Notes under the pieces: model-generated
The model's database searches: none
The model's input: the letters and a program-made list of their open reading frames with translations, nothing else
What the model was told of the DNA's origin: nothing
NCBI RefSeq assembly: GCF_027451485.1
Contig: NZ_DAIDJE010000208.1
Coordinates: 1-64,000, forward strand
Origin: Bradyrhizobium sp.
Lineage (GTDB): Bacteria; Pseudomonadota; Alphaproteobacteria; Rhizobiales; Xanthobacteraceae
Reading direction: 5' to 3'
DNA: 64,000 bases
Program-made: the position numbers and the translations under genes
Shown here: piece after piece, positions 1 through 64,000 of the stretch
How the letters are laid out: each line of letters opens with the position of its first letter
Numbering within the stretch: the stretch's first letter is position 1

Positions 1-1103
1 GCCTCGAGCGGCGCCTGATAGGCCAGCGCAAGGCTGTTTGCCACAGCCTCGCAGGTCACCTTGCCGCGATGGATGTTCAACCCGGCACGCAGGTGAGGAT
101 CGCGCCTGATCGCCGAAAGCCCCTCGGAGGCCAGCGCAAGACCGAACCGCAGGGTGGCGTTGTTGAGCGCGTGGCTCGACGTCAGGGGAACGGCGCCCGG
201 CATGTTGGCAACGCAGTAGTGGATCACGCTATCGACGACGAATGTCGGGTGATCATGGGTGGTCGGGTGAGACGTTTCGAAACAGCCCCCCTGATCGATC
301 GCGACGTCAACGACGACGGCGCCCTTCTTCATCGTTTTCAGCATCGGCCGCGTCACCAGCTTCGGCGCGCTGGCACCGGGAATCAACACGGCACCGATCA
401 CCACGTCGGCCGCAACAATCTCCTGATCCAGCGCCTCGCTGGTCGAAAACCGAGTTCGGACCCGGCCCGCGAACATATCGTCGAGTTCTTTCAGGCGCGG
501 CAGCGAACGATCGAGGATGGTGACTTCGGCCCCGAGGCCGACGGCCATGCGTGCGGCCTGCGTGCCGACGATGCCCCCGCCGATGACGACGATGCGCGCC
601 GGCTCAACGCCCGGAACGCCGCCGATCAACACGCCGCGACCGCCCGCCGGCCGCTTCAACGCCGAACCCGCAGCTTCGACCGACAGGCGCCCCGCGACCT
701 CGCTCATCGGCGCAAGCAGAGGCAAGCCGCCACGCTCATCGGTGACGGTCTCGTAGGCGACCGCCGTGCAGCCCGACCGCAGCAGGCCTTCGGTCTGCTC
801 GCGATCTGCAGCGAGGTGCAGGTAGGTAAAGAGGATCTGGCCCTCGCGAAGCTGCTGCCATTCCTGCGGCTGCGGCTCCTTGACCTTGACGATCATTGCG
901 GCGCGCTCAAACACTTCTTCGGCGCTTGCCGCGATCGAGGCACCGGCGCGCTGATAGATTTCGTCGGACGCGCCGATGCCCGCCCCGGCCTCCCGCTCGA
1001 TCAGAACGCTGTGACCTGCCGCCACATATTCGCGCACGGAAGAAGGCGTCAGACCGACGCGATATTCCTGCGCCTTGATTTCTCTGGGAACACCTACCAG
1101 CAT
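1..1103 (-). CDS. ald: Alanine dehydrogenase (3' end cut off by window edge)
   Basis: Catalyses the NAD-dependent reversible deamination of L-alanine to pyruvate and ammonium in the cytoplasm. The ATG is at 1103-1101, preceded by a purine-rich AGGGAAGGA, and 367 codons are present without a stop. The family is about 370 residues long, so only the last few are missing. Visible family residues are Arg15, Lys75 (in VKVKEP) and His96 (in YLHLA), a glycine-rich NAD loop (VIGGGIVG, near residue 170) and the DVAIDQGG segment near 270. It is divergent from an Lrp/AsnC regulator 126 bp away, the usual arrangement for ald and its activator. The assignment is firm. Confidence 0.95.
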   Translation of the reverse strand, partial: MLVGVPREIKAQEYRVGLTPSSVREYVAAGHSVLIEREAGAGIGASDEIYQRAGASIAASAEEVFERAAMIVKVKEPQPQEWQQLREGQILFTYLHLAADREQTEGLLRSGCTAVAYETVTDERGGLPLLAPMSEVAGRLSVEAAGSALKRPAGGRGVLIGGVPGVEPARIVVIGGGIVGTQAARMAVGLGAEVTILDRSLPRLKELDDMFAGRVRTRFSTSEALDQEIVAADVVIGAVLIPGASAPKLVTRPMLKTMKKGAVVVDVAIDQGGCFETSHPTTHDHPTFVVDSVIHYCVANMPGAVPLTSSHALNNATLRFGLALASEGLSAIRRDPHLRAGLNIHRGKVTCEAVANSLALAYQAPLE

Positions 1104-1194
1104 CGTCGTCCTTCCCTCTTCAAGTCTTCTATCTAACAACGCAGCCGCTGGCGTTTCCGGCAAAGGCTACGCCACGCACCCCGAATTGCGCTGT

Positions 1195-1228
1195 ATTCCT
1201 GCGTAAAAACTCGATATGGTGCAGGAAT
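1195..1228. promoter_or_regulatory. Inverted repeat between ald and the Lrp-type regulator
   Basis: Perfect 8-bp arms ATTCCTGC (1195-1202) and GCAGGAAT (1221-1228) are separated by 18 bp. The right arm contains the AGGA that serves as the ribosome binding site of the regulator gene at 1230. Binding here could therefore both autoregulate the regulator and control divergent ald. The repeat is seen directly; its function as an Lrp/AldR-type site is inferred. Confidence 0.45.
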
Positions 1229-1229
1229 C

Positions 1230-1718
1230 ATGCGAAAACTAGACCGATCCGATATCGCCTTGCTTCGGGAAGTGACTTCGAACGCCCGCACTTCACACGT
1301 CGAACTCGCCGAACGCGTCGGCCTTTCAAGCACCGCCTGCGCCCGCCGTCTCGCCGGGCTCGAACAAGACGGCTTGATCGAGGGATATCAGGCCGTACTC
1401 GGGCTGAAGGCCCTGGGTCTCGGCACCACGGTGGTGGTGCGCATCACGCTCGACAGCCAGAGCGAAGACGCCCTGGAAACCTTCGAACACTCGATTCTCA
1501 AATGTCCGTCGGTGGTGCGATGCTTGCTGATGTCGGGTAGCGACGACTATCTGGTCACGGTGATCGCGCGCGACATCGAGGATTTCGAGCATATCCACAA
1601 ATCGCAACTCGCCCGCCTGCCGCGGGTCTCGCGCATCCAGTCGAGCTTTGCGATTCGCGATGTCGTCAACCGTTCGTTTCCGCCGGCGGCGCTTCTGTCG
1701 CCGGACAAGAGCCGCTGA
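1230..1718 (+). CDS. Lrp/AsnC family transcriptional regulator
   Basis: A 162-residue DNA-binding regulator of the Lrp/AsnC family. The N-terminal winged helix spans about residues 4-60 (ELAERVGLSSTACARRL is the recognition helix region). A RAM/AsnC ligand-binding domain follows at about 65-150 (VRCLLMSGSDDYLV, IQSSFAIRDV). Such proteins form octamers and sense amino acids. Its divergent placement beside ald suggests it is the alanine-responsive activator AldR, but this rests on context. The ATG at 1230 follows AGGA closely. Confidence 0.9.
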   Translation: MRKLDRSDIALLREVTSNARTSHVELAERVGLSSTACARRLAGLEQDGLIEGYQAVLGLKALGLGTTVVVRITLDSQSEDALETFEHSILKCPSVVRCLLMSGSDDYLVTVIARDIEDFEHIHKSQLARLPRVSRIQSSFAIRDVVNRSFPPAALLSPDKSR

Positions 1719-1857
1719 CCTCCAAAGCCGGGAGCGATCACCGCAGCAAAATCCGGCTACGCCGAAGCAGCGTGCTGCCATCTTGATTTTGCCGGGCGGA
1801 AATCGTCCAGTGCTGGCGCGATCGGTGAGCCGGCAAGGTGAAGGGAAACAGCGTATT

Positions 1858-3564
1858 ATGGCGGGTCATTCCGGGGCTTCGCAGCCTTCCACCTCCGACA
1901 AAGCATGGCCGCTCTTTCGTTCGCTTGAAGGCTATCGCGCCGCGTTTCTCAGCCGTGATCTGTTCGCAGGAGTGACGCTTGCCGCCATCGTCATCCCCGA
2001 ACAGATGGCGACCGCTCGCCTTGGCGGCTTCGCCCCGCAGATCGGCTTTTTGGCCTTTGTGGCGGGCTCGCTTGCCTTCGCAGCGTTCGGCAGCAACCGC
2101 TTCCTGTCATCGGGCGCGGATTCGACCATCACGCCGATCTTTGCCGGCGGCCTTGCAGCGCTCGCGGCCACTGGTTCGCCGGATTATGCGACGCTCGCCG
2201 CCGCGCTTGCGCTGATGGTCGGTCTGATGCTGACCGCGGCCGGCATTTTCCGGCTGGGCTGGATTGCCGATTTGCTGTCGGTCCCGGTCACGATCGGCTT
2301 TCTGGCAGGAATTTCAGTGCACATCCTGATATCGCAGCTGCCGGGAATTTTAGGAGTGCCGGCGCCTGAAGGTCCGACGCTCCAGCGCTTCGCGACCCTT
2401 GCCGAACATCTTGGGGAGGCTAACGTCTTTACGCTCGTCATCGGTTTAGGCGTGCTCACGATCATCGCGTTGTCAGAACGGATCGACTCGCGGATTCCCG
2501 GCGCGCTGATCGGTCTTGCTTTGGCCGCCGCCGCGGTCATGCTCTTGCATCTGGAGGGCCGCGGCGTCAGCGTGCTCGGCGCAATTTCGGTCGAACCGCC
2601 GAAGCTCGCAATTCCCGTCGTGTCGGTGGGGCACCTCACCAGTCTGCTGCCGCTCGGCCTGATCATCTCGATCGTCGTCATGGTACAGACAGCGGCGACG
2701 ACGCGATCCTTTCCAACCGATCCCAATGAACCGCCGGACGTCAACCGCGACTTCGTCGGTGTCGGCATCGGGAGCATCTTTGCCGGCACGATCGGCGCCT
2801 TTGCCGTCGATGCGAGCCCGCCGCGAACTGCCGTGGTTTCCGAGACCGGCGGCCGCTCGCAGATCGCGGGCCTTGCGTCAGTTGCGATCGTCATCGCGCT
2901 GCTTGCCTTCGGCACGTCGCTGCTGCACCGGATCCCGAACGCTGCCCTTGGCGGGGTCTTGTTGTTTGTCGCGCTTCGCATCGTCCGCCTTGGCCAGATC
3001 ATCGCCATCTTCCGGCAGTCGTTCGGCGAATTTCTGCTGATCCTGGTGACCGCGGCCGGGATCATCCTTCTGCCGATCGAACAGGGCGTCGGCATCGGCA
3101 TCGGGCTGTCGCTGTTGCATGGTATCTGGACCACGACCCGCGCCCGCGTCCAGCGCTTCGAGCGCGTGCCGGGCACGTCGATCTGGTGGCCGGTGAGTTC
3201 AAAGCTGCCCGGCGAGCAGGAGCAAGGCGTGATCGTGGTCGGACTGCAGGCCCCGCTGTCGTTTCTCAACGCCTATGATTTCCGGCGCGATGTTATGGCA
3301 GCGCTTAAGTCGTCGCCCCAAAAAGTGCAGCTCATGGTACTGGAGGCGACCGGCATCGTCGAGATCGACTTCACCGCCGCGCAGGTACTCATCCAGGTTA
3401 TCCGCCAATGCCAGGAGGACGGCATCGACTTTGCCATCGCCCGGCTGGAATCCGAGCGCGCGCAAGCCGCGATCAACCGCTTCGGCATCGATGCGCTGCT
3501 GGGGCCGGATCGCCAGTTTCGCAGCGTCGAAGAGGCGATCCGCGCCCGCGCCGGAAAAGGTTAA
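1858..3564 (+). CDS. SulP family inorganic anion transporter with STAS domain
   Basis: A 568-residue inner-membrane transporter of the SulP/SLC26 family. The N-terminal part has many hydrophobic segments from about residue 30 to 420, including the family-typical block near residue 40 (VTLAAIVIPEQMATARLGG). The cytosolic C-terminus (about 455-555) is a STAS domain (LEATGIVEIDFTAAQVL). Substrates in the family include sulfate, bicarbonate and other anions; which one applies here cannot be read from sequence. An open frame extends upstream to 1648, but the ATG at 1858 preceded by AAGGTGAAGGG fits the family start. It converges with the YccF-like gene, and a short TAAGCG/CGCTTA inverted repeat lies across the 17-bp gap. 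Confidence 0.9.
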   Translation: MAGHSGASQPSTSDKAWPLFRSLEGYRAAFLSRDLFAGVTLAAIVIPEQMATARLGGFAPQIGFLAFVAGSLAFAAFGSNRFLSSGADSTITPIFAGGLAALAATGSPDYATLAAALALMVGLMLTAAGIFRLGWIADLLSVPVTIGFLAGISVHILISQLPGILGVPAPEGPTLQRFATLAEHLGEANVFTLVIGLGVLTIIALSERIDSRIPGALIGLALAAAAVMLLHLEGRGVSVLGAISVEPPKLAIPVVSVGHLTSLLPLGLIISIVVMVQTAATTRSFPTDPNEPPDVNRDFVGVGIGSIFAGTIGAFAVDASPPRTAVVSETGGRSQIAGLASVAIVIALLAFGTSLLHRIPNAALGGVLLFVALRIVRLGQIIAIFRQSFGEFLLILVTAAGIILLPIEQGVGIGIGLSLLHGIWTTTRARVQRFERVPGTSIWWPVSSKLPGEQEQGVIVVGLQAPLSFLNAYDFRRDVMAALKSSPQKVQLMVLEATGIVEIDFTAAQVLIQVIRQCQEDGIDFAIARLESERAQAAINRFGIDALLGPDRQFRSVEEAIRARAGKG

Positions 3565-3581
3565 GCGAAGGCGCGAGACGC

Positions 3582-3986
3582 TTACGCCGGAACGATCGCG
3601 CGCCCGATCGGCCACAACGCGATGCCGGCGAGCTTCAAGTGCGCCCATGCAAAGGGAAGGCCGATGATTGTCACGGCCAGGACCACCGCGGTCGCAAGAT
3701 GACCAAGCGCCAGCCACCAGCCGGCCAGTACCAGCCAGATCAGGTTGCCGATCAGGCCCAATAGACCGGTGCCGACATCGGACTCGCCGGTCAGAAGATC
3801 GCGCCGCACGGCTCGCTGGCCGAACGGCAACAGCGTATAGACGGCGATGTTGAAGGCCGCCCGCGCCCACGGCAGGCCGATGATGGTGATCGCCATGATC
3901 ACCGCAGCAACAACCCATCCGGCGGCCATCCAGACCCCGCCCAGCAGCAGCCACAGGATATTCAGAAAAAGCGAGACCGGTTGCAT
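3582..3986 (-). CDS. YccF domain membrane protein
   Basis: A 134-residue inner-membrane protein with two copies of the YccF (DUF307) domain. Each copy has a hydrophobic stretch ending in ITIIGLPWARAAFN (first) or VTIIGLPFAWAHLK (second). The two copies are clear internal repeats. Function is unknown for the family. A longer frame starts at 4073, but the ATG at 3986 (MQPVSLFLN) gives the family's normal length and places the first membrane segment at the N-terminus. Confidence 0.85.
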   Translation of the reverse strand: MQPVSLFLNILWLLLGGVWMAAGWVVAAVIMAITIIGLPWARAAFNIAVYTLLPFGQRAVRRDLLTGESDVGTGLLGLIGNLIWLVLAGWWLALGHLATAVVLAVTIIGLPFAWAHLKLAGIALWPIGRAIVPA

Positions 3987-4138
3987 GTGACCTCTTCGAA
4001 CGGTGCGCGAGCTGCGACAGGCGTTGCGGCCGCACTGCGCGGGAAAAGCGCAGGCATCCACGGCAGGCAACACGACGAGAGGATAGCAGGGAAGATGCCG
4101 CGCCGGAATGGCCGGACAGGAAAACTCGAATACGGGCG

Positions 4139-6022
4139 CTAACGCCGATAGCGGCCCGGTCGTGACGAATAAGCGTTCCGGCTCTGCTGCGCGGGCCGGC
4201 TCATCTCGCTGACGCGCGACTCACTGGCGGCGGGCACCACCAGGTTGAGCTCTTCCAGGAAGACGGGCCTTGCAAAGTAGAAACCCTGCGCGTAGCGAAT
4301 CCGCGTAGCCGCCTGGAGGTAGGCCAGTTCCTCGAAGCTCTCGACCCCCTCCGCAATCACGCTCATGCCGAGCGCTTCAGCCAGCGATTCGATCGCCCGC
4401 AGAATTCCCTGGCTGCGCGGACGAAGGTGGATGTCGGTGATGAAGGAGCGATCGATCTTGATTTCGTCGGCCGTGATGTCGGCGAGCGCCGACAAGGACG
4501 AATAGCCGATACCAAAATCGTCGATCGATATCCCTACCCCCATGTTGCGGAAGATCGGCACAACCACTTCCTGGAATCGCCGCTTGGTGACAAAGGCGTC
4601 TTCCGTGACCTCGATCATGAAACGTCGCGGGAAGCCGGTTGCCTCCAGCGCATCGGCAAATGACCGCATGAATTCGGGATTGTCGGCCTGCCTGGCGGCG
4701 ACGTTGATGCTGATCGTCGCCGTGGACCCGAACGTCTCGTTGATGAGGTCGATCGAACGGACGATCTCGGCCAGCACAAGATGGGTCAGATCGTCGATCA
4801 GGCCGAGCTCTGCGGCGAGTTCGACGAAAGTGCCGGGCGCCTGGATGATACCCTCCTCGTCGCGCAGTCGCACAAGCGCCTCCACGCCTTTGACTTCCTT
4901 GGTCCGGATGTCGACCTTGGCCTGAAAAGCGCAGCAGAAGCGCTTCTCCAGGATGGCGTGCCGCAGCGACTGCTCGACCTTCATTCGCGCAAGCGCCTCG
5001 CGCTCCATGCCGGCATCGAAGAGAGCGGCCGCCCCCTTGCCGTCGTTCTTGACCCGGTACATCGCAATATCAGCGTTCTGGAGCAGCGCATCGTAACTGC
5101 GCCCATGGTCCGGAAACAGGCTGACACCGATCGAGGTCGATGCGAATATCTCCGAGCCGTCGATGAAGAACGGCGCCTTCAGCCGCTGCAAGGTCGCCTC
5201 GAAATAATCGGCGACATCCATCTCGCTCTCGATCGGGTTGAGAAGCAGCAGGAATTCGTCGCCGCTGATCCGCGACAGCATGTCGGTCTCGCGGAGGTGG
5301 AGACTGATCCGCTTGGCTACCTCGACCAGCAGCGCATCGCCGACCGAGTGGCCGTAATAGTCGTTGATGTGCTTGAAATTGTCGACATCGAGAAAAGCGA
5401 CCGCAAAAGCATCGCGCTGTTCGGAGCGCTGGATCAGAGTCTGCACGCGGTGCTCGATCACCCGCCGCATCGGCAGGCCGGTCAATTCGTCAAAATAGGC
5501 CGAACGGAACAGATGATCCTCGACGGCCTTCTGTTCGCTGATATCGGTCGAACTCGAGAGCAGCAGCTTGCGGCCCGCGATATCCACCGGCCGATGCGCG
5601 GCGAGCAGGACCTGCTCGCCGCCGTTGCCGGCAACGGGCATCTCCACAACGGCCGCGCGGCCGGCGCGAAGCAGCTCACGTCCGTGTTTCTGCCGCTCGT
5701 CGAGATATTTCGAGACAAACTGTCCCGCAGGCCCGGCGGCCATCCCCAGCTGCGACGCCGCGGCGTCATTGATCAGAAGAAATCGGCCCTCCTCATCCTG
5801 AACGGTGACGCCGGTGGGGAGCAGGCGAAGAATATCCCGAAGCAGGCCGAGGTCATGCTCGGCTGCGAATTCGGTGGAGTCGGCGCTGATTGCGGATGCT
5901 TGGAGCGGTGACGCGTTCTGCATGACCGGGCGAGACTGGCAAAGTCTCTTGTAGTTTTGGTTAAGTGGCCTCTCACGGATTCGCGCGTCGCCGCTTTCAA
6001 ACCGGGCGGTCGCGATCGTCAT
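4139..6022 (-). CDS. PAS-GGDEF-EAL cyclic-di-GMP signalling protein
   Basis: A 627-residue cytosolic protein that should make and/or hydrolyse c-di-GMP. It has a PAS domain at about 55-170, a GGDEF domain at about 175-345 whose active-site loop reads SGDEF, and an EAL domain at about 355-600. The EAL motifs look catalytically complete: VEALVR, SINVAARQ, IEVTED, DDFGIGYSSL, EIKIDRSFI, VIAEGVES and AQGFYF. No membrane segment is seen. The start is uncertain: ATG at 6022 and ATG at 5923 are both possible and neither has a strong ribosome site. It follows an HWE histidine kinase gene by 69 bp on the same strand, so the two may be co-transcribed. Confidence 0.9.
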   Translation of the reverse strand: MTIATARFESGDARIRERPLNQNYKRLCQSRPVMQNASPLQASAISADSTEFAAEHDLGLLRDILRLLPTGVTVQDEEGRFLLINDAAASQLGMAAGPAGQFVSKYLDERQKHGRELLRAGRAAVVEMPVAGNGGEQVLLAAHRPVDIAGRKLLLSSSTDISEQKAVEDHLFRSAYFDELTGLPMRRVIEHRVQTLIQRSEQRDAFAVAFLDVDNFKHINDYYGHSVGDALLVEVAKRISLHLRETDMLSRISGDEFLLLLNPIESEMDVADYFEATLQRLKAPFFIDGSEIFASTSIGVSLFPDHGRSYDALLQNADIAMYRVKNDGKGAAALFDAGMEREALARMKVEQSLRHAILEKRFCCAFQAKVDIRTKEVKGVEALVRLRDEEGIIQAPGTFVELAAELGLIDDLTHLVLAEIVRSIDLINETFGSTATISINVAARQADNPEFMRSFADALEATGFPRRFMIEVTEDAFVTKRRFQEVVVPIFRNMGVGISIDDFGIGYSSLSALADITADEIKIDRSFITDIHLRPRSQGILRAIESLAEALGMSVIAEGVESFEELAYLQAATRIRYAQGFYFARPVFLEELNLVVPAASESRVSEMSRPAQQSRNAYSSRPGRYRR

Positions 6023-6091
6023 TAACAGAACGTCAATGATCCGTCCCGCGCGCCATCGGCTCGCCCGATCCTGCCATGAACAGGCCGTTGA

Positions 6092-7102
6092 TCAGGTTTT
6101 GGGCACGCGGCATTGCATGGTGCAATGGAGGCCGCTCTTCAAGAAGCTGAGTTCCGTCTTGCCATCGAAAGGGGCGAGCGCCGATTGGAGCAACTTGGTG
6201 CCGAATCCGGGCTGCCCGACGGCGCCGATTACAGGTCCTTCGGTTTCGTCCCATGCGATACGCAGACGATCGTCCGTGATGGACCAGGACACCTGAAGCA
6301 CACCGCGCTCGGAGGAAAATGCGCCGTATTTCGCCGCGTTGGTCGCAAGCTCGTGGAAGATCAGCGCGAGGCTGACGGCGAGCTTGGCCGGCAGAAACAA
6401 CCGCTCGCCGTTGAGGTTGAAGCGGACATGGCCATAAGGTCCAAGTTCAGAGAGCAGCAGATCCTTGATGTCGCAGCCGCCGCCGTCGACCTTGGTGATC
6501 AGTTCGTCGGTCGCGGCCAGCGCGCGGAGGCGATGGTCGACGCTCTCCCAGACCTGCGGCTGGTTTTGCAGCGCCTGATGCAGCACGGCATGGATAGTCG
6601 AGAGCTTGTTCTTCAGCCGGTGTTGCAACTCCTCGACGATGAGCTTGCGATACTCCTCTTCCCGGATCAGCCGCCTGGAAATTTCCCGCTGTCTGGCAGT
6701 GAGCGACCGATAGTGCTCCACCCCCCAGATCGTCAGCCCGGACACCACTGCGAAAATCGCCAGCAGCATAAGCCGCGGGAAAAAGCCGCTCGGCGCCTCG
6801 CCGAAATTCAGCGCAATGCCGAACCCTCCGGCGGCGGCGGCCGTGCCAATGCCCGCGCGATAGCCGCCGAGAGCGGTTGCAAAGAGCACGGCCGGGAAAT
6901 ACGGCGTGAAATAGACGTCCGGCCGGAGCATGGAGAGAATCCAGCGCGCCGCCGTCGAGAGCGCCAGGCAGGCAATTGAAAATCCCAAGATGAACGCCGG
7001 TGAGGGCCGGCCGATTCCTTGCCAGCCTCGCCGAAACTCACCGACCAAACCTGCCATAGGCTGCATCACGGGGTATTCTGGACTCGAAGGAGACGTCATC
7101 AT
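6092..7102 (-). CDS. Membrane HWE-family sensor histidine kinase
   Basis: A sensor kinase with an N-terminal membrane region of about four helices resembling DUF4118/KdpD-type sensors (residues about 30-140). The kinase core is of the HWE type: H-box EELQHRLKNKLSTIH, N-box HELATNAAKYGAF, and a WDE segment followed by GFGTKLL. HWE kinases are common in Rhizobiales and usually signal to single-domain or PhyR-like receivers. The start is uncertain: the frame opens at a TTG at 7168, with ATGs at 7102 and 7066. I use 7102 (336 residues). The partner regulator is not adjacent; the GGDEF-EAL gene lies just downstream. Confidence 0.85.
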   Translation of the reverse strand: MMTSPSSPEYPVMQPMAGLVGEFRRGWQGIGRPSPAFILGFSIACLALSTAARWILSMLRPDVYFTPYFPAVLFATALGGYRAGIGTAAAAGGFGIALNFGEAPSGFFPRLMLLAIFAVVSGLTIWGVEHYRSLTARQREISRRLIREEEYRKLIVEELQHRLKNKLSTIHAVLHQALQNQPQVWESVDHRLRALAATDELITKVDGGGCDIKDLLLSELGPYGHVRFNLNGERLFLPAKLAVSLALIFHELATNAAKYGAFSSERGVLQVSWSITDDRLRIAWDETEGPVIGAVGQPGFGTKLLQSALAPFDGKTELSFLKSGLHCTMQCRVPKT

Positions 7103-7285
7103 AACCGAAATTGGCCGGCCGCCGAGAAGGGATGTGAGCGTAAGAATCCGACCACCAGGATGAGCCAAGGCATTCCTTGGGATGAAACCGATCTCGGCGG
7201 GAGCGCCAATCGGCAGCAGGCGACTTGCGCTGACTGGACCTGCCTAACATAGTTCAATGAGGCCATCAAAAGGAGGACGATTCCA

Positions 7286-8128
7286 ATGGGCAGGCTGGAC
7301 GGGAAGATTGCTGTCATCACCGGTGCGACGAGCGGAATTGGTTTACGCACCGCCGAGATATTCGTGGCCGAGGGCGCAAAAATTGTCGTCGCCGGGCGCC
7401 GCTCCGCAGAGGGCGACGCGCTTGCGAGAAGGCTCGGCCCAGCCTGCCTCTTCCGCCGCACCGACGTCACCGTCGAAGACGATATTCGAAAGCTGATCAA
7501 TGAGGCTGTCGACAAATTCGGCCGCATCGACTGTCTTTTCAACAATGCTGGCGGACCGGCGCAGACGGGTGGGATCGAGGGCCTCGAAGCCGAGCGTTTC
7601 GATGCCGCCATGGCGACGCTGGTGCGCAACGTCATGCTCGGCATGAAGCATGTCGCTCCGCACATGCGGCGCCAGGGCTCCGGCAGCATCATCAACAATG
7701 GCAGCATCGCCGGCCGGCTCGCCGGCTTCTCATCCTCGATCGTCTATGGCGCCGCCAAGGCTGCCGTCATTCACCTGACCAAGTGCGTCGCCATGGAACT
7801 CGGCGAAGCCGGCATCCGCGTCAACAGCATTTCACCGGGCGCGATCGCCACCGGCATTTTCGGCAAGGCGCTGGGACTGTCGGTTGAGGCTGCCGAGAAA
7901 ACAGCGGCGGTGATGCGCGAGGTCACCAAGTCGGCACAGCCGATCCCGCGCGCCGGTCTGCCAGATGACATCGCACATGCGGCGGTGTTCCTTGCCAGCG
8001 ACGAATCCACCTTTATCAACGGGCATGATCTCGTCGTCGACGGCGCCATCACCGGCGGCCGCAACTGGACCCAGCAACAACAGGGTTATGTGGCCATGCG
8101 CAAGGCGTTCGATCAGATCGGCGGCTGA
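7286..8128 (+). CDS. Short-chain dehydrogenase/reductase
   Basis: A 280-residue NAD(P)-dependent oxidoreductase of the classical SDR family. It has the TGATSGIG cofactor motif near residue 13, NNAG near 90, an active-site serine in NGSIAG, and YGAAK for the catalytic Tyr and Lys near 155. The C-terminal ASDESTFINGHDLVVDGA block is family-typical. It starts with ATG preceded by a strong AGGAGG. The substrate is unknown. It converges with the P450 gene with a 13-bp gap, so it is a neighbour of, but not in an operon with, the P450 and the luciferase-like monooxygenase. Confidence 0.92.
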   Translation: MGRLDGKIAVITGATSGIGLRTAEIFVAEGAKIVVAGRRSAEGDALARRLGPACLFRRTDVTVEDDIRKLINEAVDKFGRIDCLFNNAGGPAQTGGIEGLEAERFDAAMATLVRNVMLGMKHVAPHMRRQGSGSIINNGSIAGRLAGFSSSIVYGAAKAAVIHLTKCVAMELGEAGIRVNSISPGAIATGIFGKALGLSVEAAEKTAAVMREVTKSAQPIPRAGLPDDIAHAAVFLASDESTFINGHDLVVDGAITGGRNWTQQQQGYVAMRKAFDQIGG

Positions 8129-8141
8129 ACTCTCGATCGGC

Positions 8142-9518
8142 CTAAGCCGTCGGCGTCACCATCACCCGCAACCCGTCGCGCGGCTTGGGGATCGGCCACA
8201 TGTACCAGTCCGGCGCCCGGCCACTCGGCAGCGAGACGCTGACGCTTTGCAGGAAATGCCGCGCAAAACATTTCGCCTGCATGTAGGCGAAATGCAGTCC
8301 CAGGCACATATGCGCGCCGCCGCCGAACGGCACGAAAGCGAAACGATGGCGGCTGCGCTGCGCCTCCTCGGTGAAGCGCAGCGGATCGAAGCCATCGGGA
8401 TCGGGCCAGATATCGCGCATGTGATGCGTGAACAGCGGGTTGATGCCGACCAGCGTACCGGCCGGAATGTCGTAGCCGCCGAAGGCGAAATCGCGCGTCG
8501 CGCGCCGGGGGACCGACGGTACGGGCGGTCGCAGCCGCATCGCTTCCTTGAACGCCATTTCGGTGAGCGGCATCGCTTCGAGGTGCTCGAAGGAGGTCGG
8601 CGCATCGCTCGCAACGCCGAGACTCGAAACTTCGTCACGCAGTTTCTGCTGCCACTGCGGGTTCGCGGCGAGTGCCGCCACGAAGGAGGTCAGCGACGAT
8701 GTCAGCGTGTCGTGCGCGGCCATCATCAGAAAACTCATATGATCGACGATATCCTGCGGCGACAGCAGCGCACCGTCCTCATGGGTGGCACGGCAGAGCT
8801 GGGAGAACAGATCCTCGCCGCCTTTGGCCCGGCGGATGGGGATCTGCTCGGAAAAGTAAGCCACGATGCGCGCGCGGCCCTTGACGCCGCGCGCCATCTG
8901 CGTGCCCGGCAAAGGCGTTCGGATCGGCGCGATCGACGCCGCGACCATATCGACAAAGGCTTTGGTGATCTCCTCGACCTCGGGACCGATCGCGGTGCCG
9001 AGAAATGACGTGGCGGCAAGATCGAGCGTCAGCTGCTTCATCGCCGGATAAAACAGCATTTCTCCCGGACGCTGCCGCCACTCGGCGACGCGCTGCGCAA
9101 TGCCGGCGTCGAGCGCCGCCAGATAGGACTTCATCGGACCGGATTTGAACGCGACCGACAGGGCGCGGCGGTGCAGCCGATGCTCGTCGAAGTCGAGCAG
9201 CATCAGGCCGCGCGGGAACAGACGGCCCAGGATGGTGCCCCAGCCATGGGTGGACGAGAACAGCCTGACCTGATCGAACAGCACGAGCTCGTTGGCTTCA
9301 GGTCCGAGAATCGTCAGGCTGGTCTCGCCAAGCACGCGGCTCCGATAGACGTGGCCATATTTCGCCGCCATCCGCTCGACCTCGCCCTTCGGATCAGCAA
9401 GGATGTTGAGGGTCCGGCCGACCAGCGGCCAGCCCTCGTCGCCCGGAATGTGCGAAAGCGCCTTGCGGTGCGGCGCGGTCAGTGCCATCGGCTGAAAAGT
9501 CGCACTTTGCATCGACAT
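8142..9518 (-). CDS. Cytochrome P450
   Basis: A 458-residue soluble bacterial P450 monooxygenase. It shows the I-helix region (MAAHDTLTSS), the K-helix ExxR (EAMR, near 325) and the heme loop FVPFGGGAHMCLG with the Cys ligand near residue 406. The I-helix has AAHDT rather than the usual AGxDT/AGHET, a variation to note for proton delivery. Redox partners are not encoded nearby. It follows the luciferase-like monooxygenase by 41 bp and is probably in the same transcript. The start ATG has a nearby GGAG. The substrate cannot be inferred. Confidence 0.93.
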   Translation of the reverse strand: MSMQSATFQPMALTAPHRKALSHIPGDEGWPLVGRTLNILADPKGEVERMAAKYGHVYRSRVLGETSLTILGPEANELVLFDQVRLFSSTHGWGTILGRLFPRGLMLLDFDEHRLHRRALSVAFKSGPMKSYLAALDAGIAQRVAEWRQRPGEMLFYPAMKQLTLDLAATSFLGTAIGPEVEEITKAFVDMVAASIAPIRTPLPGTQMARGVKGRARIVAYFSEQIPIRRAKGGEDLFSQLCRATHEDGALLSPQDIVDHMSFLMMAAHDTLTSSLTSFVAALAANPQWQQKLRDEVSSLGVASDAPTSFEHLEAMPLTEMAFKEAMRLRPPVPSVPRRATRDFAFGGYDIPAGTLVGINPLFTHHMRDIWPDPDGFDPLRFTEEAQRSRHRFAFVPFGGGAHMCLGLHFAYMQAKCFARHFLQSVSVSLPSGRAPDWYMWPIPKPRDGLRVMVTPTA

Positions 9519-9559
9519 GTCGGAAGCTCCATGGACTCGAGGGAACGATTAAGCGCCTA

Positions 9560-10819
9560 TCAGGCCTTTTGGTGTTTGGCCGCTTCCTTCTGCAAATCCG
9601 GTGCATTCACGGCCGGAATGGCGACGCGGCCCGGACCGGTCAACGGCAGGGCCGCGGCGGCCTTTTCGTTCTCCATGATCTTGGCCATCACGGCCTGGCC
9701 GGCGCGCTCGAACACCGCGCGGTTTTCGATCAGGAATTTCTGCGACTCGCGAAGCTTGGTGACATAGCCGTTGATCTCCGGGATCACATAACGCGCCACC
9801 ATGTCCCAGCTGCGGCGCGTATTCTCGGGGCTCGCCCAATCGTGGACGAAACCGATAATACTGCCGACGCCGCCGGACACCTCCATCAATTTTTTGATGG
9901 TTTTGACGAGGTCGTCGGGCGTGCCGATAGTGGACGCGGCATTCTCGCCCCCGGCGGTCTTCTCCAGCGCATCCTCGGGCGAGGTAAAGGGCACAAGGCC
10001 CGGACGCTGCAACGTCTGCACATTATATTCGTTATGCCAGCGCATCAGCCCGGCGCCAGCCTCGGCCCTCGCCTGTTCGCGGCTTTCGGCAATGTGCCAG
10101 GACAAAAGCACGCGCCAGTCGGCGCGGCTGACGGTCGTGCCGTGCTTTTTCGCGGCGTCCTCGGCAAAACTCCACTGGGTGGGCAGCGCCATCAATCCTT
10201 GCGTCGACATCGAGCCGAGCGAAATGATGCCGATGCCGTATTTGCCGGCGAGCGTCATTCCGGACGGCGAAATTTGCGAGGCGACTACAAATGGCATGTC
10301 CTCCTGAAGCGGAAGGATCTGCAACGCCGCATCGTTCAGGGTGAACCAGTCGCTCTTCGCGGTCACCCGCTCACCGCGAAACAGCCGGCGGATGATCGCG
10401 ATCGCCTCGTCCTGGCGGTCGCGCTGCACCATCGGATCGATGCCGAGCGTATGCGCATCCGACGCCAGTGCCCCGGGGCCGGAGCCGAAGATGGCGCGCC
10501 CGCCGGTCATGTGATCGAGCTGCACCATGCGCTGGGCGACGTTGAATGGATGGTGGTAAGGCAACGAAATCACGCCGGTGCCGAGCTTGATGCGCTTGGT
10601 ACGTTCGCCGGCAGCCGCCAGAAACATTTCCGGCGAGGCGATCATTTCCCAGCCCGAGGAGTGATGCTCGCCGCACCAGAACTCGTCATAACCGAGTGAA
10701 TCGAGCTGCTCGACCAGATCGAGATCGCGGCGGAATTGCAGCATCGGGTGCTCGCCGATCGGATGATGCGGGGCGAGAAAGGCGCCGAACTTGAGACGGG
10801 CCGACTTTAGAGAAGACAT
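9560..10819 (-). CDS. LLM-class flavin-dependent monooxygenase
   Basis: A 419-residue member of the bacterial luciferase-like superfamily (LuxA/limonene monooxygenase type), which uses reduced FMN and O2. The N-terminal strand KFGAFLAPHHPIGEHP, the DEFWCGEHHSSGWE block and LGTGVISLPYHHPFNVAQRM are characteristic of the TIM-barrel flavin pocket. A longer frame begins at 10888, but ATG 10819 (MSSLKSARLKFG) has a GGAGAG ribosome site and starts just before the first strand. It is the first gene of a probable two-gene operon with a cytochrome P450. The flavin reductase it would need is not visible next to it. Confidence 0.9.
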   Translation of the reverse strand: MSSLKSARLKFGAFLAPHHPIGEHPMLQFRRDLDLVEQLDSLGYDEFWCGEHHSSGWEMIASPEMFLAAAGERTKRIKLGTGVISLPYHHPFNVAQRMVQLDHMTGGRAIFGSGPGALASDAHTLGIDPMVQRDRQDEAIAIIRRLFRGERVTAKSDWFTLNDAALQILPLQEDMPFVVASQISPSGMTLAGKYGIGIISLGSMSTQGLMALPTQWSFAEDAAKKHGTTVSRADWRVLLSWHIAESREQARAEAGAGLMRWHNEYNVQTLQRPGLVPFTSPEDALEKTAGGENAASTIGTPDDLVKTIKKLMEVSGGVGSIIGFVHDWASPENTRRSWDMVARYVIPEINGYVTKLRESQKFLIENRAVFERAGQAVMAKIMENEKAAAALPLTGPGRVAIPAVNAPDLQKEAAKHQKA

Positions 10820-11011
10820 GGGTGTTCTCTCCGGGCGTTTATCGCTTTTGCTTGACGCCACGTTAGGGGTTGAAAAAGCACAAGGCAATCGGGGGCTTCC
10901 GCACGCGCCGCATGCATCTCCCGTCCGGCAAAATCGGTCATTTTCGATCGAATTTACAGCTCTTTACCGTTCGGCTAAGAGGGCGCTCGGTTTACCGAGA
11001 TCGAGGTTGGG

Positions 11012-12481
11012 ATGTATTTGAGGCCGTCCGACTCTGCGCGCTCCCTCGAGCTGCCGACGCAGCGCAAGCGCGACCTCGTCGAGCATTTCGAGGCCAATGG
11101 CGATGAGCTCCAGAGCTGGCGCGAATTCAACGCCGCCTACCACGAAGACGATTTGAAGTTCATGCGCTTCCTGGTTCCACCGGGCAAGCGCGTGCTGGAA
11201 TTGGGATGCGGCCGCGGCGATCTGCTTGCCGCGCTGGAGCCTTCTTATGGCGTCGGCATCGACTTCGGCGCCAAGACGATCGCCAAGGCCAACGAACTGC
11301 ACCCCCATCTGTATTTTGTGCTGGGCGACGTCGAAGATCCAGCGACGCTCGCCTCGATCGAAGGACCGTTCGACTACATCGTAATTGCCGACACCATCGG
11401 TATGTTCGAGGACATCGATGCGACCTTGCGGCTGGTGCATCAGCTTTGCGCACCGTCGACGCGCATCATCATCTCCTATTACTCCCATCTGTGGGAGCCG
11501 GTGCTGAAGGCGGCCGAAGCGCTCAAGCTGCGGGCCACGCAGCCGACCATCAACTACATCGCGACCGCCGACTTCCTCAATCTGATGGATCTTGCGGATT
11601 TCGAGGTCATCAGCCAGGAACAGCGCCAGCTGTTACCGCGCCACTGGCTGGGGCTGGGCCCGTTCATCAACCGCTTCATCGCGCCGCTGCCCGGCATCAG
11701 GAAACTGTGCCTGCGGACTTATCTGGTCGGCCGTCCGGTGCGGCAATTTCCGGACCGGAAATTCTCCGCGAGCATTCTCATTCCCTGCCGCAACGAGAGA
11801 GGCAATATCGAGAACGCAATCCGGCGCATGCCGCGGTTTGGCACCTCGCAGGAAATCCTGTTCGTCGAGGGTAATTCCAGCGACGGCACTTTTGCCGAAT
11901 GCGAGCGCGTGCGCGACGCCTACAAGGACAGCTGGGACATCAAGGTGCTGAAGCAGGACGGCAAGGGCAAGGGCGATGCGGTGCGCAAGGGTTTTGCTGC
12001 CGCAACCGGCGACGTGCTGCTGATATTGGACGCCGATCTGACGATGCCGCCGGAAGCTCTGCCGAAATTCCACGCCGTCATCGAGACCGGTAAGGCCGAG
12101 TTCGTCAACGGCACGCGCCTGATCTATCCGATGGAGGACGAGGCGATGCGCCCGCTCAACTTCATCGCTAACCGCATCTTCGCCTATCTCTTCAGCTATC
12201 TCGTCAACACGCGCCTTACCGACACGCTGTGCGGCACCAAGGTGCTCCTGCGCAAGGACTACGAGGTGCTGGCGCGCGAGCGCAGCTATTTCGGCAACTT
12301 CGACCCGTTCGGCGATTTCGACCTGATCTTCGGCGCGGCGAAGCAGAACCTGAAAATTATCGAGACCCCGATCCACTACAAGGCCCGCACCTTCGGCGAG
12401 ACCCAGATCTCGCGCTTCCGCGACGGATGGCTGCTGCTGAAGATGGTGTGGTTTGCCTACCGCAAACTGAAGGCGATTTAG
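11012..12481 (+). CDS. Class I methyltransferase-GT2 glycosyltransferase fusion
   Basis: A 489-residue two-domain protein. The N-terminal part (about 35-230) is a class I SAM-dependent methyltransferase with motif I VLELGCGRGDLL near residue 60. The C-terminal part (about 248-485) is a family 2 glycosyltransferase beginning SASILIPCRNERGN, with a DADLTMP segment near 340, similar to dolichyl-/polyprenyl-phosphate sugar synthases. No terminal membrane helices are seen. The fusion suggests sequential modification of a lipid-linked sugar or surface glycan, but no polysaccharide cluster surrounds it. The ATG at 11012 has only a weak GAGG upstream. Confidence 0.85.
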   Translation: MYLRPSDSARSLELPTQRKRDLVEHFEANGDELQSWREFNAAYHEDDLKFMRFLVPPGKRVLELGCGRGDLLAALEPSYGVGIDFGAKTIAKANELHPHLYFVLGDVEDPATLASIEGPFDYIVIADTIGMFEDIDATLRLVHQLCAPSTRIIISYYSHLWEPVLKAAEALKLRATQPTINYIATADFLNLMDLADFEVISQEQRQLLPRHWLGLGPFINRFIAPLPGIRKLCLRTYLVGRPVRQFPDRKFSASILIPCRNERGNIENAIRRMPRFGTSQEILFVEGNSSDGTFAECERVRDAYKDSWDIKVLKQDGKGKGDAVRKGFAAATGDVLLILDADLTMPPEALPKFHAVIETGKAEFVNGTRLIYPMEDEAMRPLNFIANRIFAYLFSYLVNTRLTDTLCGTKVLLRKDYEVLARERSYFGNFDPFGDFDLIFGAAKQNLKIIETPIHYKARTFGETQISRFRDGWLLLKMVWFAYRKLKAI

Positions 12482-12717
12482 ACGACGTTGTCCGAGCAAG
12501 CACGCCGTCGGGCTTGAACCGAGGGTGGAACCGGCTGGCGCGCGTCAAAGCCAGAATCCGGAGCCGCAGCCCTGCTTTGATCAAAGCCGGCTAGGCGCTG
12601 GTGCCAAACGCGGGCCGCAAGGCGGCTGCAAAATTGCCTCAAGCCAGTCATCGTTTCGGTCGAAGCACGGGGCAACCATTCAACGGCTGTCGAGTGTGCC
12701 CGAGTGGAGTAGCGTCG

Positions 12718-12912
12718 GTGCTGAGTGAGCTTCAAACCAAACTTGAGAAATATGAGCGCAAAGCCGCACAGTACGAAAAGGCGGCGCAACAAGCGACCAG
12801 CGGGCCTGACCGCGCGTTTTACCAGGGACTTGCTTCCTATTGCGACGATCTGGCTGCAAAATTTCGGCAGGTCATTGCGAAGCGGGCCAATACACCCCTG
12901 GCTGCCGAATGA
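12718..12912 (+). CDS. Small helical hypothetical protein (64 aa)
   Basis: A short, charged, probably all-helical protein with heptad-like character (LSELQTKLEKYERKAAQYEKAAQQA). I place the start at GTG 12718, preceded by GGAGTAG. The open frame continues upstream to a GTG at 12601 without a better ribosome site. An overlapping frame from 12725 reads as low-complexity basic sequence and was not accepted. Function unknown. It stands alone between the methyltransferase-glycosyltransferase and a convergent zinc-binding small protein. Confidence 0.55.
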   Translation: MLSELQTKLEKYERKAAQYEKAAQQATSGPDRAFYQGLASYCDDLAAKFRQVIAKRANTPLAAE

Positions 12913-12980
12913 TCCGGTCCGGAATGCCGGTCGTCATGGTGTGACATCGCCGCACGGCGAGCACGTCGGCTGATTCGCGC

Positions 12981-13196
12981 TCACGCCCACCTTTTTCCGA
13001 ACACGGGGGCCTTCGGCTGATCGATCTTCCAATCGAAGAAATCGTGATTGCCGGACCAGGCGTGGACTTCGACACCGCAAACCTCGCAATCAAAACGGCC
13101 GGAACGCCTGGCCGAGTGCTGCTCTTTCGTTGCAGCGTAACCTAGCCCGCAATTGGGACAGTCAAAAAATTCGGTGGTCCAGATGCTGCCTGCCAT
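12981..13196 (-). CDS. Small two-CxxC putative zinc-binding protein (71 aa)
   Basis: A 71-residue protein with two CxxC pairs, FDCPNCGLGY and FDCEVCGVEV, spaced about 24 residues apart as in a zinc ribbon. The motif WSGNHDFFDWK follows. The ATG at 13196 (MAGSIWTT) is preferred to an upstream TTG at 13220. Function unknown. The cysteine pattern and the conserved-looking aromatic tail argue that it is real. It converges with the 64-aa gene. Confidence 0.6.
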   Translation of the reverse strand: MAGSIWTTEFFDCPNCGLGYAATKEQHSARRSGRFDCEVCGVEVHAWSGNHDFFDWKIDQPKAPVFGKRWA

Positions 13197-13369
13197 GGCC
13201 GCGATGATGCTATGCCTCAAGCTGATCTTCCAGCCTGCTCGTTCGACATAGTCAACGACCTGCTACCCGGGCATTCGAGGCCGGCGAGCTACCCGATAGC
13301 CATTTTTTAAACTTTACCGCCCTGCAAAGCGGCCTGATGAAGCGCCGAACTGTTCGTTCCGTGCTTCGA

Positions 13370-16300
13370 CTATCCCGCCCCGACGACCGGCGTGTGCACG
13401 ACCCGGCGATTGAGCGGAATTGCGATCGTGCAATGCAGCCCTGACGGATCATAGTTCAGCATTGTCTTGCCCTTGAGTTCGAAGGCCAGGGTCTTTTCGA
13501 GCAATTCGGTGCCGAAGCCCTTGCGCTGAGGCCGCTCGATGCGCGGCCCCCCCCGTTCCTGCCAGTCAAGGATCAGCTCAATCGGATTGACACTATCATC
13601 GAGCCGCCAGGACACGTCGACCTTGCCCGTCGGCCGGCTCAGCGCGCCATACTTGATGGCGTTGGTGGCCAGCTCATGGATCGCGAGCGCAAAGGTCTCG
13701 GCCGCCTTCGGCTGGAACCGCACGGGCGGACCTGAGACGCGAAGCTGCTCCCCTTCGCGGGCGTTATAGCCGAGCATCTCTTCGACCACGAGATATTCAA
13801 GATCGACGCCGCCCTCGGGATCGCGTGTCACCATGGCCTGCGTCCGCGCGAACGCATTGAGCCGGCCGTCGAGATGCGAGGCATAGTCCTCGACGCTGGA
13901 CGATGTTTCGGCCGACCGCCGGGCGATCGAGCGCACGACGCCGAGGGTGTTGCGAACGCGGTGCTGCAATTCGGCAAGCAGGAGACGCTGGCGCTCCTCC
14001 GCGCGCGTAATGGCGGTCACGTCGATGAACGTGATCACGACGCCGGCGATGAAATTGTCGATGCTTCGATAGGGCAGGATGCGCACGATGTAGCGCGTGC
14101 CGCTGTCGGGTGCGGTCAGTTCGCGCTCGGCGCTGGCGAGCGTGCGGAGAACGCGGCGAACGTCGTCGTAGAGATCCTCGATCGGAATACGGGCCTTGAT
14201 GTGGGCAATGGGGCGACCGACATCGGTTTCGACCAGATGCAGCACCTGGGTGATCGCCGGGGTAAAATTCATCACGCGCAGATCGTTGTCGAGAAAGACC
14301 GTTGCGATCTGCGTGCTTTCCAGGAAATTCTTCAGGTCGCTGGTGGCGCGCGTCAACTCCTGAACGCGGTGCGCCAGCTCGCCATTGACGGTGGTCAGCT
14401 CTTCGTTGACCGATTGCAGCTCCTCGCGCGAGGTTTCCAGCTCTTCATTGGCCGATTGCAGCTCTTCATTGAGGGACTGATACTCTTCATTGGAAGATTT
14501 CAGCTCCTCGTTGGTGCTTTCGAGTTCCTCGATCGTCGCCTGCAAGCGTTCCCGCGTGGCGCGCAATTCGCTTTCGAGCCGCTCGACATGCTCGGTCCGC
14601 ACCAGCACATTCGAGTTGCTCTCAGCGGTATCGGCGAGGCGCACGGGGCCGTCCTTGAACAGCACAACGAAATTGCGGTGTCCGGCCGGCCCATCGAGCA
14701 CCGGTTCGACCGTGATGTCGACAAGCACGCGGTGGCCGTTGACGCCGAGCTGGACCTGGTCGGCGTGGGCCGCCTCGTTGGTCTCGAGAGCGCGGCCCAG
14801 CGCGGTGCGCAATTCGAGCCGGAGATCGCGGTGAACGAGACCCAGCAGATCGAGCGTCGCGGCTCCGGCGGTCGGCTCGATGTAACGGCCGGTGCGGCCG
14901 GAGAAATGCAGGATCTGGAAGTTCTCGTCGGTGATCACATAGGCCGGCGCGTACCGCTCCGCGATGCGCTGGGCCCGCCGCTCCAGGCCGACATCGGGTC
15001 CGAAGGTGCGCACCGGCGGCACCTCGGCCGCCGCACGGCCGGCGGCGGTCGTGATCGGAAACTCCGGCGGCAGCCGCGTGCCGGTTTCGAGCTTCTTGAA
15101 AATCCGCGCGCGGCGATCGACAGGCGCAAACAGCTTCGGATGCCGTGTGACATTTTCTGAATTGCCCAGGAAAAGGAAGCGGCCCGGCAGAAGCGCGAAA
15201 TGAAACAGCGGGATCACCCGGTTTTGCAGCTCCGCATTCAGGTAAATCAGAAGATTGCGGCAGGACACCAGGTCGAGCTTTGAAAACGGTGCATCCTTGA
15301 TGACATTATGCTGAGAGAAGATGCACATTTCGCGCAGCTCCTTGACAACACAGTACGTGTCGCCTTCGCGAACGAACCAGCGCGCCAGCCGCTCCGGCGA
15401 CATGTCATCCTCGATACTGGTCCGGTATCGGCCGACCCGTGCGGTGGCGAGCGCGCGGCCGTCAATATCGGTGGCGAAGATCTGCACCTGCGGCGGCGCA
15501 TCGAGCTTTGCCATCTGCTCGCGGAGCAGAATGCCGATCGAGTAGGCTTCCTCGCCCGTAGCGCAGCCCAGTACCCAGATACGAACCTGCTGGCCCGCCC
15601 CCTTGTCCTCGAAAATCTTCGGGATCACCTGGGTCTCGAGCACCTCAAACTCCCGCTTGTCGCGAAAGAATTCGGTCACGCCGATCAACAGATCGTTGAA
15701 GAGATGCTGTGCTTCGTCCTTGTCGTTGCGCAGGAAATCGACATAGGCGGCGATCTCGCCGATCTGAACGACCTGCATGCGCCGGTGCACGCGGCGCAGG
15801 AAAGTGTTCTGCTTGTAGCCGTGGAAATCGTTGCCAGTCTTGTTGCGCAGGATGTCGGCGATGCGCGACAGCGAGGTGGCTGCCGCAGCCAACACCTCGT
15901 CAAAGCCCTGCTTTTCGTCGAGGCGGCGCAAGTGCCGGGCATAGACCTGGATATGTTCGGGAATCTGTTCCGGCGCCAGCACGAAGTCGGCGATCGCCGC
16001 CGGCGTGTTGCTGTCGGTGAGATGATCGGAGCCTTCATTGACGGCCTGTTCCGAGATCGCCAGCCCGCCATGGTCTTTCAGGGTGGCAACGCCCAGCGTT
16101 CCATCGCCGCCGGTGCCGGCCAGCACCACGCCGATGGATTGCTCCGCGCGCTCTTCCGCCAATGACACGAGAAAACTGTCGATCGTGGCGCGCTCGCCCG
16201 GTGCCTGCTGTGCGGGCCTGACCGCAAGCCTGTCGTTCTGGATCGTCGTAATCACGCCGGCCGGACACAGATAAATCGTGCCGCCTTCGATCTTTGCGCC

Positions 16301-16543
16301 GTCATGGGCCTCGGCAAGCCTCGTCCCATCGACACGCGCGAGAATACCTCGCAGCCAGGTTTCGTCGAAGGCCTCGCGGTGCTGCAGAACGAGGACGATC
16401 GCCTGCTCGGCTTCAAGCGAGAACTTGGAGAAAAATCGTTCGATGCTGGTCATCGTGCTGGCTGACGCGCCAACTCCGATCACCAAGGGGGCTTTCGCCT
16501 GACGCGAAGTGTCTCCTGTCGGAGACTGGCTGGGTTCATCCAT
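13370..16543 (-). CDS. CheB-CheR-PAS-HWE histidine kinase fusion
   Basis: A 1057-residue cytosolic signalling protein. In order it has a CheB-type methylesterase domain (about 18-200, with GVGASAS, VLQHRE and GTGGDGTLG holding the Ser, His and Asp positions), a CheR-type methyltransferase domain (about 225-490, with FFRDKREFE and LGCATGEEAYS), a PAS-like region (about 525-640), a long coiled coil built of NEEL/NEEY repeats (about 650-731), a second PAS (about 740-855), and an HWE kinase core (ELQHRVRNTLG near 861, HELATNAIKYGAL, WQERGG). Such hybrids are thought to couple receptor-like methylation to a phosphorelay. A stand-alone CheB lies upstream on the same strand and a divergent receiver beyond it. 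Confidence 0.92.
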   Translation of the reverse strand: MDEPSQSPTGDTSRQAKAPLVIGVGASASTMTSIERFFSKFSLEAEQAIVLVLQHREAFDETWLRGILARVDGTRLAEAHDGAKIEGGTIYLCPAGVITTIQNDRLAVRPAQQAPGERATIDSFLVSLAEERAEQSIGVVLAGTGGDGTLGVATLKDHGGLAISEQAVNEGSDHLTDSNTPAAIADFVLAPEQIPEHIQVYARHLRRLDEKQGFDEVLAAAATSLSRIADILRNKTGNDFHGYKQNTFLRRVHRRMQVVQIGEIAAYVDFLRNDKDEAQHLFNDLLIGVTEFFRDKREFEVLETQVIPKIFEDKGAGQQVRIWVLGCATGEEAYSIGILLREQMAKLDAPPQVQIFATDIDGRALATARVGRYRTSIEDDMSPERLARWFVREGDTYCVVKELREMCIFSQHNVIKDAPFSKLDLVSCRNLLIYLNAELQNRVIPLFHFALLPGRFLFLGNSENVTRHPKLFAPVDRRARIFKKLETGTRLPPEFPITTAAGRAAAEVPPVRTFGPDVGLERRAQRIAERYAPAYVITDENFQILHFSGRTGRYIEPTAGAATLDLLGLVHRDLRLELRTALGRALETNEAAHADQVQLGVNGHRVLVDITVEPVLDGPAGHRNFVVLFKDGPVRLADTAESNSNVLVRTEHVERLESELRATRERLQATIEELESTNEELKSSNEEYQSLNEELQSANEELETSREELQSVNEELTTVNGELAHRVQELTRATSDLKNFLESTQIATVFLDNDLRVMNFTPAITQVLHLVETDVGRPIAHIKARIPIEDLYDDVRRVLRTLASAERELTAPDSGTRYIVRILPYRSIDNFIAGVVITFIDVTAITRAEERQRLLLAELQHRVRNTLGVVRSIARRSAETSSSVEDYASHLDGRLNAFARTQAMVTRDPEGGVDLEYLVVEEMLGYNAREGEQLRVSGPPVRFQPKAAETFALAIHELATNAIKYGALSRPTGKVDVSWRLDDSVNPIELILDWQERGGPRIERPQRKGFGTELLEKTLAFELKGKTMLNYDPSGLHCTIAIPLNRRVVHTPVVGAG

Positions 16544-16866
16544 GCCGGACGGCTTTCTGAATTATTCGGCTATTTCCCGGACTCGCGTGAATAGCAGATT
16601 GCAAGCCCATTCAACAGACTATCGGGGAATCCGGCAACCGCGCGCCTGCATGCGGCGCGGAATTGCAAAGCCGGCCGAAACGGATGATAGTGGGCCATGA
16701 TTCCCGCGCCCGCCCCCCGAGCTGCTGGCTCTCTTCAGCCGCGCAGAGCTTGCGAGCACTCAGGCCCGCCGCCTTCTCGACGAAAACGGCCGCTGGCGCC
16801 AAAGCGCACTTGAGCGACTGGACACCATATTCGAACTCGGAGCCGAATTCAGGAACACGCGCCGCG
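16544..16866. other. Intergenic stretch without a convincing gene
   Basis: This 323-bp gap lies between the CheB-CheR kinase and the 93-aa gene, both on the minus strand, so it should hold the kinase promoter. Open frames exist on both strands (for example 16611-16907 minus), but they lack recognisable protein character and ribosome sites. I see no repeat or RNA structure in it. Confidence 0.4.
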
Positions 16867-17148
16867 TCAACCCTGCCTGAGATTCTCCGGACAGAATTGC
16901 CGCTCAAGATAATTCACCCGCTCTGCGATCAGTGCGCGGTGCCGTTCCCACTCGACGAGGGTCTGCTGCAGCAGCTGAACGAGCCGTTCGGCCTGCCTCG
17001 AATCGTGACCGGAGGCCCGCAATTCCGAGAGCAAGAGCTGCTGGTTTCGCAGCCGCGCCCACCCCTGCTCAATGTCGCTGTCAGCTTTAACCAGAAGCGC
17101 CTTTTCCGTGCTGAGTTGCTCGGCCGGATCGGCGGGAAAGGCTGTCAT
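16867..17148 (-). CDS. Hypothetical 93-aa helical protein downstream of cheB
   Basis: A 93-residue protein predicted by eye to be mostly helical and coiled-coil, with many Glu, Gln, Arg and Leu residues (ERLVQLLQQTLVEWERHR). It has no membrane segment and no known motif. Its ATG lies 8 bp downstream of the cheB stop codon, so the two are almost certainly co-transcribed and probably translationally linked. Context suggests an accessory role in the CheB/CheR-kinase signalling block, but the function is not known. Confidence 0.7.
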   Translation of the reverse strand: MTAFPADPAEQLSTEKALLVKADSDIEQGWARLRNQQLLLSELRASGHDSRQAERLVQLLQQTLVEWERHRALIAERVNYLERQFCPENLRQG

Positions 17149-17156
17149 GCCGCGAC

Positions 17157-18164
17157 CTAACTCTCCGGTTTCGGAGCCTGGGGGTCGAGCGAATGTAGCA
17201 CGACACGCCGTACCATGTCGGCATATTCGCGATATTCGGCGGCGCGGGCGTCATACATCTGTGCCACCGCCGTGCGCCCGCTGTGCCGGCCATCTTCCGC
17301 CATCCGGTGCACCAGTTCGGCGCGCTCCTCGATGATCCGCAGTGCCACGCGCAGCGCTTCGTCGACCCGACCCTCCTGTTCCCTGGCGAGCACATCGGCC
17401 GTGAAGCCGTGGCCGACCTGGCAACGAAAGCGCAGCGGATTTTCCATTTTGAGCGCAGAGAGCACGCCGCCGCAACTCGGGCAGGTGAGCGGCGCAGGAT
17501 CGGCGATCTTCGCCAGGCTATCGCTGCCGATGCGCTCGCCGGCGGCGATTTCGACCTCAAGGCGGATTTCCGGCGGCACGGGAAGCCGGGTTCCGGGCTC
17601 CTCGCGCACGAGATCCGACAAGACATCGCCGATCCTGACGCCCGGAACACAGAGATCAACCGTGGTGGACTCCAGAGCTCGTAGCGGCATCTCGTTGGCG
17701 ATTGCATCCGCTGGATCCTGCACCAGCGCAACGCCGCCACATTGCTTGATCGCGGTCAGGCCAGCAGCGCCATCCGACAACAGCCCCGAGAGGACCACAC
17801 CGATCACACGAGGGCCGTAATGCAGCGCCGCCGAGCGAAAAAGCGGGTCGATCGCCGGCCGCACCATGTTTTCGCGCGGGCCACGACCCAGCATCATGTG
17901 GCTTTCGAGCAGCAAGAGATGATGATCCGGCGCGGCCAGATAGATATGACCGTTCTCGATCACCATGCCGTTCTTGGCCTGAACCACCGGCATTCGCGCC
18001 GAAGCGTTCACGACGGTCGATAGAATCCCGATCCCCTGCGCCGGGATATGCAGAACCACGAACACCGCCGCCGCAAGGTCGGCAGGTAGCCGGCCAAGAA
18101 TGTCTTTCAAAGGTCCGGTCGCGCCTGACGAGCCGCCGATCACGATGATGTCGCGGTTAGGCAT
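17157..18164 (-). CDS. Stand-alone CheB-type methylesterase with C-terminal Cys motif
   Basis: A 335-residue protein with a CheB methylesterase domain at about 5-185 and no N-terminal receiver. The catalytic positions are seen in IGGSSGAT (Ser), VLHIPAQG (His) and VLSGLLSDGAAG (Asp). Residues about 190-335 form an extension with TCPSCGG, then RCQVGH, a likely zinc-binding knuckle, and a helical tail. Lacking a receiver, it is not controlled like classical CheB. The start ATG at 18164 follows GAGG; a longer frame to 18503 is not supported. It heads an operon with the 93-aa gene. Confidence 0.9.
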   Translation of the reverse strand: MPNRDIIVIGGSSGATGPLKDILGRLPADLAAAVFVVLHIPAQGIGILSTVVNASARMPVVQAKNGMVIENGHIYLAAPDHHLLLLESHMMLGRGPRENMVRPAIDPLFRSAALHYGPRVIGVVLSGLLSDGAAGLTAIKQCGGVALVQDPADAIANEMPLRALESTTVDLCVPGVRIGDVLSDLVREEPGTRLPVPPEIRLEVEIAAGERIGSDSLAKIADPAPLTCPSCGGVLSALKMENPLRFRCQVGHGFTADVLAREQEGRVDEALRVALRIIEERAELVHRMAEDGRHSGRTAVAQMYDARAAEYREYADMVRRVVLHSLDPQAPKPES

Positions 18165-18266
18165 GGAACCAGCCTCGAGCCATTGCCGTTTGCATTCAGT
18201 TTGCACCAAGGCATGCCCGCAGCATACGTTCCTAACGAAAACCGGCCGTTGAGCTTGGGAAGCGAG

Positions 18267-18656
18267 ATGATCACCCATCCCGAACGTCCAGGTCCGCTTG
18301 CGGGCCGCCGCGTCCTCGTGATCGAGGACGAATATTTTCTCGCCGATGATATCGCCCGCGCGCTGACCGCGCTCGGCGCACGGATCGTCGGCCCCTATGG
18401 CGATCTTGATGAAGCAGCCGACGTCGTTGACCGCGACGTCGCGATCGATGCGGCGGTCGTGGATATCAATCTGAGAGACAAGATGGCTTACCCGCTGGCG
18501 CACATCCTGCGCTCCCGCAAGGTGCCGCTTGTCTTCACTTCGGGCTACGACAGGAACTCGATCGCCACCGAATTGCAGGATGTGCAGTTGTGGGGCAAGC
18601 CATTGGACATCAAGGCTTTGGCTCGAGAATTGACCAGCATGATAAAGGGCAACTGA
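18267..18656 (+). CDS. Single-domain response regulator (receiver only)
   Basis: A 129-residue CheY-like receiver without an output domain. The acidic pair is in VIEDEYF, the phosphorylatable Asp in VVDINLRD (near residue 66), the Ser/Thr position in FTSGY and the Lys in WGKPLD. This subtype (with NLRD) is the usual partner of HWE histidine kinases in Rhizobiales. It is divergent from the cheB operon and close to the CheB-CheR-HWE kinase, which makes that kinase its likely phosphodonor. ATG 18267 is chosen; the frame opens earlier at a TTG (18183) overlapping the cheB start. Confidence 0.9.
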   Translation: MITHPERPGPLAGRRVLVIEDEYFLADDIARALTALGARIVGPYGDLDEAADVVDRDVAIDAAVVDINLRDKMAYPLAHILRSRKVPLVFTSGYDRNSIATELQDVQLWGKPLDIKALARELTSMIKGN

Positions 18657-19011
18657 GCGCCATCCCGGCCGCAGAATCCGACAACGCCTGATCGAGGCTG
18701 GTCTTGAGGCGGGCTGAGTCTCTTTCCGCGCGTTGCGATTGCACGATGGTGTGGCCGATCCGATTTGTCAGGGCGGAAGCCTCAAAACGGAGAGAACGCC
18801 GTTCTCGTCGCAAGTGCTGCGATTCCACGATGGACTGGTTAGCTCTTGTGAGCAACTCCCGCATCGATAGATCATGCAGGTGATTTGCTGTTTTGCGCGC
18901 TATCGCAGGTAGTCCGGCGAGATGAAAAAATACTGACGCACCGCCGCGCTCCTCTGATCTGACGACGAATCGAATGTGACAGTTCTGTGCAAGTTGATGT
19001 TTGAGTTCCAT
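18610..19011 (-). CDS. Possible hypothetical coiled-coil protein (133 aa)
   Basis: A minus-strand frame of 133 residues starting with ATG at 19011. Its middle looks like protein rather than random sequence: LHDLSMRELLTRANQSIVES is followed by a basic, helical stretch of Arg, Glu and Ser. The base composition is visibly less GC-rich than the neighbours. It overlaps the 3' end of the receiver gene by 47 bp and has no clear ribosome site. It may be real, a decaying gene or chance. If it is not real, 18657-19228 is a 572-bp gap. Confidence 0.4.
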   Translation of the reverse strand: MELKHQLAQNCHIRFVVRSEERGGASVFFHLAGLPAIARKTANHLHDLSMRELLTRANQSIVESQHLRRERRSLRFEASALTNRIGHTIVQSQRAERDSARLKTSLDQALSDSAAGMALSCPLSCWSILEPKP

Positions 19012-19228
19012 CCGTCGCGTTGAGGTGCTTCTGCATGCGGCTGGAGGTTCATTCGATCGAACAGGAACTCCAGGCGCGCTTCGTTTTTGTCAAGCGCACT
19101 CCGTCTGCATTTCGGTCGCGGACACGAACAAATATTTCCGAGGACTGTCAGCGCACGGGCTTTTTATCTTGCAGTGCAGCAACTATCTAGTTTTGAGTCT
19201 GTCCCTATTTTCGGGCCGAGGAGCAGCC

Positions 19229-20458
19229 GTGTCGCTTGCGAAAAACATCGAATTCCTGCGCCACCTGCCCCGGCTGCACGGATTGAATACATGGGATGCA
19301 ATGGGCCTGACAGCGCAGCGCGGCAGCGCGTTGATGGAGACCCGGCAATTCGGCACCAATCCGGGCGACCTGCGGATGTTCTCCTACGTGCCTGCGGACT
19401 TGCCGCCGTCGTCGGCCCTGGTCGTCGTTCTGCATGGCTGCGGACAAACCGCGGCCGGATACGACCTCGGTGCAGGCTGGTCGACCCTCGCCAAACATTA
19501 CGGCTTCGCGTTGCTGCTGCCCGAGCAGCAGGCAAGCAACAACACCCATACCTGCTTCAACTGGTTCAATCCGGACGACACAAGGCGCGGACATGGCGAA
19601 GCCAGCTCCATCCGCCAGATGATCGCGCGAATGGTGAGCCAGCATCGGATCGACAAGAGCAGAATTTTCATCACCGGACTGTCCGCCGGCGGCGCCATGA
19701 CATCCGTGATGCTTGCGACCTATCCGGAGGTTTTTGCCGCCGGCGCGATCATCGCCGGATTGCCGTACGGCGTTGCGAGCAACGTGCGCGAAGCGCTGAA
19801 CGGCATGTTGCGCTCGTCTTCCCGTTCGGCCGATGAATTGGGCGATCTCGTGCGTAAGGCGTCAAAACATCGTCCACCCTGGCCGCGGATTTCGGTCTGG
19901 CACGGCAGCGCCGATCGTACCGTCAATCCTGCCAATGCCGACGAAATCCTCAAGCAATGGCTCGATGTGCATCGGCTGCCGCCGGAACCGATGTCGGAAG
20001 GCATGGTCGACGGCCATCCGCACCAGATCTGGTGGAACGCGGACGGAGAAACCGTGGTGGAATCCTACACCATCACCGACATGGCGCACGGCACGCCGCT
20101 CGGAAAGGCCGAAAACGACCAGCGATACGGCAAGGAAGGACCGTTCCTGATCGAGGCCGGCATCTCGTCCTCCTACCACATCGCGAACTTCTTCGGCCTG
20201 ACCGGCACCGTTGCGAAAATTGCAAGGCCTTCGCCGCGCGCGAGCGTCGAATCCCCAAGCGCAAAACTTATCCCGCTGGCCTCGCCGATTTCCACGCTGG
20301 CGCCGGACCTCAGCAAGCTCCTGCAGCCGCTGATGACGGGCCCGGAGCCTGCGGCGAAGGCGCCGGAAAAGCCAAGCGTCAAGGCGAAACGACGCCGAGC
20401 TCTCGACATCAACGCAGTCATTACCCGCGCGCTGACCGCCGCGGGGCTGCTGAAATAA
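19229..20458 (+). CDS. PHB depolymerase-family esterase (PF10503 type)
   Basis: A 409-residue alpha/beta hydrolase of the extracellular-type short-chain PHA depolymerase/feruloyl esterase family. It has the oxyanion region VVLHGCGQTA, the nucleophile elbow GLSAGGAM with Ser near residue 152, the acid in WHGSADRTV and the His in DMAHGTPL. No Sec or Tat signal is visible, so it may be cytosolic or leave by another route. The lysine/proline-rich tail ends KAKRRRALDI. The start is GTG 19229 after GAGGAG; the frame is open further upstream to 19001 without a ribosome site. Confidence 0.88.
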   Translation: MSLAKNIEFLRHLPRLHGLNTWDAMGLTAQRGSALMETRQFGTNPGDLRMFSYVPADLPPSSALVVVLHGCGQTAAGYDLGAGWSTLAKHYGFALLLPEQQASNNTHTCFNWFNPDDTRRGHGEASSIRQMIARMVSQHRIDKSRIFITGLSAGGAMTSVMLATYPEVFAAGAIIAGLPYGVASNVREALNGMLRSSSRSADELGDLVRKASKHRPPWPRISVWHGSADRTVNPANADEILKQWLDVHRLPPEPMSEGMVDGHPHQIWWNADGETVVESYTITDMAHGTPLGKAENDQRYGKEGPFLIEAGISSSYHIANFFGLTGTVAKIARPSPRASVESPSAKLIPLASPISTLAPDLSKLLQPLMTGPEPAAKAPEKPSVKAKRRRALDINAVITRALTAAGLLK

Positions 20459-20480
20459 CGAGCGCGCCGCCTGAAAGCCC

Positions 20481-21149
20481 TTAAATTGCGCCGGTGAGGA
20501 ATGGATTGGTCATTCGCTCGTGACCGATCCGCGAACCGGGGCCGTGCCCGCAGATGAAGCCGACATCGTCGCCGAGCGGCAGCAGCTTTTCCCTGATCGA
20601 CCGGATCAAGGTGGCGTGATCGCCGCCGGGCAGATCGGTGCGTCCGACCGAGCCGTTGAACAGCACATCGCCAACATGGGCAAAGCGCATGTCCCTGTTG
20701 AAGAACACCACACTGCCCGGCGAGTGACCGGGGCAGTGCAGGATATCGAATGTCAATTCGCCAACCAAAACCTGTTGGCCTTCCTCCAGCCAGCGATCCG
20801 GCGCAAAGTTGCGCACGCCAGTCATGCCGAAGCGCGCACCGCTCTCGACCACATGGTCGAGCAGGAATTTGTCAGCGGCATGCGGGCCTTCGATGGCGAC
20901 GTTGAGCGCATCGCGCAGATCGGCCGCGCCGCCAACGTGATCGATATGGCCGTGGGTGAGCCAGATCTTCTCGACCGTCACGTTGGCCTGTTTAATCGCG
21001 GCCTGGATCTTTGGAACCTCGCCGCCGGGATCGATGACGACGGCTTTCTGGGTCGCCGTGCACCAGATCAGCGTGCAGTTCTGTTCAAATGGCGTCACCG
21101 GGACGATCATCGCCCCGGCCTTCGCCTTGGTGTCGGATTGCTGTGCCAT
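20481..21149 (-). CDS. MBL-fold metallohydrolase (YcbL/glyoxalase II-like)
   Basis: A 222-residue metallo-beta-lactamase-fold hydrolase. The metal motif THGHIDHVGG is near residue 65, with further ligands in CPGHSPGSV (His), HVGDVLF (Asp) and CGHGPGS (His). The short form without the C-terminal glyoxalase II domain resembles YcbL, a thioester hydrolase that acts on S-lactoylglutathione-like substrates. The ATG at 21149 (MAQQSD) is used; a TTG at 21161 is also in frame, and neither has a good ribosome site. It converges with the PHB depolymerase-like gene. Confidence 0.88.
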   Translation of the reverse strand: MAQQSDTKAKAGAMIVPVTPFEQNCTLIWCTATQKAVVIDPGGEVPKIQAAIKQANVTVEKIWLTHGHIDHVGGAADLRDALNVAIEGPHAADKFLLDHVVESGARFGMTGVRNFAPDRWLEEGQQVLVGELTFDILHCPGHSPGSVVFFNRDMRFAHVGDVLFNGSVGRTDLPGGDHATLIRSIREKLLPLGDDVGFICGHGPGSRIGHERMTNPFLTGAI

Positions 21150-21315
21150 GGGAGGGGACAATGCCTATTTTTCTGCGTCCGCCAAGACAAACTTCCCGCG
21201 AGACTGACCTTTATTTCGGAACATGGCAGCCATCGCCCGGGCAGATCGACCTTAAAGCAAGGCCTCCAGCGCGCGCCTCGATCAAACGCATTGCCCCTTT
21301 GTCGGGTCGCGTTCT

Positions 21316-21813
21316 ATGCTTGCTGCGATGGAATCATCCGCCCAGAAAGCCGTTCTCGTGCCCGCGCCGGACCGCCGTCAATCGGAGATGGCCCTGTTGA
21401 TTGCGCGCGGCACCGCGCGGCTGTTGCATTCGCTGGGCTTTGCCTGTGTAGCCGAATTGCCGCTGCCCTCGGGTCGGCGTGCCGACCTTGTCGCTCTGAA
21501 CGAGCGCGGCGAGATCTGGATCGTCGAGATCAAATCTTCGGTCGATGATCTGCGCGCGGACCAGAAGTGGCCGGACTATCGCATCCATTGCGACCGCCTG
21601 TTCTTCGCCTTCACGCAAAATCTGCCTTGCGACATTTTTCCCGACGAAACCGGGCTGATCATTGCCGACGCCTATGGCGCGCATCTTCAGCGCCCCGCAC
21701 CGGAGCACCGCCTGCCGGGCGCGACCCGCAAATCGATGACGGTGCGGTTCGGAATGGCGGCAGCCTTGCGAATGAACCGTCTGGTCGATCCGCAGGGTCA
21801 CCGCGAGTTCTGA
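21316..21813 (+). CDS. mmcB: MmcB family DNA repair protein
   Basis: A 165-residue member of the alphaproteobacterial MmcB family (formerly DUF1052), related to PD-(D/E)xK nucleases. In Caulobacter it is part of the SOS response to mitomycin C damage. The nuclease-like core is visible: ELPLPSGRRADLVALN, then WIVEIKSSVDDLRADQKW, giving the D and ExK positions, followed by RLFFAFTQNLP. Start codons at 21316 and 21328 are both possible. No LexA-type operator was recognised upstream. It converges with regR. Confidence 0.85.
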   Translation: MLAAMESSAQKAVLVPAPDRRQSEMALLIARGTARLLHSLGFACVAELPLPSGRRADLVALNERGEIWIVEIKSSVDDLRADQKWPDYRIHCDRLFFAFTQNLPCDIFPDETGLIIADAYGAHLQRPAPEHRLPGATRKSMTVRFGMAAALRMNRLVDPQGHREF

Positions 21814-21822
21814 ATCTGCCGC

Positions 21823-22377
21823 CTAACGCGGGGCGCGCTTGGCGAGAATCCGCTGCAGGGTGCGCCGATGCATGTTGAGCCGCCGCGCCGTCTCCGAGAC
21901 GTTGCGGTTGCACATCTCGTAAATCCGCTGGATGTGTTCCCAGCGGACGCGATCCGCCGACATCGGGTTGCTCGGCGGCTCGGATTTCTCATTGCCGCTG
22001 GCGAGAAGCGCCGCCACCACGTCGTCGGCATCGGCAGGCTTCGAGAGGTAATCGACCGCGCCAAGTTTGACCGCGGTCACGGCAGTGGCAATGTTGCCGT
22101 AGCCGGTGAGAACGATGGCGCGCGCCTCCGGACGCTTGCGCTTCAAGGCAGAAACAACGTCGAGGCCATTGCCGTCGCCGAGCCGCAGATCCACCACGGC
22201 AAAGGCCGGTGCGGCCTTGGCGATCTGGCGCAGGCCGTCGGCTACGCTGTCGCAGGAGGTCACCGAAAAGCCCCTCGTCTCCATGGCGCGCGCAAGGCGC
22301 TCCAGAAACGGCTTGTCGTCCTCAACTATCAGGAGTGAGCGATCGGTATGTCCAGTCAGTTCCGCGATAGCGTTCAA
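21823..22377 (-). CDS. regR: Response regulator RegR/ActR (RegA/PrrA family)
   Basis: A 184-residue global redox response regulator. The receiver domain (about 14-130) has IVEDD, the phospho-Asp in VVDLRLGDGNG near residue 63, VLTGYG and SKPAD. A flexible linker leads to a Fis-type helix-turn-helix (about 140-180) ending RNVSETARRLNMHRRTLQRI, the near-invariant family C-terminus. In Bradyrhizobium RegR activates fixR-nifA and energy-metabolism genes. The start codon is TTG at 22377 with AAAGGA upstream, which matches the family N-terminus (NAIAELTGHTDRSLLIV). It is the second gene of regSR. Confidence 0.96.
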   Translation of the reverse strand: MNAIAELTGHTDRSLLIVEDDKPFLERLARAMETRGFSVTSCDSVADGLRQIAKAAPAFAVVDLRLGDGNGLDVVSALKRKRPEARAIVLTGYGNIATAVTAVKLGAVDYLSKPADADDVVAALLASGNEKSEPPSNPMSADRVRWEHIQRIYEMCNRNVSETARRLNMHRRTLQRILAKRAPR

Positions 22378-22461
22378 GATACCGTTGTCCTTTCCCCTCT
22401 ACCTCTCAACATATGGCGTCTGCCGCGGCGCTGCCAAGGCCGGTTCCCGCCGATTTCCCTC

Positions 22462-23796
22462 TCAGGTTAATGCCGGCGCGGCCTCCTTGACCTCGAAGCG
22501 GTTGCGCGGCCACACGATCTGGACGACGGCGCCGTGATCCGGAAAGACCCGGTTGGTGAAGGAAACCTTCGCACCGGTGCGTTCGAGCAAGGTGCGAGCG
22601 ATGAACACGCCAAGCCCGAGGCCACTGTGAAGACCGCCGGATGAGCCCCGGACCTCCTCGGTCTCGCGCCGCCGGGACAAATACGGCTCGCCGATGCGCT
22701 TGAGCAGATCGGGCGCGATGCCCGGACCATCATCGGAAATGACGATTTCGACGCTCTCAGCGTTCCACCACGCGTTCACCTCGACGCTCTCGCGGGCAAA
22801 ATCGACAGCATTCTCCAGGATGTTGCCCACCCCGTAGATGATGGCCGGATTTCGCGCGCCGATTGGTTCGGGCGTGCCGGATACCGCTATGCGCACCTTG
22901 ATCGCCACGCCGAAATCGCGATGTGGCGCCACCGTCTCCTCGATCAGGGCGGACAGCGGCATGCTGTCGAACGGCGCTCCACTCGAGGACAACTGCGTGA
23001 TCTTCCCCAGAATGTCGCGGCAGCGCTGTGTCTGCTCCCGCAATGTCCTGATGTCGGCGGCGAACTGCGGCTGATCCTTCAGATCCTGTTCCAGCTCTCG
23101 CGAGATCAGGAAAATTGTCGACAGCGGCGTACCCAGCTCATGGGCCGCGGCGGCGGCAAGGCCATCGAGCTGGGTGAGATGCTGTTCCCGCGCCAGCACA
23201 AGCTCCGTTGCGGCGAGCGCATCGGACAGTTTGCGTGCTTCTTCGGCGACCTGAAACGCGTAGAGGCTGGTGACGCCGATGGCGACCACGATCGAGAGCC
23301 ACACGCCAAACAGATAGATCGGCGGCAGCACCAGAGGATCGTCGCTGTCCCAGGGCAGCGGAAAGGAGAAGAAGACCAGGACGGACGCGCAGGCGACCGC
23401 GAGCAATCCGAGCGCAATGGTCAGCCGGATCGGCAGCGCAGTGGCCGAGATCAGCACCGGCGCCAGGAACAGGAATGAGAACGGGTTCTGCAAGCCGCCG
23501 GTAAAAAACAACAAGCCAGCGAGCTCGATGATATTGATCGCCAGCAGCGCCGCCGCAAAGAACGGCTCCAGCCGCTCCATCGGGTTGTACCAGAGCTGAA
23601 GGAAGAGGTTGAGCAGCGCGGAGAAGCCGATGATCGCCAGGCACGGCACGACCTCGACGTCGAATTCGAGACCCTGCTGGACGATGAAAATGGCGGCAAG
23701 CTGGCCCAGCGCGGCAAGCCAGCGCAGCCGCAGGAGCGTATCCAGGCGAACTTGGCGGCGCGGGAGGCGGAAGTCGGTGGCGGCGGCGTCGGACAT
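22462..23796 (-). CDS. regS: Redox sensor histidine kinase RegS/ActS (RegB/PrrB family)
   Basis: A 444-residue membrane kinase. About six hydrophobic helices (25-195) carry the conserved quinone-sensing heptapeptide GGLQNPF (near 100-106). The H-box AAAHELGTPLSTI has the phosphorylated His near 219. The redox-active Cys is in QRCRDILGK near 259, the same 40-residue spacing as His225-Cys265 of RegB. The ATP-binding N-box is ILENAVDFA, followed by DDGPGIAP and GLGLGVFIA. It phosphorylates RegR, encoded 84 bp downstream. It is divergent from an ABC exporter. Confidence 0.95.
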   Translation of the reverse strand: MSDAAATDFRLPRRQVRLDTLLRLRWLAALGQLAAIFIVQQGLEFDVEVVPCLAIIGFSALLNLFLQLWYNPMERLEPFFAAALLAINIIELAGLLFFTGGLQNPFSFLFLAPVLISATALPIRLTIALGLLAVACASVLVFFSFPLPWDSDDPLVLPPIYLFGVWLSIVVAIGVTSLYAFQVAEEARKLSDALAATELVLAREQHLTQLDGLAAAAAHELGTPLSTIFLISRELEQDLKDQPQFAADIRTLREQTQRCRDILGKITQLSSSGAPFDSMPLSALIEETVAPHRDFGVAIKVRIAVSGTPEPIGARNPAIIYGVGNILENAVDFARESVEVNAWWNAESVEIVISDDGPGIAPDLLKRIGEPYLSRRRETEEVRGSSGGLHSGLGLGVFIARTLLERTGAKVSFTNRVFPDHGAVVQIVWPRNRFEVKEAAPALT

Positions 23797-23919
23797 GATT
23801 ATTCGACCAATCTAACGGCGCGCGCGGCTGTCGACAAATTTCCCTGGTCGCTTTTCACGCGGCGTAAGGCCACGGCAAGCCTTGCGCAGGCAGGACGGAT
23901 GGCTCAATGAACAGGCCCG

Positions 23920-24711
23920 ATGATAGGTAATGGCACCATAACGTCCTCTCCGGCGAGCGAGGCCTGCGAAGCCGCCGCGATCGCGGTCACGCAGCTTTCG
24001 AAGCTCTACAAGCAGACCCGCGCGGTCGACGATATCTCATTTTCCATCACGCGTGGCAGCATCACCGGGCTGCTCGGCGGCAACGGCGCCGGCAAGACCA
24101 CGACGATAGCAATGATCATGGGACTCGTCTCGCCAACGTCGGGGCACATCGAGGTGCTGGGTCACCCGATGCCGGACCACAGCGCCGATGTTCTCGGCCG
24201 GATGAATTTCGAAAGCCCTTATGTGGACATGCCGGCGCGGCTCACCGTGCGGCAAAACCTCACGATATTCGGGCGCCTCTATTCGGTGGCAAATCTCGAA
24301 GCGCGGATCGCAAGGCTCGCCTCCGATCTTGATCTCGGCGATTTCCTCGACCGATCCAATGGCAAGCTCTCCGCCGGGCAGAAGACCCGCGTGGCGCTGG
24401 CAAAGGCGCTGATCAACCAGCCCGAACTACTGCTGCTCGACGAACCGACGGCCTCGCTCGACCCGGACACTGCCGACTGGATCAGGCAGCATCTTGCGAC
24501 CTATCGCAAGGAGAACGGCGCGACCATCCTGCTCGCCTCCCACAACATGCTGGAGGTGGAGCGACTGTGTGACCGTGTCATCATCATGAAGCGCGGCCGC
24601 ATCGAGGATGACGACAGCCCGGAAGCGATCATGGCGCGCTATAACCGCTCTACGATGGAGGAAGTGTTTCTCGACGTCGCCCGTGGCCGCGTTCAGGAGA
24701 CGACATCATGA
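23920..24711 (+). CDS. ABC-2 type exporter, ATP-binding subunit
   Basis: A 263-residue ABC ATPase. It has Walker A GGNGAGKTTT near residue 50, a Q-loop-equivalent in MNFESPYVD, the signature LSAGQKTRVAL (rather than LSGGQ), Walker B LLLLDEPTASLD and the H-loop ASHNML. The family (NodI/DrrA-like) energises efflux of lipids, drugs or polysaccharides. It overlaps the permease gene by 4 bp (ATGA), so the two are translationally coupled. The substrate is unknown. Confidence 0.92.
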   Translation: MIGNGTITSSPASEACEAAAIAVTQLSKLYKQTRAVDDISFSITRGSITGLLGGNGAGKTTTIAMIMGLVSPTSGHIEVLGHPMPDHSADVLGRMNFESPYVDMPARLTVRQNLTIFGRLYSVANLEARIARLASDLDLGDFLDRSNGKLSAGQKTRVALAKALINQPELLLLDEPTASLDPDTADWIRQHLATYRKENGATILLASHNMLEVERLCDRVIIMKRGRIEDDDSPEAIMARYNRSTMEEVFLDVARGRVQETTS

Positions 24712-25523
24712 GCGAGGTGCGCCGGCCGGCCATCTCGCTGCGGCGAATCGCAGCCATGATCCTGCGCTACTGGTATGTCCTGATCTCGTCATGGCCGCGG
24801 ATGCTGGAGCTGCTCTACTGGCCCGCGCTCCAGATCATCACCTGGGGCTTCCTTCAGAATTATGTTTCGCAGAATGCCGGGTTTTTCGCCCGCGCAGGCG
24901 GCACGCTGGTCGGCGCGGTGATCCTGTGGGACATCCTGTTCCGCGGCCAGCTCGGCTTTTCCATCTCGTTCCTGGAAGAGATGTGGGCACGCAATCTCGC
25001 CAATCTCATGATGAGCCCGCTCAAGCCGATCGAGTTTCTGCTGGCGCTGATGGCGATGAGCCTCGTTCGCCTCGCGATCGGGATCATCCCGATGACGCTG
25101 CTCGCGATGGTCTTTTTCGGCTTTAACTTCTATGCCATCGGTCTTCCGCTGATCGCCTTTTTCTGCAACCTGATCTTCACCAGCTGGTCGGTCGGGATCT
25201 TTGTCTCCGGCCTTGTCCTGCGTTTTGGCCTCGGCGTGGAGAGCATCGTCTGGACGCTGATGTTCGGCATGATGCCGCTCGCCTGCGTCTATTACCCGGT
25301 GACGGTGCTGCCGCATTGGCTTCAGTTCGTCGCCTGGGCGCTGCCGCCGACCTATGTGTTCGAGGGGATGCGGGCCTTGCTGATGCAGCACGTGTTTCGC
25401 GCCGAACTGATGGCGGACGCGCTCGCGATCAACGTGGTCCTGATTGCGGCCTCGTTTTCCGTCTTTCTGATGCTTCTGCGCAGCGCCCGCGAGCACGGTT
25501 CGTTGATCCAAACCGGCGAATAG
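24708..25523 (+). CDS. ABC-2 type exporter, permease subunit
   Basis: A 271-residue membrane protein with about six helices of the ABC-2 (NodJ/DrrB) family. It contains LEEMWARNLANLMMSPLKPIEFL, a cytosolic coupling segment typical of the family, and a C-terminal amphipathic region with MPLACVYYPV and LPPTYVFEGMR. It should form the pore with the ATPase encoded immediately upstream. No substrate clue is available from neighbours. Confidence 0.9.
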   Translation: MSEVRRPAISLRRIAAMILRYWYVLISSWPRMLELLYWPALQIITWGFLQNYVSQNAGFFARAGGTLVGAVILWDILFRGQLGFSISFLEEMWARNLANLMMSPLKPIEFLLALMAMSLVRLAIGIIPMTLLAMVFFGFNFYAIGLPLIAFFCNLIFTSWSVGIFVSGLVLRFGLGVESIVWTLMFGMMPLACVYYPVTVLPHWLQFVAWALPPTYVFEGMRALLMQHVFRAELMADALAINVVLIAASFSVFLMLLRSAREHGSLIQTGE

Positions 25524-25592
25524 TCCCGTTAAAACCCGGGGGTTTGGTCCCTAATTAGCTTGTTAAGTACGGGGGCAATGACGATCTAAGCA

Positions 25593-25621
25593 TTGACGCT
25601 TTATTGGGCTTTTTGCACTAT
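25593..25621 (+). promoter_or_regulatory. Probable sigma-70 promoter of the PHB depolymerase gene
   Basis: TTGACG (25593-25598) and CACTAT (25616-25621) are separated by 17 bp, and initiation would fall about 20 bp before the gene at 25650. The -35 is good and the -10 is moderate. It also explains why the open frame reaching 25593 is not the translation start. Assigned by eye only. Confidence 0.4.
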
Positions 25622-25649
25622 GCTGCGACGCAAAAGAGATGAGGGCGAC

Positions 25650-26978
25650 ATGCCGATTGGGGAGTTTGGCGGCGCGCCGCCACTGGCGGCCGAAGGCAGT
25701 CCGGCGCTGACCACGCCGATGTACTGGATGTACGAGATGGCGCACGCGTCGCTTAATCCGGTGCGCGCCGTCAGCGACGCCACCAAGATCCTGTTTCAGA
25801 ATCCGCTCAATCCGTGGTCGCACACCGAAGCGGGCAAGTCGATCGCCGCGGCCTGCGAATTGTTCGAGCGCACCACGCGCCGCTACGGCAAGCCCGAATG
25901 GGGCCTCCACGATACCGACGTCAACGGCATCCGCACGCCGATCGAGGTTCGCACCGTGTGGGAAAAGCCGTTCTGCCGCCTGCTCTACTTTGAACGCAAG
26001 CTGACGCGCCCTTTGCGCATCCAACAACCGCGCGTGCTGATCGTGGCACCGATGTCCGGCCATTATGCAACGCTGTTGCGCGGCACGGTGGAGGCCTTTC
26101 TTCCGACGCATGAGGTCTACATCACCGACTGGGCCGACGCCCGCATGGTTCCCCTCGCCGCCGGTCGCTTCGACCTCGACGACTACATCGACTACGTGAT
26201 CGAGATGCTGCATGTCCTGGGTGGCAACATGCATGTGATCGCGGTCTGCCAGCCCTCCGTGCCTGTTGTGGCCGCGGTTTCCGTCATGGAAGCGGAGAAT
26301 GACCCTTTCGTTCCGCTCTCCATGACGCTGATGGGCGGTCCGATCGATACCCGCCGCAATCCGACCGCGGTGAACAACCTGGCTGCCGAGCGCGGCATCG
26401 ACTGGTTTCGCCACAACGTCATCACCAAGGTGCCGTTTCCGCATCCCGGCGTCATGCGAGACGTCTATCCGGGCTTTTTGCAGCTCAACGGCTTCATCAG
26501 CATGAATCTCGACCGCCACATGGACGCTCACAAGGAGCTGTTCCGCAATCTTGTGAAGGGCGACGGCGACCTCGTCGACAAGCACCGCGACTTCTACGAC
26601 GAATATCTGGCGGTGATGGATCTGTCGGCGGAATATTACCTGCAGACGGTCGATACGGTGTTCGTCAAGCACGCTTTGCCCAAGGGCGAGATGACCCATC
26701 GCGGCAAGCCGGTCGATCCCTCCAAGGTCAGGCGTGTCGCGCTCATGACGGTTGAAGGCGAGAACGACGATATCTCCGGCCTCGGCCAGACCGAAGCGAC
26801 CCATGCACTTTGCAGTTCAATTCCCAACCATCGCCGCGTGCACTACGTGCAAAAGGGCGTCGGGCACTACGGAGTGTTCAACGGCTCGCGTTTCAAATCG
26901 GAAATCGTGCCGCGCATCTCCGATTTCATGATGTCTTCCGCCAATGTGAAGCCTTCGCTCGCTTACGCTGCGGAGTGA
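25650..26978 (+). CDS. phaZ: Intracellular polyhydroxybutyrate depolymerase
   Basis: A 442-residue cytosolic PHB depolymerase of the Cys-nucleophile type (PhaZ1 of Ralstonia/rhizobia), which mobilises storage granules. The N-terminal MYWMYEMAHASLNPVRA block, the nucleophile motif AVCQPS with Cys near residue 200, and the C-terminal VEGENDDISGLGQTEA and GVGHYGVFNGSRF (Asp and His) are all characteristic. The start at 25650 (MPIGEF) follows GAGGG and a promoter-like sequence. It is the second PHB depolymerase-family gene in the window, and the phaC/phaAB genes are elsewhere. Confidence 0.93.
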   Translation: MPIGEFGGAPPLAAEGSPALTTPMYWMYEMAHASLNPVRAVSDATKILFQNPLNPWSHTEAGKSIAAACELFERTTRRYGKPEWGLHDTDVNGIRTPIEVRTVWEKPFCRLLYFERKLTRPLRIQQPRVLIVAPMSGHYATLLRGTVEAFLPTHEVYITDWADARMVPLAAGRFDLDDYIDYVIEMLHVLGGNMHVIAVCQPSVPVVAAVSVMEAENDPFVPLSMTLMGGPIDTRRNPTAVNNLAAERGIDWFRHNVITKVPFPHPGVMRDVYPGFLQLNGFISMNLDRHMDAHKELFRNLVKGDGDLVDKHRDFYDEYLAVMDLSAEYYLQTVDTVFVKHALPKGEMTHRGKPVDPSKVRRVALMTVEGENDDISGLGQTEATHALCSSIPNHRRVHYVQKGVGHYGVFNGSRFKSEIVPRISDFMMSSANVKPSLAYAAE

Positions 26979-27301
26979 TCGCATCAGGCGGCGCTGAATC
27001 AACGCGAATGCGCACACTTGCGCAATCATCAGCGTTCGCCGCGGGTCGGCTAACCCCCTGAATTAACCTCTGGAAACGCGAATCTGAGCCCGCCTGAGGT
27101 AATGAATCTTAATTCAAGCCATGGAGGCGTTAGCGAGGGATTGTCTCACCCAAATTTTTGGGTTCCAGCCCCATTCTATAGGGTCTGTTAAGCCGCCGAC
27201 CGCTGTATATTGGGCAAATGATTTGTTTTTGCGCCGAGCGATTTCCCTGGCGGCGGATATGGCAGAATCCGGGCGAACTCCTAATCCCCGGATTGACAGA
27301 C
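26979..27301. other. Intergenic stretch upstream of the metallopeptidase gene
   Basis: A 323-bp gap, visibly more AT-rich around 27060-27240 than the flanking genes. It holds a small CCCAAA/TTTGGG-like hairpin near 27150 and TATATTGGGCAAATG near 27207. It probably carries the promoter of the gene at 27302. Short open frames here have no protein-like features. Confidence 0.35.
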
Positions 27302-28057
27302 ATGGCCACACGCGCGCTTCTCTATCGGCGGCCCTACGAGCCTTCTCGCCTTTTGATCAAACACGGCTCGCAAATCTATTCCGTCCGGCTCAGACGGCAC
27401 CGGCGCGCGCGCCGGTACACCTTGAGAATCCATCCGAGCGACCGCGAAGCGATCCTCACCATCCCGCCCCGCGGTACGATCGCCGATGCCAAGGATTTTG
27501 CGCAGCGTCACGGCGGCTGGATCGCTGCCCGTCTAGGCCGTTTGCCGAAGGCAGCGCCGTTTCTTCCGGGCACGGTAGTTCCGCTGCGCGGCAACCCCCA
27601 TCGCATCGTGCATCGCGCCGGTCAGCGCGGCACGGTCTGGCTTGAGGTTCGCGACAGCGGCGAGCGCATTCTTTGCGTCGCCGGCGGGGTCGAACACACC
27701 GAGCGGCGCGTGCATGACTATCTCAAGCGCGAAGCCCGCAAGGATCTGCAGAAGGCAGCCGATGCCCACGCACTGGCGCTGGGCGTGAAGGTCAAGCGGT
27801 TGTCGATCCGCGACCAGTCGAGCCGCTGGGGTTCCTGCACCTCGGCCGGATCGCTGTCATTCTCCTGGCGGCTGATCCTCGCCCCGCCCTACGTGCTGGA
27901 CTATCTCGCGGCCCACGAGGTCGCGCACCTTGTCGAGATGAACCATTCGGCGCGATTCTGGAGGGTCGTCGACAAAGTCTGCAACCACGTCGAACGCGCC
28001 AAGACCTGGCTCGACACCCACGGCAACGATCTGCATCGTTACGGCATCCAGGATTAA
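27302..28057 (+). CDS. YgjP-like (M48/SprT-type) zinc metallopeptidase
   Basis: A 251-residue member of the YgjP-like metallopeptidase family (PF01863). The family block DQSSRWGSCTSAGSLSFSW is followed by YLAAHEVAHLVEMNHSARFW, containing the HExxH zinc site (HEVAH) and a downstream His. No membrane segments are present, so it is cytosolic. The ATG at 27302 (MATRALLYR) is preferred; the frame is open to 27218. Substrates of the family are not established. Confidence 0.88.
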   Translation: MATRALLYRRPYEPSRLLIKHGSQIYSVRLRRHRRARRYTLRIHPSDREAILTIPPRGTIADAKDFAQRHGGWIAARLGRLPKAAPFLPGTVVPLRGNPHRIVHRAGQRGTVWLEVRDSGERILCVAGGVEHTERRVHDYLKREARKDLQKAADAHALALGVKVKRLSIRDQSSRWGSCTSAGSLSFSWRLILAPPYVLDYLAAHEVAHLVEMNHSARFWRVVDKVCNHVERAKTWLDTHGNDLHRYGIQD

Positions 28058-28210
28058 AGCGTCGCCGATTGTTTGGCGGCAGGGCCACAAGCCGGCGCTG
28101 CCGCTCGCTTGCGCAAACAGCTGCGCGAAAAAAGCAACAGTGATTGATTATTCGACGGACATCACCCGGGCGTGCTGAGCAGCGCACAGCTATGCGCTTT
28201 TGGTCAGTTC

Positions 28211-29653
28211 ATGAATTACGTATGGATGTTGTCAGGCCGCACGGGGCGTTGGATAAATCAAGATATGTTTGGGGGTAGGTTTCTAGGCGGGGCAACGACG
28301 GCCGTCGTTTTCCTGGGGCAGGTCGCGGCATTTCCTGCGTGCGCCGAAACCATGGAGAGCGCGCTGCAGCGCGCCTATCAGAGTAACCCGCAACTCAATG
28401 CCCAGCGCGCGCTGGTGCGCGCCACCGACGAAAACGTTCCGCAGGCGCTGGCCGGCTATCGCCCGAAAGCTGCCGTGACCATGAGCGGCGGCTATTCATA
28501 TACCAGCGAATTGTCCAACTTCGGAAGGCCCAAGGTATTCCAAGGCCCAAACAGCCCGCACGCCATCGGCCTTACTGTCAGCCAGACGCTCTATAACGGA
28601 AATCAGACCGCCAACAAGACCCGCGCCGCGGAAAACCAGGTTCTTGGCGCGCGCGAAAGCCTGCGGCTCATGGAGCAGTCGGTGCTTCTTGCGGCGGCGA
28701 CCATCTATATGGATTACCTGCGGGATGCCGCGATCCTGGAAGTCCAGCGCAGCAACACCAAAGTTCTCGAAGTGACCTTGCGGCAGACCCGCGAGCGCTA
28801 CGCCGCGGGTTTGGTCACGCCGACGGACGTCGCGCAGTCGGAAGCACAGCTTGCGGCAGCGAAGAGCCAGGAGCTTTCGGCCGAATCCACCCTCACGACC
28901 ACGCGTGCAAACTTCCGCCGTATCATCGGCAACGAACCTGCGAACCTGAAACCGGCCTCTCCGGTCGACCGCTATTTGCCGGCGACGGTGCGCGATGCGA
29001 CCAACCTCGCTCTGGTGGAAAATCCGAGCGTCACCGCGGCGATGTACGGCATCGACGTCAGCTTCCTCACTGTGAAGATCAACGAAGGGGCGCTGTTGCC
29101 GACGGTCACGCTCCAGGCGGCGACCCAGAAATCCTGGCAGCAGACCATTATACAGACAAAGCAGTTCACCGCGTCGGCGACCGCGCAGGCAACCGTGCCG
29201 ATCTACCAGGGCGGAGCCGAATATTCGCTGATCCGCCAATCCAAGGAGACATTGGAGCAGCAGCGGCTCATTCTCGAGCAGGTGCGAGACCAGGCCAGGG
29301 CCGACCTTGTCACCGCATGGGGCCAGCTTGCGGCCGGCAAGGCGCAGGTGGCCGCCGCCCAGTCCCAGGTCGCTGCGTCGGAACTCGCTTATCTCGGCAC
29401 GACCAAGGAAGCCCAGGTCGGCCAGCGCACCGTCATCGACATTCTGAACGCCCAGCAGACGCTGGTGAATGCACGCGTCGCGCTGGTGACAGCGCAGCAC
29501 GACCGCGTCGTCGCCTCCTATGCGGTCCTCAACGCGATCGGCCGCCTCTCGCCAGAAGTGCTGCATCTGCCGACAATGACCTACGACCCGAGCGTTCATT
29601 ACCAGCAGGTACGCGACAACTGGGTCGGCGTCCGGACGCCCGGCGGGCGCTAG
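28211..29653 (+). CDS. tolC: TolC family outer-membrane efflux protein
   Basis: An outer-membrane channel protein of the TolC family for type I secretion and RND/MFS efflux. A signal peptide ends near PACAET, and two homologous OEP halves follow (about 45-240 and 260-450). Conserved TolC features include ALQRAYQSNPQLNAQRA, VSQTLYNGNQT, RYAAGLVTPTDVAQSEAQL and the second-half copy QVGQRTVIDILNAQQTLVNA. The start is uncertain: ATGs at 28211, 28226 and 28265 all precede a usable signal peptide. It could serve the EmrAB-type pump at 50-53 kb, but nothing here proves the pairing. Confidence 0.92.
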   Translation: MNYVWMLSGRTGRWINQDMFGGRFLGGATTAVVFLGQVAAFPACAETMESALQRAYQSNPQLNAQRALVRATDENVPQALAGYRPKAAVTMSGGYSYTSELSNFGRPKVFQGPNSPHAIGLTVSQTLYNGNQTANKTRAAENQVLGARESLRLMEQSVLLAAATIYMDYLRDAAILEVQRSNTKVLEVTLRQTRERYAAGLVTPTDVAQSEAQLAAAKSQELSAESTLTTTRANFRRIIGNEPANLKPASPVDRYLPATVRDATNLALVENPSVTAAMYGIDVSFLTVKINEGALLPTVTLQAATQKSWQQTIIQTKQFTASATAQATVPIYQGGAEYSLIRQSKETLEQQRLILEQVRDQARADLVTAWGQLAAGKAQVAAAQSQVAASELAYLGTTKEAQVGQRTVIDILNAQQTLVNARVALVTAQHDRVVASYAVLNAIGRLSPEVLHLPTMTYDPSVHYQQVRDNWVGVRTPGGR

Positions 29654-29680
29654 GGTGCACGTCTACATTGCAGCGCTCCC

Positions 29681-29726
29681 AAAGCACGATCCGGAAAAGT
29701 GTGTAGCGCTTTTCCGACAGATCATG
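29681..29726. repeat. Palindromic intergenic repeat (CGGAAAAG/CTTTTCCG type)
   Basis: Arms CGGAAAAG (29692-29699) and CTTTTCCG (29709-29716) flank a 9-nt loop inside AAAGCACGATCC...GATCATG. From memory this matches a very common dispersed intergenic element of Bradyrhizobium and related Rhizobiales. It sits 28 bp after the tolC stop. A genome-wide search would settle the copy number. Confidence 0.6.
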
Positions 29727-29938
29727 TCAATCAACTCTCCTCAATCTCATCGCGCTTTAGCTGACTTCAGCCCGCGTGACGCTCGCCTGGTTGCGGCCGG
29801 ACAGTCTCGTGTCCAGTCAGCGATCGGCGAGACGAGAATGACGCGGCGACGCGATCGATTCTTTGGCGAAAGCTAACATTGGTTATGGACCCACTTCGAA
29901 TCGGGCCGCAGGATTTCTGCAAAGTCGGGGAGGGGGCC

Positions 29939-30151
29939 ATGCTCGATCAGCTATCGCGGAGATCCAGTTTCACGCATCAGCCACGCGTAAGCGAAATGCC
30001 ACGCTGCGCGGATTGTCTCGATCGAATGACTGCGCCCGAGGGCTCGGCGCTGCTGGCCGACGGCGCGGTAACCTACCTCTGGAGCTGCGACCGCTGCGGC
30101 AAAACGCTAATTACCGAGTGTTTCCGCTTCGTGGCAAGACCGTCACACTGA
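29939..30151 (+). CDS. Small two-CxxC hypothetical protein (70 aa)
   Basis: A 70-residue protein with two CxxC pairs, PRCADCLDRM and WSCDRCGKTL, 32 residues apart, forming a likely zinc ribbon. The ATG at 29939 follows GGGAGGGG, a strong ribosome site; upstream in-frame TTG and ATG codons at 29879-29885 are weaker. Function unknown. Its stop codon lies inside a perfect hairpin shared with the convergent PBP1A gene. Confidence 0.65.
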   Translation: MLDQLSRRSSFTHQPRVSEMPRCADCLDRMTAPEGSALLADGAVTYLWSCDRCGKTLITECFRFVARPSH

Positions 30152-30156
30152 CGGTC
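30138..30156. terminator. Hairpin across the stop of the 70-aa gene, facing PBP1A
   Basis: Perfect 8-bp arms GACCGTCA (30138-30145) and TGACGGTC (30149-30156) have a 3-nt loop. The TGA stop of the 70-aa gene is the first triplet of the right arm. The PBP1A stop lies 5 bp beyond. There is no strong T-run, so termination is possible but not certain. Confidence 0.45.
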
Positions 30157-30160
30157 TGCT

Positions 30161-32338
30161 CTAGCGCCCGAACAGCCGCTGCATCAGCCAGCCGTCGAGA
30201 CCGGCGTCGGCTTCGGGCCGCACCGACGTTGTGCGCATCGGCGCTGGGCGGCCGGGAACGAAGGGCGGCGGCGCAACGGCCGCGCCGGGGCTGGCAGCCT
30301 GGGCGATGGTGGTCGGCAGGACAGGCGGCGCGGCGGGCAGCGGAATCGGCGTCACGCCCTGATGCGCCGCCTTCATGAAGCGCGTCCAGATTTCCACCGG
30401 CAAGCCGCCGCCGGTCGCCTTGCGGGTCGGCGAGTTGTCGTCATTGCCGAGCCAGACGCCGGTGACGAGGTTCGCCGTATAGCCGATGAACCAGGCGTCG
30501 CGGAAATCCTGGCTGGTGCCGGTCTTGCCGGCCGCCTGCCAGCCCGGCAGCTCGGCCTTGTGCGCGGTACCGGAGAGCAGCGTCTCCTCCATCATCGTGT
30601 TCATCATCCCGACGTAATGCGGATCGACGACCTGGCCGAGCTGATCGGGCTGACGGGCATAGAGAACCTTGCCGTCGAGGGTGCGGATCTTGGTCACGAC
30701 ATGCGGCGAGACGCCGAAGCCGCCATTGGCAAACGGCACATAGGCGCCGACCAGTTCGACCATCGAGACTTCGCTGGTGCCGAGGGCGATCGAGGCATTG
30801 GGCTCGAGCTTCGATGAAATGCCCAGCCGATGCGCGGTGCGCACGACATTCTTGGGGCCAACCTCGAGCCCGAGCCTCACTGCGACCGTGTTGAGCGACA
30901 TCGACAGCGCCTGGGTCAGCGTGACCGGGCCGAGGTAGTGGTGGGTGTAGTTTTCGGGCTTCCAGCCCTTGATGTCGAGCGGCGCGTCCTGGCGGATCGT
31001 GTCCGGCGTCAGGCCGGATTCGATGGCGGTGAGATAGACGAACGGCTTGAATGCGGATCCCGGCTGGCGTTTCGCCGTGACCGCCCGGTTATACTGGCTT
31101 TCCGAATAATTGCGGCCGCCGACCATGGCACGCACTGCCCCATCGGGCGACATCGCCACCAGCGCGCCCTGGCTGACATTATACTTGACGCTTTTCGCCG
31201 CCAACTCATCGATGACCGCGGCTTCGGCCACCGCCTGCAATTTCGCATCGATCGAGGTTTCCACCACCACGCTCTGATCGATCTGGCCGACGAGATCGTC
31301 GAGCACCTCGCCGATCCAGTCCGCGACATAGTTGACCGTGCCGGCGCCGACCGGTCTGACGCTGTAGGCGGGATGGCCGATCGAGGCTTGCGCCTGCGCC
31401 TCGGTGATGAACTTGGCCTCCGCCATCGCCGCGAGCACCGTGTGCGCACGCTGCTCCGCCCCTTCCGGATTGCGATTGGGCGCCAGGCGCGACGGCGACT
31501 TGACGAGGCCGGCGAGCATCGCGGCTTCCGCCAGCGTGACGTTCCTGGCCGACTTTCCGAAATAGCGCTGTGCCGCGGCCTCGACGCCATAGGCACCGGA
31601 GCCGAAGTAGACGCGATTGAGATAAAGCTCGAGGATCTCGTGCTTGGAGTACTTGCGCTCGAGCCACAGAGCGAGCTCCGCTTCCTGCAATTTGCGCTGG
31701 AAGGTGCGCTCCTGGGTCAGGAACAGGTTTTTGGCGAGCTGCTGGGTCAGCGTCGAGCCACCTTGCGACACGCCGCGATGCAGAACGTTCGTTACTGCTG
31801 CGCGCAAAATACCCCAGGGATCGATGCCGAAATGATGATAGAAACGGCGGTCCTCGATGGCGATGAACGCCTTCGGCAGATAGGGCGGCAGATCCTTCAG
31901 CGCGACATTGGCGCCGGGCATCTCGCCGCGAATGGCAAGCACGCTGCCGTCGGCAGCGGTGATCTGGATTGTCGGGGGCCGTTTCGGGATTTCCAGCGAC
32001 TGGATCGGCGGCAAATGCGCGCCGACCCAGACGACGAGGCCAACCACCGCGATTGCGGCCCAGAGGCCAAGCACCGCGCCCCAATAGACCAGCCGCGAAA
32101 TCGAAAGGCGGCTGCGCGATTTCGAGCGCCGCTTGGCATCGCTGCGGCTCACGCGCGGCTTCCGCTCTGGCGGTGGCTCGTCGTCACCATCGTTGCTCTT
32201 TCGCGGCGGCGATTTCTTCGGCCGGCCATCCCCGCCGGGGATCCGGTCATCGGGCGACAGCCGCAAGTCGGAAAGCGCCGCGGCAAGACCGAATATCGGC
32301 TCCTTGCGCCCACCGCTCTTTTTCCGTCCCAAAGCCAT
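30161..32338 (-). CDS. Class A penicillin-binding protein 1A
   Basis: A 725-residue bifunctional peptidoglycan synthase of the PBP1A type. A basic, proline-rich cytosolic tail (1-80) precedes one membrane anchor (about 84-108). The glycosyltransferase domain has EDRRFYHHFG and GGSTLTQQLAKN. The transpeptidase has SxxK in PGSAFKPF (near 425), SLN in SMSLNTVA and KTG in GKTGTS (near 606). A proline/alanine-rich tail follows. The ATG at 32338 (MALGRK) is preferred to a TTG two codons upstream. A triple TTAA-N7 array, typical of CtrA binding, lies 50-75 bp upstream. Confidence 0.93.
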   Translation of the reverse strand: MALGRKKSGGRKEPIFGLAAALSDLRLSPDDRIPGGDGRPKKSPPRKSNDGDDEPPPERKPRVSRSDAKRRSKSRSRLSISRLVYWGAVLGLWAAIAVVGLVVWVGAHLPPIQSLEIPKRPPTIQITAADGSVLAIRGEMPGANVALKDLPPYLPKAFIAIEDRRFYHHFGIDPWGILRAAVTNVLHRGVSQGGSTLTQQLAKNLFLTQERTFQRKLQEAELALWLERKYSKHEILELYLNRVYFGSGAYGVEAAAQRYFGKSARNVTLAEAAMLAGLVKSPSRLAPNRNPEGAEQRAHTVLAAMAEAKFITEAQAQASIGHPAYSVRPVGAGTVNYVADWIGEVLDDLVGQIDQSVVVETSIDAKLQAVAEAAVIDELAAKSVKYNVSQGALVAMSPDGAVRAMVGGRNYSESQYNRAVTAKRQPGSAFKPFVYLTAIESGLTPDTIRQDAPLDIKGWKPENYTHHYLGPVTLTQALSMSLNTVAVRLGLEVGPKNVVRTAHRLGISSKLEPNASIALGTSEVSMVELVGAYVPFANGGFGVSPHVVTKIRTLDGKVLYARQPDQLGQVVDPHYVGMMNTMMEETLLSGTAHKAELPGWQAAGKTGTSQDFRDAWFIGYTANLVTGVWLGNDDNSPTRKATGGGLPVEIWTRFMKAAHQGVTPIPLPAAPPVLPTTIAQAASPGAAVAPPPFVPGRPAPMRTTSVRPEADAGLDGWLMQRLFGR

Positions 32339-32373
32339 ACGCAATTACGCCTGCACACCCGATGCGATCGACG

Positions 32374-32413
32374 TTAACCGCACCGGTTTAAGGCCGTCTT
32401 AAACGATGGTTAA
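32374..32413 (-). promoter_or_regulatory. Triple CtrA-type TTAA-N7 array upstream of PBP1A
   Basis: TTAA at 32388-32391, 32399-32402 and 32410-32413 are each separated by exactly 7 bp, giving two overlapping TTAA-N7-TTAA sites. A further TTAA is at 32374-32377. TTAA-N7-TTAA is the established recognition sequence of the alphaproteobacterial cell-cycle regulator CtrA. The array lies 50-75 bp upstream of the PBP1A start, a normal promoter position. Binding itself is inferred. Confidence 0.6.
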
Positions 32414-32515
32414 TTGAAGGTGGCCTCGCGTCTCTTGAGCGCCTGGGCCGCCAGGGATTCAGACCGGCTTAACCCTGAGCAGCGCGAATCTGCCCGATCA
32501 TGCGCGCTGGAAACA

Positions 32516-32555
32516 AAAATGCCGCCGCGAGACGATCCTTTCGCGGCGGCATTTT
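32516..32555. terminator. Perfect 15-bp stem bidirectional terminator
   Basis: Arms AAAATGCCGCCGCGA (32516-32530) and TCGCGGCGGCATTTT (32541-32555) are fully complementary around a 10-nt loop. The stem is flanked by A and T runs, so it reads as an intrinsic terminator on both strands. It lies 11 bp downstream of the stop codon of the binding-protein gene on the minus strand, which it should terminate. Confidence 0.85.
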
Positions 32556-32566
32556 GCGGGATGGCG

Positions 32567-33790
32567 CTAACCTGCCGGACCGTTGTCTTCCATGATCGGG
32601 CCGAACAGCTCCCAGCGCTGGCCGTCGAAGCGCATCATCTGCATCTGCTTGTTGACGCGATAGTCGTTCGGCGTGGTGCTGGTCGACATTCCGGGCAGCG
32701 CGAGATCGGCCTGGAAGTTCTTGATGTTGGTGGCCTGCTTCATCACGTTTTCACGGGTGAGGTCGTCACCGCACTGTTTCAGCACATGCACCATCAACTG
32801 CGCGGTCGAGTAGCCATAGGTGTTGAAATTCGAGTTCTTGTCGCCTTCCGGATAGTACTTCGCCATGAAGTCGAAATACTTCTTCATGCCCGGATCGTCT
32901 TTCCAGGTCGGATCCAACGGGTCCTTGCCGTAATTGGTGCTGATCACGCCCTTGGAGGCCTCGAGCCCTGCCGGCTGCAGCACCGCGCCGACCGAAGTGG
33001 CGTTGATGTCGAGAATATGCACCGGCTTCCAGCCGAGCTCGAAGGTCTTCTTGATGGTTTGCGCGGCAAATTTCGGAGTCGAGGCATCGAACAGCACATC
33101 GACGCCGGCGCCCTTCAACTTCAGTATCTGCGAATCGACGGTCGGATCGGACATTTCATAGGAGGCTTCCGCCACCACCATCGTCGATGCCTTGTCTCCG
33201 AGGCCCGACTTGATGCCGTTCAGATAATCGCGGCCCAGATCGTCGTTCTGGTAGATCACGCCGACCTTGGCATTCGGATAGTTCTTGAGAATGTACTGCC
33301 CGTAGATGCGGCCCTCGACGAAGTAGTTCGGATTGAAGCCGAGCGTCCAGGGATAGTGCTTCGGATCAGTGAAGCGGGACGCGCCGGTCGCGGCGAACAA
33401 CTGCGGCACCTTCTTCGCGTTGAGATATTTCTGGACTGCTGCGTTAGGAGGCGTGCCAATGAGCTGGAACGTCAGCAGAACCTCGTCGCTCTCCACCAGC
33501 TTGCGCACCTGCTCGACTGTTTTCGGCGGGCTATAGGCGTCGTCATACTGAATGAGATTGATCTTGCGCCCGTTCACTCCGCCCTGATCGTTGATCATGT
33601 GGAAGTAGGCCGCCTGCGTCTTGCCGATCGAGGCATAGGCGGAAGCCGGGCCGGAGAACGGCACGGTCTGGCCAATCTTGATCTCGGTATCGCTGGCGCC
33701 GGGATCGTACTTCTTCTGGGCGTGAACCGCAGGCGCGGCGAATGCCAGCGCTAGCGCGGCCGCGGTGACGAAATGAACAAAGCTCCTCAT
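32567..33790 (-). CDS. Branched-chain amino acid-type ABC substrate-binding protein
   Basis: A 407-residue periplasmic binding protein of the LivJ/type I fold family. A Sec signal ends AAPAVHA/QKKYDP. The domain opens IKIGQTVPFSGPASAYASIG and contains INLIQYDDAYSPPKTVEQVRKL and VGVIYQNDDLGRDYLNG, all typical of the HAAT family. No permease or ATPase genes are adjacent, so it is an orphan binding protein. The ligand could be an amino acid, an aromatic acid or a short-chain acid. It ends in a strong terminator. Confidence 0.92.
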   Translation of the reverse strand: MRSFVHFVTAAALALAFAAPAVHAQKKYDPGASDTEIKIGQTVPFSGPASAYASIGKTQAAYFHMINDQGGVNGRKINLIQYDDAYSPPKTVEQVRKLVESDEVLLTFQLIGTPPNAAVQKYLNAKKVPQLFAATGASRFTDPKHYPWTLGFNPNYFVEGRIYGQYILKNYPNAKVGVIYQNDDLGRDYLNGIKSGLGDKASTMVVAEASYEMSDPTVDSQILKLKGAGVDVLFDASTPKFAAQTIKKTFELGWKPVHILDINATSVGAVLQPAGLEASKGVISTNYGKDPLDPTWKDDPGMKKYFDFMAKYYPEGDKNSNFNTYGYSTAQLMVHVLKQCGDDLTRENVMKQATNIKNFQADLALPGMSTSTTPNDYRVNKQMQMMRFDGQRWELFGPIMEDNGPAG

Positions 33791-34138
33791 GTCGTGCCCT
33801 CTCCCTGCTGTTTTTGATTTCGTTCGGCGAATTCATCCATTGCTGATGGACGCTCGCCGCTTGGCCTCGATACTGGATGAACGACCAAGGCAAAGCAAGG
33901 CAGCGTCGCCTTAACCAAAGGCCTATATCAGTCGCCGAAAAGACCCGTCCCAACGCGGACAAATGGAATTTTCCGGCTGACGGAAGCCGCCATGAACGCC
34001 GATGTTCCGGTCCAAATCAATAATTCGAGCGAGAGAATAATAGACGTGTAGCGCAGTATCCCGCGCGACTAGGATGGCCGGCGCGCTTTCACGCCATCCC
34101 GCGTCCCCGACGCGACTGATTTCAGCGAGGCATCGAAG
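33791..34138. other. Divergent promoter region between binding protein and DUF1330 gene
   Basis: A 348-bp gap between divergent genes. It is moderately AT-rich around 34005-34055 (AATAATTCGAGCGAGAGAATAATAG), where the promoter of the DUF1330 gene could lie. No clear operator, repeat or small gene was recognised. Confidence 0.35.
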
Positions 34139-34573
34139 ATGACAAGTTACATTGATCCGACCAAGGAAACGTTCGCCAGATTCCGCGAGAGCGATCGCCC
34201 CGGCCCGATCCACATGCTCAACCTGGTGAAATTGCGCGAACGCGCGGCGTATCCGGACGGCAGGTCGGCGTCAGGCGCGGAGGCCTACGCCGCCTACGGC
34301 CGGGAAAGCGGACCGGTCTTCACCCGCCTCGGCGGCAAGGTGGCGTGGCAGGGCCGGTTTGAGTTGATGCTGATCGGCCCGCAAACCGAGTCCTGGGATC
34401 ACTGCTTCATCGCGGAATATCCGAGTGTCTCAGCCTTCGTCGAGATGATCCGCGATCCGGTTTACCGCGAGGCGGTCAAGCACCGGCAAGCCGCGGTGGA
34501 AGACTCGCGCCTGATCCGTCTGAAGCCCCTGCCAACCGGCAAGACCTTTGGCGAGATTCCCGAAGGCAAGTAG
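34139..34573 (+). CDS. DUF1330 family protein
   Basis: A 144-residue cytosolic protein of the DUF1330 family, a ferredoxin-like dimeric alpha-beta barrel fold related to small oxygenases and stress-responsive barrels. Family segments are IHMLNLVKLRERAAYPDG, ESGPVFTRLGGKVAWQG and FIAEYPSVSAFVEMIRDPVYREAVKHRQAAV. Biochemical function is unknown. The ATG is at 34139. It converges with glnD with only a 9-bp gap, and a palindrome spans both stop codons. Confidence 0.85.
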   Translation: MTSYIDPTKETFARFRESDRPGPIHMLNLVKLRERAAYPDGRSASGAEAYAAYGRESGPVFTRLGGKVAWQGRFELMLIGPQTESWDHCFIAEYPSVSAFVEMIRDPVYREAVKHRQAAVEDSRLIRLKPLPTGKTFGEIPEGK

Positions 34574-34592
34574 GCGGCGTGGTTACGCCGCC
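34573..34592. terminator. Shared hairpin between convergent DUF1330 gene and glnD
   Basis: Perfect 8-bp arms GGCGGCGT (34573-34580) and ACGCCGCC (34585-34592) have a 4-nt loop. The left arm begins with the last base of the TAG stop of the DUF1330 gene and the stop of glnD lies inside the palindrome. It may serve as a compact bidirectional terminator, although no T-run follows. Confidence 0.45.
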
Positions 34593-37366
34593 ACCTTCTC
34601 GCTCGTGAGCAAATGCAAGAGCGCACTTCGGATCGCGGCCTGCCGCGTCGGGGCCGTGATCTGCGCGCCGAGCAGATCGGTGACGTAGAACACGTCGCGC
34701 GCCCGCTCGCCGAACGTCGCGACATGGGCGGAAGCGATGTTGAGGTTGAGCTTCGAGATCGCGGTGGTCAGTTCGTACAACAGTCCAGGCCGGTCAAGGC
34801 CGGAGACCTCGATCACGGTGTAGCGATCCGACCACTGGTTGTTGACGGCGACTTCCGGCTCCACGACAAAGGGCCGCGCCTTGCCGCGGCTGGCGGCACG
34901 CCGCGCCACGACTTCCGGCAGCCGCAGCTTGCCTTCCAGCACCTCCTCGATCATTTCGCCGATCCGTGTCGCGCGGCGGCCCTCGTCTTCGTCGCGGTCG
35001 TATTCCCGCGTGATCGCGATGGTGTCGAGCGCGCGCCCGTCGGTCGTCGTGTAGATCTGGGCGTCGACGATGTTGGCGCCCGCCGACGCGCAGGCGCCCG
35101 CGATGATCGACAATAGCCAGGGATGGTCCATCGCCAGGATGGTGAGTTCGGTGACGCCGCGCGCCTCGTCGAAGCCGACATTGATCGCGAGCTTGTGGCC
35201 GGCCTGCTCGCTCGCCCGCACAAACCGGGCCTGGCGGATCTTGCGCGGCAGCTCGACCTTGAGCCAATAGGCTGGATAGTGCCGCGCCACGTAGGAATTG
35301 AGTTCCTGCTCCGGCCACTCGGTAAAGGCTTCGCGGAACTCGGCCTGCGCGATGGCGATCCGCCGGGCGCGATCGAATTCCGAGAAGCCGCCGGTCAGAA
35401 CCGGCTCGGTCTCGTGATAAAGCGTGCGGATGAGCTGCGCCTTCCAGCCGTTCCAGACCCCTGGGCCGACGCCCCGAATATCTGCGGTCGTCAGGATGGT
35501 CAGAAGCTTCATCTGCTCGACCGACTGAACCACGGCGGCGAAATTTTCGATGGTCTTGCGGTCCGACAGGTCGCGCGATTGCGCGACCGTGGACATGGTC
35601 AGGTGCTGTTCGATCAGCCAGGCCGTCAGTTCCGTGTCGGCGGTGTTGAAGCCGAGCCGCGGGCACAGCCGGCGGGCGACCTTGGCGCCGGCTATTGAGT
35701 GATCCTCGGGCCGGCCCTTGGCGATATCGTGCAACAGCGTTGCAACATAGAGCACGGCGCGATGCTCAGGCCTGATCTTGCGCATCAGGTCGCTCGCGAC
35801 AATGAATTCATCGCTGCCGCCGCGCTCGATCTCCTGCAGGAAGCCGATGCAGCGGATCAGATGCTCGTCCACCGTGTAGTGGTGGTACATGTTGAACTGC
35901 ATCATCGAGACGATCTTGCCGAAGGCGCGGATGAAATGACCGAGCACCCCGGTCTCGTTCATCCGCCGCAACACGATCTCGGCGTCGTTCGAGGTAAGGA
36001 TCTCCATGAACAGCCGGTTGGCCTCGGGGTCGGCGCGCAATTCGGGATTGATCAGCTTCAGCGAGCGCGTCACCGTGCGCATCGCATCGGGATGGAAGGC
36101 GAGGTTGTTCTTTTGGGCGAGACGGAAAATCCGGATCAGGTTGACCGGATCGTGCCTGAAGACGTCCGGCGCGGCGAGGTTGATGCGGTTGTTGTCGACG
36201 ATGAAGTCGTCGCTGTCCGGCACGCGCCGCCGCGCCGCGCTCGGCCGGAACCGCGCCATCATGCGGCTCAGCACCGGTACGGGCTTGGCCTGTTCGTTCT
36301 CCAGCTTGGCGCACAGGATCGCGGTGAGGTCGCCCACTTCCTTGGCGACCAGGAAGTAATGCTTCATGAAGCGCTCGACGTCCTGCATGCCGGGATGCGA
36401 CGTATAGCCGAGCCGAACCGCGATCTCGCGCTGCATGTCGAATGACAGCCGCTCTTCGGCGCGCCCGGCAAAGAAATGCAGGTTGCAGCGGACCGACCAG
36501 AGGAAATCGGCGCAGCGGCGGAAGGTGCGGTACTCCTGTGCGTCGAACACGCCGCGCTTGAGCAGCTCGTCGGTGTCGCGAACGCGATAGACGTATTTCG
36601 CGATCCAGAACAGCGTGTGCAGGTCGCGAAGGCCGCCCTTGCCGTCCTTGACATTCGGCTCGACCAGATAACGCGACTGTCCGGCGCGGCGATGCCGCTC
36701 CTCGCGCTCGGCAAGCTTGGCTGTGACGAATTCGGTGGCGTTGCCCTGCACCACTTCCTTGTCGAAGCGCGTGACCAATTCGTCATAGAGCGGCCGATCG
36801 CCTGTCAGGAAGCGCGTCTCCAGGATCGCGGTGCGGATCGTCATGTCGCCGCGCGCCTGCCGGATCGATTCATCGACCGAGCGCGTCGCGTGCCCGACCT
36901 TCAACCCCATGTCCCACAGGCAATAGAGAATGGCCTCGGCGACCTGCTCGCCCCAGGCGGTCTGCTTGTACGGCAGGATGAACAAGAGATCGATGTCGGA
37001 TTCCGGCGCCATCAGGCCGCGGCCATAACCGCCGGTGGCAACCACAGCCATGCGCTCGGCACCGGAGGGAATCGGCGAGTGATAGAGGTGGCGCGTCGCG
37101 GCATCAAAGAGAATGCGGATGATCTCGTCCTGAACGAAGCACAGCCGTTCCGCGCAGCGTCGCCCGTGCCGGTCCTTCAGCAGCACGGCTTGCGCGGTGG
37201 CGCGCGCGGTGACCATCTCGGACTTCAAGAGCTTTGCGACGGCTGCGCGGAACACGTCTTCGCGCCCGGCATGCTCGGCCGCCAGCGCATCGACTGCGGC
37301 CGTGATCCGCGCGGTGTCGAAACGTTCATCGGCCTCGGGGGGGGCCTCTTTGACGATGTCATCCAT
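34583..37366 (-). CDS. glnD: Bifunctional uridylyltransferase/uridylyl-removing enzyme GlnD
   Basis: A 927-residue nitrogen sensor that uridylylates PII proteins when glutamine is low and deuridylylates them when it is high. The nucleotidyltransferase motif VVATGGYGRGLMAPESDIDLL is near residue 110. The HD hydrolase motif LLHDIAKGRPEDHS is near 550. Two ACT domains occupy about 735-800 (ELTILAMDHPWLLSIIAGAC) and 845-920 (VIEVSGLDRPGLLYELT). The length and domain order are those of full GlnD. It starts at ATG 37366 and is a single-gene unit. Confidence 0.96.
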   Translation of the reverse strand: MDDIVKEAPPEADERFDTARITAAVDALAAEHAGREDVFRAAVAKLLKSEMVTARATAQAVLLKDRHGRRCAERLCFVQDEIIRILFDAATRHLYHSPIPSGAERMAVVATGGYGRGLMAPESDIDLLFILPYKQTAWGEQVAEAILYCLWDMGLKVGHATRSVDESIRQARGDMTIRTAILETRFLTGDRPLYDELVTRFDKEVVQGNATEFVTAKLAEREERHRRAGQSRYLVEPNVKDGKGGLRDLHTLFWIAKYVYRVRDTDELLKRGVFDAQEYRTFRRCADFLWSVRCNLHFFAGRAEERLSFDMQREIAVRLGYTSHPGMQDVERFMKHYFLVAKEVGDLTAILCAKLENEQAKPVPVLSRMMARFRPSAARRRVPDSDDFIVDNNRINLAAPDVFRHDPVNLIRIFRLAQKNNLAFHPDAMRTVTRSLKLINPELRADPEANRLFMEILTSNDAEIVLRRMNETGVLGHFIRAFGKIVSMMQFNMYHHYTVDEHLIRCIGFLQEIERGGSDEFIVASDLMRKIRPEHRAVLYVATLLHDIAKGRPEDHSIAGAKVARRLCPRLGFNTADTELTAWLIEQHLTMSTVAQSRDLSDRKTIENFAAVVQSVEQMKLLTILTTADIRGVGPGVWNGWKAQLIRTLYHETEPVLTGGFSEFDRARRIAIAQAEFREAFTEWPEQELNSYVARHYPAYWLKVELPRKIRQARFVRASEQAGHKLAINVGFDEARGVTELTILAMDHPWLLSIIAGACASAGANIVDAQIYTTTDGRALDTIAITREYDRDEDEGRRATRIGEMIEEVLEGKLRLPEVVARRAASRGKARPFVVEPEVAVNNQWSDRYTVIEVSGLDRPGLLYELTTAISKLNLNIASAHVATFGERARDVFYVTDLLGAQITAPTRQAAIRSALLHLLTSEKVAA

Positions 37367-37670
37367 TCGTTATTCCGATAATGGACCCGGCACGGCCTGT
37401 CACGATCCATCGCGTCGCTTGCAACCAAGCCATCCTCAATTCGCGCCGGCTTGCGTAACGCTGTTCCCGGCCTTTCGGGCCCTTGGGAGCCAATCCCTAA
37501 ATGGCAGCCGCCCTAACGTATTGCAACCGAACAGTTTTCCGGGACCGCGAACCTGCCTTCCGAGAACTGCCCTCATTGCCGGAACGATGACCTATCCTGC
37601 ACCGAACTCGCGGTGACATCCGGGCGCCGACCCGGTACACCTGAACTCATAAAACATCCGGGAGAGAAAA
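37367..37670. other. Divergent promoter region between glnD and the OsmC-like gene
   Basis: A 304-bp gap between divergent genes. A GGGAGAG ribosome site for the OsmC-like gene is at 37660-37666. No operator, repeat or small gene was recognised in the remainder. Confidence 0.35.
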
Positions 37671-38180
37671 ATGGACGCTGCCCAACTTCGCGCCACGCAG
37701 GCCCCGTTCAAGGAAAAATACAGGTCCGACCCGAAAAGCGCGCTCATCACGCTGAAAGCCAAAGGCTCGATCGACAACGAAGCCATCGCCTGCAAGGTCG
37801 AGATCGGCCGCGCGCTCGCCGTCGCCGGCCTGCATCCGGGATCCGGCGGCTCCGGGCTTGAACTTTGTTCCGGCGACATGCTGCTGGAGGCGCTGGTCGC
37901 CTGTGCCGGAGTCACCCTGAAATCCGTTGCCACCGCGATCGAGGTCCCGCTGAAATCGGGCAAGGTCAGTGCCGAAGGCGATCTCGATTTTCGCGGCACG
38001 CTCGGGATCGACAAGGAGGCGCCGGTGGGTTTTGCCGAAATCCGCCTGCGCTTCGATGTCGACACCGACGCACCCCAGGAGAAACTCGATCTGCTGCTCA
38101 AGCTCACCGAGCGCTATTGCGTGGTCTACCAGACCGTCAAGAACGGCCCCAAGGTTTCGGTGACGATGCATCGGGTGTGA
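37671..38180 (+). CDS. OsmC family protein
   Basis: A 169-residue OsmC/Ohr-type protein. The two conserved cysteines, normally a thiol peroxidase pair, are in LVACAGVTL (near 79) and RYCVVYQT (near 152). An acidic/glycine-rich segment GLHPGSGGSGLELCSGDMLLEAL precedes the first. This suggests a role against organic hydroperoxides, but the subfamily is not the well-studied Ohr. The ATG at 37671 follows GGGAGAG. Confidence 0.88.
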   Translation: MDAAQLRATQAPFKEKYRSDPKSALITLKAKGSIDNEAIACKVEIGRALAVAGLHPGSGGSGLELCSGDMLLEALVACAGVTLKSVATAIEVPLKSGKVSAEGDLDFRGTLGIDKEAPVGFAEIRLRFDVDTDAPQEKLDLLLKLTERYCVVYQTVKNGPKVSVTMHRV

Positions 38181-38200
38181 TCAACCAGAAGGTGTCTTCC

Positions 38201-38309
38201 CCGCGAAGGCGGAAACCTATAACCACAGGCGCTCCAGTATTGACGAGCTGTGGCTCCAATTCGGCGCAACAATCAATATCGGTGATTATAGGTCCCGGCT
38301 GCCGCTTCG
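38201..38309. repeat. Imperfect long inverted repeat downstream of the OsmC-like gene
   Basis: The left arm contains GCGAAGGCGG and ACCTATAACCAC (38203-38226). The right arm contains GGTGATTATAGGT and a GC-rich GCCGCTTCGC (38280-38309). The arms pair imperfectly around a loop of about 55 bp. From memory the sequence resembles a dispersed Bradyrhizobium intergenic element (CCGCGAAGGCGG...CATAACCAC). Here it lies between the OsmC-like and membrane protein genes. Confidence 0.5.
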
Positions 38310-38336
38310 CTTGGCCGGGAACGGCGAACAACAAGA

Positions 38337-39134
38337 ATGTCCCCCGACCTTTCTTTTCTCCTGCTGCTGGCCATTCGCATGGCAGTTGCCGCCGCCTTCG
38401 TGGTGACGGCCTCGATCATCACCGAGCGTTCAGGCCCGGTGATCGGCGCGCTGATCGCGACCTTGCCGGTTTCGGCCGGTCCCTCCTACGTCTTCCTCGC
38501 GCTCGACCACGACGCGGCCTTCATCGCCGAAAGCGCGCTGGCGAGCCTACCGATCAATGCCGTGACCATGTTCTTCTGCTTGGCCTACGTTTTCCTGGCC
38601 CAGCGCCGCAGCGTCGTGGTCAGCGTCGGCGGCGCGATTGCCATATGGCTGATCCTCGCCGCGCTCGAACGTCTGGTCCCCTGGACGCTGGCGAGCGGAT
38701 TGATCGCCAATGCGATTGCTTTCGCCATCTGCATTCCGCTGTTTCGGCGCTTTCAGCATGTCAAGAAGATGCCGCTGATCACGCGGCGCTGGTACGACAT
38801 CCCGCTGCGCGCCGCCATGGTCGCCACGCTGGTTGCCATCGTGGTCACGATGTCGCATTGGGTCGGCCCCCGTGTCAGCGGCACGATCGCCCTGTTTCCG
38901 GTGGTGCTGAGTAGCGTGACGATGATCCTGCATCCGCGCATCGGCGGCCCGGCCACCGCGGCGGTGATCGCCAATAGCGGCTGGGGCATGATGGGGTTTG
39001 GCGTCTCGATCGCGGTCCTGCATGTCGCCGCGGTTCCGTTGGGATCGGCTGCCGCGCTAAGCCTTGCGCTCGCCACCGGCGCCGTCTGGAATCTCGTGCT
39101 GTGGTGGCTCGGACGGCGCCAGATCAAGGGCTGA
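38337..39134 (+). CDS. Polytopic membrane protein with internal duplication
   Basis: A 265-residue integral membrane protein of about eight helices. The two halves are similar: TERSGPVIGALIATLPVSAGPS (near 29) aligns with WVGPRVSGTIALFPVVLSSV (near 180), each preceded by an R-A-A/V-rich helix and followed by an Ala-rich one. This two-fold repeat with GP..G..IA..PV motifs inside the membrane is typical of transporters, but I do not recognise the family. The ATG is at 38337. It is downstream of an intergenic repeat and convergent with mutS. Confidence 0.8.
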   Translation: MSPDLSFLLLLAIRMAVAAAFVVTASIITERSGPVIGALIATLPVSAGPSYVFLALDHDAAFIAESALASLPINAVTMFFCLAYVFLAQRRSVVVSVGGAIAIWLILAALERLVPWTLASGLIANAIAFAICIPLFRRFQHVKKMPLITRRWYDIPLRAAMVATLVAIVVTMSHWVGPRVSGTIALFPVVLSSVTMILHPRIGGPATAAVIANSGWGMMGFGVSIAVLHVAAVPLGSAAALSLALATGAVWNLVLWWLGRRQIKG

Positions 39135-39146
39135 CCATCCGAACCC

Positions 39147-39219
39147 CATGGTGAGAGGCGCATCTTTGCGTCGTCTCGAACCAGGAGGCCACAGACCGGC
39201 CCCATCCTTCGAGACGCGG
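39147..39219. repeat. Dispersed intergenic repeat, copy 1 (CATGGTGAG...TTCGAGACGCG)
   Basis: The core elements CATGGTGAG, CGTCTCGAACCAGGAGGCC and CCCATCCTTCGAGACGCG recur in the same order at 56496-56580. The internal GTCTCGAA and TTCGAGAC are inverted copies, so the element can fold. It lies in the 110-bp gap between the convergent membrane protein and mutS genes. It matches my memory of a common Bradyrhizobium intergenic sequence. Confidence 0.6.
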
Positions 39220-39244
39220 CTCGCGCCGCTCCTTGGGACGGGGG

Positions 39245-41971
39245 TCAGGCTTTCGGCAATTTTTCCTTCAACGCATAGAGCGCCTCCAGCGCCTCGCGCG
39301 GCGACATTTCGTCGGGATGCAGCGCCCTCACGGCTGCAACGAGCTTGTCGGCCTCGCCCGGGGCGGCAGGCTCCGGCGCGGCGCGCGAGGGGACGGCAAA
39401 CAACGGCAGATCGTCAGCGAGCGCTCGCGCAGTCTGGCCGCGGTCCTGCGCTTCCAGTTTTGCGAGCACCGATTTGGCCCGCGTGATCACGGAAGGCGGC
39501 AATCCGGCCAGCTTGGCGACCTGAATCCCGTAGGAGCGGTCCGCCGATCCCGGCAGCACCTCGTGCAGAAACACGACGTTGCCCTGCCACTCCTTGACCC
39601 GCACCGTAGCGTTGAACAGCCGCGGCAACTTGGCCGACAGCGCGGTGAGCTCGTGGTAATGCGTGGCGAACAGCGCGCGGCAGCGATTGGCTTCATGCAG
39701 ATGTTCGATTGCCGCCCAGGCGATCGACAGGCCATCGAACGTCGCCGTGCCGCGACCGATTTCATCAAGGATCACGAGCGAACGTTCGCTGGCCTGATTG
39801 AGAATGACGGCGGTTTCCACCATCTCCACCATGAAAGTGGAGCGGCCGCGCGCCAGATCATCTGCCGCACCGACGCGCGAGAACAGCCGGTCGACAATGC
39901 CGATCCGCGCCTTTGATGCCGGCACGAATGAGCCCGCCTGTGCGAGCAGCGCGATCAGCGCGTTCTGACGCAGGAAAGTGGATTTGCCGGCCATGTTGGG
40001 GCCGGTGAGCAGCCAGATCTGGCCGGATTTCTGCGCCGGCGCGGGAGACAGATCGCAGGCATTGGCGATGAAGGGCTGACCGTCGCGCTTCAAGGCCTGC
40101 TCGACCACCGGATGGCGGCCGCCCTCGATCGCAAACGAGAGCGAGCCGTCGACTTCGGGGCGGACATAATTGTCGTCGACCGCGCGCTTGGCGAGCGCGG
40201 ATGCGACATCGAGGCTGGCGAAGGCGTAAGCGGCGGCACGCAGGTCCTCGCTCGCGGCGACCGCCATCGCGCAGAGCCTCTCGAATATCTCGAGCTCTAG
40301 CCCAAGCGCGCGGTCGCCAGCGTTGGCGATTTTCGCTTCGATTTCGCCGAGTTCGGACGTGGTGAAGCGCACCTGCCCCGCCAGCGTCTGGCGATGGATG
40401 AAGGTGGCGTTCAAAGGCGGCGACATCAACTTGTCGCCGTGCTGCGCCGTGACCTCGACGAAATAACCGAGCACGTTGTTGTGGCGGATCTTCAGCGCCT
40501 TTACGCCCGCCTCGTCGGCATAACGCGCCTGCATGGAGGCGACGACAAGCCGTGAGGCATCGCGCAGGTTGCGGGATTCATCGAGCGCCGCCTCATAGCC
40601 TTCGCGCACGAAGCCGCCATCGCGCTTGAGCAAAGGCAACTGCTCCGCCAATGCGCGTGCAAATTCCCGTGCCAGTTCGCGCGATGGCCGGCGCAGCGCC
40701 GCCATCGCCGCCGCGATTTCCTGCGGCGGCTGCTCGATCCGCGCCAATAGCGCCAGGGCCCGATCCGCGGCGAGGATGGCATCGCGCAGACCCGCAAGGT
40801 CGCGCGGACCGCCGCGCCCGACCGACAGCCGCGCCAGCGCGCGCGACAGATCGGGCGCCGCTTGCAGCGTGGTACGGAGATCGTCGCGCAGGCCGCTGTC
40901 GGCGACAAAGGCCGCAATGGCATCAAGCCGCCGCGCGATCGCCGCGCTGTCGGTCAGTGGCGCGGCCAGGCGTTGCGCCAACAGCCGCGAACCTGCCGAG
41001 GTGACCGTGCAGTCGATCGCGTCGAGCAGCGAGCCGCGACGCTCGCCGGAAAGCGTGCGGGTCAGTTCGAGGTTGGCGCGGGTTGCCGGATCGATCGCCA
41101 TGGTGGTGCCGACCGCCTCGCGCGAGGGCGGCGACAGCGGCGGACGTTTTCCGACCTGGGTACGGTCGATATAGGTGACGGCGGCGGCGGCGGCGGTGGC
41201 CTCGAGCCGCGACATCGCCGACAGCCCGTCCATGGTGGCGACCGCGAAGTAATCGCATAGCCGCCGCTCGGCCGTGGAACTGTCAAAGACATCGCGAGTG
41301 AGTGGCGTCACCGCCGGCCACTCGCGCAAAACGGGGCCAATATCGGCATCGCCATAGAGCGCGTCGGCGACGATGATCTCGTTGGGATTGATCCGGGCCA
41401 GCGTGGCGGCAAGCTCGCTTGCCAAACATTCCGTGACGATGAATTCCGATGTCGAGATGTCGATCCAGGCGAGGCCCAAGCGATCCGCGCCGGATGAGCC
41501 GCGCATCCGCGCGATCGCGAGCAGATAGTTGTTGGTCCTCGCATCCAGCAGCGTGTCTTCGGTGAGCGTACCCGGTGTCACCAGCCGCACCACGTCGCGG
41601 CGGACGACGCTCTTGGCTCCGCGGGCGCGCGCCGCGGCCGGATCCTCCATCTGCTCGCAGACCGCGACGCGAAAACCCTGCGCGATCAGGCGGTGCAAAT
41701 AGTCGTCCGAGCGCTCCACCGGAACGCCGCACATCGGGATGTCCGCGCCCTGATGCTTGCCGCGTTTGGTCAGCATGATGCCGAGCGCGCGGGAGGCGGT
41801 TTCGGCGTCCTCGAAAAACAGTTCGTAAAAGTCGCCCATCCGGTAGAACAGCAGCAAGCCCGGATTGGCCGCCTTGATTTCCAGGTATTGTTCCATCATC
41901 GGCGTGACGCGCGCCGGTGCTTCGGCCGCAGGCGGGGCGTCGGATACAGGAAATGTCGGCTGGATGGTCAT
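39245..41971 (-). CDS. mutS: DNA mismatch repair protein MutS
   Basis: A 908-residue mismatch-recognition ATPase. The mismatch-binding domain has the Phe-x-Glu element in [14 protein letters not shown] (near 43-56). Connector, lever and clamp domains follow. The ATPase has Walker [16 protein letters not shown] (near 655-670), Walker [17 protein letters not shown] and [10 protein letters not shown] short C-terminal helix region ends [13 protein letters not shown]. The start ATG at 41971 directly abuts a repeat element. No mutL is nearby, as usual in alphaproteobacteria. Confidence 0.97.
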
Positions 41972-41972
41972 T

Positions 41973-42066
41973 AAGCGTTTTCGAGTGGAGTGGGTACCGG
42001 TTCGCGTGAAGAAAACGCGTCAAATAAGAGGTTCGGCGCCCGGTTCTGATCCAATCAGAGCCGGGC
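41973..42066. repeat. Two-hairpin intergenic repeat abutting the mutS start
   Basis: GCGTTTTC (41975-41982) pairs with GAAAACGC (42011-42018), and GCCCGGTTCTGAT (42038-42050) pairs with ATCAGAGCCGGGC (42054-42066) with one mismatch and a 3-nt loop. The order GCGTTTTCGAG...ACCGGTTCGCGTGAAGAAAACGCGTC matches a widespread Bradyrhizobium/Rhizobiales repeat as I remember it. It begins within 2 bp of the mutS ATG, so it forms the mutS 5' leader. Confidence 0.65.
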
Positions 42067-42276
42067 TTCGGCGGCGCAAGCTAGCCAATTTCGCCACCCG
42101 ATCCTATTCGGTTTACCGCCTCTATGCGTGTTTTCCACGTCCCGGGAGGAATGGCCGCAGCTTCTTGCACGAGCGTCCATGCGAGAAAGGAAAGCCGGGT
42201 CAATCCCGGTCAATTGACCTCGTTTATCGCCGCTCCTACAACTCGCCCTCAATCAGGGAACATCAAGGAGTGACCG

Positions 42277-43485
42277 ATGGGTGAGGTATTTGTATGTGAC
42301 GCGGTCCGGACTCCGGTTGGCCGCTTCGGCGGTTCGCTGGCCAAGGTTCGCGCCGACGATCTGGCGGCAACGCCGATCAAGGCGCTGATCGCCAAGCACC
42401 CGAACCTCGACTGGTCGCAGGTCGACGAGGTCTATTTTGGCTGCGCCAACCAGGCTGGCGAGGACAACCGCAACGTGGCGCGGATGGCGCTGTTGCTTGC
42501 AGGTCTACCGGATTCGGTTCCCGGCCAGACCCTCAACCGCCTCTGCGCGTCGGGACTGGACGCGGTCGGCGCCGGAGCCCGCGCGATCCGCGCCGGCGAG
42601 ATCGATCTCGCAATTGCCGGCGGCGTCGAATCGATGACGCGGGCCCCCTTCGTGATGGGCAAGGCGGCGGAGGCGTTTTCGCGCTCGGCGGAGATTTTCG
42701 ACACCACGATCGGCTGGCGCTTCATCAATCCACTGATGAAGGCGCAATATGGCGTCGACGCGATGCCGGAAACCGGTGAGAACGTCGCCGAGGAATTTCA
42801 GGTGTCGCGCGCCGATCAGGACGCGTTCGCGCTGCGCTCGCAGCAGCGCGCCGGCAAAGCCATCGCGGCGGGTTATTTCGCCGAGGAAATCGTTGCCGTG
42901 TCAGCGCCCGGCGGCAAGGCCGGCCCGATCACCGTCGACAAGGACGAGCATCCGCGCCCCGAAACCACGATGGAAGGCCTCGCCAAATTGAGGCCGATCG
43001 TGCGTAACCCGGGCACCGTGACCGCCGGCAATGCGTCCGGCGTCAATGATGGCGCCGCCGCCATGATCCTCGCGTCGGAGGCCGCCGTTAAGAAGCATGG
43101 CTTGACGCCGCGGGCCCGGATCCTCGGTCTGGCCTCGGCCGCCGTGCCGCCGCGCATCATGGGTATCGGCCCGGTGCCAGCGACGCGGAAGTTGATGGAG
43201 CGGCTGGGATTGAAAATTTCCGATTTCGATCTGATCGAGCTCAATGAAGCTTTCGCGAGCCAGGGAATAGCCTGCCTTCGCCAGCTTGGCGTTGCGGAAG
43301 ACGCCGACTTCGTCAATCCGCATGGCGGCGCCATTGCGCTCGGTCACCCCCTGGGCATGAGCGGCGCGCGACTGGTCGTGACTGCCGTGCACGGCATGGA
43401 GAAGCGAGGCGGAAAAAGGGCGCTCGCGACGATGTGCGTCGGCGTGGGCCAGGGCGTCGCCATGGCGATCGAGAAGCTGAACTGA
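42277..43485 (+). CDS. Thiolase, probable 3-oxoadipyl-CoA/acetyl-CoA acyltransferase
   Basis: A 402-residue thiolase. The acyl-accepting Cys is in NRLCASGLDAV (near residue 90). The second catalytic set is NEAFA, the His in GHPLGMSGAR (near 356) and Cys in MCVGVGQG (near 387). The length and sequence style (GEVFVCDAVRTPVGRFGG, IGPVPATRKLMERL) are closest to PcaF, 3-oxoadipyl-CoA thiolase of the beta-ketoadipate pathway, but acetyl-CoA acetyltransferase cannot be excluded. AAGGAG precedes the ATG. It lies upstream of the TetR-lig cluster on the same strand. Confidence 0.88.
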   Translation: MGEVFVCDAVRTPVGRFGGSLAKVRADDLAATPIKALIAKHPNLDWSQVDEVYFGCANQAGEDNRNVARMALLLAGLPDSVPGQTLNRLCASGLDAVGAGARAIRAGEIDLAIAGGVESMTRAPFVMGKAAEAFSRSAEIFDTTIGWRFINPLMKAQYGVDAMPETGENVAEEFQVSRADQDAFALRSQQRAGKAIAAGYFAEEIVAVSAPGGKAGPITVDKDEHPRPETTMEGLAKLRPIVRNPGTVTAGNASGVNDGAAAMILASEAAVKKHGLTPRARILGLASAAVPPRIMGIGPVPATRKLMERLGLKISDFDLIELNEAFASQGIACLRQLGVAEDADFVNPHGGAIALGHPLGMSGARLVVTAVHGMEKRGGKRALATMCVGVGQGVAMAIEKLN

Positions 43486-43505
43486 CTGCGCGGGCATCGC
43501 GCAGT
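43485..43505 (+). terminator. Hairpin directly after the thiolase stop
   Basis: Perfect 8-bp arms ACTGCGCG (43485-43492) and CGCGCAGT (43498-43505) have a 5-nt loop and begin at the last base of the TGA stop. Only a short TTT follows, so this is a weak candidate terminator separating the thiolase from the tetR-lig transcript. Confidence 0.4.
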
Positions 43506-43674
43506 TTGCATCGAGTCGGGCTGCCCTGTTCTGCCTGCCAGGCGCTAGGACGACCGGGATCTAGAGGCGCGCAGAGACAAACAATCGCGGTTCCGCGAGC
43601 ACCCTCGCTCGCATTGACGACCTGAAATCGATTCACGGATCGGCGCTCTGCCGGGCCGGCGATCCTTGTTGACT

Positions 43675-43714
43675 TATCCATATCGTTTGTACAAAGGTAC
43701 AAATGATATGGATA
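43675..43714 (+). promoter_or_regulatory. Long palindromic operator covering the tetR start
   Basis: 18-bp arms TATCCATATCGTTTGTAC (43675-43692) and GTACAAATGATATGGATA (43697-43714) match with one mismatch around a 4-bp centre. The right arm includes the ATG at 43708, and AAAGG at 43693-43697 would be the ribosome site. TTGACT at 43669-43674 could be the -35. TetR-family dimers bind such palindromes, so autorepression is likely. No second copy was found before ligJ or the thiolase. Confidence 0.65.
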
Positions 43715-44445
43715 GAAAGCCCGCCGATAAGGAACGGTCGCGCAAGCCGAACATGCGCGAAGCCATTCTCGTGGCCGCGGAGGAATTGTTCTCGACGAAA
43801 GGGTTCAGCGCCGTGACGGTGCGGGATATTGCGCAGGCCGCCGGCGCAAATCCGGGCAGCGTGACGTATCATTTCCGGACCAAGGACGAGTTGCTTCTGG
43901 AAATCTACCGGCGTCACTGCAAGCCGATGAACCTCAGGCGCGCCGAGCTACTGGCCGCCGCCAATCGGGTGCGCGATCTGCAGGACAGACTGGAGGCAAT
44001 CGTCCGTGCCTACGTCCTGCCGGCATTTTCTTCCGGCAGCGATCTCGCCGGCGGAGGAGCGCGTTTCACGCGGTTGCGCGCCATCATGTCGGCCGAGGGA
44101 AATGAAGTCACCCGGCGCATCATCGCGCAGACCTTCGACGACATCAGTCACGCCTTTATCGATGCAGTGCATAACAGCCTTCCACATATCCCGCGCGCGG
44201 ACATCGTCTGGCGCAACCATTTCCTTCTCGGGGCACTCTATTATACGCTGGTGATGCCAGAGCGCGTGTCCCGGCTGTCGCGCGGCGATTCCGACGGGGC
44301 CGACGCCGGAGATGCGATCGAGCAGTTGGTAAAGGCGACTGTGGCTTCGCTGCAAGCGCCTGCACTCGATCGGGGGGGACCACCTTTGCGGCGATCCGCG
44401 GCACCAACCAAGTCTCGCGCGGGCGACGGTTACACGCCAAGATAA
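43708..44445 (+). CDS. TetR family regulator upstream of the protocatechuate 4,5-cleavage operon
   Basis: A 245-residue TetR-type repressor. The N-terminal helix-turn-helix spans about 12-65 (MREAILVAAEELFSTKGFSAVTVRDIAQAAGANPGSVTYHFRTKDEL, read in pieces), and a helical ligand-binding domain follows to about 210. The Ser/Pro/Arg-rich tail looks disordered. It precedes ligJ by 142 bp on the same strand and probably controls itself and the lig genes. Known lig and pmd operons are controlled by LysR- or other-type regulators, so a TetR protein here is notable. ATG 43708 lies in the palindrome described separately. Confidence 0.9.
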   Translation: MDRKPADKERSRKPNMREAILVAAEELFSTKGFSAVTVRDIAQAAGANPGSVTYHFRTKDELLLEIYRRHCKPMNLRRAELLAAANRVRDLQDRLEAIVRAYVLPAFSSGSDLAGGGARFTRLRAIMSAEGNEVTRRIIAQTFDDISHAFIDAVHNSLPHIPRADIVWRNHFLLGALYYTLVMPERVSRLSRGDSDGADAGDAIEQLVKATVASLQAPALDRGGPPLRRSAAPTKSRAGDGYTPR

Positions 44446-44587
44446 AGGGATTTCCGATCGTCCCGGATTATTCGAAGAGGAAAGACGAACGGGGCAGGTG
44501 GGCAAGCCGGCAGCGCTGACGGCAGATCGATCGCTTGGGGACCCGCAGCGACCCCCGTCCCACTGCCGCAACTGAAGAGGAGATCAC

Positions 44588-45616
44588 GTGATCATCGATG
44601 TGCACGGCCACTATACCACGGCGCCGAAGGCCCTTGAGGATTGGCGCAGCCGGCAGATCGCCGGCATCAAGGATCCCGCGGTCAGACCCAAGGCCAGCGA
44701 GCTGAAGATCAGCGACGACGAGCTGCGGGAGTCCATCATCGACAACCAGCTCAGGCAAATGAAGGAGCGTGGCAGCGACCTGACCATCTTCAGCCCGCGC
44801 GCAAGCTTCATGGCCCACCACATCGGCGATTTCGAGGTGTCGTCGACATGGGCCGCGATATGCAACGAGCTGTGCTGGCGCGTCAGCACGCTATTCCCGG
44901 ACAATTTCGCCGCTGCTGCGATGTTGCCTCAATCGCCCGGCGTCGATCCGAAGACCTGCGTGCCGGAGATCGAGAAGTGCGTCAAGGAGTATGGCTTCGT
45001 CGGCATCAACCTCAACCCCGATCCCTCCGGAGGGCACTGGACCTCGCCGCCGCTTTCGGATCGTCATTGGTACCCGATCTACGAGAAGATGGTCGAGCTC
45101 GACATCCCGGCCATGATCCATGTCTCGACGAGTTGCAATCCCTGCTTCCATACGACCGGGGCGCACTACCTGAATGCCGATACGACAGCCTTCATGCAGT
45201 GTTTGACGTCGGATCTGTTCAAGGATTTCCCGACCTTGAGATTCCTGATCCCGCATGGCGGCGGCGCGGTTCCTTATCATTGGGGCCGCTTCCGCGGCCT
45301 CGCGCAGGAGATGAAGAAGCCGCTGCTCAAGGATCATCTTCTGAAGAACATCTTTTTCGATACCTGCGTCTATCACCAGCCTGGAATCGACCTGCTCACC
45401 AGGGTGATCCCGGTCGATAACGTCCTGTTCGCCAGCGAGATGATCGGCGCCGTTCGCGGCATCGATCCGGAAACCGGTTTCCACTACGACGACACAAAGC
45501 GCTACATCGAAGCCGCCTCCACCCTCAGCGCGCAGGACCGGTACAAGATCTACGAAGGCAATGCGAGGCGCGTATTTCCGCGCCTGGATGCGGCGCTGAA
45601 AGCAAAAGGAATCTGA
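44588..45616 (+). CDS. ligJ: 4-Oxalomesaconate hydratase LigJ
   Basis: A 342-residue amidohydrolase-fold hydratase of the protocatechuate 4,5-cleavage pathway, which adds water to give 4-carboxy-4-hydroxy-2-oxoadipate. It resembles Sphingobium LigJ along its length: IIDVHGHY (metal HxH), MTIFSPRAS-like [63 protein letters not shown] and [11 protein letters not shown]. The start is GTG 44588 with GAGGAG upstream. It is the first structural gene of the operon, with ligK starting 2 bp after its stop. Confidence 0.95.
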
Positions 45617-45618
45617 GC

Positions 45619-46314
45619 ATGAGCGGTGCGATGAACGACCTCGGAATCGTCAAGCGCAATATCGACCGGGCAGATAAGGCCGCGGTCGAGAAATTGTCGC
45701 GATTCGGCGTCGCCACGATCCACGAGGCGATGGGTCGGGTCGGCCTGATGCATCCTTATATGCGTCCGATCTATGCCGGAGCCCGCCTGTGCGGCACCGC
45801 CGTTACTGTGCTGCTGCAGCCGGGGGATAACTGGATGCTGCACGTGGCGGCCGAGCAGATACATCCGGGTGATGTCGTGGTCGCGGCCTGCACCGTCGAC
45901 AACACCGACGGCTTTTTTGGCGATCTGCTCGCTACCAGCTACCGTGCCCGCGGCGCGAAGGGTCTCGTCATCGATGGCGGCGTGCGCGACGTTACGGATC
46001 TTACCGAAATGCAATTCCCGGTGTTTTCGCGCGCGATCAGCGCTCGGGGCACGGTCAAGGCGACGCTTGGCTCCGTGAACATTCCAGTCGTCTGCGCCGG
46101 CGCAACCGTAAATCCGGGCGACGTGGTGGTTGCGGATATGGACGGAGTGGTGATCGTACCCGCCCGGATCGCGCAGCAGGCGGCGGATGCGGCGGAAGCA
46201 CGTGAGGCCAACGAAGCGGACAAGCGCGACAAGCTTGCGCAAGGCGTTCTGGGCATCGACATGTACAAGATGCGGGAACCGCTCGCAAAGGCTGGGTTGA
46301 GATATATCGATTGA
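45619..46314 (+). CDS. ligK: 4-Carboxy-4-hydroxy-2-oxoadipate aldolase LigK
   Basis: A 231-residue class II aldolase of the RraA-like fold, which cleaves 4-carboxy-4-hydroxy-2-oxoadipate to pyruvate and oxaloacetate, the last step of the pathway. Active-site segments are [29 protein letters not shown] (read in pieces), VIDGGVRDV with the Arg-Asp pair near 124, and [14 protein letters not shown]. The order after ligJ matches pmdE-pmdF of Comamonas. The stop of ligJ is 2 bp upstream, indicating translational coupling. Confidence 0.94.
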
Positions 46315-46347
46315 CCCACAGCGGCGAGAGTTCAAGAGAGTTTGTCA

Positions 46348-47049
46348 ATGACCGCTGATATCGTTGGCATTTCATCGATGGCCACCCGTCAGATCCTGGC
46401 GGAGTGTTCCGGCGCATATCGGCAAAAGGCGGGACGCTCGGTCGCTATCGAGTCAGTCGGCGGCGTCGATGCTGCGCGCCGCGTCCGGGCCCGCGAGAAA
46501 TTCGACATCGTCGTGCTCGCCGACGACGCCATGAGGAAGCTCGAAGAGGACGGTTTCCTCAAACCGGGGACCCGCGCTGCCTTCGCCGAGTCGGCGATTG
46601 CGGTGGCTGTGCGAGGCGGCGCCACACGTCCCGATCTCTCGGACGAAGCCGCGACAAAAGCGGCAGTTTTGTCCGCGCGCTCGGTTGGCTACTCCACGGG
46701 TCCCAGCGGGACGCATGTGCTCAAGCTACTGGAAAAATGGGGGGCCGATCGGTCAAACACGGTGCGTATCGTTCAGGCTCCCCCGGGCGTTCCGGTGGGC
46801 ACCTTGCTGGCGCGCGGGGATGTTGAACTCGGCTTTCAGCAATTGAGCGAGTTTCTGGATGTCCCGGGCATCGATGTCGTCGGGTCCTTGCCCCGGGAGA
46901 TTCAATCATTGACCCGGTTTTCATGTGGGGTGTGCGCGCTGACATCCAACGAAGCCGCGGCGCTTGATTTTGTCAGCTATCTGACCTCGACAGAGGCGGA
47001 TGCATCCATACGGCGTCACGGCATGCAACCGACGCAACCAAGATCGTGA
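46348..47049 (+). CDS. ModA-like substrate-binding fold protein without signal peptide
   Basis: A 233-residue protein with the type II periplasmic binding fold of the ModA family: ISSMATRQILAECSGAYRQ near the N-terminus, FDIVVLADDAMRKLEEDGFL near 52, STGPSGTHVLKLLEKWG near 120, and the terminal FVSYLTSTEADASIRRHG. Unlike ModA it has no signal peptide and so should be cytosolic. No modB/modC genes are near. It lies between ligK and ligI with 33- and 31-bp gaps, inside the lig operon. Its job is unknown; ligand sensing, a chaperone-like role or a missing isomerisation step are all speculative. ATG 46348 follows AGAGAG. Confidence 0.8.
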   Translation: MTADIVGISSMATRQILAECSGAYRQKAGRSVAIESVGGVDAARRVRAREKFDIVVLADDAMRKLEEDGFLKPGTRAAFAESAIAVAVRGGATRPDLSDEAATKAAVLSARSVGYSTGPSGTHVLKLLEKWGADRSNTVRIVQAPPGVPVGTLLARGDVELGFQQLSEFLDVPGIDVVGSLPREIQSLTRFSCGVCALTSNEAAALDFVSYLTSTEADASIRRHGMQPTQPRS

Positions 47050-47080
47050 CGCGAGGGTTGGAACATTGAAGGAAGCGTTT

Positions 47081-48013
47081 ATGTCGAAACCTGTTACGGG
47101 GCCGTTCGAGAAGACCCCGGGTTGGCTTGACTGGTATGCCGCTCCCTCGAAGCCGCGCTTCGTGGTGCCGGTCGGCGCAGTCGACGCGCACTGCCATGTG
47201 TTCGGGCCGGGAGCCGAATTCCCTTACGCGCCGGAGCGCAAATACACGCCCTGCGATGCGTCGAGGCAGCAGCTCTACGCGCTGCGCGACCATCTCGGCT
47301 TCGCGCGAAACGTGGTCGTTCAGGCGACCTGTCACGGCAGCGACAACCGCGCGATGATCGACGCACTCGTTCATTCGGGCGGCCGGGCGCGTGGTATCGC
47401 GACCGTAAAGCGCGGCGTAAGCGATGCCGAGCTCAAGGCGATGCACGAGGCAGGCGTGCGCGGGGTTCGCTTCAATTTCGTCAAGCGACTGGTCGATTTC
47501 ACGCCGCGCGACGAACTCATCGAGATAGCCGGCCGGATCGCAAAGTTGGGCTGGCATGTCGTGATCTATTTCGAGGCTGTGGATTTGGCCGAGCTCTGGG
47601 ATTTCTTCACGGCGCTGCCAACCACTGTCGTCGTCGACCATATGGGCAGGCCCGACGTCGCCAAGCCGGTAGACGGCCCCGAGTTCGGGCTGTTCGTGAA
47701 ATTCATGCGTGAGAACCAGAACGTCTGGTCGAAGGTCAGCTGCCCGGAACGCTTATCTGTTTCGGGACCGCCGGCGCTCAATGGCGAGCAGAACGCCTAT
47801 CGAGACGTCGTGCCATTCGCAAAGCGGATCGTCGAGACCTTTCCGGATCGCGTGCTCTGGGGCACCGACTGGCCGCATCCCAATCTCAAGGGGCACATGC
47901 CCGATGACGGTCTCCTGGTCGATTTCATTCCGCACATCGCCACCACGCCTGAGCTTCAGCGCAAACTTCTGGTCGACAATCCGATGCGATTGTACTGGCC
48001 GGAGGAAACATAA
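47081..48013 (+). CDS. ligI: 2-Pyrone-4,6-dicarboxylate hydrolase LigI
   Basis: A 310-residue amidohydrolase that opens 2-pyrone-4,6-dicarboxylate to 4-oxalomesaconate. Family motifs are VDAHCHVFGPGAEFPYAPERKYTP (read in pieces, with HxH), VVVQATCHGSDN, GVRFNFVKRLVD, VVVDHMGRPD and VLWGTDWPHPN. LigI is known to work without a metal despite its fold. The start at 47081 follows GAAGGAAG; the longer frame from 47000 is rejected. ligA follows after 13 bp. Confidence 0.94.
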   Translation: MSKPVTGPFEKTPGWLDWYAAPSKPRFVVPVGAVDAHCHVFGPGAEFPYAPERKYTPCDASRQQLYALRDHLGFARNVVVQATCHGSDNRAMIDALVHSGGRARGIATVKRGVSDAELKAMHEAGVRGVRFNFVKRLVDFTPRDELIEIAGRIAKLGWHVVIYFEAVDLAELWDFFTALPTTVVVDHMGRPDVAKPVDGPEFGLFVKFMRENQNVWSKVSCPERLSVSGPPALNGEQNAYRDVVPFAKRIVETFPDRVLWGTDWPHPNLKGHMPDDGLLVDFIPHIATTPELQRKLLVDNPMRLYWPEET

Positions 48014-48026
48014 AGGAGGCACTGCG

Positions 48027-49270
<1,244 letters not shown>

Positions 49271-49271
49271 C

Positions 49272-50225
49272 ATGACCAAAGTCATCAAAGTCGCGCTCGC
49301 CGGCGCCGGTGCGTTCGGCATCAAGCATCTCGATGGCATCAAGAATATCGAAGGCGTCGAAGTGGTGTCGCTGGTCGGCCGCAGGCTGGAACCGACCAGG
49401 GAAGTCGCTGCCAAATACGGCATCGCCCATGTCTCGACCGATCTCGCCGACAGTCTTGCACTGAGGGAAGTTGACGCCGTGATCCTGTGCACGCCTACCC
49501 AGATTCATGCGTCGCAATCGCTCGCCTGCCTGAAGGCCGGCAAGCACGTGCAGGTCGAGATCCCGCTGGCCGATTCCCTTAAGGATGCACAGGCTGTCGT
49601 CGACTTGCAGAAAAAAACCGGACTGGTCGCGATGTGCGGCCACACCAGACGTTTCAATCCCAGCCACCAATGGGTGCACAAAAGGATCGTTAGCGGCGAA
49701 TACAACATCCAGCAGATGGATGTGCAGACGTTCTTCTTCCGTCGGTCGAATATGAACGCGATGGGCCAGCCGCGGAGCTGGACCGACCACCTGTTGTGGC
49801 ACCACGCGGCGCACACAGTGGATCTGTTCGCCTACCAGACCCGTTCGCCGATCGTAAAGGCGAACGCGGTCCAGGGGCCCATCCACCCGACGCTGGGGAT
49901 CGCGATGGATATGTCCATCCAGCTAAAAACCGAAAGCGGCGCGATCTGCACCCTCAGCCTGTCGTTCAACAATGATGGCCCGCTCGGCACCTTCTTCCGT
50001 TATATCGGCGATACCGGCACGTATATCGCGCGCTATGACGATCTCTTCAACGGCAAGGAAGAAAAGATCGACGTCTCAAAGGTCGATGTGTCGATGAACG
50101 GCATCGAACTGCAGGATCGCGAGTTCTTTGCCGCCATCCGCGAAGGCCGTGAGCCCAACGCGAGCGTCGCCCAGGTCCTGCCGTGCTATCAGGTGCTGCA
50201 ACAGCTGGAGCAACAGCTGGTTTAG
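49272..50225 (+). CDS. ligC: 4-Carboxy-2-hydroxymuconate-6-semialdehyde dehydrogenase LigC
   Basis: A 317-residue Gfo/Idh/MocA-family NAD(P)-dependent dehydrogenase that oxidises the hemiacetal form of the ring-cleavage product to 2-pyrone-4,6-dicarboxylate. The Rossmann motif VALAGAGAFGIKH is at the N-terminus, VQVEIPLADS replaces the more common EKP motif, and LWHHAAHTVDLF contains the active-site histidines. It is the last gene of the operon, 1 bp after ligB, and converges with the emrB-type gene. Confidence 0.95.
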   Translation: MTKVIKVALAGAGAFGIKHLDGIKNIEGVEVVSLVGRRLEPTREVAAKYGIAHVSTDLADSLALREVDAVILCTPTQIHASQSLACLKAGKHVQVEIPLADSLKDAQAVVDLQKKTGLVAMCGHTRRFNPSHQWVHKRIVSGEYNIQQMDVQTFFFRRSNMNAMGQPRSWTDHLLWHHAAHTVDLFAYQTRSPIVKANAVQGPIHPTLGIAMDMSIQLKTESGAICTLSLSFNNDGPLGTFFRYIGDTGTYIARYDDLFNGKEEKIDVSKVDVSMNGIELQDREFFAAIREGREPNASVAQVLPCYQVLQQLEQQLV

Positions 50226-50284
50226 GCCTGCCATGACGTATCAATCCCGAACTCCACTCGCAACACGGCCGCAGTTGTTGCAAG

Positions 50285-51823
50285 CTATTCCATCACGGCG
50301 TGATCGGGCGCCGGCACCTGCTTGCGAAGCGCGGCCTTGGTCGACCCGATCATGATGGCGAGCGGGATCGAGCAGAGGATGAAGATCATCACCAGCTGAT
50401 AATCCTGCGAGAATGCGATGATCTGCGCCTGGATCGCCACCATGACATCCGCCATCGCGCGGCCCTTGTCGGTACCGAGATTGATCAAGCTGTGCACGTC
50501 AGGCATCTGGAGTGCCTGATTGAACGGATTGATGTGTTCCGACAGGATGGCGTAGATCCGCCGGCCGCCCTCGGTCAGTTGCGCGATCACGATGGAGATG
50601 CCGACCGAGCTCGCGACATTGCGCATCAGGGTCAGCATCGAGGTGCCGTCGGTGCGCAGATTGTTCGGCAGCGTCATGAATGCCACCGTCGAAAGCGGCA
50701 CGAAGACGAGACCGAAGCCGAACCCCTGGATGATGCTGATGGTGACGACTTCCGTCGCGCCGGTCTGATCGGTCCAGCCGGTCATGATGTACAGCGACAG
50801 CGCGGTGATGCCGAGACCAGCGATGATCAGCGTTCGCGCCTCGATGTAACGCATCAGCCGGCCGACCAGCATCATCGAGACGAAGGTACCGCAACCGCGG
50901 CTTGCCAGCAGCACACCGGCGGTGATGATGGGATAGCCGATCACGTTCTGCAGGTAGGGCGACGCCAGCGCCATGGTCGAATACAGCACGAGACCCATCA
51001 CCGTCATGAAAATGCAACCGGTGAGGAAGTTGCGATCGGTAAACAGCGAGAACTGGATGAAGGGGCGGTCCGTGGTGAAGGAGTGCGCGAGGAAATAATA
51101 GAAGCCGGCGATCGAGAGAATGAACTCGGCGATGATCTCGTTGGATTCGAGCCAGCCGAGCTGTTCGCCACGATCGAGCGCGACCTGGAGCGCGCCGATG
51201 CCGACGGCGAGCGCGGCAAAGCCGAACCAGTCGAAGCGCAGCTCGGTATCCTGTTTTGTTTCGTCCATGAACACCATCAAGCCGAGCACGGTGATGATGC
51301 CGAACGGCAGGTTGACGAAAAACACCCAGTGCCAGGAATAGGTCTCGGTCAGCCAGGCACCGAGCGAGGGGCCCATGATTGGACCCATCATCACGCCCAT
51401 GCCCCAGATCGACATCGCCTTGGCGCGCTCCTGCAAGGAGTACATGTCGAGCATGACCGCCTGCGACAGCGGCACGAGGGCGGCCCCGAACACGCCCTGC
51501 AGCAGGCGGAACAGCACCATCTGGTTGATATCCTGCGCGAGCCCGCACATTACTGAAGCGACGGTGAAACCGGCGGAGCAGATGATGAAGGTGCGCTTGC
51601 GGCCGAAACGGTTGGCGATCCAGCCCACCGGCGCCGTCATGATCGCCGCCGCAACGATGTACGACGTCAGTACCCAGTTGATCTGGTCCTGCGATGCCGA
51701 CAGGGTGCCCTGCATGTAGGGCAGCGCGACGTTGGCGATGGTGGTATCGAGCGCCTGCATGATGGTGGCAGTCATGGCGCAGATCGTCACCATGTTCCGC
51801 CGCAGGCCCGGAACGGTGCTCAT
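50285..51823 (-). CDS. emrB: DHA2 family (EmrB-type) MFS multidrug exporter
   Basis: A 512-residue, 14-helix major facilitator of the DHA2 family. Motif C-like and DHA2 segments include MQALDTTIANVALPYMQGTLSAS at the N-terminus, GWIANRFGRKRTF (motif A) and LFRLLQGVFGAALVPLSQAVML. It should form a tripartite drug pump with the adaptor encoded just upstream and an outer-membrane TolC. Its ATG overlaps the stop of emrA (TGATG). It is the last gene of a marR-emrA-emrB operon. Confidence 0.93.
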   Translation of the reverse strand: MSTVPGLRRNMVTICAMTATIMQALDTTIANVALPYMQGTLSASQDQINWVLTSYIVAAAIMTAPVGWIANRFGRKRTFIICSAGFTVASVMCGLAQDINQMVLFRLLQGVFGAALVPLSQAVMLDMYSLQERAKAMSIWGMGVMMGPIMGPSLGAWLTETYSWHWVFFVNLPFGIITVLGLMVFMDETKQDTELRFDWFGFAALAVGIGALQVALDRGEQLGWLESNEIIAEFILSIAGFYYFLAHSFTTDRPFIQFSLFTDRNFLTGCIFMTVMGLVLYSTMALASPYLQNVIGYPIITAGVLLASRGCGTFVSMMLVGRLMRYIEARTLIIAGLGITALSLYIMTGWTDQTGATEVVTISIIQGFGFGLVFVPLSTVAFMTLPNNLRTDGTSMLTLMRNVASSVGISIVIAQLTEGGRRIYAILSEHINPFNQALQMPDVHSLINLGTDKGRAMADVMVAIQAQIIAFSQDYQLVMIFILCSIPLAIMIGSTKAALRKQVPAPDHAVME

Positions 51824-52986
51824 CAGTTTTCGTCTTGCTTCGCCGTCGCCCGCAGACCCAGCAGCCCCGCAAGCGTACGCTTGTGCCCGGTATCGATCGT
51901 GGCATAGGCGCTCATGCCGGCCTTCAGCTTCTTCACCATCGGATCGTTTTTGTCGAAGTAGATCCGCACCGGGATTCGCTGCACCACCTTGACGAAGTTG
52001 CCGGTGGCGTTCTGCGGCGGCAATATTGCGAACTGCGCACCGGTCCCGGGCGAAAGCGAGCCCACGGTGCCCTTGAAGGTATGATCCGGGAAGGCGTCGA
52101 CTTCGATCTCGACCGGCTGACCGACTGCGACATGCGTCATGTCGGATTCCTTCAGGTTGGAATCGACCCAGGGCTTTGCGACATCGATGATGGTGAAGAC
52201 CGGCGAACCGGCGACGACGAAGCGTCCGAGCTGGATCTGGTCGACCAGCGTTGCGATGCCGTTCATCGGCGCGCGCATCTCGGTGTGGTCGAGGTCGCGC
52301 TCGGCCTGCGCGAGCGCGGCCTGCGCCTGGTAGTAGGGCGGGAAATCGTCAAGCTTCAGGTTCGGGTTGCCGAGCAGCTGCGTCAGCGAACTCGAGCGCT
52401 GCTGCTGGACGAAAGCGAGCTGGGCGCGCGAGGTGACGAGGGCGGTGCTGGACCTGTCGAGGTCGAGCTGCGAGCCGAAGCTGCTCTTGGCCAGCGCCGC
52501 CTTGCGGTCGACGTCGCGCTGCTTCAGGTCGATGTCCTGCTGCATCAGATCGGCCATCTTGTCGTAAATCTTGATGTTGGCGACGAGGTTGTTGTAGCTC
52601 ATCTTCGCCTGTTCGACGGCGGCCTTGGCACGGTCCACGGCGAGACGGAACGGGACCGGATCGATCTCGAACAACACGTCGCCCTTGTGGACGAGCTCAC
52701 CTTCCTTCACGACCACCTTATCGATGCGGCCGGAGATGTCGGGCGTGATCAGGACCTTTTGCGCACCGACATAGGTGTCATCGGTGCCGACGTAGCGGCC
52801 GCCATTCAGATAAAAAGCGAAGCCGCCAATTACCGCAACGATCGGCAGCACGACCAGCAGCAGGAACCGGCGATAGCGGCGCAGCGCGGCCAGCAGCCGC
52901 CGACGCGGCCGTGCCGCAACCTTCTCGTGCGGCTGCGCCGGCGCGCCCTTCTGCTCGGGTGCAAATTTCAATACGGGCTCAGCCAT
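51823..52986 (-). CDS. emrA: HlyD/EmrA-type membrane fusion protein
   Basis: A 387-residue periplasmic adaptor with one N-terminal anchor (about 42-62, LLLVVLPIVAVIGGFAFYL). A biotinyl-lipoyl barrel follows (VLITPDISGRIDKVVVKEGELVHKGDVLFEIDP, read in pieces), then a long coiled-coil hairpin (about 110-210) and a beta-barrel domain. It joins the EmrB exporter to TolC. The ATG at 52986 overlaps the end of marR by 8 bp; an upstream ATG at 53025 inside marR is less likely. Confidence 0.92.
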   Translation of the reverse strand: MAEPVLKFAPEQKGAPAQPHEKVAARPRRRLLAALRRYRRFLLLVVLPIVAVIGGFAFYLNGGRYVGTDDTYVGAQKVLITPDISGRIDKVVVKEGELVHKGDVLFEIDPVPFRLAVDRAKAAVEQAKMSYNNLVANIKIYDKMADLMQQDIDLKQRDVDRKAALAKSSFGSQLDLDRSSTALVTSRAQLAFVQQQRSSSLTQLLGNPNLKLDDFPPYYQAQAALAQAERDLDHTEMRAPMNGIATLVDQIQLGRFVVAGSPVFTIIDVAKPWVDSNLKESDMTHVAVGQPVEIEVDAFPDHTFKGTVGSLSPGTGAQFAILPPQNATGNFVKVVQRIPVRIYFDKNDPMVKKLKAGMSAYATIDTGHKRTLAGLLGLRATAKQDEN

Positions 52987-53458
52987 AGCGCTGTTCTTTC
53001 CTTGCATCATCTTCGGCGTCGGCAATCGCGTTGCGGACGTTTTCCTTGACTGTTTCCAACTGGGTGAGAAGCCGCTGCGCGTCGGCCGGACTGATGCCTT
53101 CGAGCGCGGTTGCGGTGATCTCCGTCTTCAAGCCGTTCATCTTGCCAAGCAACACCCGCCCGGCCTTGCGCAGGTAAAGCCGGTTGACGCGCCGGTCGGT
53201 GTCGTCGCTGCGGCGTTCGATCCAGCCGCTGTCGCAGAGGCGATCGATCAGCCGCGTCAGCGTGATCGGCTGCATCTCCATCTGCTCGGCAAGTTCGGTC
53301 TGCTTCATGCCTTCGAAGCGCTCGACCTTGGCGAGCACTGCCCATTGCGCGCGGGTGATGCCGTAGCGTGCCGCCTGGCGGTCCGCATAGGCGCGCACCA
53401 GCCGCTGCAACTCGCCGAGCGTAAACAGAAAATTCGCGTCCACCGGATCGCGGGACAT
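52979..53458 (-). CDS. MarR family regulator of the emrAB operon
   Basis: A 159-residue winged-helix regulator of the MarR family. The DNA-binding domain spans about 30-105 (ITRAQWAVLAKVERFEGMKQTELAEQM, then DSGWIERRSDDTDRRVNRLYL with the wing), flanked by dimerisation helices. It is the first gene of the marR-emrA-emrB operon and probably represses it, released by a phenolic or drug ligand. An inverted repeat with arms TTCATAAGC/GCTTATGAA lies 51-86 bp upstream. Confidence 0.93.
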   Translation of the reverse strand: MSRDPVDANFLFTLGELQRLVRAYADRQAARYGITRAQWAVLAKVERFEGMKQTELAEQMEMQPITLTRLIDRLCDSGWIERRSDDTDRRVNRLYLRKAGRVLLGKMNGLKTEITATALEGISPADAQRLLTQLETVKENVRNAIADAEDDARKEQRYG

Positions 53459-53508
53459 AGGGGCGCACCGTTTGAAAATCGAGAAGCGTCACGGCCCCTC
53501 TCGGGACC

Positions 53509-53544
53509 TTCATAAGCTTGCGATATAATAAGCTTGCTTATGAA
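53509..53544 (-). promoter_or_regulatory. Probable MarR operator with AAGCTTGC repeats
   Basis: Perfect 9-bp arms TTCATAAGC (53509-53517) and GCTTATGAA (53536-53544) enclose an AT-rich centre. TAAGCTTGC also occurs twice in direct orientation (53513-53521 and 53529-53537), 16 bp apart. On the minus strand TATTAT in the centre could be the -10 of marR. It is therefore placed to block transcription when bound by the MarR protein. Function is inferred. Confidence 0.55.
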
Positions 53545-53697
53545 TTTTTCATGTCGATGGCAATGCGGCCCTGCCCTGTCGAATTGGCATGGCTAAGGAA
53601 CCGCTAAGGCCGGCGCCGGCCCCAGATCGCGGGGTTGAAAAGGCTCTTCGAGCAACGAGATTTCGGGAAACCTCCGGAAAATGGTAAACTTGATGTT

Positions 53698-54183
53698 ATG
53701 ACGTTCGCCAAACCGACCTTTCCAGTTCCCGGCCACGATCACGGCCGCTGCACGGCGGAGGCCTTGCAGCATGCCGAACGGGTCTGCGCCAGGCGCGCGC
53801 AAAAATTCACGCCGATCCGGCGCCAGGTGCTCGAGGCGCTATTGTCCAGTCATCGGCCGCTCGGCGCCTACGAGGTGATCGAGGAACTGGCCAAGACGAA
53901 ACCCCGGCCGGCGCCGATCACAGTGTATCGCGCGCTCGAGTTCTTGATCGAGAACGGGCTCGTCCACCGCATCGAAAGCCGCAACGCCTTTCTCGCCTGC
54001 GGGCATGACCATGATGAAACCGCGATGGTGGCGTTTTTGATCTGCGAACGCTGCGGGCTCGTCGGGGAAGTGCCGGCTGCGCCCGTCGCGCAAAGCCTCA
54101 CCGCGTCGGCGCGCGCCACCGGTTTCACGCCGAAAATGTCGATCGTCGAGATTACCGGCATCTGCGCGCATTGCCAAAACTAA
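53698..54183 (+). CDS. zur: Fur family zinc uptake regulator Zur
   Basis: A 161-residue Fur-family metalloregulator, most similar in style to Zur. The winged helix spans about 25-95 (FTPIRRQVLEALLSSHRPLGAYEVIEEL, then ITVYRALEFLIENGLVHRIES). The C-terminal dimerisation domain carries CGHDHDET, the structural zinc pair CERCG and CAHC, and metal-binding His residues. It is expected to repress zinc uptake genes. No znuABC is nearby. ATG 53698 (MTFAKPTFPV) is chosen; the frame is open to 53635. It may be co-transcribed with the eamA-like gene 24 bp downstream. Confidence 0.88.
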   Translation: MTFAKPTFPVPGHDHGRCTAEALQHAERVCARRAQKFTPIRRQVLEALLSSHRPLGAYEVIEELAKTKPRPAPITVYRALEFLIENGLVHRIESRNAFLACGHDHDETAMVAFLICERCGLVGEVPAAPVAQSLTASARATGFTPKMSIVEITGICAHCQN

Positions 54184-54207
54184 CAAGAAGGCGATAAGCC
54201 GTCGTCC

Positions 54208-55164
54208 ATGACTTCAGACAGATTGCCGCACTCATTCGCGGAGCGTTCGCTCAGCGCGCAAGCGATCGGCTTGATGCTGATGCTGTGCTTCAGCTGGGGT
54301 TTCAACCAGATCGCGGTCAAGCTTGCATTGCCGGACATTCCGCCGCTCTGGCAGGGCACGATCCGCTCAATGGCCGCGCTTCCCGTGCTGCTTTTGATCG
54401 CGCACTTTCGCGGCGTGAAGCTGTTCGAGCGCGATGGCACGCTTCGCGCCGGCCTCCTGCTCGGCGTCACCTTCGGCATGGAATTCGTGCTGGTCTATCG
54501 CGGGCTGGAACTGACATCGGCCTCACGCGCCGTGGTGTTTCTCTACACCGCGCCGTTTTTCGTGGCGCTTGGTTCCTTTCGCTTGCTGGGAGAACGGCTG
54601 CGCGTCCTGCAATGGGGCGGGCTCGCCTTGAGCTTTGCCGGCGTCGCCCTGGCGATCGGCGTGCCGCAGCCGGATGTCGATGCGAGCGTGCTGTGGGGCG
54701 ACCTGTTGATCGTCGGTGGCGGCGCGCTATGGGCGGCTACCACGCTGATCGTGAAGGCAACCGCCTTGCGCCACGCCCCGGCCGAGAAAGCACTGATCTA
54801 CCAGGTTGCGATATCGATCCCGATTTTGGGCATGGCTGCCTTCTCCTTTGGCGAGACGGTGACCCATTTTCCCGGACCTCTGGCCCTGTCCCTGATGGCC
54901 TATCAGGCGATCTGGGTGGTCGGATTGACATTTTTGCTGTGGTTTGTGCTGGTCAAGAGCTATTCGGCCAGCAAATTGTCGGCATTTACCTTCATCACCC
55001 CTTTGTTTGGCGTCGCGGCTAGTTATTTCATCCTGCATGATAGGCTGACCCCCGTTTTCGGGGCCGCGGCACTCCTTGTCATCGCGGGGCTTTACCTCGT
55101 AAACCGACCCCATCCGGGGGACCCCGTTACCGCTGATCCGTTGCTCACCGTCACCGAAACCTGA
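54208..55164 (+). CDS. EamA/DMT superfamily transporter
   Basis: A 318-residue, ten-helix drug/metabolite transporter with two EamA repeats (about 15-145 and 160-300). The first begins LMLMLCFSWGFNQIAVKLAL and the second ends YSASKLSAFTFITPLFGVAASYF, both typical. The exported substrate cannot be predicted. It lies 24 bp after zur and 12 bp before ispG, so the three are probably one transcript. Confidence 0.9.
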   Translation: MTSDRLPHSFAERSLSAQAIGLMLMLCFSWGFNQIAVKLALPDIPPLWQGTIRSMAALPVLLLIAHFRGVKLFERDGTLRAGLLLGVTFGMEFVLVYRGLELTSASRAVVFLYTAPFFVALGSFRLLGERLRVLQWGGLALSFAGVALAIGVPQPDVDASVLWGDLLIVGGGALWAATTLIVKATALRHAPAEKALIYQVAISIPILGMAAFSFGETVTHFPGPLALSLMAYQAIWVVGLTFLLWFVLVKSYSASKLSAFTFITPLFGVAASYFILHDRLTPVFGAAALLVIAGLYLVNRPHPGDPVTADPLLTVTET

Positions 55165-55176
55165 TATCTGACGCCC

Positions 55177-56463
<1,287 letters not shown>

Positions 56464-56495
56464 GACTTCGTCGGCTTAATCCCGTTGCTTCAAAC

Positions 56496-56580
56496 CCTCA
56501 TGGTGAGGAGCCGAATCGTCTGACGCGGCGTCCCGAACCATGAGGCCGCCGACTTGAGCCCCATCTTTCGAGACGCGCGC
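56496..56580. repeat. Dispersed intergenic repeat, copy 2 (CATGGTGAG...TTCGAGACGCG)
   Basis: Second copy of the element at 39147. CTCATGGTGAGGAG, CGTCCCGAACCATGAGGCC and CCCATCTTTCGAGACGCG occur in the same order and spacing, with scattered substitutions. CCTCATGGT and ACCATGAGG within it are inverted copies, so it can form a stem. It occupies the gap after ispG. Confidence 0.65.
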
Positions 56581-56726
56581 AACGGTCGAGTAGCAAGGCG
56601 TCTGAAGGGTAACGCGAAATTCGAAAAGTCCGCCCCGGACGGACGCGGATTCGTTTAGCGGGTAGACAGACCTTTGCGCCTGTTCGATGCTAGCCCTTGC
56701 CGGAGTCCATCATGGGAGGGTGAACG

Positions 56727-57176
56727 ATGACTGCACTGGAAAAGGGCATTACTGCGAGCGGTACCGGTTACGGCGGCAAGAGCTGGAACATTCTCGGCCA
56801 GCTTTATTTCCCCAAGGCAATTTGCGATTCCACCTTCGCGTTCGAAACCAACAGCGAACCGGGCCAGTTCGTTCCGGTTCACGTCCATCCCACGCAGGAT
56901 GAGTTCATCCTCGTGCAGGACGGCGTGCTCGACCTCAAGCTCGACGGCCAGTGGGTCAAGGCAAAGGCCGGCGACCTCGTGCGTATGCCGCGCGGCATTC
57001 CGCACGGCTATTTCAACAAGTCGGACAAGCCGGCGCGCGCGATGTTCTGGGTCTCCCCGATGCAGAAGCTGGAAGCGCTGTTCAACATGCTGCACAACCT
57101 CGCCGATCCTGCTGAGGTCGTGCGCATCTCGGCACTGCACGAGGTCAATTTCCTGCCGCCCGAGGCCAACGAGTAA
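56727..57176 (+). CDS. Cupin domain protein
   Basis: A 149-residue single-domain cupin. Motif 1 is VHVHPTQDEFILVQDG (H-x-H-x4-E metal set near 52-59) and motif 2 is GDLVRMPRGIPHGYFN (final His ligand). Metal-dependent dioxygenases, isomerases and storage-like proteins share this fold, so the reaction is not predictable. GGGAGGG precedes the ATG. It may pair with the alpha/beta hydrolase 157 bp downstream, but the gap is wide. Confidence 0.88.
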   Translation: MTALEKGITASGTGYGGKSWNILGQLYFPKAICDSTFAFETNSEPGQFVPVHVHPTQDEFILVQDGVLDLKLDGQWVKAKAGDLVRMPRGIPHGYFNKSDKPARAMFWVSPMQKLEALFNMLHNLADPAEVVRISALHEVNFLPPEANE

Positions 57177-57333
57177 GCGGGCAGCCGGCAAGCGGCGAGC
57201 CAGCCGTCACATCAGGCACATCAGCGGGTCGGGCGGCCGGGCGCTTTGCGGCCGACATGCGGTCTGCTGCCCGATCAGGCTGGCCGACCGGTTCTTCAAG
57301 GGAAACAGCGGGCAGCCACCGCGTTTCTAGCCC

Positions 57334-58233
57334 ATGAGCGCGAGAGCTGAACTCCTGCGGGTGGCTTTGCGTCTGGTCAAGCGGCTGGGCAAAGCCCGCG
57401 AGATGTCGCTTGCAACGGCCCGCCGCCGCTTGCCGCTGCTCGAACCGCTCGTGCCCGGCCCATCGAAGGGAACACGGACCGAAGCGCTCGATGCCGACGG
57501 CGTGAACGCCGTGAGGATCACAGTTCCCCAGGCGCGCGAGAATACCTGCGTTCTGCATTTCCATGGCGGCGGCTACGTGATCGGCAGCGCGGCGCTGTAT
57601 CGCGACTTCACCTGGCGGATTGGCGCCGCAGCACGCAGCTCCGTGCTGTATTTCGATTACCGCCTGGCCCCGGAGCACCCGTTCCCGGCCGCGCTTGACG
57701 ATGCGATGACCGTCTATCGGTGGGTGGCGAAGCGCATCGACCCCAAACGACTCGCGTTCATCGGCGACTCCGCCGGCGGCGGTCTCGCGCTCGGCACGCT
57801 CTACCGGCTGCGCGACGAGGGGCTGCCGCTTCCTGCGGCCGCGGTAGCCATCTCGCCCTGGACCGATCTTGCGCTGACCGGGCCGTCGTTACAGAGCAAT
57901 GCGGCGGCCGATCCGATGATGGAGGCCACGCATCTTCCTGCAACCGCCGATCGCTATCTGGCCGGCGCCAATGCGCGCCATCCTTACGCCTCGCCGCTCT
58001 ACGGCGACGCATCCGGCCTCCCGCCGATCCTGCTTCAGGTGGGCAGCGACGAAATCCTGCGCGATGACGCGGTGCGAATGGCCGAACGCCTGAAGGCGGC
58101 GGGATGCGATGCCGAGATCGAGGTCTGGCCGCGCATGCCGCACGCCTGGCATCTCTACGCGCGCATCCTCCCCGAGGGCCGCGAAGCGATCGCGCGCGCC
58201 GGACGCTTCGTGCAGCACTGGTTTTCGCCATGA
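57334..58233 (+). CDS. Alpha/beta hydrolase of the hormone-sensitive lipase family
   Basis: A 299-residue esterase/lipase of the HSL (family IV) type. The oxyanion motif is FHGGGYVIGS (near 72) and the nucleophile elbow GDSAGGGLAL (Ser near 148). The Asp and His are in VGSDEILRDDAV and PHAWHLY. No signal peptide is seen, so it is cytosolic and should act on short acyl esters. The ATG is 57334. Confidence 0.92.
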   Translation: MSARAELLRVALRLVKRLGKAREMSLATARRRLPLLEPLVPGPSKGTRTEALDADGVNAVRITVPQARENTCVLHFHGGGYVIGSAALYRDFTWRIGAAARSSVLYFDYRLAPEHPFPAALDDAMTVYRWVAKRIDPKRLAFIGDSAGGGLALGTLYRLRDEGLPLPAAAVAISPWTDLALTGPSLQSNAAADPMMEATHLPATADRYLAGANARHPYASPLYGDASGLPPILLQVGSDEILRDDAVRMAERLKAAGCDAEIEVWPRMPHAWHLYARILPEGREAIARAGRFVQHWFSP

Positions 58234-58284
58234 GCCGGCAATGCGGCTCCATTCGAACCTGATCTCATCATGCGCCGATGTTGT

Positions 58285-59334
58285 TCAGCCCATCCGCGCG
58301 ACATCGATGACGGCCTGCGCGAACGCCTGCGGCGCTTCCTGCGGCAGGTTGTGGCCGATGCCGCCCTTGATGTCGCGATGCTCGTAGCGGCCGGAAAACT
58401 TCCCGGCATAGGCGGCCGGCGGCGGATGCGGCGCGCCGTTGGCATCGCCTTCCATGGTGATCGTGGGCACCGAAATGACCGGGGTTGCGGCGATGACCTT
58501 GTCGATAGCCGCATAACGCACTTCACCCTCGGCGAGCGCGAGGCGATAGCGGTAGTTATGCACCACGATGGCGACATGGTCGGGATTTTCAAGCGACCTG
58601 GCGCTGCGGTTGAAAGTCGAATCGTCGAACTTCCACTGCGGCGAGGCGAGTTGCCAGATCAGCTTCGAGAAATCGTGGCGATATTTCTCATAGCCCTCCT
58701 TGCCGCGTTCGGTCGCGAAATAGAACTGATACCACCATTGCAATTCGGCGGACGGCGGCAGCGGCATGTTGCCGGATTGCTGGCTCGAGATCAGATAGCC
58801 TGAGACCGAGACCATGCCCTTGCACCGTTCGGGATGGACCGCTGCGATGATGTTGGCGGTCCGGGCGCCCCAGTCGAAGCCGGCAAGCGTCGCCTTCTCG
58901 ATCTTCAGCGCATCCATCAGCGCAAGAATGTCGGCGGCGATCGCTGCGGGCTGGCCGTTGCGCAACGTATCGCCGGACAGGAAACGCGTGGTGCCGTAGC
59001 CGCGAAGGTAAGGTATGATGACGCGATAACCCGCTTGCGCGAGCAGCGGCGTCACATCGACAAAGCTATAGATGTCGTAAGGCCAGCCGTGCAGCAGGAT
59101 GACGACGGGGCCGTCGGCCGGGCCGGCATCGGCATAGCCGACGTTCAGCAATCCTGCATCGATCTGCTTTAGCGACGCGAAGGAGGTGTGAGTTCCCGGC
59201 CCGGCCGCGGGCAGCGTCGAATTCGCCTTGGCCTGCGCCTTCGCAGCTCCGATCGCGCCCAATTGAGCAGTCGCCAATGTCGCCGCGGCAATGCCGAGAA
59301 AGTCCCGCCGATGACGCTTGATGGGGTCGGACAT
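58285..59334 (-). CDS. Tat-exported epoxide hydrolase-like alpha/beta hydrolase
   Basis: A 346-residue alpha/beta hydrolase with a twin-arginine signal (HRRDFLGIAAATLATAQ, cleavage probably after AKA) that sends a folded enzyme to the periplasm. The nucleophile elbow GFDWGAR carries Asp instead of Ser, as in epoxide hydrolases and haloalkane dehalogenases. The oxyanion HGWP and the base in GGIGHNLP are also present. Cap-domain Tyr residues suggest an epoxide hydrolase, but dehalogenase activity is possible. The ATG at 59334 has AAGGAG 6 bp upstream. Confidence 0.88.
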   Translation of the reverse strand: MSDPIKRHRRDFLGIAAATLATAQLGAIGAAKAQAKANSTLPAAGPGTHTSFASLKQIDAGLLNVGYADAGPADGPVVILLHGWPYDIYSFVDVTPLLAQAGYRVIIPYLRGYGTTRFLSGDTLRNGQPAAIAADILALMDALKIEKATLAGFDWGARTANIIAAVHPERCKGMVSVSGYLISSQQSGNMPLPPSAELQWWYQFYFATERGKEGYEKYRHDFSKLIWQLASPQWKFDDSTFNRSARSLENPDHVAIVVHNYRYRLALAEGEVRYAAIDKVIAATPVISVPTITMEGDANGAPHPPPAAYAGKFSGRYEHRDIKGGIGHNLPQEAPQAFAQAVIDVARMG

Positions 59335-59518
59335 ATCGATCTCCTTCATTTCCCTGCGTTCCGGCGCTCGCACCTTGCGGCCCCGGAACTGCGAAAACCC
59401 TAGCTTGATGCCGCCCCGCTCGCTTTCAGAAGGCGTGGATTTATGCTTCAGAATGTCATGATTTTTGCGGCAGGGCGGACATGCCCGTGTCCCCTGCCAG
59501 GTCCGGCGAGAGCGACCA

Positions 59519-61072
59519 TTGCTCTATTGTTTCAGTGACTTCGTGCTCGATACCGGCCGCCGCGAGTTGCGCCGCGGCGGCGACCGGATCCCGCTCGAGC
59601 CGCAGGTATTCGATCTGCTGGAATTTCTGATCCGCACCCGCGAACGCGTGGTCAGCCGTGATGAGCTGCTCGATACCATCTGGCATGGCCGCACGGTTTC
59701 CGATGCCACGCTTTCGAGCCGGGTCAATGCCGCGCGCAGCGCGATCGGTGACAGTGGCGAGGCGCAGCGGCTGATCCGCACGCTTCCGCGCAAGGGCATC
59801 CGCTTCGTCGGCGAGGTGCGCGAGGCGGAGGATCCGGATCGATCGCTGCCGCCGGCTCCGCCTTCAGTGAAGCCGGAACAGCCGTCGATCGCGGTGCTGC
59901 CCTTCACCAACATGAGCGGCGATGGTGAGCAGGATTTCTTCGCCGACGGCATGGCCGAAGACATCATCACCGCGCTGTCACGTTGCAGCGGACTGTTCGT
60001 GGTCGCCCGCAACTCGTCCTTCATCTACAAGGGCAGGCCGGTCGACATCCGCGAGGTCGGCCGCGAGCTCGGTGTTGACTATGTGCTCGAGGGCAGCGTC
60101 CGCCGCGGCGGCAACCGCCTGCGGATCACCGGCCAATTGATCGATGCGGCTTCTGGCCGGCATCTCTGGGCCGACCGCTTCGACGGCGATCTCAGCGACG
60201 TCTTCGACCTTCAGGACCGCATCACCGAAAGCGTGGTCGCCGCCATCGAACCGACTGTGCAGTTCGCCGAGATGGCGCGTCAGAAATCAGGCAGACCGGC
60301 CCGGCTCGAGGCCTATGACCTTCTGTTGCGCGCCTATCGTTTCGAGCATGAGTTTACAGCCGACAGCACCGCGTCGGCGCTTGCCTGCCTCGACCAGGCG
60401 ATTGCCATTGATCCGTCCTACGCGCCGGCTGTCGCCATGGCGGCCTATTGCCATGCGCTGCGCCATTTCCAGGGCTGGATCTCGCCCGACCACAGCTACC
60501 TGGCCGAGGGCCTTGCGCTGGCGTGGCGGGCGGTCGAGCTTGCGCCCAATGATGCCCAGGTGCTGTGGATGGCCGCATTCGCCATCTGGAACATGTCGGA
60601 AGACAAGCGCGACGCCGCGCCGGAACTGTTCGCCCGTTCGCTTTCCGTCAATCCGAACTCCGTCATGGCACTCACGCTCGGCGGCTGGATCGAAATCATG
60701 CGCGGCAACCAGGGCTCAGGCCGCACGATGATCGAGCGCGCCCGGCGGCTAAGCCCGCGGGATCCGCGCGGCTGGCTCACCTCCGGCGCCATGGCGATCG
60801 CCGCCCTTGCCGACGGCAATTATCCGGATGCGGTGCAATGGGCCGAAAGGGCGCTGACGCAGAACCGCCGGTTTGCCGTCGCCCTGCGTGTCTTGATCGT
60901 CGCTTTGGTCAAGCTCGGCCAGAACGGCAAGGCTGCCACCGTCGCGGTGGAGTTGCTTGACGTTGAGCCCGAGCTGACGATCGCAGGCTTCTTCAAGCGC
61001 ATCCCCTTCCCACGCGAAACGATGGCGGCAAGCTATGCAGAAGCGCTCCGCGCTGCCGGCGTGCCGGAGTGA
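59519..61072 (+). CDS. Winged-helix (CadC/OmpR-type) regulator with TolB-like and TPR domains
   Basis: A 517-residue regulator. An OmpR/CadC-type winged helix (about 5-95: VFDLLEFLIRTRERVVSRDELLDTIW, LIRTLPRKGIRFVG) is followed by a TolB-like N-terminal domain (about 115-235: SIAVLPFTNMSGDGEQDFFADGMAEDI, VDYVLEGSVRRGGNRLRITGQLI) and a tetratricopeptide region (about 280-480). Unlike CadC there is no membrane segment, so it is soluble. The start is probably TTG 59519 (LYCFSDFVLD, as family proteins begin MLYxFxDxxLD); the frame opens at a TTG at 59465. Targets unknown. Confidence 0.85.
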   Translation: MLYCFSDFVLDTGRRELRRGGDRIPLEPQVFDLLEFLIRTRERVVSRDELLDTIWHGRTVSDATLSSRVNAARSAIGDSGEAQRLIRTLPRKGIRFVGEVREAEDPDRSLPPAPPSVKPEQPSIAVLPFTNMSGDGEQDFFADGMAEDIITALSRCSGLFVVARNSSFIYKGRPVDIREVGRELGVDYVLEGSVRRGGNRLRITGQLIDAASGRHLWADRFDGDLSDVFDLQDRITESVVAAIEPTVQFAEMARQKSGRPARLEAYDLLLRAYRFEHEFTADSTASALACLDQAIAIDPSYAPAVAMAAYCHALRHFQGWISPDHSYLAEGLALAWRAVELAPNDAQVLWMAAFAIWNMSEDKRDAAPELFARSLSVNPNSVMALTLGGWIEIMRGNQGSGRTMIERARRLSPRDPRGWLTSGAMAIAALADGNYPDAVQWAERALTQNRRFAVALRVLIVALVKLGQNGKAATVAVELLDVEPELTIAGFFKRIPFPRETMAASYAEALRAAGVPE

Positions 61073-61318
61073 GCTGCGCGAAGCGACCAGGCGCAGCCGT
61101 CGCTGGTTGACGGCCATACTGCATGAGGCAATCGGCGTCCTCTTCGCCCGTCACCAACCAATGCCCGCTGATCAGGCACGACGCGTTGCAAAATTCTTAT
61201 AGCTCGATTCACCATATCTCAACTTTGGCGATGCAAAGGTTCGCGGCTGACAGCGCTTGCCTCTCAAGGAGATAGGCCGCTGTTCAAACCTTTTTAGCAG
61301 CTTTTTAAAGGATGCATC

Positions 61319-63322
61319 GTGGCGATTTTTAACCTTCGAATCAGCGGCAGGCTTTATCTGGGGTTCGGCATCCTGATCGCCTCGATCGCCTTGCTTGCCG
61401 GGATCGGGTTCTGGCAGCTCAGCACCATTCGCGCTTCAGTCGATCTGATGACGCTGCAGTCGAAGGTCTCCGTCCGCGTGGGCGAGATGACGACGCATCT
61501 GCAGGCCATTCGCCGCGGCCTTTTGCGCTATTCGTTCGATCAGGACGAGGCCTCGCTCGCGGACGCCGACAAGCGGATGGCCGCGGCCATCGCCTTGCTC
61601 GAAGACGCCGCGGCAACAACGCGTATCGAGGAGCGGAAAGCCGAATACAAGCGTGTCATTGGCGATATCAACGAGCTGAAGGCCAATCGCGCTGAACTGG
61701 CCGATGCCGTCAAGCAGATGCAGGCTGGACGCGCGTCTCTGTTCACCGACGGCGACAAGATGGCGGAAGACCTCAACAAATTCGTCGCGGCCACCGCCGG
61801 AACACCGTTCGCGGTCGAGGCAAATGCGCTGCTGGAGAAGGGCCTGCTCGTGCGCGTCGCCAACTGGCGGATGCTCGCAACCCGCGACCGCAAGGGGATC
61901 GAGACGTTTAAGGTCAATCTTGCCAAAGCGCAGCAGGAAGTCGCCCGTATCGAGAAGCTTGAGCTGCCGCAGGGTCTCGCCGCCCAGCTTGCCGCGGTGA
62001 AGACTGGCCTGACCAAATATGGCGAGGCTTTCGAGAAGACCGGCCCCAACATCGTTCGGGCCGACGAGCTCTACTACAACGCCATCACGCCGGCGATCGT
62101 GGGCGCGATCAAGAGGATGGAAAAGATAAAGTCAGAGACCGACGGGCGCTTGGTCTCAACCGTCGCTGAGACGGACGACCGCATCGACGGCACCATCTCG
62201 GCCCAGGAAATCGTTGCCGGCGCCGCCGTATTGTTTGGCTTGCTGATCGCCTTCCTCATCGCGCGCGGCATAATCCGGCCTCTTGCCGGGCTTACTTCAG
62301 GTATGAAGGAGCTTGCCGCGGGCAATTTCGACGTGGTTTTGCCGGGACTGGATCGCAAGGACGAGCTCGGCGACATGGCGCATGCTGTTTCCGATTTCAA
62401 GCTCAAGGCCGAGCAGAAGGCGCGCGACGAAGCCGAAGCCAAGATCAGGCAGGACGAGGTCGTTGCACGCCAGCGCAGGGAAGACATGCAAAAGCTCGCC
62501 AATGGATTTGAGGAGGCTGTCGGCGCAATCGTCCACACGGTTTCGACCGCCTCGAGCGAGCTCGAAACTGCAGCCCGCACCATGACCTCGCAGGCAGAGC
62601 ACGCCCAGGACCTCGCCACCAGGGTGGCCGGCGCTTCAGAGGAAGCATCCACCAATGTGCAATCCGTCGCCAGCGCCACGGAAGAGCTTTCCTCGTCGAT
62701 CAGCGAGATCAGTCGGCAGGTGCAGGAATCCACGCGTATGGCCGGCGCCGCCGTCGATCAGGCTCACAATACGACCGCGCGGGTCAGTGAGCTTTCCAAA
62801 GCCGCAACCCGTATCGGGGATGTCGTCGAGCTCATCAATACCATTGCCGGGCAGACCAACCTGCTCGCGCTCAACGCCACCATCGAAGCTGCCCGTGCCG
62901 GCGAGGCGGGCCGCGGCTTTGCCGTGGTGGCGTCGGAAGTGAAGGCGCTGGCCGAACAGACGTCGAAGGCGACGGGCGAGATCAGCCAGCAGATCAGCGG
63001 CATCCAGAGCGCGACGGAGGATTCGGTCGGGGCTATCCGGGAAATCAGCGGCACGATCGAAAAGCTTTCCGAAATTTCCGCGACCATCGCGGCGGCCGTC
63101 GAAGAACAGGGAGCGGCGACCCAGGAGATCGCCCGCAACGTGCAGCAGGCGGCGACCGGCACGCAGCACGTCTCTGCCAACATTGCCGACGTCCAGCGCG
63201 GCGCCGCCGAAACCGGTTCCGCGTCTTCCCAGGTGCTGTCGGCGGCGCAGACGCTGTCGACGGACTCCGGCCGGCTCCGGTCCGAAGTCTCAAAATTCTT
63301 GGCGTCGGTGCGCGCCGCCTGA
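61319..63322 (+). CDS. Methyl-accepting chemotaxis protein
   Basis: A 667-residue transmembrane chemoreceptor. TM1 is at about 13-34, a helical periplasmic sensor at about 35-292 (length and helicity fit an HBM-type bundle), and TM2 at about 296-318. HAMP follows ([24 protein letters not shown], about 318-370), then the signalling hairpin with the invariant tip [28 protein letters not shown] near 509. The start is GTG 61319 after AAAGGA. No CheA/W genes adjoin it. Whether the CheB or CheR-fusion proteins at 13-18 kb modify it is not known. Confidence 0.94.
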
Positions 63323-64000
63323 GGGCCGCGCGCAAGCGCAACTCGTACCCTTCCCGAGCGCCGCGCAGGCGACCGCGCGCGCTGGGCGCACGTGCTCCCG
63401 GATCTGCGTAGCGGCATCATATGCCGCAACGCTTCCAAGACACGAGAAAATGCGCTTGACAGCACCTACTCGCCCCGGCCGATTTGCCCGTCGTGTTGAA
63501 ATGTCGCAGGCACATCGCTTGCGACGACGGGCAAATCACCTTTAGAAGCCCGCCCCGTCCCGCCCCAAACGAGGGGCGTTTCGCGATCGTCACGGACGTT
63601 GGGTGCGGGATGCGATGGACGCGATAGCGCAACAGACGAATGCGCTGTCGCGGACGGCAAAGCCATGTGGTCCTGACGCCTCGACGCTGGCGTCAAGCTG
63701 CCGATAATGCTCCGCATTGCGGCGGCGACGGTGACAAAAAAGCCCGATCGCCGGGGAGAGCGTGGAATAAGCCGTTAAAACCCTCGCGTGCGGGAATGCC
63801 GGCTTGCTCGGCGTAACCGTGGTGACTTGCTTGCGTGCTTTTTTCATTCGCACGCAAGGCTGCGGGTGCGCTTGGCATCCGGCATTCCCGCGCGCCCTCC
63901 GATCTTTAAGAGGAGCGCTGGTCTCCCTACAACTCGGGCGCACCGCGCCGCGGGAACGACAAGTTGCGTTGACGGCCCGCTTGCCCTGCGCCAAGCTTGC
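63323..64000. other. Non-coding stretch at the right edge
   Basis: This 678-bp stretch holds no convincing gene. TCGTTTGGGGCG-type and GACGGGCAAAT-type segments around 63475-63610 and the nested palindrome at 63786-63895 look like dispersed repeat sequence. Minus-strand frames here (for example 63590-63994) read as Cys/Arg/His-rich translations with no ribosome site, typical of translated repeats. From memory, near-identical peptides are annotated many times in Bradyrhizobium genomes. Confidence 0.5.
63786..63895. repeat. Nested palindrome of about 110 bp
   Basis: Outer 17-bp arms GCGTGCGGGAATGCCGG (63786-63802) and CCGGCATTCCCGCGCGC (63879-63895) match with one mismatch. Inside, CTTGCGTGC (63830-63838) and GCACGCAAG (63850-63858) form a second perfect stem with an 11-nt T-rich loop. 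The arrangement could fold as a branched RNA or cruciform. It is probably a dispersed repeat unit; whether it is transcribed is unknown. Confidence 0.6.

Follow-up and report, generated by a model that had tools for sequence, protein, structure and literature searches.

A ModA-like cytosolic protein encoded beside ligJ and ligK as a probable replacement of the 4-oxalomesaconate isomerase LigU

Gene organization of the locus

The stretch of DNA analyzed here, referred to as the window, comprises 64,000 nucleotides from Bradyrhizobium sp. and carries nine consecutive genes on the + strand in the order pcaF, tetR, ligJ, ligK, MLP, ligI, ligA, ligB and ligC (Table 1). MLP is the short name used in this study for the ModA-like cytosolic protein encoded between ligK and ligI. 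Its gene lies 33 bp 3' of the ligK end (46314) and 31 bp 5' of the ligI start (47081), which are the same distances as those given in the original prediction. The ligJ, ligI and ligC genes were named by Pfam family and gene order, with no equivalog model over its cut-off; ligJ gave no NCBIfam match, and its name also draws on the literature. The ligJ homologues that adjoin MLP genes in other genomes were 80-96% identical to the ligJ of the window. The TetR-type regulator encoded upstream of ligJ is a possible regulator of the lig operon. No ABC-transporter gene was found among the nine genes scanned at 42277-50225, in agreement with the earlier statement that modBC genes are missing.

Table 1. 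Genes of the lig operon region in the window.
Feature	Position	Strand	Evidence or remark
pcaF, 3-oxoadipyl-CoA thiolase	42277..43485	+	TIGR02430, 700 bits; upstream, outside the OMA branch
TetR-type regulator	43708..44445	+	PF00440, PF17939; upstream of ligJ
ligJ, amidohydrolase-type KCH (OMA) hydratase	44588..45616	+	PF04909; name from family, order and literature
ligK, CHA aldolase	45619..46314	+	TIGR02798, 410 bits, over cut-off
MLP, ModA-like cytosolic protein, proposed 4-oxalomesaconate (OMA) isomerase	46348..47049	+	ATG 46348, TGA 47049; 233 aa
ligI, PDC hydrolase	47081..48013	+	PF04909 and order; no equivalog over cut-off
ligA, protocatechuate 4,5-dioxygenase alpha	48027..48416	+	TIGR02792, 222 bits
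ligB	48416..49270	+	PF02900, NF009903
ligC, CHMS dehydrogenase (Gfo/Idh/MocA type)	49272..50225	+	PF19858, PF01408, order

In this pathway, which requires an isomerase between LigI and LigJ, OMA arises either from the action of LigI on PDC or from gallate dioxygenase, and the known OMA isomerases, LigU, GalD and PmdU, are proteins of the PrpF family (PF04303). No match to the PrpF family was found in the window genome, an assembly of 216 contigs that is 99.95% complete. The sections of PMC12314914 that deal with the pathway place the isomerase LigU/GalD (OMA tautomerase) before LigJ/GalB (KCH hydratase) and LigK/GalC, and cite work in which LigU was named a 1,3-allylic isomerase. An OMA tautomerase is also named in Rhodopseudomonas palustris in the relevant section of PMC12366328.

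Sequence and predicted structure of MLP

The Pfam model SBP_bac_11 (PF13531) matched MLP at 134.7 bits against a cut-off of 25 and was the only Pfam domain found; there was no PF04303 match and no DNA-binding or signalling domain. The predicted structure of MLP had a pLDDT of 94.4, and the nearest solved structure was that of ModA (1atg), with a Z-score of 24.2 and an rmsd of 2.6 Å over 221 residues at 19% sequence identity. The predicted fold is thus the type II periplasmic-binding-protein (ModA) fold, as had been proposed. The PDB entry 8zj6 had been considered as a solved ModA-type aconitate isomerase; it is an Acinetobacter ModA that lends no support to this idea and was dropped.

We aligned 48 sequences, namely MLP of the window and 47 relatives with start sites chosen by a script, and no signal peptide was visible in this set, as judged by the loop position and the N-terminal hydropathy. 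The loop after the first strand, which reads SSMA in 45 of the 48 sequences, starts at residue 2-15, so that no room is left for a signal peptide. The highest 12-residue mean hydropathy within the first 30 residues was 1.69 across the alignment, although hydropathy alone is a weak test of export, as the exported relatives together with ModA span 1.12-2.48. The claim that MLP stays inside the cell was therefore upheld. Thirty-four columns of the alignment were invariant, and many of them fall within five loops: SSMA (residues 9-12), VGG (37-39), STGPSG (116-121), APPGVPVG (144-151) and GFQQ..E (162-168). S10, R45, S116, S120, Q164, Q165 and E168 are among the invariant residues. Compared with ModA, the ligand-facing loops are rebuilt: the VGG loop occupies the place of the second serine loop of ModA, and GFQQ..E occupies the place of GIVY.

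Comparison of MLP with ModA and other binding proteins

The window genome contains 15 SBP_bac_11 matches, MLP included. One of these is a true ModA, which has a hydrophobic N-terminus and reached 188.3 bits with the NCBIfam ModA model TIGR01256, whereas MLP reached only 33.2 bits, under the cut-off of 62.5. In a tree of binding proteins, 10 ModA sequences formed one 100/100 clade, and MLP formed a separate 100/100 clade within a second large group. At the positions aligned with the ModA ligand residues S39 and Y170, MLP reads G and Q. Overall, MLP resembles ModA, the molybdate-binding protein of ModABC, in fold and in the length of the mature protein, but it shows no sign of a signal peptide, the nine neighbours scanned include no transporter gene, and its ligand loops are altered. 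We also observed, on another contig of the same genome (G000:C127, locus L056:1489-2214), a 242-residue ModA-like protein that seemingly lacks a signal peptide and is encoded away from the lig genes.

Genomic neighborhoods of MLP relatives

A search of species genomes yielded 49 loci with MLP relatives at 42-83% identity. In 44 of them, the MLP gene shared its strand with ligJ or ligK and lay at most 137 bp away from one of the two, and the gene order in the linked loci was either ligJ-ligK-MLP or MLP-ligJ-ligK. This recurrence indicates that the position of MLP is not due to chance, and it bears out the earlier claim that MLP is tied to the lig pathway. Among the five exceptions, the sequence of one locus (L031) ends inside the MLP gene, the genomes of two others (L047 and L049) have LigJ on another contig, and LigJ lies more than 8 kb away in the genome of L013; no LigJ match was found in the genome of L038. 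In one genome, G036, MLP was present without a LigJ match. Unlinked MLP genes occur at L049:7977-8669 and L156:7076-7741, both in genomes with LigJ elsewhere, and at both loci we take a nearby gene to encode a protein resembling the TrpD/YbiB type.

The plasmid-borne gallate operons of Burkholderia and Caballeronia were found to contain, in this order, gallate dioxygenase (galA), an MFS transporter, ligJ, ligK and, at the end, MLP, and ligI and ligC were absent from them. Because MLP is present in operons without ligI, it is tied to ligJ and ligK rather than to ligI. Since these operons lack both ligI and ligC, the step of MLP should lie at or after OMA, and since the later steps fall to LigJ and LigK, the isomerization of OMA is the only step left unassigned in them.

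The actinobacterial protocatechuate 4,5-cleavage operons of Sphe3 and Arthrobacter keyseri end with a homologue that is 41% identical to MLP, and no LigU is annotated in the actinobacterial operons of this type that carry MLP relatives. The Sphe3 homologue fell in the MLP clade of the binding-protein tree. This substrate-binding-domain gene stands at the place of pcaT and, like MLP, its product shows no visible signal peptide. In a figure legend of PMC8431788, pcaT (Asphe3_42410) of Pseudarthrobacter phenanthrenivorans Sphe3 is given as an 'ABC-type molybdate transport system', a transport assignment that differs from the present reading; the annotation of this Sphe3 operon includes neither a permease nor an ATPase.

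A PF04303 match of some kind was present in 31 of the 47 genomes that gave MLP loci. A gene of the LigU clade was found in only three of these 47 (G018, G024 and G044), each time in a separate cluster, and G041 contained two PF04303 fragments that were left unclassified. G018 has two lig/gal clusters (L138 and L018), one with LigU and the other with MLP.

Distribution of MLP and LigU across the phylum

To compare the occurrence of the two proteins, we used 398 genomes of the phylum, which included the window genome and were chosen independently of MLP. LigJ was present in 34 of them at E<=1e-80. At E<=1e-40, a cut-off that we set within the gap between E 1e-46 and 1e-34, MLP was present in 12 of the 34 LigJ genomes. 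PF04303 proteins of LigU size occurred in 20 of the 34 and were linked to lig genes in 19; all 19 lig-linked LigU proteins fell in a single LigU clade with a starred support of 99. MLP and a lig-linked LigU were never found together (0/34), and only three genomes (G296, G300 and G090), in which LigJ was just 51-65% identical, had neither. The mutual exclusion over the 34 genomes gave a Fisher p of 8e-7, a value uncorrected for relatedness. At the looser threshold of E<=1e-10, 17 of the 34 LigJ genomes matched MLP; the five additional matches were 28-36% identical and included three LigU genomes (G243, G302 and G341), whose matching proteins fell outside the MLP clade in the tree.

Distribution within one beta-proteobacterial family

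The same comparison was made in 150 genomes of one beta-proteobacterial family around G293, with a LigJ cut-off of E<=1e-120. LigJ was present in 92 genomes, of which the 79 that were at least 95% complete were used and the 13 below 95% were set aside. MLP was found in 68 of the 79, and LigU stood beside ligJ in seven. The LigU query matched 37 of the 79 genomes, and only matches beside ligJ were counted as LigU; all seven of these fell in the lig-linked LigU clade, as against none of the 23 other placed matches. Both proteins occurred in one genome (G503), where the MLP was the weakest match (37%) and lay on another contig, and neither occurred in five (G493, G546, G572, G583 and G584). The exclusion in this family gave a p of 1e-5.

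Among 56 genomes of the same family in which LigJ gave no match at E 1e-120, only two contained MLP, as against 68 of the 79 with LigJ (Fisher p 6e-24). This control covers 56 of 58 LigJ-less genomes (58 being inferred from the numbering) at all levels of completeness; when completeness of 90% or more and contamination of 5% or less were required, the figure was 2/47. In 52 of the 68 genomes, MLP and ligJ were no more than 3 kb apart, and in 44 no more than 200 bp, so that orthologues mostly outside lig clusters, which would have spoken against the prediction, were not what we found. In the remaining 16 of the 68, the two genes were separated by more than 3 kb or lay on different contigs; even when unlinked, MLP stays with genomes that have LigJ.

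A complete ligJKIABC protocatechuate 4,5-cluster without MLP or LigU was observed in G493 (locus L241). The presence of a whole cluster without either protein suggests that the isomerization of OMA may proceed to some extent without an enzyme or that a third isomerase may exist.

Phylogeny of LigJ and of PF04303 proteins

A LigJ tree of 84 clusters was built by a quick search with SH-aLRT support only; it left out L022, L023 and L031, the loci L050-L065 and L070-L099 as duplicates, and every locus in which no LigJ stretch exceeded 200 residues at more than 50% identity. MLP was present in 58 of the clusters and LigU in 19, the isomerase was elsewhere in the genome for three, and four had neither. 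No cluster had both, and MLP clusters share the LigU-like trait of one putative isomerase gene per LigJ/LigK cluster. On this tree, a minimum of six changes between MLP and LigU is needed, and the starred branches by themselves require the MLP label, set against every other row, to change five times or more. For example, G243 (LigU) and G129 (MLP), which belong to the same genus, were starred sisters.

The PF04303 proteins were placed in trees of their own. The first tree separated 22 lig-linked LigU proteins, forming one clade with a starred support of 99, from 25 others; with 30 matches from the family test added, the clade held 29 lig-linked rows against 48 others. These trees left out sequences shorter than 250 residues (the two G041 fragments), a 56-residue fragment in G020, 15 weaker LigU-query matches (36-40%) from the family test, and most matches above 460 bits, which were taken as PrpF by score, although eight of them were placed. 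The LigU-size PF04303 proteins encoded elsewhere in MLP genomes were considered as counter-examples to the exclusion and rejected, as the tree sets them outside the lig-linked LigU proteins.

A 3.3-kb contig of the window assembly (G000:C57:1-3308, locus L133) carries a second ligJ-like gene (60%) and ligA- and ligB-like genes on both strands. In the LigJ tree, its LigJ grouped with LigU-type clusters of another family, and the contig may therefore represent a second cluster or contamination. Neighbours beyond its ends could hold a LigU in the window genome.

Proposed function of MLP

Taken together, the co-occurrence of MLP with LigJ, its exclusion of LigU, its position in the slot of LigU and a genome without a PrpF match lead us to propose that MLP is very probably an intracellular OMA isomerase with the ModA fold, which would be a non-orthologous replacement of LigU/GalD/PmdU. 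MLP resembles these proteins in standing beside ligJ and ligK, in the step assigned to it and in the near-exclusive distribution, but it is a 233-residue ModA-fold protein of the unrelated family PF13531, whereas LigU belongs to PF04303 with about 350 residues matched. In the proposed reaction, MLP would isomerize OMA to 2-keto-4-carboxy-3-hexenedioate (KCH), on which LigJ then acts. The two lobes would close on the tricarboxylate, which would be gripped by the five conserved loops, and a conserved side chain would shuttle a proton between the allylic carbons. The catalysis, the substrate and the lobe closure are inferred in this scheme.

The original prediction had left the choice among a sensor, a carrier and an enzyme; the last of these is retained here, and the other two are disfavored by the pattern of LigU exclusion. 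A binding-protein fold that stays in the cell and is encoded in the operon would suit a sensor or carrier to which OMA, PDC or some other intermediate binds without being changed, but such a protein is not expected to be present where LigU is absent and absent where LigU is present. Additionally, Pfam revealed no domain in MLP through which a sensor might bind DNA or signal, and the MLP operons already have TetR or LysR genes nearby, so we regard this role as quite improbable. It is also unlikely that MLP is the enzyme of a different step or tautomer, acting in the keto-enol tautomerization of OMA ahead of LigU-type chemistry or in the removal of a dead-end isomer. The few lig clusters with neither protein would agree with such a role; however, the gallate operons with MLP manage without ligI and ligC while LigJ and LigK account for the later steps, and LigU and MLP hardly ever occur together.

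The ModA fold itself (Z 24) would be explained if MLP were a ModA paralogue that binds molybdate or another oxyanion and has lost its signal peptide. This reading is very hard to sustain, as MLP fails TIGR01256, the window genome encodes another protein that is a true ModA and whose N-terminus is hydrophobic, the ModA clade stands apart from MLP, and the serine and tyrosine ligand positions of ModA align with G and Q. The isomerase reading thus remains the one that we prefer. If it is correct, MLP fills the missing isomerase step in many bacteria that have LigJ and LigK without LigU, and annotations such as 'substrate-binding domain-containing protein' and 'molybdate transport' would need to be corrected. 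It would also offer lignin engineering a smaller alternative to LigU, and would be an example of a fold of binding proteins that has come to serve as an enzyme inside the cell.

Relation to previous reports and to aconitate isomerases

No prior assignment of a function to an MLP-type protein was found in the open-licence PMC papers searched. A term search of the main text of PMC9007349 (Price 2022) found none of the terms, and no such protein is mentioned in the sections consulted of the papers on Hydrogenophaga H7, Comamonas KF-1 and Gordonia.

What would be new is a known reaction carried out on an unrelated fold, for which the aconitate isomerase of Pseudomonas sp. WU-0701 is possibly a known cousin. 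That enzyme was reportedly described by Yuhara in 2015 in FEBS J and is said to be a periplasmic protein of the ModA family. If this is right, it would share with the proposed function of MLP both a ModA-type fold and the allylic isomerization of a tricarboxylate. A G.QQ..E loop is common to MLP and to signal-bearing relatives encoded near LysR and MFS genes on Cronobacter, Salmonella and Sphingomonas plasmids. These possible relatives of the WU-0701 type appear to be exported and belong to different operons, unlike MLP, which is cytosolic and forms one separate clade. On balance, we favor a broader picture in which the ModA fold gave rise to a second, wholly separate line of tricarboxylate allylic isomerases, a counterpart of the PrpF superfamily. 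In this picture, the exported members linked to LysR and MFS genes would have aconitate-like acids as substrates, whereas the substrate of the cytosolic clade would be OMA, formed when Proteobacteria and Actinobacteria break down protocatechuate and gallate, and this clade would have been repeatedly swapped with LigU.

The operon layout of these signal-bearing relatives, with LysR and MFS genes, resembles that of the tar trans-aconitate operon, but the isomerase of the latter is described as a PrpF protein in PMC11495376. According to the same paper, trans-aconitate is used by one Pantoea strain and one Serratia strain in which TarA has no homologue.

At L067:5776-6582, L164, L167 and L168 (Cronobacter, Comamonas, Salmonella and Sphingomonas plasmids), we observed ModA-like proteins that carry a signal peptide and are encoded close to LysR genes, with no ABC permease annotated. 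They are candidate ModA-type aconitate isomerases. An MFS gene adjoins the ModA-like gene at L067, L167 and L168, and L164 has a TTT-type binding protein instead.
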